In this document: positions 1-24,762 of the stretch, one piece after another
How the letters are laid out: each line of letters begins with the position of its first letter
Position numbering within the stretch: position 1 is the first letter of the stretch
Virus record (IMG/VR): IMGVR_UViG_3300044994_000223
Coordinates: 1 to 24,762 of that record
DNA: 24,762 bases
Direction: 5' to 3' (one strand)
From: a virus
Notes under the pieces: model-generated
Told to the model about the DNA's origin: nothing
The model's database searches: none
What the model saw: only the letters and a program-made list of their open reading frames with translations
Made by a program: the position numbers and the translations under genes

Positions 1-131
1 CCTGGCTGCGGCGCATCAATCCCCGACGCGCGGCGGGGTCACGTCCGCGCGGTGTCCTCCCCGTCAACCTGGCCGCGCGCGCTGCTCCTGGGCGGCGCGC
101 GCGGCGCTTTTTCGTGCGGGAGTGCGGATGA
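1..131 (+). CDS. 3' end of an unidentified upstream gene (partial)
   Basis: The frame beginning at base 3 is open from the window edge to a TGA at 129-131. That stop overlaps the ATG of the next gene in a TGATG arrangement, the same stop/start coupling used repeatedly later in this operon. The visible ~42 residues are basic and end in RRFFVRECG. There is no recognisable domain. The support is the coupling pattern alone, and the same stretch carries a terminator-like hairpin at 72-112, so it may equally be non-coding. Confidence 0.3.
   Translation, partial: WLRRINPRRAAGSRPRGVLPVNLAARAAPGRRARRFFVRECG
72..112 (+). terminator. Terminator-like hairpin with T tract
   Basis: An 11-bp perfect GC stem (72-82 with 95-105) has a 12-nt loop and is followed two bases later by five T residues (108-112). 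This is the layout of a rho-independent terminator on the + strand. It lies just before the GcrA-like gene, so it could end an upstream transcript or act as an attenuator. Long GC stems arise easily in DNA this GC-rich, and the T tract is short. Confidence 0.4.
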
Positions 132-691
132 TGGCGAGATGGACGGCGGAGAAGGACGCCACGCTGCGCGCGCTCTGGGCGGCGCGAGAGGGCGGGCAGA
201 CCCTCAGCATCGCCGAGATCGGCCGGCGTATGCGGATCACGAAGAATGCGGTGGTGGGCCGCGCGCATCGGCTGATGCTGCCGGCGCGGCGCTCGCCGAT
301 CTGGCCTCGGTCGGAGCCCCGGCCGATCCCGCAGCGCGCAGCGCATCGCGTGGCGGTGGCGGCGGGGCTCCGCCTCGCGCCGGCGGGGGAACGGCGATCC
401 GTGCCGGTGCCGGCCCCCGCACCCGCCGCGCCCGCGCCGCTCTCGGTCGAGCTCGTGACCGCGCGGCTCATGGCGCGGGTGGGCGGGGCGCGGCCGGCGC
501 GCGGCTGCCGCTACCCGATGTGGCCGAACGCGGCGCGGCCGCCGCAGCCGCCGCTCTTCTGCTCGGAGCCGGTGCAGCCCGGCTCCTCCTACTGCCCGGC
601 GCATCACGCGCTCTGCCACACCGGCTTGCGCGACTGGGCGAGCATCAATGGCATTGGCCCGACCAGGGGATGGGGGAGCGTGCCGCGATGA
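131..691 (+). CDS. GcrA-family cell-cycle/transcription regulator homologue
   Basis: A 186-residue protein. The first ~50 residues carry the GcrA helix-turn-helix pattern: a W-T-x-E-x-x-x-x-L-x-x-L-W opening, then an IAEIGRRM helix and the recognition helix TKNAVVGRAHRLML. The end resembles the GcrA C-terminal region, with GCRYPMW, then FCSEPVQPGSSYCPAHHALCH-like Cys/His spacing. The middle is a Pro/Ala/Arg-rich linker. In Caulobacter, GcrA binds sigma-70 RNA polymerase and activates promoters carrying methylated GANTC sites. A phage copy could redirect host polymerase. ATG 131 is preferred because GGGAG (118-122) lies 8 nt upstream and a TGA overlaps the ATG; ATG 128 or GTG 122 are alternatives. 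The stop overlaps the next gene as ATGA. Confidence 0.85.
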   Translation: MARWTAEKDATLRALWAAREGGQTLSIAEIGRRMRITKNAVVGRAHRLMLPARRSPIWPRSEPRPIPQRAAHRVAVAAGLRLAPAGERRSVPVPAPAPAAPAPLSVELVTARLMARVGGARPARGCRYPMWPNAARPPQPPLFCSEPVQPGSSYCPAHHALCHTGLRDWASINGIGPTRGWGSVPR

Positions 692-1095
692 GCAACTGGG
701 CGCGCGGCGAGGGCGGGCGGCTCGCCTTCCATCTGCTGCTCCTTGCGCTTGGGATGCTCGGCGCGCTGCTGCTGGCGGCCGCTCTCGCGCATGGGCACGG
801 GCCGCACATGACGCCGGCCGAGGAAGCCTGGCTCGATCGGCAGCACGCGCGCGACGGGACAAAATGCTGCGATGTGCGGGATGTGCATGTCGGGCAGGCG
901 GTGGCCTGGCGGATCACGCCGCGCGGCTACGAGGTGGAGATCGCTGGCGCATGGCACCTGGTGCCGCCGGGGCGGCTGCTGGCGCCGTTCCCGGACGATC
1001 CTTCGCCGTTCGGTAGCCAGGCGCTGCTGTTCTACACGCCGCGCAGCGGCGGGCCGCCCGCCATCTGGTGCTTCCTGCCGGAGCCGTTGATGTGA
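688..1095 (+). CDS. Small exported or membrane-anchored protein of unknown function
   Basis: A 135-residue protein whose ATG overlaps the stop of the GcrA-like gene (ATGA), so translation is probably coupled. Residues ~11-34 form a strongly hydrophobic Leu/Ala segment after a basic start, fitting a signal peptide or signal anchor ending near AHGHG. The mature part begins MTPAEEAWLDRQ and contains a Cys pair (C60-C61) in KCCDVRDVH, a WRITPRGYEVEI strand and a C-terminal IWCFLPEP with C118. Small secreted proteins of this look, with TPAEEAWL near the start, a Cys-Cys-D motif and a cysteine near the end, are common hypothetical proteins in alphaproteobacteria and their phages. Function unknown; the cysteines suggest a disulfide-stabilised periplasmic domain. 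Confidence 0.75.
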   Translation: MSNWARGEGGRLAFHLLLLALGMLGALLLAAALAHGHGPHMTPAEEAWLDRQHARDGTKCCDVRDVHVGQAVAWRITPRGYEVEIAGAWHLVPPGRLLAPFPDDPSPFGSQALLFYTPRSGGPPAIWCFLPEPLM

Positions 1096-1177
1096 TGGCG
1101 GAGCGCGGTCAGACCACACGAGACGACGCGCGAGAGCCACAGAGAGACGGCAGCGCGTCCACGGGCCGAGGCATCCC

Positions 1178-2671
1178 ATGAACGCGATCCCCTCCCTCGC
1201 GCTGCGGCTGCCGCCCGCCAATGTCGAGGCGGAGCAGGCGCTTCTCGGGGCGATCCTCGCCAACAACAAAGCCTATGAGCGCGTCGCGGAGTTCCTGCGC
1301 CCGGAGCATTTCGCCGATCCGCTGCATGGGCGGATCTATGCCGCCATCCAGCGGCGGATCGAAGCCGGTCAGCTCGCCGATGCGGTCTCCATCCGCCCGG
1401 AGTTCGAGGCGGAGCAGGTCGAGCAGCGCGGCGAGAACGGCAAGATCACCACCGTCACGGGCGCGGTCTATCTCGCGCGGCTGCTGCGCGCCATGGTCGG
1501 CGTGATCAATGCCGGCGAATATGGCCGCGTGATCCACGACGCCTGGCTGCGCCGCGGCGTGATCGAGGTGGCGGAGGAACTCATCAACCGCTGCCATGGC
1601 CGCGCGGAGCCCGCGCAGGAAGGGCGGCAGATCCTCGCCTGGGGGGATGAGGCGCTGCTCGCCCTGGCGGAGGACCGGCGCGAAAGCGGGCTGCGCGACG
1701 GCGCGGCGGTGGGCGATGCCATCCTGCGCGAGGTCCAGGCCGCGATGCAGCGCGAGGGCGGGCTCGCGGGCCTCACCTGGGGCCTGCGCGGGCTCGATCG
1801 CATGACGGGCGGGCTGCGGCCGGGCCAGTTCGTGCTGATCGCGGGGCGGCCCTCGATGGGCAAGACCTCCATGGCGCTGCGCATCTCGATCGGCGCGGCG
1901 GAGGCGGGCGCGCGGGTGCTGTTCGTCTCGGCCGAGATGCGCGCGCAGGACGTGCTGGCGCGCGCCGTGGTGGCGCGGGCGGGCCTGCCGCTCTCGGCCT
2001 ATACGCGCGGCGGCGTCGAGGCGGAGGGGCCGGAGGGCAAGCGCTTCCGCAGGCTCCGCCAGGAGGAGTTCGACCGGCTGCACGCGGCCACGCGCGAGAT
2101 GGCGGCGCTGCCGATGATGTTCGACGACGAAAGCGTGACGGTGCAGCAGATCCGCGCGCGGGCGCGGATGATGCAGCGCGCCAGGGGCGGCGGGCTCGAC
2201 CTGATCGTGGTGGATTACCTCGGCCGGCTGCGCGCGAGCGAGACGGTGCAGCGCTTCGGGCTCAACAGCATCGTCACCGAGCTGTCAGCGGGGCTGAAGG
2301 ACCTGGCCAGGCAGCTCGGCGTGCCGGTGGTGGTGCTCTCGCAGTTGTCGCGGGAGGTGGAGAAGCGCGACGACAAGACGCCGCTGCTCTCCGACCTGCG
2401 CGATTCCGGCAGCCTGGAGCAGGATGCGGATGTCGTGATCTTCCTCTACCGCGCGCACTACTACCTGGTCCGCGCCGAGCCGAAGCGCGGCGCGCGCGAG
2501 AAGCAGGAAGCCTACGACGCGCGCATGTTCGAGTGGATAGAGGCGATGCGCCGCGAGAAGGGCCACGCCACCGCGATCATCGCCAAGCAGCGCCAGGGGC
2601 CCACGGGGCCGGTGCGGCTGCGATGGAACGACGAAACCGCGCAGTTCTTCGACGAAGAAGGGGGGTGGTGA
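1178..2671 (+). CDS. dnaB: Replicative DNA helicase, DnaB family
   Basis: A 497-residue protein of normal DnaB length. The N-terminal domain (about 10-160) begins with the family signature PPANVEAEQALLGAIL. The RecA-like domain (about 195-495) has Walker A GRPSMGKTS (223-231), Walker B DLIVVDYLGR (341-350), motif H3 VVLSQLSREVEKR (385-397) and motif H4 DLRDSGSLEQDADVVIFLYR (406-425). DnaB forms a hexameric ring that unwinds the fork ahead of the polymerase. A phage-encoded copy makes replication less dependent on the host helicase. ATG 1178 fits the family N-terminus. An ~82-base gap precedes the gene and shows no clear regulatory element. Its stop overlaps the next ATG (TGATG at 2669-2673). 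Typical of a complete, functional gene. Confidence 0.95.
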   Translation: MNAIPSLALRLPPANVEAEQALLGAILANNKAYERVAEFLRPEHFADPLHGRIYAAIQRRIEAGQLADAVSIRPEFEAEQVEQRGENGKITTVTGAVYLARLLRAMVGVINAGEYGRVIHDAWLRRGVIEVAEELINRCHGRAEPAQEGRQILAWGDEALLALAEDRRESGLRDGAAVGDAILREVQAAMQREGGLAGLTWGLRGLDRMTGGLRPGQFVLIAGRPSMGKTSMALRISIGAAEAGARVLFVSAEMRAQDVLARAVVARAGLPLSAYTRGGVEAEGPEGKRFRRLRQEEFDRLHAATREMAALPMMFDDESVTVQQIRARARMMQRARGGGLDLIVVDYLGRLRASETVQRFGLNSIVTELSAGLKDLARQLGVPVVVLSQLSREVEKRDDKTPLLSDLRDSGSLEQDADVVIFLYRAHYYLVRAEPKRGAREKQEAYDARMFEWIEAMRREKGHATAIIAKQRQGPTGPVRLRWNDETAQFFDEEGGW

Positions 2672-3036
2672 TGGCGCGCAGGAAAGCCACGAACGGGCGC
2701 GATCCCGGCAGCGGGGACAGCGCGGCCACGGGCGATCTGCTGCTCCGCTACATCGAGCGTGCGGAGCGCCTGGCCGAGGAGATGCAGGCGCTCCGGGACG
2801 ACATGAAGGAGGTTTTCGCGCAGGCGAAGGCGGCCGGATTCGATGTCCGCACCATGCGCAGCATCATCCGGGAACGCGCCCTGTCGGCAGAGGAGCGGGC
2901 GGAGCGGGAGGCGCTGCTCCAGAGCTACCGCGCCGCCCTCGGCATGCTCGGCGACACGCCGCTCGGAGAGGCGGCGCGGGCGCGCTTCGAGCGCGCGATG
3001 GGCGGCCCGCCGGCGCGGGCGGCGCCGGCCGTCTGA
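2671..3036 (+). CDS. GapR-like (DUF2312) nucleoid-associated protein
   Basis: A 121-residue protein. Residues ~22-95 match the GapR/DUF2312 pattern: LLRYIERAERLAEEMQALRDDMKEVFAQAKAAGFDVRTMRSIIRERAL, then a second helix ending SYRAALGML. Host GapR is a small coiled-coil protein that forms tetrameric clamps on overtwisted, AT-rich DNA and helps replication by working with topoisomerases. Here it sits between a helicase and the presumed initiator, so a role in phage replication or in handling supercoils at the fork is the natural inference. The Gly/Ser-rich N-terminus and a C-terminal tail rich in Ala/Pro extend beyond the conserved core. The start is fixed by the TGATG overlap with dnaB; GTG-containing longer versions upstream lie inside dnaB and are unlikely. 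Confidence 0.85.
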   Translation: MARRKATNGRDPGSGDSAATGDLLLRYIERAERLAEEMQALRDDMKEVFAQAKAAGFDVRTMRSIIRERALSAEERAEREALLQSYRAALGMLGDTPLGEAARARFERAMGGPPARAAPAV

Positions 3037-3125
3037 CGGCATGAGCACGGCCGGCGGACCGCGTGCGCAACCGCGCGGCCCCGGCCGATCGGAAACCCAG
3101 GAAACCAGAGAAACCGGATCTGACC

Positions 3126-4103
3126 ATGGCACGTCGTTGTCTCTGCTCCCGCCTCATGGACGCGCTGCGCGCGGACCCGCGCCTGGCCACGCTGCCGCTG
3201 GCGGCGCGGATGGTCTTCCTGCTGCTGGCCGAGGCAGCGGCGGAAACCCAGGAAACCGGATGGATTCCGTTTGCGGAACCGCGTCGGATTGCGCTGCTGA
3301 TCCGCTGCACGGAAACCGAGGCCGAAACCCATCTTGAAACCCTGATCGCGGAAGGGCTGATCCTGGCCGAGCGGGGTGGGCTCGGCGTGCCGATCGTGCG
3401 GGAGGCGGCGGATCGCGCGGCCGTGGCAAGGCGGAACGGCGCGGCTGGCGGGCGGCCGAGAAAGGGGGAGACGCCGCAGCAGGCCTATGCGCGCCGCCAG
3501 GGCTCGCTGCCGCTGCCCATCGCGGGCGGGAAACCCAGCGAAACCCAGCATGCGAAACCGGCCGCGCCTACTACTACTACTACTACTACTACTAGTACCA
3601 GTAGTGGTGGTGGTGTGACCTTCCAGCTTGGGAAGGAAACCGAATCCATCCCTGGTTCTGGTAAGGTGGTCTGTCGCGCGCGCGAGGCGGAAACCCAGGA
3701 ATGGGTTTCGCTCGGGGTCGAGGTGGCGGAACTCGCCGGGCTCGACGGCGCTCGTGGCGGCTTCGACTACCGGCCGGTGCAGGCCTGGCTGAACGCGGGT
3801 TATCCGGCCGAGGCGATCCGCGCGGCTGTGGAGCGCATCGCCGCCAGGCCCGGCTACGATCCGCTCCTGGTGCGGACGCTGCGCTATTTCGACGGCGCGG
3901 TCGCCGAGGAGGCGGCGCGGCTCAAGGCCGAGGCCGAGGCGGCGCCCCGCCCCCGCACGGCCGAGGATTTCGAGCGCGAGGCGGCGGAGCAGCGCGAGCT
4001 GGAGGACTGGGTGCAGGCGGTGCGTGAGGGGCGGGACGTGCCGATGCCGGCCCGGATCGCCGCCGCTGGCGCCAGGCTCCAGGCGCAGCGCAGGGCGGCG
4101 TGA
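3126..4103 (+). CDS. Phage replication-initiator-like protein (lambda O-like layout)
   Basis: A 325-residue protein. Residues 1-105 look like a winged-helix domain: LPLAARMVFLLLAEAA, a TGWIPFAEPRRIALLI helix, a repeated ET-rich helix and a wing-like ILAERGGLGVPIV. A basic stretch GGRPRKGE follows, then a linker with eight threonines and Ser/Gly. The C-terminal part (from ~190) has GVEVAELAGL and AGYPAEAIRAAVERIAARPG, a pattern seen in phage replication-region proteins, and a charged helical end. It lies after the helicase and GapR-like genes, and its own DNA carries the GAAACC array. These points suggest an origin-binding initiator by analogy to lambda O; no specific family match is certain. 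ATG 3126 was chosen; GTG 3063 would add 21 low-complexity residues encoded by the leader repeats. Confidence 0.65.
   Translation: MARRCLCSRLMDALRADPRLATLPLAARMVFLLLAEAAAETQETGWIPFAEPRRIALLIRCTETEAETHLETLIAEGLILAERGGLGVPIVREAADRAAVARRNGAAGGRPRKGETPQQAYARRQGSLPLPIAGGKPSETQHAKPAAPTTTTTTTTSTSSGGGVTFQLGKETESIPGSGKVVCRAREAETQEWVSLGVEVAELAGLDGARGGFDYRPVQAWLNAGYPAEAIRAAVERIAARPGYDPLLVRTLRYFDGAVAEEAARLKAEAEAAPRPRTAEDFEREAAEQRELEDWVQAVREGRDVPMPARIAAAGARLQAQRRAA
3568..3617 (+). repeat. CTA triplet microsatellite with adjoining hairpin arm
   Basis: Nine consecutive CTA triplets (3568-3594) are followed by GTACCAGTAGTGGTGGTGGT. The tract encodes eight threonines followed by Ser/Gly in the initiator-like protein. 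ACTACT and AGTAGT pair perfectly around a 6-nt loop. At RNA level the outer ACU triplets can also pair with GGU triplets through U-G wobbles. About two thirds of the CTA tract is A/T, by far the most AT-rich stretch nearby. It lies between iteron clusters, as the AT-rich unwinding segment does in lambda ori. Confidence 0.7.
3690..3709. repeat. Inverted repeat of the iteron motif
   Basis: GAAACCCA (3690-3697) and TGGGTTTC (3702-3709) form a perfect 8-bp inverted repeat with a 4-nt centre. It is the last and only inverted copy in the GAAACC array, so it may be a distinct site for dimer binding or the boundary of the origin. Confidence 0.6.
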
Positions 4104-4786
4104 TGGCCGCCGCGATGAAGCCGCTTGACGGCGGGGTCACGGCCGCGGTAGCCATGGGGCGTGATTCGTGGAACGCCGCTGGTGGGGCCGGGGCGCGCCA
4201 CATCACCGCCGGCCCTTCGGGGCCCGCGCCAGCCGAGGGCCAAGTGCCCCCGGTGCTACCGCATTGGGCGGATCCCGACGCACCCTGGATCGTGATCGAA
4301 CACCGCGCCGATGCCGGCGCGCAGGTGCGCAATGACCTCCGCCGCAACGGGTTTGAGGTGCACTGGCCGCGCGAGGTCGTGCGCATCCCGGGCCGCGACG
4401 ATTCGCTGCGGCCCTACTTCCCGGGCTACATGTTCGCGCTGCCGGTCTCGGATCGCGCCTCGTGGCATCAGCTCAAGGAACGCGGGCAGTTCTCGATCCA
4501 CGTCCTCGGCCTGCGGGAGTTGGGGCGTCCGGCGCGGCCGCCGGCGGGCTTCGTCGCGGCGCTGATCCAGCGGGCTGGCGGCGATATCGACGGCGTCATT
4601 CCCGCCAAGCAGGATGAGATCGCGCGCCTGAAATCGGGGGATCGGGTGCGCGTCACCGCCTTCGGGCGTGACGACTGGAACGGCGTCTTCGTGGCCGAGC
4701 GCGGCAAGCGGGTCGAGGTGCTGCTGACGCTGTTCGGCCGGGATGCCCCGATCCTGCTCGAAGCGCGGCATGTGCGGAGGGTGTGA
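4103..4786 (+). CDS. NusG/RfaH-like transcription antitermination protein
   Basis: A 227-residue protein with a ~58-residue Ala/Gly/Pro-rich leader, then an NGN domain (about 61-125): PWIVIEHRADAGAQVRNDLRR, GFEVHWPREVV and the diagnostic RPYFPGYMFALP. A C-terminal KOW domain follows (about 178-227), with SGDRVRVTAFGRDDWNGVFV and a VEVLLTLFGR strand. NusG-type proteins bind the clamp of RNA polymerase, suppress pausing and couple it to Rho or the ribosome; RfaH paralogues read through operons after recruitment by a DNA element. A phage copy directly before the late region suggests a role in late-gene read-through (inference). Start ATG 4103 overlaps the preceding TGA; the poorly conserved leader leaves a later start possible, but I saw no better one. 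Confidence 0.85.
   Translation: MAAAMKPLDGGVTAAVAMGRDSWNAAGGAGARHITAGPSGPAPAEGQVPPVLPHWADPDAPWIVIEHRADAGAQVRNDLRRNGFEVHWPREVVRIPGRDDSLRPYFPGYMFALPVSDRASWHQLKERGQFSIHVLGLRELGRPARPPAGFVAALIQRAGGDIDGVIPAKQDEIARLKSGDRVRVTAFGRDDWNGVFVAERGKRVEVLLTLFGRDAPILLEARHVRRV
4211..4224 (+). other. Short hairpin with cUUCGg tetraloop
   Basis: GGCCC (4211-4215) and GGGCC (4220-4224) close a TTCG loop with a C-G pair, the exceptionally stable tetraloop type. It lies in the low-complexity 5' part of the NusG-like gene. It may slow ribosomes or polymerase there, or be incidental in GC-rich coding DNA. Confidence 0.35.
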
Positions 4787-4788
4787 CA

Positions 4789-5553
4789 ATGGCCGAGCTC
4801 GTGCGCGTCACCGCCAACGAATTGCCGCAACTGGCGAGCATGTTGCGCGACTTCGGGCGGAACCAGGTGCCCTTCGCCGCGGTGGTGGCCATGTCGCGCA
4901 CGGCGCTGGCGGTCAAGGCCGATCTGGTGGCCGGGATGGCCAGCGCCTTCGATCGGCCGACAAAGTGGACGCTCGGCGGGCTCTACGTGGAGACGGCGGA
5001 GAAGAAGAAGCCCGAGGCGAGCGTGCACTTCAAGGATCGCGCGCCAAAAGGCGTGCCGGCGGGGAAGTATCTGCGGGCGCAGATACTCGGCGGGCAGCGC
5101 GCGCTGAAGTCGCATGAGAGGCGGCTCGGGTTTCGGCCGGGCTATATCGCCGTGCCGGGCAAGTGGGCGGAGCTCGACGCGCATGGCAATGTGAGCATGG
5201 GCCAGTTGAGCGCCATCATTGCGCAGCTCAACCTGCGGCGGAGCGTGTCGAGCCCTGGTCCCGCTACGAAGGGGCGGAAGGGCGTGTATCGCCGGCACAA
5301 TTGGTTCATCGTGCCGGTAGGCCGGACGAAGGCCACGCACCCGAATACGTATCACCTGCCGCCGGGAATCTATCAGACCGGGCCGGAGTTCGGCGGCGCA
5401 CCGCTGTTGGTTGAGGCCTTCGTCAGGCAATACCCGAACAGCTACGATGTGCGGTTCGATTTCGCGCGGCTTGGTGAGGACAGTGTGAACCGTCATCTTC
5501 CTGGCCTGCTGCAGGCCGCGCTGACCGAGTTCCCGCCCCGCCGGCCTCGCTGA
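4789..5553 (+). CDS. Conserved phage morphogenesis protein, possibly gpZ-like tail completion
   Basis: A 254-residue protein. The N-terminal helix region NQVPFAAVVAMSRTALAVK resembles the opening of lambda minor tail protein Z (a VP-x-A-x-x-A-x-x-R pattern). It is followed by FDRPTKWTLGGLYV, a GVPAGKYLRAQILGG segment, YIAVPGKWAELDAHGNVSMGQLSAII, and a C-terminal PPGIYQTGPE...VRFDFARLGED. This combination recurs in structural regions of phages as a protein of unknown function; the gpZ link is my inference and is not firm. Its place here, between an antiterminator and a ParB-domain gene, is odd because the rest of the structural genes start ~1.6 kb later. ATG 4789 follows the previous stop by 2 nt; GTG 4783 is an alternative. 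Confidence 0.7.
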   Translation: MAELVRVTANELPQLASMLRDFGRNQVPFAAVVAMSRTALAVKADLVAGMASAFDRPTKWTLGGLYVETAEKKKPEASVHFKDRAPKGVPAGKYLRAQILGGQRALKSHERRLGFRPGYIAVPGKWAELDAHGNVSMGQLSAIIAQLNLRRSVSSPGPATKGRKGVYRRHNWFIVPVGRTKATHPNTYHLPPGIYQTGPEFGGAPLLVEAFVRQYPNSYDVRFDFARLGEDSVNRHLPGLLQAALTEFPPRRPR

Positions 5554-5593
5554 CGCCGCCAACATCCCGTCGCGGGTCCTCCCCGCCGCCCCA

Positions 5594-5643
5594 CCCCACC
5601 GGGAGTGATTCGGACCCCGACAAGGGGCGGGATTTTGGTGGGG
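5594..5643 (+). other. Nested inverted repeats in the gap before the ParB-domain gene
   Basis: The gap 5554-5685 is one of only two sizeable non-coding gaps in the late half of the window. It has an outer 7-bp inverted repeat, CCCCACC (5594-5600) with GGTGGGG (5637-5643). It also has an inner CCCC/GGGG pair (5615-5618, 5624-5627) around GACAA, followed shortly by TTTT (5633-5636). It could be a weak terminator, an antitermination site or an operator. No promoter was recognised. Confidence 0.3.
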
Positions 5644-5685
5644 CAGGTGGGCGATGTTGAGGTTTCTCTTGATGTGCGAGGCGCC

Positions 5686-6258
5686 GTGAATCCTGCGACG
5701 GAATGGCCGGTCGAGCGGCGCGAAAAGCGCGCCACATCGGCGCTTGTGCCCAGCGCGCAGAACGCGCGGAAGCATTCCGGCGAGCAGATCAAGCACCTGG
5801 CCAGGCTCATCACCGAGTTCGGCTGGACCATGCCGGTGCTCGTGGACGAGAACGACACCATCCTCGCAGGCCACGGGCGGGTGATGGCGGCGCAGCATCT
5901 CGGGCTTGATGAGGTCCCGGTCATCGTGGCGCGCGGCTGGTCGGAAGCGCAGAAGCGCGCCTATGTGGTCGCGGATAATCGCGCTGCCGAGCTGTCCACC
6001 TGGGATGCCAGTCTGCTGAACGCGGAGCTCGGCACGCTGGGCGATCTGGGGTTCGATGTCGCGCTGACGGGATTCGAGGCGCCGAAGCTGGAGGCGCCTA
6101 AGCCCCCGCCAAAGATCGAGGATGCGCCGATGACGGCGAACTTCTGGATCGTAGTGGAGGGGCCGCTGGCCCACCAGGCGCAGGCGCTGCAGGCGATCAA
6201 GGCGCTGGCCGCGCTGGATGGCGTGACGGTGGCCAGCAACCTGCGCGAGGGCGCCTGA
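5686..6258 (+). CDS. ParB/Srx-fold N-terminal-domain protein
   Basis: A 190-residue protein dominated by a ParB N-terminal domain (about 8-105): LVPSAQNARKHSGEQIKHLARLI, the nucleotide-binding ILAGHGRVMAAQHLGL (GHGR at 62-65) and VVADNRAAE. In phages this domain is usually fused to, or sits next to, an N6/N4 DNA methyltransferase, and ParB-type domains bind nucleotides such as CTP. Here there is no methylase domain and no ParB helix-turn-helix; the end is a Pro/Lys linker followed by ~40 residues starting TANFWIVVEGPLAHQAQAL. It may be an adaptor for a lost modification gene (see the remnant just downstream). The start is uncertain: GTG 5686 fits the family N-terminus, with GAGG 5 bases upstream; GTG 5674 and GTG 5605 are in frame. 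Confidence 0.8.
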   Translation: MNPATEWPVERREKRATSALVPSAQNARKHSGEQIKHLARLITEFGWTMPVLVDENDTILAGHGRVMAAQHLGLDEVPVIVARGWSEAQKRAYVVADNRAAELSTWDASLLNAELGTLGDLGFDVALTGFEAPKLEAPKPPPKIEDAPMTANFWIVVEGPLAHQAQALQAIKALAALDGVTVASNLREGA

Positions 6259-6361
6259 TTCCGCGCGGCTTCGGCGACGCTCTCAAGGCCACGCGCGAGA
6301 AGACCGACAACCACCAGGCCGCGCTGCCGGACAAGATCGCGCTGCGCGATGAGGCGCTGGC

Positions 6362-6369
6362 GGCGGTAG
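6362..6369 (+). promoter_or_regulatory. ops-like octamer before the late operon
   Basis: GGCGGTAG matches the core of the RfaH-recruiting ops element and lies 68 bases upstream of the small terminase start, with a NusG/RfaH-like protein encoded 1.6 kb earlier. The bases after the core differ from ops. One such octamer is expected by chance in DNA of this length and composition, so the location is the only support. Confidence 0.15.
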
Positions 6370-6404
6370 GCGCCGATGGCCTGCAGCGAGCCGGCGCAGC
6401 CCCA

Positions 6405-6417
6405 TCGCGGGTAACGC
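6405..6417. other. Weak cos-like candidate
   Basis: TCGCGGGTAACGC resembles the right side of lambda cosN (T, CGCGGGT, then CGC) and lies in the gap before the small terminase gene, where lambda-type phages carry cos. Only 19 bases separate it from the terminase ATG, leaving no room for a lambda-style cosB on that side, and symmetry around it is weak. Confidence 0.2.
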
Positions 6418-6436
6418 ATGCTTTCCCGGAGACATC

Positions 6437-7378
6437 ATGGATTTGCCCAGCGAATCGCCGCTGCCGCCCGGCGCGGCGGATGTCGAGGCGCAGGCGCGCG
6501 CGCTGGCCGCCTATGCGGTGCCCGACCATCAAATCGCCGCATCGCTCGGCCTGACGCTGGCGGAGCTGCGCTCACGGCACGGCCGCGCCATCGCCCAGGC
6601 GCGCGCCACCGCCCGCGCCGCCGTCGCCAAGGCCGCCTTCGACCGCGCCCTGCGCGGCGAGGGCCGGGAGGCCGAGGCCGGCGCGCGGGACTATGCCCGC
6701 ATGATGGCCGCCGCGGCCGACGCCACCGCCGACGCCGCGGCCGAGACGCCGCAAGCCGCCAAACCCGCCGGGACAACGGGCGAACCGGCGCTGACCTGCA
6801 ATTTCGAGGAAATGGCCGAGACGCTCGGCGTCTCGAAACCCACGCTGCGCGACTGGATCGCCAAATGGGAGGACTTCCCCATCATCTCCCGCGGCACCAA
6901 CGGCGTCAGCTACCGCTTCGATCCGCACGCCGTCGTCGCCTTCGTCGCCGCGCGGCGCGAGGCAGAGGAGGCGGAGAAGGCCCGCCGCGCCGAGCTGCTC
7001 GGCCAGATCGAACTGCCCTTCGGCCCGCCACGCACCGGCGACGGGCGGGAGATTGACCCGGCCGAGCTGGCGCAGCTCTACCGCGTCGCCCGGCAGGCGG
7101 ATGAGCTGGCCGAATCCCGCCGCCAGCTTCTGCGCGTGGCGGAGGTGCGGCCGCACCTGTCCGAGATGCTGGGCCGGCTGCGCAGCTCGGCCCTTACGCT
7201 GCCGCGCCGCTGGGGGGCGCGGCACAACCTGCCCGGCGCGGTGGTCGCCGCGCTGCGCCACGATATCGAGGAATGGCTGCGCGAGATGCACGCCGCCTGG
7301 CGCACGCACCTGACGGAAGCCGCCGCGCCCGAGGCGCCCGAGACGGAGGACGATGAGGCTCCCGCCGCCGCCGCGTGA
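6437..7378 (+). CDS. Terminase small subunit (Nu1-like) with two DNA-binding helix-turn-helix regions
   Basis: A 313-residue protein. Residues ~22-50 form one helix-turn-helix (AYAVPDHQIAASLGLTLAEL), followed by a long Ala-rich helical segment. Residues ~122-170 form a second winged-helix unit of the Nu1/MerR type (EMAETLGVSKPTLRDWIAKW, then GVSYRFDPHAVVAFV). The rest is helical, with a Pro/Glu/Ala tail. Small terminases recognise the packaging site and load the large subunit. Identity is supported by overlap with the GpA-type large subunit. It is longer than lambda Nu1 (181 aa) because of the extra N-terminal region. GGAG (6428-6431) gives a good ribosome site for ATG 6437. The end overlaps terminase large by 26 bases. 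Confidence 0.85.
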   Translation: MDLPSESPLPPGAADVEAQARALAAYAVPDHQIAASLGLTLAELRSRHGRAIAQARATARAAVAKAAFDRALRGEGREAEAGARDYARMMAAAADATADAAAETPQAAKPAGTTGEPALTCNFEEMAETLGVSKPTLRDWIAKWEDFPIISRGTNGVSYRFDPHAVVAFVAARREAEEAEKARRAELLGQIELPFGPPRTGDGREIDPAELAQLYRVARQADELAESRRQLLRVAEVRPHLSEMLGRLRSSALTLPRRWGARHNLPGAVVAALRHDIEEWLREMHAAWRTHLTEAAAPEAPETEDDEAPAAAA

Positions 7379-9512
7379 CATCCCATACCAGTCCGCCGCC
7401 CGCTTCCTGCTTTCCGTCATTGATGCGTTCGAGCCGGTCCGCCCGATCTCCGTCGCGCAGCACGCGCGCACGCATCGCTGGGTTCCCGCCGCCGATGGCG
7501 GCCAGTTGCAGAAATGGGACGACACGCTCGCCCCCTACCTGACCGAGCCGATGGAGGCGCTGGCCGATCCCGCTGTGGATACCGTCGCCATCGTCGGCCC
7601 CGGCGCCTGCGGCAAGACGATGGTGGCCGAAAACCGGCTGCTGCACGCCATCCACGCCGATCCGGCGCCGATCCTGTGGTATCTGCCCACGGAGCCGCTG
7701 GCCGAAAGCTACGTCAAAGGCCGCATCGAGCCCATGCTGGAAGCGCATGAGGCGCTGATCGGGCATCTGCGGCACGGACGCGACAGCACCAGCTTCAAGC
7801 GTTTCCATCGCGGGCGCGTCGAGTTCCTGCCCTTCACCGCGACCACGCTGGTCAACAAGCACGTCCAGCACATCATCGCCGACGAGTTCGACGCCTTCGA
7901 CCCCAGCCTCGGCGATCCGCTCGCGCTGCTCAACCCGCGGCGCCAGGCGGCGCTTGAGGCCGGCGCGCATTCCACGCTGCTGCTGATCTCCCACCCCGAT
8001 CTCGGCAAGCCGCTGACGGCGCCGATCGCGCAGCAGCGCGGCATCATGCGCGTCTATCTCGGCAGCGACCGCCGCACCTTCTGGTGGCAGTGCCCGGAAT
8101 GCGGCGCGTGGTCCAGCCCGAACCCCGGCACGCCGCGGCATATGGCGCTGTCCTGGGAGGAGGGCGCAAGCCCGGAGCGCGCGGAAGAGACGGCGCACCT
8201 GGTCTGCCCGGTGAATGGCTGCATTTTGGACGAGGCCGCCCGCCGGCGCATGCTGCGCGGGCCCACGCGCTGGATCTGCGAGGGCCAGACCATCGCCGAG
8301 GACGGCACCGTCAGCGGCGCGCGCAAGCCCAATCGCACCGCGGGCTTCTGGATCACGGGCACCATGTCGCCCTTCACGAAGGGCGGGCTCGGCGGGATTG
8401 CCCGCGCCATCGCGCAGGCCGAGCGCGAGATGGGATCGAGCGGCGACTGGCGCAGCCTGCACCAGGTCATGGTCAAGACCTGCGGCCTGCCCTACGCGCC
8501 GCCCGCGCGGCTTGGCAGCATCGACGCGCAAACGCTGGCCGAGCGCGTGGAGGATCGCCCGCTCGGCATCGTGCCGGAGGGCGTGCGCTTCATCACGATG
8601 TGGGCCGACGCCCAGGTGAACCGCTGGGAGGTGCTGGCGCGCGGCTGGGGCGAGGGCGCGGAAAGCTGGATCATCCAGCGCCTGATCATCCCCGGCGATC
8701 CCGCCGTGGACCCGGAGGGCTGGGATTCGCTGCTGAACCTGCTGGCCACGGCGTCATTCCCGCTGGCCGACGGATCGGGCCGGCACATGCGTGTGCGCGC
8801 TGCCGGCTTCGATGCCTATGGCCAGCCCGGCGTGACCGAACAGGCCTTCGGCGCGTGGCAGCGCCGGCGCCAGGCGCGCCTGGTGCGCCGGCTGGCGGTG
8901 ATCGAAGGGCGCGACGCCTGGGACCTGATCCCGACGCGCGGCGGCAATGGGCGCAACGCCGCGCGGGTGCAGGTGGTCTATCCGAACAGCCAGCGCAGCG
9001 ACCGCAAGCTCAAGACGCGCGGCGACGTGCCGCTGCTGATCTTCAACCCGAACCAGGCCAAGGACGCGCTGGCCGCGCAGCTCGCCGTGGCGCCGCCGGC
9101 CGTCGGCGCGGTGCACATCCCGGCCGCGCTGCTCACGCCCGGCGGCCCGCCGCATGCCTTCCTCGAAGGCCTCGCCGCCGAGCAGCGCGACCCGGCCACC
9201 GGCAACTGGAAGCCGTCCAGCACCACGGCGCGCAACGAGCCGCTGGACCTGATGGTCGGCTGCGAGGTGATCGCCCGGCTGCACGGCGCGCACAAGATCA
9301 ACTGGGCGTCGCCGCCTGCCTGGGCCGCGCCGTGGGAGACCAACAGCATGATCGTCAAGCCCGAGGTCCCGGCTCTCGCGGATGCCATCAAGCCGCCGGC
9401 GATCGTGACGGACACGGTGCGCCGCCCGCCGCCGTCCATGCCGGCGCCGCCGGTGGTGCAGGCGGTGCGCGCGCGCCCGCGCTACATCCCCAGCACGCGG
9501 CTGTGGGGCTGA
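7353..9512 (+). CDS. Terminase large subunit, GpA family
   Basis: A 719-residue protein. The ATPase domain has Walker A GPGACGKTM (82-90) and Walker B HIIADEFDAF (173-182), with an ATP-coupling ISHP segment near 212-215. A zinc-ribbon-like set of cysteines, CPEC (247-250) and CPVNGC (285-290), follows, as in GpA proteins. The nuclease half includes FITMWADAQVNRWEVLARGW and AAGFDAYGQ, corresponding to the acidic metal-binding strands of the family. The protein cuts concatemeric DNA and pumps it into the prohead through the portal. GpA-type enzymes are usually paired with cos packaging. The length is slightly above lambda gpA (641 aa), and the extra Pro-rich C-terminus probably contacts the portal. 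GGAGG (7346-7350) precedes ATG 7353 and lies inside the small-subunit gene. Confidence 0.95.
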   Translation: MRLPPPPRDIPYQSAARFLLSVIDAFEPVRPISVAQHARTHRWVPAADGGQLQKWDDTLAPYLTEPMEALADPAVDTVAIVGPGACGKTMVAENRLLHAIHADPAPILWYLPTEPLAESYVKGRIEPMLEAHEALIGHLRHGRDSTSFKRFHRGRVEFLPFTATTLVNKHVQHIIADEFDAFDPSLGDPLALLNPRRQAALEAGAHSTLLLISHPDLGKPLTAPIAQQRGIMRVYLGSDRRTFWWQCPECGAWSSPNPGTPRHMALSWEEGASPERAEETAHLVCPVNGCILDEAARRRMLRGPTRWICEGQTIAEDGTVSGARKPNRTAGFWITGTMSPFTKGGLGGIARAIAQAEREMGSSGDWRSLHQVMVKTCGLPYAPPARLGSIDAQTLAERVEDRPLGIVPEGVRFITMWADAQVNRWEVLARGWGEGAESWIIQRLIIPGDPAVDPEGWDSLLNLLATASFPLADGSGRHMRVRAAGFDAYGQPGVTEQAFGAWQRRRQARLVRRLAVIEGRDAWDLIPTRGGNGRNAARVQVVYPNSQRSDRKLKTRGDVPLLIFNPNQAKDALAAQLAVAPPAVGAVHIPAALLTPGGPPHAFLEGLAAEQRDPATGNWKPSSTTARNEPLDLMVGCEVIARLHGAHKINWASPPAWAAPWETNSMIVKPEVPALADAIKPPAIVTDTVRRPPPSMPAPPVVQAVRARPRYIPSTRLWG

Positions 9513-9513
9513 C

Positions 9514-9735
9514 GTGGCCGCCCTCGCCGATCTCGAAGCCTGGCTGGCGGAACTGGAGGCGAACATCGCCACCGGCGCGCGGCGCAGCACCTATATGGGC
9601 CGCACCGTCGAGTTCCATTCCCTGGCCGACATGCTGCGGCTGAAGGCGGATCTGCAGCGCCAGATCGCCGAGGCCAGCGGCGCCGCCGGCAAGCCAGTGC
9701 GCGTGATCTACACGCCGGGACAGAAGTTCCTGTGA
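9514..9735 (+). CDS. gpW-like head completion/connector protein
   Basis: A 73-residue protein with the gpW outline: an N-terminal helix DLEAWLAELEANIATG, a short hairpin RRSTYMGRTVEFHS, a second helix LADMLRLKADLQRQIAEA and a C-terminal strand. Lambda gpW (68 aa) plugs the portal after packaging and forms the platform for gpFII. The position between terminase large and portal is exactly that of lambda W. The start is GTG 9514, one base after the terminase stop. Its stop overlaps the portal start (GTGA at 9732-9735). Confidence 0.85.
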   Translation: MAALADLEAWLAELEANIATGARRSTYMGRTVEFHSLADMLRLKADLQRQIAEASGAAGKPVRVIYTPGQKFL

Positions 9736-11261
9736 GCGCCGCGCGCATCCCGATCGGCGGCGGCACGCCGGGCCTGGAAGCCGGCGCGCGCGACCGGCGG
9801 CTGGTGAAGTTCCAGCCGCCGCGCGTGCACGTCAACGAACTGATCCGCGCCAGCGGCCCGACCGTCCTGGCACGCGCGCGCTTCCTGGTGCGCAACAACC
9901 CCTATGTCGCCAATGCGTGCGAGTATTTCGCCGCGCAGATCGTCGGCACCGGCATCGTCCCGAGCTGGAAGCAGCTCCGCTCCGCCACGATGAAGAAGGA
10001 CCTGGCGCAGGCCTTCCTGCGCTGGACCGACGAGGCCGATGCGGAGGGGCTGACCGATTTCTACGGCCTGCAGCGCCGCGCGGCGCGCGAGCTGTTCATC
10101 GCGGGCGAAGTGTTCTTCCGCCTGCGCCCGCGCCGGCCGGAGGATGGGCTTTCCGTGCCGCTGCAGTTGCAGATGCTGGCCGCCGAGATGCTGCCGGTGG
10201 ACGACAACCGCGTCCTGCCCAACGGCAATGAGGTGCGGCAGGGGATCGAGTTCGACGCGATCGGCCGGCGCGTCGCCTACCATTTCTGGCGCGCGCATCC
10301 GGATGACGGCACGGCGCGGCTCCGCGTGGTGGATGGCACGCGGCAGACCCGCGTGCCGGCCGAGCAGGTGCTGCACCTGATGGATCCGGTCGAGGCCGGG
10401 CAGCTCCGCGGCCTGTCGCGCCTGGCGCCTGGCATCGTGCCGGCCTGGATGCTCGACCTCTACGACGATGCCGAGCTGGAGCGGAAGCGCGTGGCCGCCT
10501 ACTTCACGGTCTTCCGCAAGGTGCCGGCGGAGCTCGACGCCGGCGCGCACGAGGTCCAGGACCAGGGCGACGGCACCGCCATCCAGGAAATGGCGCCTGG
10601 CGCGCAGATCGTGCTGCCGCCGGGCGAGGACATCACCATCGCCGCGCCGGCCGATGTCGGCGGCAGCTACGAGGCCTTCCAGTATCGCAACCTGCTGCGC
10701 CTCGCCGCCGGGATCGGCGTGCCCTATACCGCGCTGACCGGCGACATGGTGCGCAGCAACTACTCGAACGAGCGCGCCGCGGAGCTGAAGTTCCGCCGCC
10801 GCGCCGAGGCGTTCCAGCACAGCGTGATGGTCTTCCTGTTCTGCCGCCCGGTGGCGCTGGCCTGGCTGCGCGCGGCGGGCATGGCGGGCGCGGTGAAGGG
10901 GCTTTCGCCGCAGCGCCTGGTGAATGACTGGCCCCGGCTGTCGGCGATCGCCTGGACGCCGCCGAGCTGGCCCTGGGTCGATCCGACCAAGGACGTGAAA
11001 GCCGCGCGCGAGGAGGTGGAGGCAGGCTTCCGCAGCCGCGCCTCCGTCATCGTCGCGCGGGGCGAGGACCCCGACCAGGTGGATGACGAGATCGCCGAGG
11101 ACCGCGCGCGCGAGGCGCGTCTGCGCCTGCACGAGACGCCGAGCGCCTTCGCCGCAAAGCCGGCCGCCTCGGCTCGGGCCGAGCCGGCGGATGCGCCGGA
11201 GCCCGCCGATCCCGCGCCGGGCGCCGCGCCCGATCAACCGGAAGGGCCGCCAGATGAATGA
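9732..11261 (+). CDS. Portal protein, lambda gpB family
   Basis: A 509-residue protein, near lambda gpB in length (533 aa). The signature LARARFLVRNNPYVANACEY near residues 46-65, followed by FAAQIVGTGIVPSWK, is typical of the family. Conserved stretches FIAGEVFFRLRP, VPAEQVLHLMDPVEAGQLRG and GIGVPYTALTGDMVRSNYSNERAAEL follow. Portal dodecamers form the DNA channel at one capsid vertex and dock terminase and the tail. The last ~60 residues are Pro/Ala/Glu-rich and probably disordered. The GTG start overlaps the gpW-like stop. The 3' end overlaps the protease start by 8 bases. Confidence 0.95.
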   Translation: MSAARIPIGGGTPGLEAGARDRRLVKFQPPRVHVNELIRASGPTVLARARFLVRNNPYVANACEYFAAQIVGTGIVPSWKQLRSATMKKDLAQAFLRWTDEADAEGLTDFYGLQRRAARELFIAGEVFFRLRPRRPEDGLSVPLQLQMLAAEMLPVDDNRVLPNGNEVRQGIEFDAIGRRVAYHFWRAHPDDGTARLRVVDGTRQTRVPAEQVLHLMDPVEAGQLRGLSRLAPGIVPAWMLDLYDDAELERKRVAAYFTVFRKVPAELDAGAHEVQDQGDGTAIQEMAPGAQIVLPPGEDITIAAPADVGGSYEAFQYRNLLRLAAGIGVPYTALTGDMVRSNYSNERAAELKFRRRAEAFQHSVMVFLFCRPVALAWLRAAGMAGAVKGLSPQRLVNDWPRLSAIAWTPPSWPWVDPTKDVKAAREEVEAGFRSRASVIVARGEDPDQVDDEIAEDRAREARLRLHETPSAFAAKPAASARAEPADAPEPADPAPGAAPDQPEGPPDE

Positions 11262-12576
11262 CCTGCCGCGCATCGCCGCGCGCATCTTCAACCGCCCGCT
11301 GCTGATCGAGCCGCTGGCGCTGGACGCGATGCTCGCGCCGCTGCGCGCGCGGCTTGGCGTGCAGGGCGCCGCGCCCGGCATCGAGCTGGTGGTGACGCCG
11401 CGCGCCATGGACCAGCAGGACCAGGTGGCGCCGGCGGAGCGCCGCCGCCGCTACGAGGTGACGGCCGAGGGCGTCGCCATCGTCCCCGTGCTCGGCCCTC
11501 TGGTGGCGCGGGCCGGTCAGATCGCGCCCGACTGCACGGAGCTGCGGAGCTACCAGGCGCTTGAGACCGATCTGCTGCGCGCCATGCGCGATGCGGAGGT
11601 GCGGGGCATCGTGCTCGATTTCGACAGCCCGGGCGGCGAGGCGGCCAATGTGATGGAGCTGTCGGCGCGGCTGCGCGCGCTGCGCGGCGCGGGCAAGCCG
11701 ATCGTGGCGGCGGTGAACACGGGCGCCTATTCGGCGGCCTATGCGCTGGCCTCCGCGGCGGACCGCATCATCGTCCCGCCCTCGGGCGGGGTCGGCAGCA
11801 TCGGCGTCGTCAGCCTGCATGTGGACCGCAGCGGGGAGGACCGGCAGCGCGGCCACCACTACACCTGGATCGCCGCCGGCGCGCGCAAGCTGGACGGCAA
11901 CCCGCACGCGCCGCTGACGGATGAGGCCGCGCAGGTCATCCAGGCGGAGGTGATGCGCCTCTACGGGCTCTTCGTCGAGACGGTGGCGATGAACCGCGCG
12001 GCCGCGGGGCTGACCGCGGCGCGCGTGGCGCAGACGGAAGCCGGCCTGTTCTTCGGCGACAACGCCGTGAAGTCGGGCCTTGCGGATGAGATCGGCGGCC
12101 TGGCGGAGGCGATCAGCCTCGCCGCGGGCCGCATGCAGACCGGGCGTGGCCGGCCTACCACGCGTAGCCAGATAGCCGGAGGCAAGATGGCGGATGACGA
12201 CAAGGCCGACCTGTCGGCCGATACCAACAGCACGCAGCCGTCGGCGCAGCCCGACACGGCGGCGATCACCGCGGCGGCGCAGAAGGCGGCGCAGGAGAAT
12301 GCGGCGAACATCGCCGCGCTCTGCCAGCTCGCCGGCGTGCCCGCCCGCGCCGCGGCGTTCATCGCCGCCGGCAAGACCGAGGCGGAGGTCCGCGCCACGC
12401 TGCTCGCCGAGCGGGCCGAGGCCGACGCGGCCGCCGGCCAGGTCAACGGCACGCGCCGTGTGGACGCGCTGGGCGAGAAGCCCGGCCCGGGCGCCGGCAT
12501 GACGGCGGCGCAGGCCGCCGAATCCTGGAATCGCGTCGGCCGCAAGCTGTTCGGCGCCGGCTGGAAGGGGATCTGA
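11254..12576 (+). CDS. Head maturation protease, S49 (SppA/gpC-like) with C-terminal scaffold
   Basis: A 440-residue protein. The protease domain (about 60-290) has GIVLDFDSPGGEAANVMEL (118-136), the catalytic serine region VNTGAYSAAYALASAADRI (Ser160 likely nucleophile) and a conserved lysine in AGARKLDGNPHAPLT (Lys212). This is the Ser-Lys dyad layout of SppA-type enzymes used as phage prohead proteases. The C-terminal ~130 residues are Ala/Glu-rich, mostly helical and scaffold-like, and are also encoded separately from an internal start at 12187. In lambda, gpC and Nu3 share their C-termini in the same way. ATG 11254 was chosen over the in-frame upstream extension from 11083 because the latter overlaps the portal gene almost entirely. 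Confidence 0.9.
   Translation: MNDLPRIAARIFNRPLLIEPLALDAMLAPLRARLGVQGAAPGIELVVTPRAMDQQDQVAPAERRRRYEVTAEGVAIVPVLGPLVARAGQIAPDCTELRSYQALETDLLRAMRDAEVRGIVLDFDSPGGEAANVMELSARLRALRGAGKPIVAAVNTGAYSAAYALASAADRIIVPPSGGVGSIGVVSLHVDRSGEDRQRGHHYTWIAAGARKLDGNPHAPLTDEAAQVIQAEVMRLYGLFVETVAMNRAAAGLTAARVAQTEAGLFFGDNAVKSGLADEIGGLAEAISLAAGRMQTGRGRPTTRSQIAGGKMADDDKADLSADTNSTQPSAQPDTAAITAAAQKAAQENAANIAALCQLAGVPARAAAFIAAGKTEAEVRATLLAERAEADAAAGQVNGTRRVDALGEKPGPGAGMTAAQAAESWNRVGRKLFGAGWKGI
12187..12576 (+). CDS. Nested capsid scaffold protein (Nu3-like), in frame within the protease gene
   Basis: An internal ATG (codon 312 of the protease) is preceded by a textbook GGAGG at 12178-12182 with 4-nt spacing. It would yield a 129-residue protein starting MADDDKADLSADTN. 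The product is acidic at the N-terminus, rich in Ala/Glu/Gln helices, and ends in a basic GRKLFGAGWKGI segment that could bind the capsid protein. This mirrors lambda, where scaffold Nu3 is translated from within gene C. The protease would be targeted to the prohead interior through the shared scaffold domain. Confidence 0.75.
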   Translation: MADDDKADLSADTNSTQPSAQPDTAAITAAAQKAAQENAANIAALCQLAGVPARAAAFIAAGKTEAEVRATLLAERAEADAAAGQVNGTRRVDALGEKPGPGAGMTAAQAAESWNRVGRKLFGAGWKGI

Positions 12577-12579
12577 TCC

Positions 12580-12972
12580 ATGGCGACCTACACCGAGCCG
12601 CGGCAGGCCGCGGAGTTCCTGCTGTCCGAGGCCAATGGCTTCCTCAGCCGCGATGTCGTCACGCTGCAGAGCAACGGCAGCACCGAGATCAAGTATCCGG
12701 CCGGCGCCGTGCTGGCGCAACTCACCGCGAACAAGAAGTTCGTCTGGTACGACAACGCCGGGTCCGACGGCAGCGAGGTGGCGCGCGGCATCCTGCTGGC
12801 GGCCTGCACGGTGCCCGCTACCGGCGATCTCAAGGCCGTCGTCATCATGCGCCATGCCGAGGTGGCGGGCAGCGATCTGGAATACGATCCCGGCCTGACC
12901 GGCGGCGCGCTGACCACGGCCAAGGCGGAAGCGGTCACCGACCTGGCCGCGCACCAGATCATCGTCCGATAG
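12580..12972 (+). CDS. Head decoration protein, lambda gpD family
   Basis: A 130-residue protein, close to the 110-residue lambda gpD. It opens TEPRQAAEFLLSEANGFLSRDVVTL and continues with the conserved YPAGAVLAQLTANKKFVWY and ARGILLAACTVP segments. Decoration proteins trimerise on the expanded capsid and stabilise it against internal DNA pressure. The start follows the protease stop by three bases and the gene directly precedes the major capsid gene, as in lambda. It carries an extra TGGALTTAKAEAV region near the C-terminus, as in many bacterial homologues. Confidence 0.9.
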   Translation: MATYTEPRQAAEFLLSEANGFLSRDVVTLQSNGSTEIKYPAGAVLAQLTANKKFVWYDNAGSDGSEVARGILLAACTVPATGDLKAVVIMRHAEVAGSDLEYDPGLTGGALTTAKAEAVTDLAAHQIIVR

Positions 12973-12976
12973 GAGG
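12971..12976 (+). promoter_or_regulatory. Strong Shine-Dalgarno for the major capsid gene
   Basis: AGGAGG lies 5 nt before ATG 12982 and is the strongest ribosome-binding site seen in the window. Most neighbouring genes instead rely on overlapping stop/start codons. This fits the need for several hundred capsid subunits per particle. Confidence 0.85.
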
Positions 12977-12981
12977 CGTCC

Positions 12982-13995
12982 ATGCTGAACATCTTCGCCG
13001 GGGACGCCTTCTCGACCGTCTCCCTGACCCAGGCCTTCCTGGCCACGCCCTATGTGCCGAACCTGCTCGGCCGGCTCGGCATCTTCGAGCCCACGCCGGT
13101 CACCACGGACACGGTCGCGATCGAGCGGCTGGGCGAGACCATCAAGCTGGTGCAGACCAGCGCGCGCGGCGCGCCGCCCGAGAACCGCGCGAACAACAAG
13201 CGCACGGTGCGCGACATCCGCACCTTCCGCCTGGCGCTGACCGACCGCATCTACGCGCAGGAGGTCGCCAATCTGCGCGCCTTCGGCTCCGAGACGCAGT
13301 TGGAGACGATGCAGGGCTACGCGATGAAGCGGCTGGCCAAGCTGCGCCAGGACCTGGAGTTCACGAAGGAGAATCTGCGCCTGGGCTGCGTCGTCGGCGG
13401 CGTGGTGAAGGACGCCGACGGCTCCACGCTGGTGGACTACAACAGCTTCTGGGGTGTGACGGCCCCGGCCGCGATCAGCTTCGCCCTTGGCACCAACACC
13501 ACCAATGTGCGCGCCAAGTGCGACGCGGTGATCCGCGCGATCCAGAAGGAAGCGCAGGGCGCTTTCGTGCCGGGCGCGCGCGTGATCGGCCTGGCCAGCG
13601 ACAGCTTCTTCGATGCGCTGACCGGCCATCCGAACGTCGAGAAGTTCTACCTGAACCGTGACCGCGCGGATGAGATGATGGCGGGGCTGGCCTATTCCAG
13701 CTTCACCTTCGGCAACATCACCTTCATCAACTACCGCGGCACGGATGACGGCACGACCATGGCGATCGCCGACGGCGACTGCCGCTTCTTCCTGGCCGGC
13801 TCGCCCGGGCTGTTCCAGTGGGTCATGTCCCCGATGAACGAGAACGCGGATTACATGAACACGCTGGGCCAGGACGCCTATGTGATGATGGTCCCCGACC
13901 GCGACCGGCAGTTCTGGATGGACATCGACGTCTACAGCTACCCGCTGCCGGTCTGCACGCGCCCGCGCACGCTGATCCGCGGCACGGTGGCATGA
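12982..13995 (+). CDS. Major capsid protein, lambda gpE family
   Basis: A 337-residue protein, almost the length of lambda gpE (341 aa). Family features include the N-terminal AFSTVSLTQAFLATPYVPNLLGRLGIF, a TRKxGA-like segment SARGAPPENRANNKRTVRDIRTFRL, EFTKENLRLGCVVGGVVKDADGS, the helix NVRAKCDAVIRAIQKEAQ and the C-terminal QDAYVMMVPDRDRQFWMDID. It folds as an HK97-type capsid protein and assembles with the decoration protein upstream, on the nested scaffold. Expression is boosted by AGGAGG. The stop is followed within three bases by a block of five hairpins, which may end or stabilise this part of the message. Confidence 0.95.
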   Translation: MLNIFAGDAFSTVSLTQAFLATPYVPNLLGRLGIFEPTPVTTDTVAIERLGETIKLVQTSARGAPPENRANNKRTVRDIRTFRLALTDRIYAQEVANLRAFGSETQLETMQGYAMKRLAKLRQDLEFTKENLRLGCVVGGVVKDADGSTLVDYNSFWGVTAPAAISFALGTNTTNVRAKCDAVIRAIQKEAQGAFVPGARVIGLASDSFFDALTGHPNVEKFYLNRDRADEMMAGLAYSSFTFGNITFINYRGTDDGTTMAIADGDCRFFLAGSPGLFQWVMSPMNENADYMNTLGQDAYVMMVPDRDRQFWMDIDVYSYPLPVCTRPRTLIRGTVA

Positions 13996-13997
13996 TT

Positions 13998-14094
13998 CGG
14001 CGCCCTCAAGCGCCGGGCGGCCGCATCCGCGGCCTTGGCTCGCCGGACAGCCGGCGGGCCGCGTTCGCGGCCTCGGCGCGCCAGCGGCGCGCCG
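13998..14094 (+). other. Five consecutive hairpins with a 38-bp imperfect tandem repeat
   Basis: Perfect stems follow one another: 13998-14003/14010-14015 (6 bp), 14019-14024/14029-14034 (6 bp, tetraloop), 14041-14046/14051-14056 (6 bp, tetraloop), 14057-14062/14067-14072 (6 bp, tetraloop) and 14074-14082/14086-14094 (9 bp, 3-nt loop). The third can be lengthened to 10 pairs with one G-U, at the expense of the fourth. Bases 14019-14044 and 14057-14082 are a direct repeat with four mismatches. A 35-codon frame (ATG 13992, overlapping the capsid stop) crosses the block, but the 38-bp period is not a multiple of three, which argues for RNA structure and not protein. It may be a message stabiliser or processing site. 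No T tract follows. Confidence 0.7.
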
Positions 14095-14101
14095 CCTGAG
14101 C

Positions 14102-14473
14102 ATGCCGCTCGACCTGGGGCGCCTGACGCTCGGGCCGGCGATGCGGCTGTATGGGGCGAACATCCTCTACAGTCGTGGAGCCGATCCGGCGTTCCCGGTG
14201 CCGGCCGTGTTCGACCGCAGGCACGCCGCGGTGGGCTTGGGAGAGGACGGCACGCCGGTCTCCATGCTGGTCGCGCAGCTCGGCGTCCGGCTGTCCCGCT
14301 TCCCGCCCGGCTTCACGCCGGAACAGGGCGATGCGGTGCAGGTCGCGCTGATCGGGGACCGGCAGGTCTCCGCCTGGCCGCTCGCCACCGGCGGCGTGCT
14401 GACGCCCTTCGTGGTCAAGGATGTGCAGCCCGAGGGCGAAGGCGGCGCGGTGCTGGTGCTGGAAGCGGCCTGA
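14102..14473 (+). CDS. Head-tail joining protein, gpFII-like
   Basis: A 123-residue protein close to lambda gpFII in length (117 aa). It has the family outline: an early YGANILYSRGADPAFPVPAVFDRRHA, a central strand VAQLGVRLSRFPPGFTPEQGDAVQVALIG, and a C-terminal VVKDVQPEGEGGAVLVLEAA similar to the closing PDG-type strand of this group. Such proteins bind the gpW platform and accept the tail. Position after the capsid gene and before the tail terminator matches lambda. The start is ATG 14102, immediately after the hairpin block. Its stop overlaps the next ATG (TGATG at 14471-14475). The family call is by pattern and position. Confidence 0.75.
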   Translation: MPLDLGRLTLGPAMRLYGANILYSRGADPAFPVPAVFDRRHAAVGLGEDGTPVSMLVAQLGVRLSRFPPGFTPEQGDAVQVALIGDRQVSAWPLATGGVLTPFVVKDVQPEGEGGAVLVLEAA

Positions 14474-14928
14474 TGTCCGATCCCGCCCGGCTGCCCGATC
14501 GCGAGGAGTGGAAGGCTTTGGTGCAGGCGGCGCTGGCCGACTTCGTGCCGAGCTGCGAGGGGCGCATCCATGTCGGCCGCGCCTGGCCGCAGCAGGGGCA
14601 GGGCGTGACCGCCACGCCGCAATTCCCGGCCTTGCTGGTGGAGGACGGGCCGCGCCTGCATCGGCTGGCCGCGACCGGCTTCGTGGAGCTGCGGCTGCAA
14701 CTGCGCATCCTCGCCCGCGTGCAGCACAATGACGACGCGGTGCGCGAGGCGCTGCTGGACGAGATCGAGATGCAGATCCGCGATGCGGTGTTCACCTCCG
14801 CCCTGCTCAAGCCATACCTGATCGCGACGGAGGAGATGGCGAGCGAGCGCGAGGTCTCCATGCAGGGGCAGGCCACCATCGGCCAGGATGCGCACCTCGT
14901 CACCTTCCGCTTCGCGGGGTTTGTGTGA
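14473..14928 (+). CDS. Tail terminator/minor tail protein, gpU-like
   Basis: A 151-residue protein. It has an N-terminal helix REEWKALVQAALADFVPS, then a strand-rich middle (RIHVGRAWPQQGQGVTATPQFPALLVEDG, LRLQLRILARVQ) and the helix EALLDEIEMQIRDAVF. It ends in a strand pair, GQATIGQDAHLVTFRFAGFV. The alternating early helix, long hairpin and late VTF-x-F strand fit tail terminators such as lambda gpU (131 aa), which cap the tail tube and meet the head. The assignment rests mainly on pattern and gene order. Both ends overlap neighbours as TGATG, so it is translationally coupled to the gpFII-like gene and to the methyltransferase. Confidence 0.7.
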   Translation: MSDPARLPDREEWKALVQAALADFVPSCEGRIHVGRAWPQQGQGVTATPQFPALLVEDGPRLHRLAATGFVELRLQLRILARVQHNDDAVREALLDEIEMQIRDAVFTSALLKPYLIATEEMASEREVSMQGQATIGQDAHLVTFRFAGFV

Positions 14929-15542
14929 TGCGCTTCCCGGCCTGGGACGGCTTCTGGGACCGCGCGATGCGCGACGCGCCGTGGGAGATCACCTTGCGGG
15001 AGGCGGCGCTGCCGCTCTGCCGGCAGCGGCGCACCTTCGTGGACGGCGGCGCGCATGCCGGCGTGTGGAGCGTGGCCCTGGCGCCGGTCTTCGAGCGCGT
15101 CGTCGCCTTCGAGCCCTGCCGCGAGGCGCTGGACTGCCTCAGCGCGAACACGGCGGCGCTGGCCAATGTGGTGGTGGTTCCCGTCGCGCTGTCGGATATC
15201 GAATCCGAGCTGCGCTTCGCCCTGCCGCACGCGCGCGCGAACAGCGGGCAGATGATGGTGTCGGCGGAGGGGCAGGCGGCCCCGGCCATTCCGCTCGACA
15301 AGCTCGGGCTGCACGATCTGGACCTGCTCAAGCTCGATATCGAGGGGTGGGAGCTGAAGGCGCTGGTCGGCGCGCGCGCGACCCTCGAACGCTGCCGTCC
15401 GGTGGTGGTGATGGAGGAGAACGGCGCCGAGGCGCTGCACGGGCTGCCGGAGCGCGGCGCGCGCGGATTTCTGCTCGGGCTCGGCTATCGCGTCGTCCAT
15501 TCATTCCCGGGCAACATCATCCTGGTGCCGGAGGGGTGCTGA
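14928..15542 (+). CDS. FkbM-type SAM-dependent methyltransferase
   Basis: A 204-residue protein. Motif I is VDGGAHAGVWS (38-48), the acidic ribose-binding loop is VVAFEP (58-63), and the FkbM hallmark DLLKLDIEGWELKALVGA spans 132-149. FkbM-family enzymes transfer methyl groups from SAM to hydroxyls, often on sugars. It is inserted in a tail gene cluster beside a glycosyltransferase, between the tail terminator and tube genes. A joint role in adding and methylating a sugar on a virion protein or on the host surface is therefore plausible (inference). It is shorter than many FkbM proteins, lacking N-terminal extensions, but motifs are intact. ATG 14928 overlaps the previous TGA. Confidence 0.85.
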   Translation: MRFPAWDGFWDRAMRDAPWEITLREAALPLCRQRRTFVDGGAHAGVWSVALAPVFERVVAFEPCREALDCLSANTAALANVVVVPVALSDIESELRFALPHARANSGQMMVSAEGQAAPAIPLDKLGLHDLDLLKLDIEGWELKALVGARATLERCRPVVVMEENGAEALHGLPERGARGFLLGLGYRVVHSFPGNIILVPEGC

Positions 15543-16409
15543 ATGTGGGTCAGGTTCACGCGCAAGCCCTACGTGCACTGGATCGCGCCGGAAGGGCCGC
15601 GCCGCGGCTACACCTATTTCCCGGGGGAGTGCCTGGACCTGCCGGAGAAGCAGGCGCGCGCGCATCTCGATGCGCTGGACGCCGAGCCGGCCGAGCCGCC
15701 GGAGGAGTTCCGCCCGGCCGAGCCCTTCATCCCGCCGTCGCTCGGCCGCGATCCGCTGACGGTGGCCTGCGTGTGGCGCACCGGCGGCGTCTATGACCAC
15801 CACGACTATGTCGGCCCGCTGGCCCGCGCGGTGAAGCGCAACCTGGCCCTGCCGCACCGCTTCGTGTGCCTGACGGATGCGCCCGCCAGCCGCCTGCCGC
15901 CGGGCGTCGAGCCGGTGCCGCTGCTGCACGACTGGCGCCGCTACTGGGCCAAGGTGGAGCTGTATCGGCCCGGCCTGTTCAGCGGGCCCGTGCTGTATCT
16001 GGACCTCGACACCGTCGTGTGCGGCGACATCACGGAGATCGCCAGCGCCGACGATCCGGTGCTGGCGGCGTGGGACCTCAATCGCGGCTGGCTCAACTCC
16101 TCCCTGCTGCGCTGGTCGGTGGATCTGTCATTCGTCTATCGGCGCATGGCGGATGACCCGGCCGGCACCATGGCGGCCTTCACCGAACCCGCGCTCTACG
16201 GCGACCAGGGCCTGCTGCAGGATGAGCTGACCAGGCGCAACGTGCCGTGGCGCTGGGTGCAGGCGCGCTTCCCCGGCCAGGTCGTCTGGCAGCCGAACGC
16301 CGAGCGGCAGCACGCCGCGCCGGCCGGCACGCGAATCTCGATGTGGTACGGCGATCCGAAACCGCATGAGGTCACTGGCTCCGCTTTTCTCGCGGAGCAT
16401 TGGCGCTGA
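15543..16409 (+). CDS. GT-A-type glycosyltransferase with a small phage-protein-like N-terminal domain
   Basis: A 288-residue protein. Residues ~75-288 form a glycosyltransferase domain: the opening VACVWRTGGVYDHHDYVGPLARAVKRN, HRFVCLTD, the DxD metal/nucleotide-sugar motif in LYLDLDTVV (Asp154, Asp156), a WLNSSLLRW acceptor-region motif and YGDQGLLQDEL near 219-229. This resembles GT8-like enzymes using UDP-sugars. The first ~55 residues (WVRFTRKPYVHWIAPEGP, YTYFPGECLDLPEKQARAHL) look like a separate small phage protein of the type often found near head-tail genes, joined by a Pro/Glu linker. It starts directly after the methyltransferase stop, so the two are probably co-translated. A 7-bp hairpin (16378-16384/16392-16398) lies at the 3' end. 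Confidence 0.85.
   Translation: MWVRFTRKPYVHWIAPEGPRRGYTYFPGECLDLPEKQARAHLDALDAEPAEPPEEFRPAEPFIPPSLGRDPLTVACVWRTGGVYDHHDYVGPLARAVKRNLALPHRFVCLTDAPASRLPPGVEPVPLLHDWRRYWAKVELYRPGLFSGPVLYLDLDTVVCGDITEIASADDPVLAAWDLNRGWLNSSLLRWSVDLSFVYRRMADDPAGTMAAFTEPALYGDQGLLQDELTRRNVPWRWVQARFPGQVVWQPNAERQHAAPAGTRISMWYGDPKPHEVTGSAFLAEHWR
16378..16398 (+). other. Hairpin at the end of the glycosyltransferase gene
   Basis: GCTCCGC (16378-16384) pairs perfectly with GCGGAGC (16392-16398) around TTTTCTC. No T tract follows, so it is not a standard terminator. It lies just before the abundantly needed tail tube gene and could mark an RNA processing or stability boundary. Confidence 0.3.
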
Positions 16410-16444
16410 GCGTTTCCACCCCCTGACCGAAAGGAATCCTGCCC

Positions 16445-16870
16445 ATGTCTGGAACCGTTGGGTATGCCGGCCGCTCGGCCGCGCTGCAGATCTCCACGAA
16501 TGGCGGCTCCACCTTCACCACGATCCCCGGCGTCCGCGCGACGGCGGCGGAGCAGAATCCGGGCGCGGTGGAGATCACTAATGCCGGCTCGCCCAGCGGC
16601 TGGCAGGAGATGCTGCCCAATGGCGGGCCGCGCGGCCTGTCCATCTCCGTGGAGGGCATCGTCTCGACCGGCGCGGCCTTCGTCGCCTTCCACGCGCATG
16701 TGCAGAACCAGACCATCGGCCTGTTCCGGATGGATTTCGGCAATGGCGGGCGGTGGCAGTTCAACGCCGTGGTGCAGAACTTCAGCATCACCGGCAACTA
16801 CCAGAACGCGCAGGAGTTCCGCGCGACGCTGATGAGCACCGGCGCCGTGACGGTGACCGCGCCGACGTGA
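16445..16870 (+). CDS. Major tail tube protein
   Basis: A 141-residue protein, mostly beta strands with Gly/Thr/Ser-rich turns: MSGTVGYAGRSAALQIST, TIPGVRATAAEQNPGAVEIT, GLSISVEGIVSTGAAFVAFHAH, and a late FNAVVQNFSITGNYQNAQEFRATLMSTGAVTV. The pattern of an early sheet, a SVEG strand and a closing FSITG...ATLMSTGAVT segment is typical of phage tail tube proteins of the TP901-1/Phi13 group. It would form the stacked rings of the tail. AAGGA (16431-16435) gives an independent ribosome site 9 nt before ATG 16445, suggesting higher expression than its neighbours. Position between terminator and chaperone genes supports the call. Function of the exact family is inferred. Confidence 0.8.
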   Translation: MSGTVGYAGRSAALQISTNGGSTFTTIPGVRATAAEQNPGAVEITNAGSPSGWQEMLPNGGPRGLSISVEGIVSTGAAFVAFHAHVQNQTIGLFRMDFGNGGRWQFNAVVQNFSITGNYQNAQEFRATLMSTGAVTVTAPT

Positions 16871-16874
16871 TGCC

Positions 16875-17231
16875 ATGAACCCCTATCAGGACGAGGATTT
16901 CAGCCAGGCCGAGAAGGCGGTGACCTTCCGGATTGGCGCGCACACCTTCCGCCAGCGCGCCACGCTCGGCGTGCTGGTGCGCGTGGAGGAGAAGTTCGGC
17001 CCGGCGAGCATCGTCCTGGCCAAGCTGCAGCAGCGCAACGCCACGGTGCGGGAGGTGCAGCAGCTCCTGGAACGCATCCTGCGCGACCACGCCGATCTGC
17101 CGAAGGGCGATGCGCTGCTGGACGCGATCCAGGTGCAGGGCGTGACCGAGACCATGGGGGCGCTGAGCGTCTTTCTGCGCTACGGCCTGGACGCCGACAT
17201 GCCGCCCTCGGGAGAGCCCAAGGGAAACTGA
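16875..17231 (+). CDS. Tail assembly chaperone, G product
   Basis: A 118-residue protein with a core FRIGAHTFRQRATLGVLVRVEEKFG, helical LQQRNATVREVQQLLERILRD and a GVTETMGALSVFLRYGL end, resembling chaperones of GTA/lambda-type tails. It coats the tape measure protein while the tube grows around it. The gene sits between tube and tape measure, the universal location for such chaperones. The last codons contain a heptanucleotide slip site just before the stop, which gives the longer GT product described separately. The start is ATG 16875, four bases after the tube gene stop. Confidence 0.85.
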   Translation: MNPYQDEDFSQAEKAVTFRIGAHTFRQRATLGVLVRVEEKFGPASIVLAKLQQRNATVREVQQLLERILRDHADLPKGDALLDAIQVQGVTETMGALSVFLRYGLDADMPPSGEPKGN

Positions 17232-17452
17232 CGGAGCCGCGCGCACTGCCCTATGCGCGGCTGATGGAACAGGCCTGCGGCTGGCTGCGCTGGCCGCCTG
17301 CGGTGTTCTGGAACGCCACCCTGGCGGAGGTCGCCATCGCGTCCTCCGGCTACGTCGAATCCCGCACGGGCCAGTCGCCGCGCGCGCGGCTTGAGCGTCT
17401 CGCGGCGATGTACGCCGAGGTCCAGGAAGCGCAGGAAAGGGGGGGCGGATGA
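16875..17452 (+). CDS. Tail assembly chaperone G-GT fusion made by -1 frameshift
   Basis: If ribosomes slip one base back at GGGAAAC (17222-17228), they bypass the G stop (17229-17231) and continue in the -1 frame from 17228 to the TGA at 17450-17452. This adds 74 residues (LTEPRALPYARLMEQACGW..., FWNATLAEVAIA..., LERLAAMYAEVQEAQERGGG), giving about 192 residues. The added part resembles the second small chaperone protein seen after G in alphaproteobacterial gene transfer agents. It has no good start codon of its own near its beginning; the first in-frame ATG is 17264, well inside the conserved region. Lambda uses the same trick to make gpGT. Its stop overlaps the tape measure start as ATGA. 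Confidence 0.8.
17222..17228 (+). promoter_or_regulatory. -1 ribosomal frameshift site GGGAAAC
   Basis: The heptamer reads G GGA AAC in the G frame and matches X XXY YYZ, the same class as the lambda G/T site GGGAAAG. A TGA follows immediately. It lies exactly where the open -1 frame encoding the GT extension takes over. Confidence 0.8.
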
Positions 17453-20400
17453 GCGGCACCAGCGCGGGCCAGCGCACCTTCGAGATCCGGATCACCGGCG
17501 ACGCGACCAGCGCGCAGAACGCCATGCGCGGCGCCGCCAGCGCCGCGGACCGCGCGAAGCAGAGCATCGATTCCGTCGGCAGCGCCGGCCGGGCGGCGGA
17601 AGCGGCGCTGGGCAATTTCTCCGGGCGGCTCGGCGGCGTCGGCAGCGGCCTGGCCGCCATGGGCGCGGCGGGGCAGGCGGCGGCGATCGGCCTCGGCGCG
17701 ATGACGGCCGCGCTGGCCGGCGTGGCGGCTGCCGGCGATTCCATGACGCAGTCCATGGCGCGGCTGCGCATTGCCACGGGTGGCGTGGCCGCCGCCCGCG
17801 ACGTGTATGAGCAGCTCTACCGGCTGAGCCTGGTCACCGGCGTCTCGGTGCAGGAATCGGTCGGCGTGTTCCAGCGCTTCGCCATCGCCGCGCGCAACAT
17901 CGGCGCGACGAATGAGCAGGTGGTCGCGCTGGTCAAGACGCTGCAGCAGGCCGGCATCGTCGCGGGCATCAGCAGCCAGGAAGCTGCGAACGCGATGATG
18001 CAGCTCAGCCAGGCGCTGGCGTCCGGCAGCCTGAACGGCGAAGAACTGCGCAGCGTGCTGGAAAACATGTCCCCGCTGGCCGAGAAGCTGGCGCGCGAGC
18101 TGGGCGTGGGCATCGGCGAGCTGCGCCAGATGGGCGCCGAGGGCAAGCTCACCGCCGATCGCGTCTTCCCGGCGCTGCTGCGCGCGGGGCAGGAGATCCA
18201 GCGCGAGTTCGAGCAGATGCCGATGACGCTCTCGCGCGGCTTCGGCATCCTGCAGGAGGCGACCACCCGCTTCCTGGGGGACCTGGACAAGGCGATCGGG
18301 CTGTCTGGCGCGCTGGCCAACGCGCTGGCGGCCGTGGGACGCGGGTTCGAATCGGCCCGTGCCGGCCTGTTCCCGACGCCGGAAGCGGCGGCGCGCGCTG
18401 GTCTGGCCGGCGCCATGGCGCGCGTTGCGGAGCTCGATCGGCAACTCAGCCTGTATGAGCCGGGCGCGCGGTCCCAGCCGAACCGGAACGCGATACGCCC
18501 TGGCTTGCAGGGCACCGCGGCGGCGCAGGCCGGGGCCGAGCGCCAGGCGGAGCTGCGCGCCGAGCGTGAGGCCGCGCTGGCCGAGGCGCGGCGTCACGCG
18601 GAGGAGCTGGAGCGGATCGAGGCCGAAAGCCGCGACCGTCGCGCGCAGGAGGCGCAGGCTGCGGCGGCGCGGGCCGCCCAGGCCACGCGCGAGCGCGACA
18701 CGAAAGAGCAGCGCGCGCTGGAGGAAGCGCTCGATGCGCGGCGCAAGGCGCAGCGCCAATACACCGAGGATATGGAGGCGCTGCGCGGCCGGCTGGAGCG
18801 CGGCAGCATCGACCAGGCCACCTTCGACCGCACCGCCGCCGAGCTGCGTGAGCGTCTCGCCGCGGCCGACAGGGAAGCCGCCAGGGCCGCGCGCGAGGCG
18901 GCGCGGGAGGATGAGCAGGCCGCCGCCAAGCGCAACCGCGTCGTGGAGGCGATGCAGGCGGCCGAAGCCGCGGCGCGCCGCGAGCTGGAGGCGACGCGCC
19001 TGGGCACCGCCGCGCGCGAGGAGGCCAATACCGAGAACGAGATCGCGCAGCGCCTGCATGAGGCTGGCATCCCTCTCACCGAGCGGCGCACCGCCGCCGA
19101 GGCCGAAGCCGCCGCCGCCATCGAGCGCAGCGTGCGCGCCGCGCGCGCCTACCGCGCCGAGCTGGACCGGCTGGACGATGCCGCGCGGGAATCCGCGCGC
19201 GCCGCGCAGCGTGCGGCGCAGGAAGTGGTGAACACCGCCAAAAGCATCAGCGACGATGCGGCCGAAGCGGTGTTCGACAGCCTGACGGGGGAGCGCCGCG
19301 CTCAGGGCGTGCTCGACTGGTTCCGCACGCTGTTCAAGCGCATCGCCGTGCAGGCGCTGTCGGCGAACATCTTCCTGCCGATCTCCACCGCCATCGTCGG
19401 CGCGGTGCCGGGGCTGTTCGGCATCAGCGCCCAAAGCGGGGCGACCGCGGGCATCCTCGGCGGTGCGGGCGGCCTTGGCGGGCTCGGCGGGCTCGGCAAC
19501 CTGGTCAGTCTCGGCGGCGGCCTCAACAGCCTCACTGGCGGCGGCCTGATGAGCAGCCTTGGCCTCGGCAATATCGGCAGCACCATCGGCGGCTTCATGT
19601 CCGCGCCGCTCTGGGGCGGCACCTCCGGCCTGTCTGCCGCCGCGCTCTCGGGCCCGGGCGGGCTTGCCGCGCTGGAAGCGTCTGGCGGGGCGGCTGGCGG
19701 CTTCATCGCGCCGTCGCTGTCCCAGCTTCTTGGCCCTGCCGCGCTCGGCGCGCTCGGCGGCGGGCTCATCGCGCAGCTCACCGGCGGCAACCGGATCGGC
19801 GGCTCCATCGGCGGCGGGCTGGGCGCCGGTGCCGGCTTCCTGCTGGGCGGGCCGGTCGGCGCGCTGATCGGCGGCGCCCTGGGCGGCGGCCTCGGCGGCC
19901 TGTTCGGCAACAACGGCAAGGGCTTCTCGGGCGGCGACGCCCTCGTCGGCCGCGACAATGCCGGCGGGCTGGTCGTCACGGGCTTCGCCGGGAAGAGATT
20001 CGACCCCACCGCGCTGATGCAGCAGGCGCAAAATGAGGTCGCCGCCTTCAACGCGCGCATGCAGGCCGCCGGCGTGTTCATGAAAGAAGGCATGCGGGCC
20101 AACATCGGCGGCGGGCAGAGCAGGGCGCCGCGCACCCTGGCCGGCGCGCTCGATGCCTATGGCTTCGGGCTCGGCAGCAACGACCCGCGCATCGCGGCTG
20201 CCATCGCGCCCTATGCCGGCAACATCGAGGCGGCGCTGGCCATCGCCGAGGAAGCCAAGGCGGTGATCGCGGCGCTGGAGAACATCAAGCCCGCGTCAAA
20301 CCAGTTCGCCGCCAGCCTCAAGGCGCTGGACGACCAGTTCCGCCCGCTGTGGGAAAGCACCGTCAAGCTGGGCTTCGGCTTCGAGGAGGTCAACGTCGCC

Positions 20401-21147
20401 TGGACCAAGGCGCAGCAGGACCTCGTGGCGCAGCGCGACCGGACCGTGGCGGGGCTCGCGGAGTCCATCCGCATCCGCGACCTGCGCGCGCAGGGCCGCG
20501 ACGCGGAGGCGGCGCTGGCGGAGTTCGACTTCCGCGCGGTGGATGAGGTGCGCCAGCTTCAGGACCAGCTCACTGCGCTTGGGGTGGAGGCGGAGGCCGC
20601 GGCGGCCATGCTCGACAATCTCCGCGCGACGCAGGCGCGCGAACGCGCGGAGCTCCTGGCCAGCGGCCAGGCGGCGGGCAGCACGCTGGCGCGGCTGGGC
20701 GAGGACATCGATGCCTGGCTGCGGCGGATGACCACGACGCCGGCCGGCGGGCTTTCCGCCCAGGAACAGTTGATCAATGCGCGCGGCCTGTTCGATCAGA
20801 CGCTGGCAGGCGCCAGGCTCAATGACGCCGACGCGCTGCGCAACATCACCGGGGCGGCGGAGGCCTATCTCAACGCCTATCGCGCGGTGAACGGCAGCGC
20901 CGGCTTCGGCAATGTGCGGGATTTCGTGCTCGATCAGATCGCCAGCCTGGACGCTGTGACGCAGGCCAGGCTGCCGGCGCCGGCGGCCGGCACCGTGACC
21001 ATGACGTCGGACCCGGCGCTGCTGGCGGAGAACGCCGCGCTGCGTCAGCAGGTGGCCGCCATGCGGCAGGCGCTGGAGGCGAACACGCAGGCGCAGGAGC
21101 GGCTGTATTACGCGCTGCCGCCCGTCGTGGTCGGCGCGCGCGGCTGA
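17449..21147 (+). CDS. Tape measure protein
   Basis: A 1232-residue protein, the largest in the window. The N-terminal ~100 residues are Ala/Gly-rich helices. A tape-measure domain follows (about 105-290) with LRIATGGVAAARDVYEQLY, VQESVGVFQRFAIAARNIG, LASGSLNGEELRSVLENM and ELGVGIGELRQMGAEGKLTA. A very long Ala/Glu/Arg coiled-coil (about 330-600) comes next. A glycine-rich hydrophobic region (about 640-830), probably membrane-active on infection, precedes a final helical region. At ~0.15 nm per helical residue the length predicts a tail near 185 nm, an estimate only. The protein sets tail length and is ejected ahead of the DNA. The start overlaps the GT stop as ATGA; its stop overlaps the next ATG. 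Confidence 0.95.
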   Translation: MSGTSAGQRTFEIRITGDATSAQNAMRGAASAADRAKQSIDSVGSAGRAAEAALGNFSGRLGGVGSGLAAMGAAGQAAAIGLGAMTAALAGVAAAGDSMTQSMARLRIATGGVAAARDVYEQLYRLSLVTGVSVQESVGVFQRFAIAARNIGATNEQVVALVKTLQQAGIVAGISSQEAANAMMQLSQALASGSLNGEELRSVLENMSPLAEKLARELGVGIGELRQMGAEGKLTADRVFPALLRAGQEIQREFEQMPMTLSRGFGILQEATTRFLGDLDKAIGLSGALANALAAVGRGFESARAGLFPTPEAAARAGLAGAMARVAELDRQLSLYEPGARSQPNRNAIRPGLQGTAAAQAGAERQAELRAEREAALAEARRHAEELERIEAESRDRRAQEAQAAAARAAQATRERDTKEQRALEEALDARRKAQRQYTEDMEALRGRLERGSIDQATFDRTAAELRERLAAADREAARAAREAAREDEQAAAKRNRVVEAMQAAEAAARRELEATRLGTAAREEANTENEIAQRLHEAGIPLTERRTAAEAEAAAAIERSVRAARAYRAELDRLDDAARESARAAQRAAQEVVNTAKSISDDAAEAVFDSLTGERRAQGVLDWFRTLFKRIAVQALSANIFLPISTAIVGAVPGLFGISAQSGATAGILGGAGGLGGLGGLGNLVSLGGGLNSLTGGGLMSSLGLGNIGSTIGGFMSAPLWGGTSGLSAAALSGPGGLAALEASGGAAGGFIAPSLSQLLGPAALGALGGGLIAQLTGGNRIGGSIGGGLGAGAGFLLGGPVGALIGGALGGGLGGLFGNNGKGFSGGDALVGRDNAGGLVVTGFAGKRFDPTALMQQAQNEVAAFNARMQAAGVFMKEGMRANIGGGQSRAPRTLAGALDAYGFGLGSNDPRIAAAIAPYAGNIEAALAIAEEAKAVIAALENIKPASNQFAASLKALDDQFRPLWESTVKLGFGFEEVNVAWTKAQQDLVAQRDRTVAGLAESIRIRDLRAQGRDAEAALAEFDFRAVDEVRQLQDQLTALGVEAEAAAAMLDNLRATQARERAELLASGQAAGSTLARLGEDIDAWLRRMTTTPAGGLSAQEQLINARGLFDQTLAGARLNDADALRNITGAAEAYLNAYRAVNGSAGFGNVRDFVLDQIASLDAVTQARLPAPAAGTVTMTSDPALLAENAALRQQVAAMRQALEANTQAQERLYYALPPVVVGARG

Positions 21148-23009
21148 TGCCCTGGCTGCTGCGGATCGAGGGTTACGACCCGTCGCTGCCGGGGGCCACG
21201 GCGCGCCATTTCTCCGATGTCGGCGTCATCTCGGGCGGTTCGGATACGCCCGCCCATACCTATTGGGACCGCCGCATCCTGGTGCCGCCCAGCATGACGC
21301 GCGCCGCATTCCGTGGCCGGGATGCCGGCGGCGCGGCCGAGACGGCGCTGGGCAATATCAGCATTGCCAACCTCGATGGCGAGCTGGACGGGCTGGCTGC
21401 CATCGAGTGGGACGGCCACACGGCCGAGCTGCTGTATTCGGCGCTGCAGGCTCCGGCGATCGGCGATTTCGCCACGCTGCTGGTCGCCACCATCCGCCAC
21501 CTGGTGGTGGGCGACCAGGTGGAGATCACGCTGGCTGAGCGGCGCGACCTCGCGGACCGCGCCTGGCAGCCCGCCCGCTTCGCCGGCACCGGCGCGGCCG
21601 AGGGCGACGCGGAATGGACCGGCCAGCGCAAGCCCGTGGCGCTCGGCGTGCTGTGGCAGGTCGAGGCGCCCATGATCCTCGAAGCCTCGCTGCTGCTGTC
21701 CTACGCGGACCGGCAGTGCGGCGGCGTGATGCAGGCGCGCGATCAGGGCGTGCCGCTGCTGCGTGGCGGCAACCACCCCAATGCGGCGGCGCTGCTGGCC
21801 GCGGGCTTCGGCAGCGCCGATTTCATCACCTGCGATGCCCAGGGCCTGCTGCGGGTCCGCACGCTGCCCGCTGGTCCGCTGACGCTGGATCTGATCGGCT
21901 GGTGTCCCGCCACGCAGCTTGTGCCCAATAACGCTTTCACCACCGACCTGGCGGGCTGGACGGCCGGCGCCGGGTGGAGCCATGCCAATGCGCGGGCGAA
22001 CAAGGCGGCTGGCACGGCCTCCGACCTGTCGCGGGCGATCACCACCGAAGCCGGCGCCTGGTATGCGCTGGCCGTCACCTCGCTGCGCAGCTCGGGCAGC
22101 GGCGTGCTGGCGATGAAGGCCGGCGGCGTCACGCTGGTGCCGGACCTGTCCACCGATATCCGCCGCGTCGTGGTGTTCCAGGCCACCGGCACATCCACAA
22201 CCATCGCGGTTTCGGCCGACGCCGCCTGGGCTGGATGGGTGGATGATTTCACCTGCCACCAGGTCTATGCCCGCGCCGGCGAGATGATCCGCGAGATCCT
22301 CCTGGCCTTCACGCCGCTGACGCTGTCCGACATCGAGGCGGCGGACATCGCCGCGCTGCATGCCGCCAATGATGCCGCGCTCGGCCTCTGGACGCCGCCG
22401 GGCGCCGAGTTCCTGGTGCCGGAGAAGATCAGCGAGATCTGCGCGACCGTCGGCGCCGCCTGGTGGTTCGACGATGTCACGGGGAAGCTGCGGCTGCGGC
22501 GGCTGGAGGCGCCGAGCAACACGCCAGACCACACCTTCACGCGGCGCGACATCCTGGCGATCCGGCCGATGCCGAGCGAGCACCGGCTGCGCGAGCAGGT
22601 GATCGAGGCCGCGGTGCGTCAGCGCCCGCTTCGCGAGGGCGAGCTGGCCGGCGCCATCACGGACGTGGCGCGCGCGAGCCTGACGGTGGAAGCCACGCCC
22701 GCTTCCGCCACCCATGCCCCGACCGAGACGGAAGCGAAGCTCTGGCGGGATGAGACGCTGCGCAGCCTGTTCGCCTACCCCGCCGCGGCGCAGGCCGAGG
22801 CGACGCGCCGCGCCGCGCTGCACGGGCCCAAGCGCCTGGCCTTCGTCGTCACCTTGCAGGAGGACGCTCCGACGGTGCAGCCCTGCGACACCGTCCGCAT
22901 CGAACATCCGCGCTACGGCATCGCCGGCGGGCGCAACTTCCGGGTGCTGCACCTGGAACGCACCGGGGCCGGCATGCGCCGCCGCCTGGCCATGACGCTT
23001 TGGGGATGA
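21147..23009 (+). CDS. Tail-tip/baseplate hub-like protein with an inserted carbohydrate-binding-like domain
   Basis: A 620-residue protein following the tape measure gene. The first ~200 residues are strand-rich (MPWLLRIEGYDP, ALGNISIANLDGELDG, KPVALGVLWQVEAPMIL), in the style of distal tail and hub proteins. Residues ~259-372 look like an inserted jelly-roll module: LVPNNAFTTDLAGWT opening, then WYALAVTSLRSSG, a VTLVPDLSTD turn and a closing WVDDFTCHQV, reminiscent of CBM4/9-like sandwiches. The remainder resumes a hub-like pattern (GEMIREILLAFTPL, WWFDDVTGKLRLRRL, DTVRIEHPRYGI). It presumably forms the end of the tube and may touch the host surface. The exact family is not recognised. Start and stop overlaps place it in the tail operon. 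Confidence 0.75.
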   Translation: MPWLLRIEGYDPSLPGATARHFSDVGVISGGSDTPAHTYWDRRILVPPSMTRAAFRGRDAGGAAETALGNISIANLDGELDGLAAIEWDGHTAELLYSALQAPAIGDFATLLVATIRHLVVGDQVEITLAERRDLADRAWQPARFAGTGAAEGDAEWTGQRKPVALGVLWQVEAPMILEASLLLSYADRQCGGVMQARDQGVPLLRGGNHPNAAALLAAGFGSADFITCDAQGLLRVRTLPAGPLTLDLIGWCPATQLVPNNAFTTDLAGWTAGAGWSHANARANKAAGTASDLSRAITTEAGAWYALAVTSLRSSGSGVLAMKAGGVTLVPDLSTDIRRVVVFQATGTSTTIAVSADAAWAGWVDDFTCHQVYARAGEMIREILLAFTPLTLSDIEAADIAALHAANDAALGLWTPPGAEFLVPEKISEICATVGAAWWFDDVTGKLRLRRLEAPSNTPDHTFTRRDILAIRPMPSEHRLREQVIEAAVRQRPLREGELAGAITDVARASLTVEATPASATHAPTETEAKLWRDETLRSLFAYPAAAQAEATRRAALHGPKRLAFVVTLQEDAPTVQPCDTVRIEHPRYGIAGGRNFRVLHLERTGAGMRRRLAMTLWG

Positions 23010-23018
23010 GGAGATTCG

Positions 23019-23894
23019 ATGGGTCGTCCTGCCATCCTGCGCCACATCGAAAGCGATTCCGGCACGCTCTCGGGCGGGTCGTGGCAGAGCACGCTGCCGC
23101 TGTCCAACATCCGCACGCAGGACATCATGCGGGTGGCGCGGAGCACCAGCGCGGCCCAGGCGCATGCGCAGTTCCGCATCGATTTCGGCACGACGCTGAC
23201 GCGCTACATCAACCTCTTCCTCCTGCTGAACCACAACCTGACCCCGGCCGGGCAGTTCCGCGTGACGCTGGGCGCGAACGCGGATGGCTCCTCGCCCGGC
23301 TATGATTCCACATTCCTGGATGCGTGGCGGCCGGTGGTCGTGTTCGGCGCCAATCCGTTCGGCGGCTTCGGCTGGGACGGGACTTCCTATCCCGAGGGCT
23401 TCGTCAGCCCGCCGACGATCCGGCTCAAGATCCCGACCGCGCACATGGCCGTGGGGAATGGCGGCCATCGCTACATGCATGTCTATCTCAAGGACACGGC
23501 CAATCCGGCCGGCTTCCTGCAGGTGGGGCGGCTGCTGGCCGGGCCGGTGTGGCAGCCCGAGGTCGGCGCGGATTTCGGCATCAGCGTGCAGTGGGCGGAC
23601 CCGAGCGAGGTCACGCGCACAAGCGGCGGCCGGCGCATCGCGGGCAATGATGTGCGCTACCGCATCGCCCGCGCCTCCTTCCGCTTCCTGCGCGAGGAGG
23701 AGGCCTGGGGCTTCGTCTATGAATGGCAGCGCCTCGGCAAGCGGCGCGAAGTCTGGTTCGAGGCGGATTACGACCGCGCCGACGAGGTGGGCGACCGGCG
23801 ATCCATGTATTGCGCGCTCGCCGATATCGCGCCGATCAGCCAGCCGCTGCCAGCCCGCTACGCCACGGAACTGCTGCTGGAGGAACTGACCTGA
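23019..23894 (+). CDS. Tail protein of unknown function
   Basis: A 291-residue protein with a solid ribosome site: GAGGAG (23008-23013) is 5 nt before ATG 23019. It contains no signal peptide or enzyme motif. Conserved-looking stretches include NLFLLLNHNLTPAGQFRV, WRPVVVFGANPFGGFGWDG, HRYMHVYLKDTANPAGFLQVGRLLAGPVWQPE, and a C-terminal GFVYEWQRLGKRREVWFEAD. The aromatic, strand-rich composition and place between the hub-like gene and the fibre suggest an adhesin-like or adaptor component of the tail tip. Phages often carry proteins with the NPAGFLQVGRL-type motif here, but I know no assigned role. The stop overlaps the fibre start as TGATG. Confidence 0.75.
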   Translation: MGRPAILRHIESDSGTLSGGSWQSTLPLSNIRTQDIMRVARSTSAAQAHAQFRIDFGTTLTRYINLFLLLNHNLTPAGQFRVTLGANADGSSPGYDSTFLDAWRPVVVFGANPFGGFGWDGTSYPEGFVSPPTIRLKIPTAHMAVGNGGHRYMHVYLKDTANPAGFLQVGRLLAGPVWQPEVGADFGISVQWADPSEVTRTSGGRRIAGNDVRYRIARASFRFLREEEAWGFVYEWQRLGKRREVWFEADYDRADEVGDRRSMYCALADIAPISQPLPARYATELLLEELT

Positions 23895-24762
23895 TGGCGT
23901 GGTCGCCTTCATCCGTCGTCGTCGGCGGTCAAACCTTCGTCGAGGCGGATTTCGCGCCGTTCAGCTTCGCCGCGACCTGGCCGCGCTTCCTGGAAGCGCT
24001 GCGCCAGCACGCGGCGGATGTCGCGTCGCTTGCCGGCATCCAGCAGGCGACCAGCGTGGGTGGCACGGGCGCGGCCTACACCTACACGGTCGCCAGCCCG
24101 CTGCTGGCCGGGCAGGGTCTCTGGTTCCGCCCGCACGTCAACAACACCGGCGCTTGCACCGCCGATGGCAAGCCGGTGAAGCGCTCGAACGGCACGGACC
24201 TGGCTGCAGGCGAGTTGGTGGCAGGCACCGAATACCTGCTGCGCTACGACGGCACGAATCTGCGCGTGCTGTCGCTGAATGTGGCGCTCGCCGCGCTTTC
24301 CCGCCTGACGCCAGCGGCGGACCGGCTGCCCTATTTCACCGCCGCGGCAGGCGCTGATCTAGCGACCTTCACCGCCTTCGCGCGGTCCCTGGTCGCCGCG
24401 GCCGATGCGGCGGCGGCGCGCGGCGTGCTCGGCGCGCAGCAGGCGGACGCGACGCTAAATGCGGTGGCAGGCCTCGCCACCGCGGCTGATAGGCTGCCCT
24501 ATTTCACCGGCACGGACACGGCGGCGCTGGCGACCTTCACCGCCTTCGCGCGGTCCCTGGTCGCCGCGGCCGATGCGGCGGCGGCGCGCGGCGTGCTCGG
24601 CGCGCAGCAGGCGGACGCGACGCTGGATGCGGTGGCAGGCCTCGCCACCGCGGCTGATAGGCTGCCCTATTTCACCGGCACGGACACGGCGGCGTTGGCG
24701 ACCTTCACCGCCTTCGCGCGGTCCCTGGTCGCCGCGGCCGATGCGGCGGCGGCGCGCGGCGT
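23894..24762 (+). CDS. Tail fibre/receptor-binding protein, 3' end beyond window
   Basis: The frame is open from ATG 23894 to the window end, giving at least 289 residues. The N-terminal ~135 residues (MAWSPSSVVVGGQTFVEADF, TWPRFLEALRQHAADVASLAG, SPLLAGQGLWFRPHVNNTG, TEYLLRYDGTNLRVLSL) should attach to the tail tip. Then come 56-residue repeats built around LPYFTGTDTAALATFTAFAR and SLVAAADAAAARGVLGAQ, widespread in phage tail fibres. Such repeats form the trimeric shaft, with the receptor-binding head presumably beyond the window. The repeat copies are almost identical in DNA. The start overlaps the preceding stop. Confidence 0.9.
   Translation, partial: MAWSPSSVVVGGQTFVEADFAPFSFAATWPRFLEALRQHAADVASLAGIQQATSVGGTGAAYTYTVASPLLAGQGLWFRPHVNNTGACTADGKPVKRSNGTDLAAGELVAGTEYLLRYDGTNLRVLSLNVALAALSRLTPAADRLPYFTAAAGADLATFTAFARSLVAAADAAAARGVLGAQQADATLNAVAGLATAADRLPYFTGTDTAALATFTAFARSLVAAADAAAARGVLGAQQADATLDAVAGLATAADRLPYFTGTDTAALATFTAFARSLVAAADAAAARG
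24317..24762 (+). repeat. 168-bp tandem repeats in the tail fibre gene
   Basis: Copies begin at 24317, 24485 and 24653 (period exactly 168 bp, 56 codons); the third is cut by the window end. Copies two and three differ at only one base over the visible 110 bp. The first copy differs from the second mainly in its first ~45 bases and is nearly identical after that. Such identity implies recent duplication or gene-conversion homogenisation. Confidence 0.9.

Follow-up and report, generated by a model that had tools for sequence, protein, structure and literature searches.

The initiator gene and its GAAACC array

The window (the whole stretch of 24,762 bases analysed in this study) is a viral contig from IMG/VR and appears to belong to a phage of Acetobacteraceae-type bacteria. 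Its replication initiator gene (3126..4103, + strand) most likely starts at the ATG at 3126 and encodes a protein of 325 aa, which in the AlphaFold2 model is composed of an N-terminal winged helix (wHTH, residues 6-90), a disordered linker (pLDDT <50 at residues 135-184) and a helical C-terminal domain (residues 184-325). The genes 5' of the initiator encode the phage DnaB replicative helicase (1178..2671, + strand; PF03796/PF00772, phrog_19) and a GapR-like DNA-binding protein (2671..3036, + strand; PF10073, E=1e-24). A gene for a protein with a NusG-like N-terminal domain (4100-4786; PF02357; phrog_6386, transcription antiterminator) is located directly 3' of the initiator, the gene for a ParB_N protein is at 5605, and the terminase genes lie 3' of the initiator/NusG-like region. 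The DnaB gene is found 5' of the initiator in most loci of family A, the family to which the window belongs, and the GapR-like gene, which in the window stands between DnaB and the initiator, is also present in many of them. Cellular GapR binds overtwisted DNA, and a phage copy beside a candidate origin is worth a look.

The window initiator matched phrog_270, 'replication initiation protein', weakly (E=0.003), and by sequence profile its wHTH is similar to that of CRP/FNR. The closest solved folds to this wHTH included plasmid RepA N-terminal domains of the staphylococcal pSK41 type (4pql, 4pt7 and 5kbj; rmsd about 2.5 over 82 residues, 10% identity), whose Z of 8.5-8.9 was tied with that of CRP-type wHTHs and may reflect only the common wHTH arrangement. 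A Foldseek search with the initiator model gave no significant match (best E 0.04), and the structure comparison effectively covers the wHTH.

A motif count on both strands of the window showed that 13 direct copies and one inverted copy of GAAACC are gathered between 3092 and 3709, with only six further copies on either strand outside this array. Dinucleotide shuffles of the window gave a mean of 4.2 copies and a maximum of 10 (100 shuffles), that is, approximately 0.1 copies per 618 bp on both strands. Three direct copies with 9-bp spacing (3092, 3101 and 3110; cluster 3092..3115) form the leader cluster directly 5' of the ATG, and the remaining 10 direct copies and the inverted copy are inside the initiator gene. 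Two copies (3243 and 3252; 3243..3257) are located in the wHTH coding region, where they are read as Glu-Thr-Gln-Glu-Thr, and three copies with 12-bp spacing (3312, 3324 and 3336; 3312..3341) fall where the predicted recognition helix is encoded (ETEAETHLET, residues 63-72). The linker cluster (3530, 3540 and 3554; 3530..3559) has three copies in two reading frames within the disordered-linker codons, a single copy (3636..3641) lies on the far side of an AT-rich element, and the last direct copy (3690) is followed by the inverted copy GGTTTC at 3704 (3690..3709). All these clusters and the single copy are on the + strand.

The spacings of the array are 9, 9 / 9 / 12, 12 / 10, 14 bp, and the 16-mer GGAAACCCAGGAAACC was found twice, 151 bp apart. 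The first-pass annotation of this DNA had reported the 13 direct copies and one inverted copy, a handful of copies elsewhere, spacings of 9, 9 and 12 bp, a recurring 16-mer, and a placement in the leader and in two reading frames of the gene, and all of this was recovered in our counts. The in-gene spacings of the family are mostly multiples of 3 because the copies occupy codon pairs, and therefore the 9 and 12 bp should not be taken as DNA helical phasing.

Relatives of the initiator and selection on the DNA

Single-protein searches with the window initiator against viral contigs, genome contigs and phages returned no relative. The family was opened by a DNA scan with the 15-mer GAAACCCAGGAAACC, which gave eleven contigs with an initiator homologue (phmmer 1e-22 to 1e-56), each carrying its own array. 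Because this retrieval had used the motif, the search was repeated without it, and protein profile searches of viral contigs, genomes and 299 Acetobacteraceae genomes gave a motif-independent set. The homologues were located in prophages and viral contigs, and every named host belongs to the Acetobacteraceae (Neoroseomonas, Roseococcus, Paracraurococcus, Pseudoroseomonas, Komagataeibacter, Gluconobacter, Gluconacetobacter, Novacetimonas and Acetobacter). They form two families, A (about 300 residues, the window type) and B (about 400 residues), which can be aligned by profile over most of their length. The family B initiators correspond to phrog_32575, whose function is listed as unknown. For example, PhiKM1_210 (LC644974.1, 11168-12379) and PhiAP1_230 (LC644972.1, 8729-9901), both annotated as hypothetical, are family B initiators with five and four sites, respectively, and an AT-rich linker. 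The phages phiKM1 and phiAP1 are inducible temperate phages of vinegar bacteria (PMC8566455), and replication is not mentioned in the paper describing them.

The low-GC matches of the 15-mer were rejected, as they are collagen-like GNPGNP proteins in which GAAACC is driven by the peptide. A scan for triple GAAACC gave, among the matches listed, at least eight new loci with initiator-like genes versus none for the GAAACT control; this result is only suggestive, and four of the eight loci are close relatives of each other. In the distant initiator-like genes L413, L428, L442 and L444, the linker has a variable number of Arg-Glu-Thr-Gln repeats, which are a 12-bp tandem containing GAAACC at the DNA level. 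In L041 (2458-3065, reverse complement), GAAACCCA units about 50-60 bp apart alternate with GACCGTCGAGCCCGGCC; this array was not accepted as a family member, its repeat being different, wider-spaced and unlike the initiator arrays.

The synonymous codons were shuffled within each gene with the protein and the codon usage kept, which is a conservative procedure, since codons of the array itself remain among those shuffled. In a set of 40 genes there were 298 sites, whereas 500 shuffles averaged 91 and never exceeded 117. The 43 genes found without the motif contained 288 GAAACC/GGTTTC sites, versus 90 expected and a maximum of 112 in 300 shuffles, and 40 of these 43 genes were individually significant. 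When one gene was kept per 70%-identity cluster (27 clusters), there were 177 sites versus 57 expected. Among all 6-mers, GAAACC/GGTTTC was in the top two for over-representation. The negative control, a set of 52 O-like initiator genes from other Pseudomonadota (phrog_678, phrog_270), contained 40 sites versus 31 expected; therefore, GAAACC is not a feature shared by O-like genes in general.

Repeats of this kind could also arise from the protein, if helices and linkers rich in Glu-Thr/Val-Ser were written in preferred codons. It is true that 184 of the 226 in-gene copies on the + strand encode in-frame Glu-Thr, that the recognition helix has conserved Glu-Thr positions, and that unrelated collagen-like phage proteins have peptide-driven GAAACC runs. 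However, the site numbers exceed the expectation from synonymous shuffles, and the Glu-Thr of the conserved GGRPxxGET, an internal control in the same genes, is written GAAACC in 0 of 37 cases. The corresponding fractions were 78/86 in the wHTH and 58/62 in the linker of family A, 37/46 in the linker of family B, and 6/14 in the C-terminus. Moreover, family B has no Glu-Thr in the helix, yet it has linker sites on both strands, and a concerted switch to GAAACT was found in one array (see below). As a sufficient explanation, the peptide effect is refuted by the shuffles, the GGRPxxGET control, family B and the GAAACT switch, and we regard it as extremely improbable.

Between close relatives within family B, codons are retained more often in array columns (81%) than elsewhere (59%). 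In L160 and L189, also of family B, the peptide GVSVSKPVSGF is changed to DLGFETGFEV and the DNA there still has GGTTTC/GAAACC, and in this distant family as such, which includes phiKM1 and phiAP1, the sites are kept in other peptides, frames and orientations. The GAAACC array is thus neither chance nor a peptide by-product. The first-pass annotation had claimed that selection acts on the DNA and not on the peptide, and had named relatives that keep the Glu-Thr peptide and lose the DNA repeat as the finding that would speak against it; the relatives, with the GGRPxxGET control, gave the opposite result and keep the motif beyond codon usage and protein sequence.

Array layout, AT-rich element and motif switch

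In family A, the sites occupy two locations, the linker and the wHTH codons (among them those of the predicted recognition helix), and 28 of 31 genes have sites in both. In family B, the sites are located in the linker only, in the order of inverted cluster, AT-rich stretch and direct cluster. In the AlphaFold2 models of both families, the linker array and the AT-rich stretch fall in disordered-linker codons. The window does not have the inverted cluster that most relatives have ahead of the recognition-helix cluster. The inverted clusters of relatives often face direct clusters, as would be the case if the repeats acted in RNA, either as GGUUUC/GAAACC hairpins or as sites of an RNA-binding regulator. 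However, the ratio of direct to inverted copies is 13:1 in the window and 8:0 in L157, so pairing arms are not required, and copies switch strand at the same place between relatives. A role in RNA is therefore very unlikely.

The AT-rich stretch of the window (3569..3628, + strand), which consists of (CTA)n followed by AGT/GGT codons, is a candidate DNA-unwinding element; it falls inside the array and was absent from the first-pass annotation. It has 55% A+T in a contig of 28% A+T and is the highest-AT 60-mer of the contig. By nearest-neighbour energy it is also the least stable 60 bp, at -76.8 kcal/mol versus a mean of -101, and its AT-richness goes beyond synonymous shuffles (p<0.004). The same was found for the AT-rich linker in 34 of 39 genes, with 5 of 39 not significant. 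The linkers also show an excess of CTAG and GANTC, which is plausibly a consequence of AT-richness and is therefore not put forward as a finding. The first-pass annotation had also proposed cumulative GC skew as a check; there was no switch near 3.1-3.7 kb and no usable signal on this 24.7-kb linear fragment.

The origin could instead lie elsewhere, with the array serving as an operator through which the initiator or another phage regulator controls transcription of the replication genes. In the window, as in several relatives, a cluster is located directly before the start codon (leader copies were also found in L147, L149, L156, L175, L176 and L177), and the wHTH resembles CRP-type regulators. 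However, the leader copies are missing from most relatives and from all of family B, and the sites are concentrated around the AT-rich stretch, as far as 700 bp into the gene. We consider it unlikely that the array is an operator and nothing else. The roles of origin and operator are compatible and not exclusive, and the leader cluster, which only a minority of relatives have, may be an operator.

Clustered GAAACC pairs, looked for in seven whole genomes, were confined to initiator genes. Of the genes in the left arm of the window, the initiator alone was detected near the arrays in both families, and no homologue of the window DnaB, GapR or ParB proteins was detectable at the family B loci. 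One bacterial genome has two initiators, of which L181 carries 10 GAAACT and 1 GAAACC and L194 carries 5 GAAACC. This indicates that the motif tracks the initiator rather than the host, and that a host factor or host codon bias is not the cause. L202, in which GAAAGC is found where other members have GAAACC, is a weaker second example of a motif switch. Alternatively, the sites could serve in segregation or chromatin and be bound by a host protein or by a different protein of the phage, such as a GapR-like or ParB-like one; the GapR-like gene that adjoins the initiator and the ParB_N protein encoded nearby would fit this. We give this explanation very little credence, as the family B arrays are kept without a detectable GapR-like or ParB-like neighbour, and one host genome contains both a GAAACC and a GAAACT array, located in separate initiators.

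As a tentative idea, which we hold to be possible but rather doubtful, the recognition helix might be written in its own binding sites, so that protein and origin would form one module. A third-base change from GAAACC to GAAACT, which is silent in Glu-Thr codons, could then pass from copy to copy along the array as the protein adapts, so that one bacterium would harbour replicons of different specificity. If this is true, the arrays of L181 and L194 and the GAAAGC copies of L202 would be snapshots of specificity switches.

A candidate replication origin and known systems

The O protein of phage lambda is a winged-helix initiator, and in its domain layout the linker is encoded by the origin. 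Studies have shown that lambda and the Stx phages P27 and 933W have their origin midway along the initiator gene O, as iterons with an adjoining AT-rich tract (PMC7466680, PMC6022878); in lambda, the iterons are four inverted repeats of 18 bp and the tract measures 39 bp (PMC6022878). The window likewise has candidate iterons and an adjoining AT-rich tract inside an initiator gene. Unlike in lambda, the units are shorter, two-way and spread over the leader, the wHTH codons and the linker: the arrays of this study have 5-14 units of six to nine bases in both orientations, and the linker holds sites and the AT tract, yet further sites are in the wHTH codons and the leader.

The replisome organisers ORF13 of TP901-1 and Rep2009 of Tuc2009 bind direct repeats in their own gene, which are the origin (PMC8965321). 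The likeness to the window is that the repeats are in the gene's own sequence; the hosts differ, being lactococcal, and the systems are likened by design and not by sequence. The plasmids pSK1 and pSK41 are cited as having an iteron origin inside the rep gene (cited in PMC3155836). In the repABC plasmid p42d of Rhizobium etli, oriV is located in repC around an AT-rich stretch, silent changes of its A+T abolish replication, and repC is without iterons (PMC3155836). This is also an alphaproteobacterial initiator gene that holds its own origin around an AT-rich stretch, whereas in the window the iterons are the main feature.

In this study, we believe, with a probability of roughly 0.8, that 3092-3709 contains the iterons and the unwinding element of a replication origin inside the phage's own initiator gene. 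The first-pass annotation had suggested such a lambda-O-like origin with short, dispersed iterons, and at the level of sequence the suggestion is supported by the selection on the DNA and by the adjoining AT-rich element. From the features of the array and the lambda, TP901-1, pSK41 and repC systems, we infer that the N-terminal winged helix of the initiator would bind GAAACC in either orientation in the leader, the wHTH codons and the linker codons, and that several assembled initiator molecules could melt the adjoining AT-rich stretch at 3569-3628. The C-terminal domain may assist in recruiting the phage DnaB helicase to the melted strands, and the window DnaB is presumed to be loaded at the candidate origin. 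A point against the origin reading is that sites 6 bp apart, which are common in some relatives, cannot all hold separate winged helices.

An origin inside the initiator gene is already a known design; the new elements are the family itself, a short unit that is used in both directions and extends into the wHTH codons, and a natural motif switch. The GAAACC repeat family, which is kept across dozens of related prophages, appears to be undescribed; a literature search, which had limited coverage and is weak evidence, found no paper pairing GAAACC with phage iterons. For temperate phages of the Acetobacteraceae (Roseomonas-type, Komagataeibacter, Gluconobacter and Acetobacter), whose initiator genes are currently annotated as hypothetical, an origin and an initiator can now be proposed at base resolution. 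With dozens of variants available in nature, among them a motif switched within one host genome, the co-evolution of initiator and origin becomes directly testable.

Synonymous-codon shuffling can reveal origins hidden in coding sequence, and in-gene origins may be common and findable in this way. Among the O-like genes of the negative control (L463-L514), some have other over-represented hexamers, for example in L472, L465, L474, L471 and L511; these hexamers were CGTTAC (9 copies), AATCCG/CGGATT (8 copies), GGTGCA (7 copies), CACCCC (12 copies) and GGACAC (8 copies).
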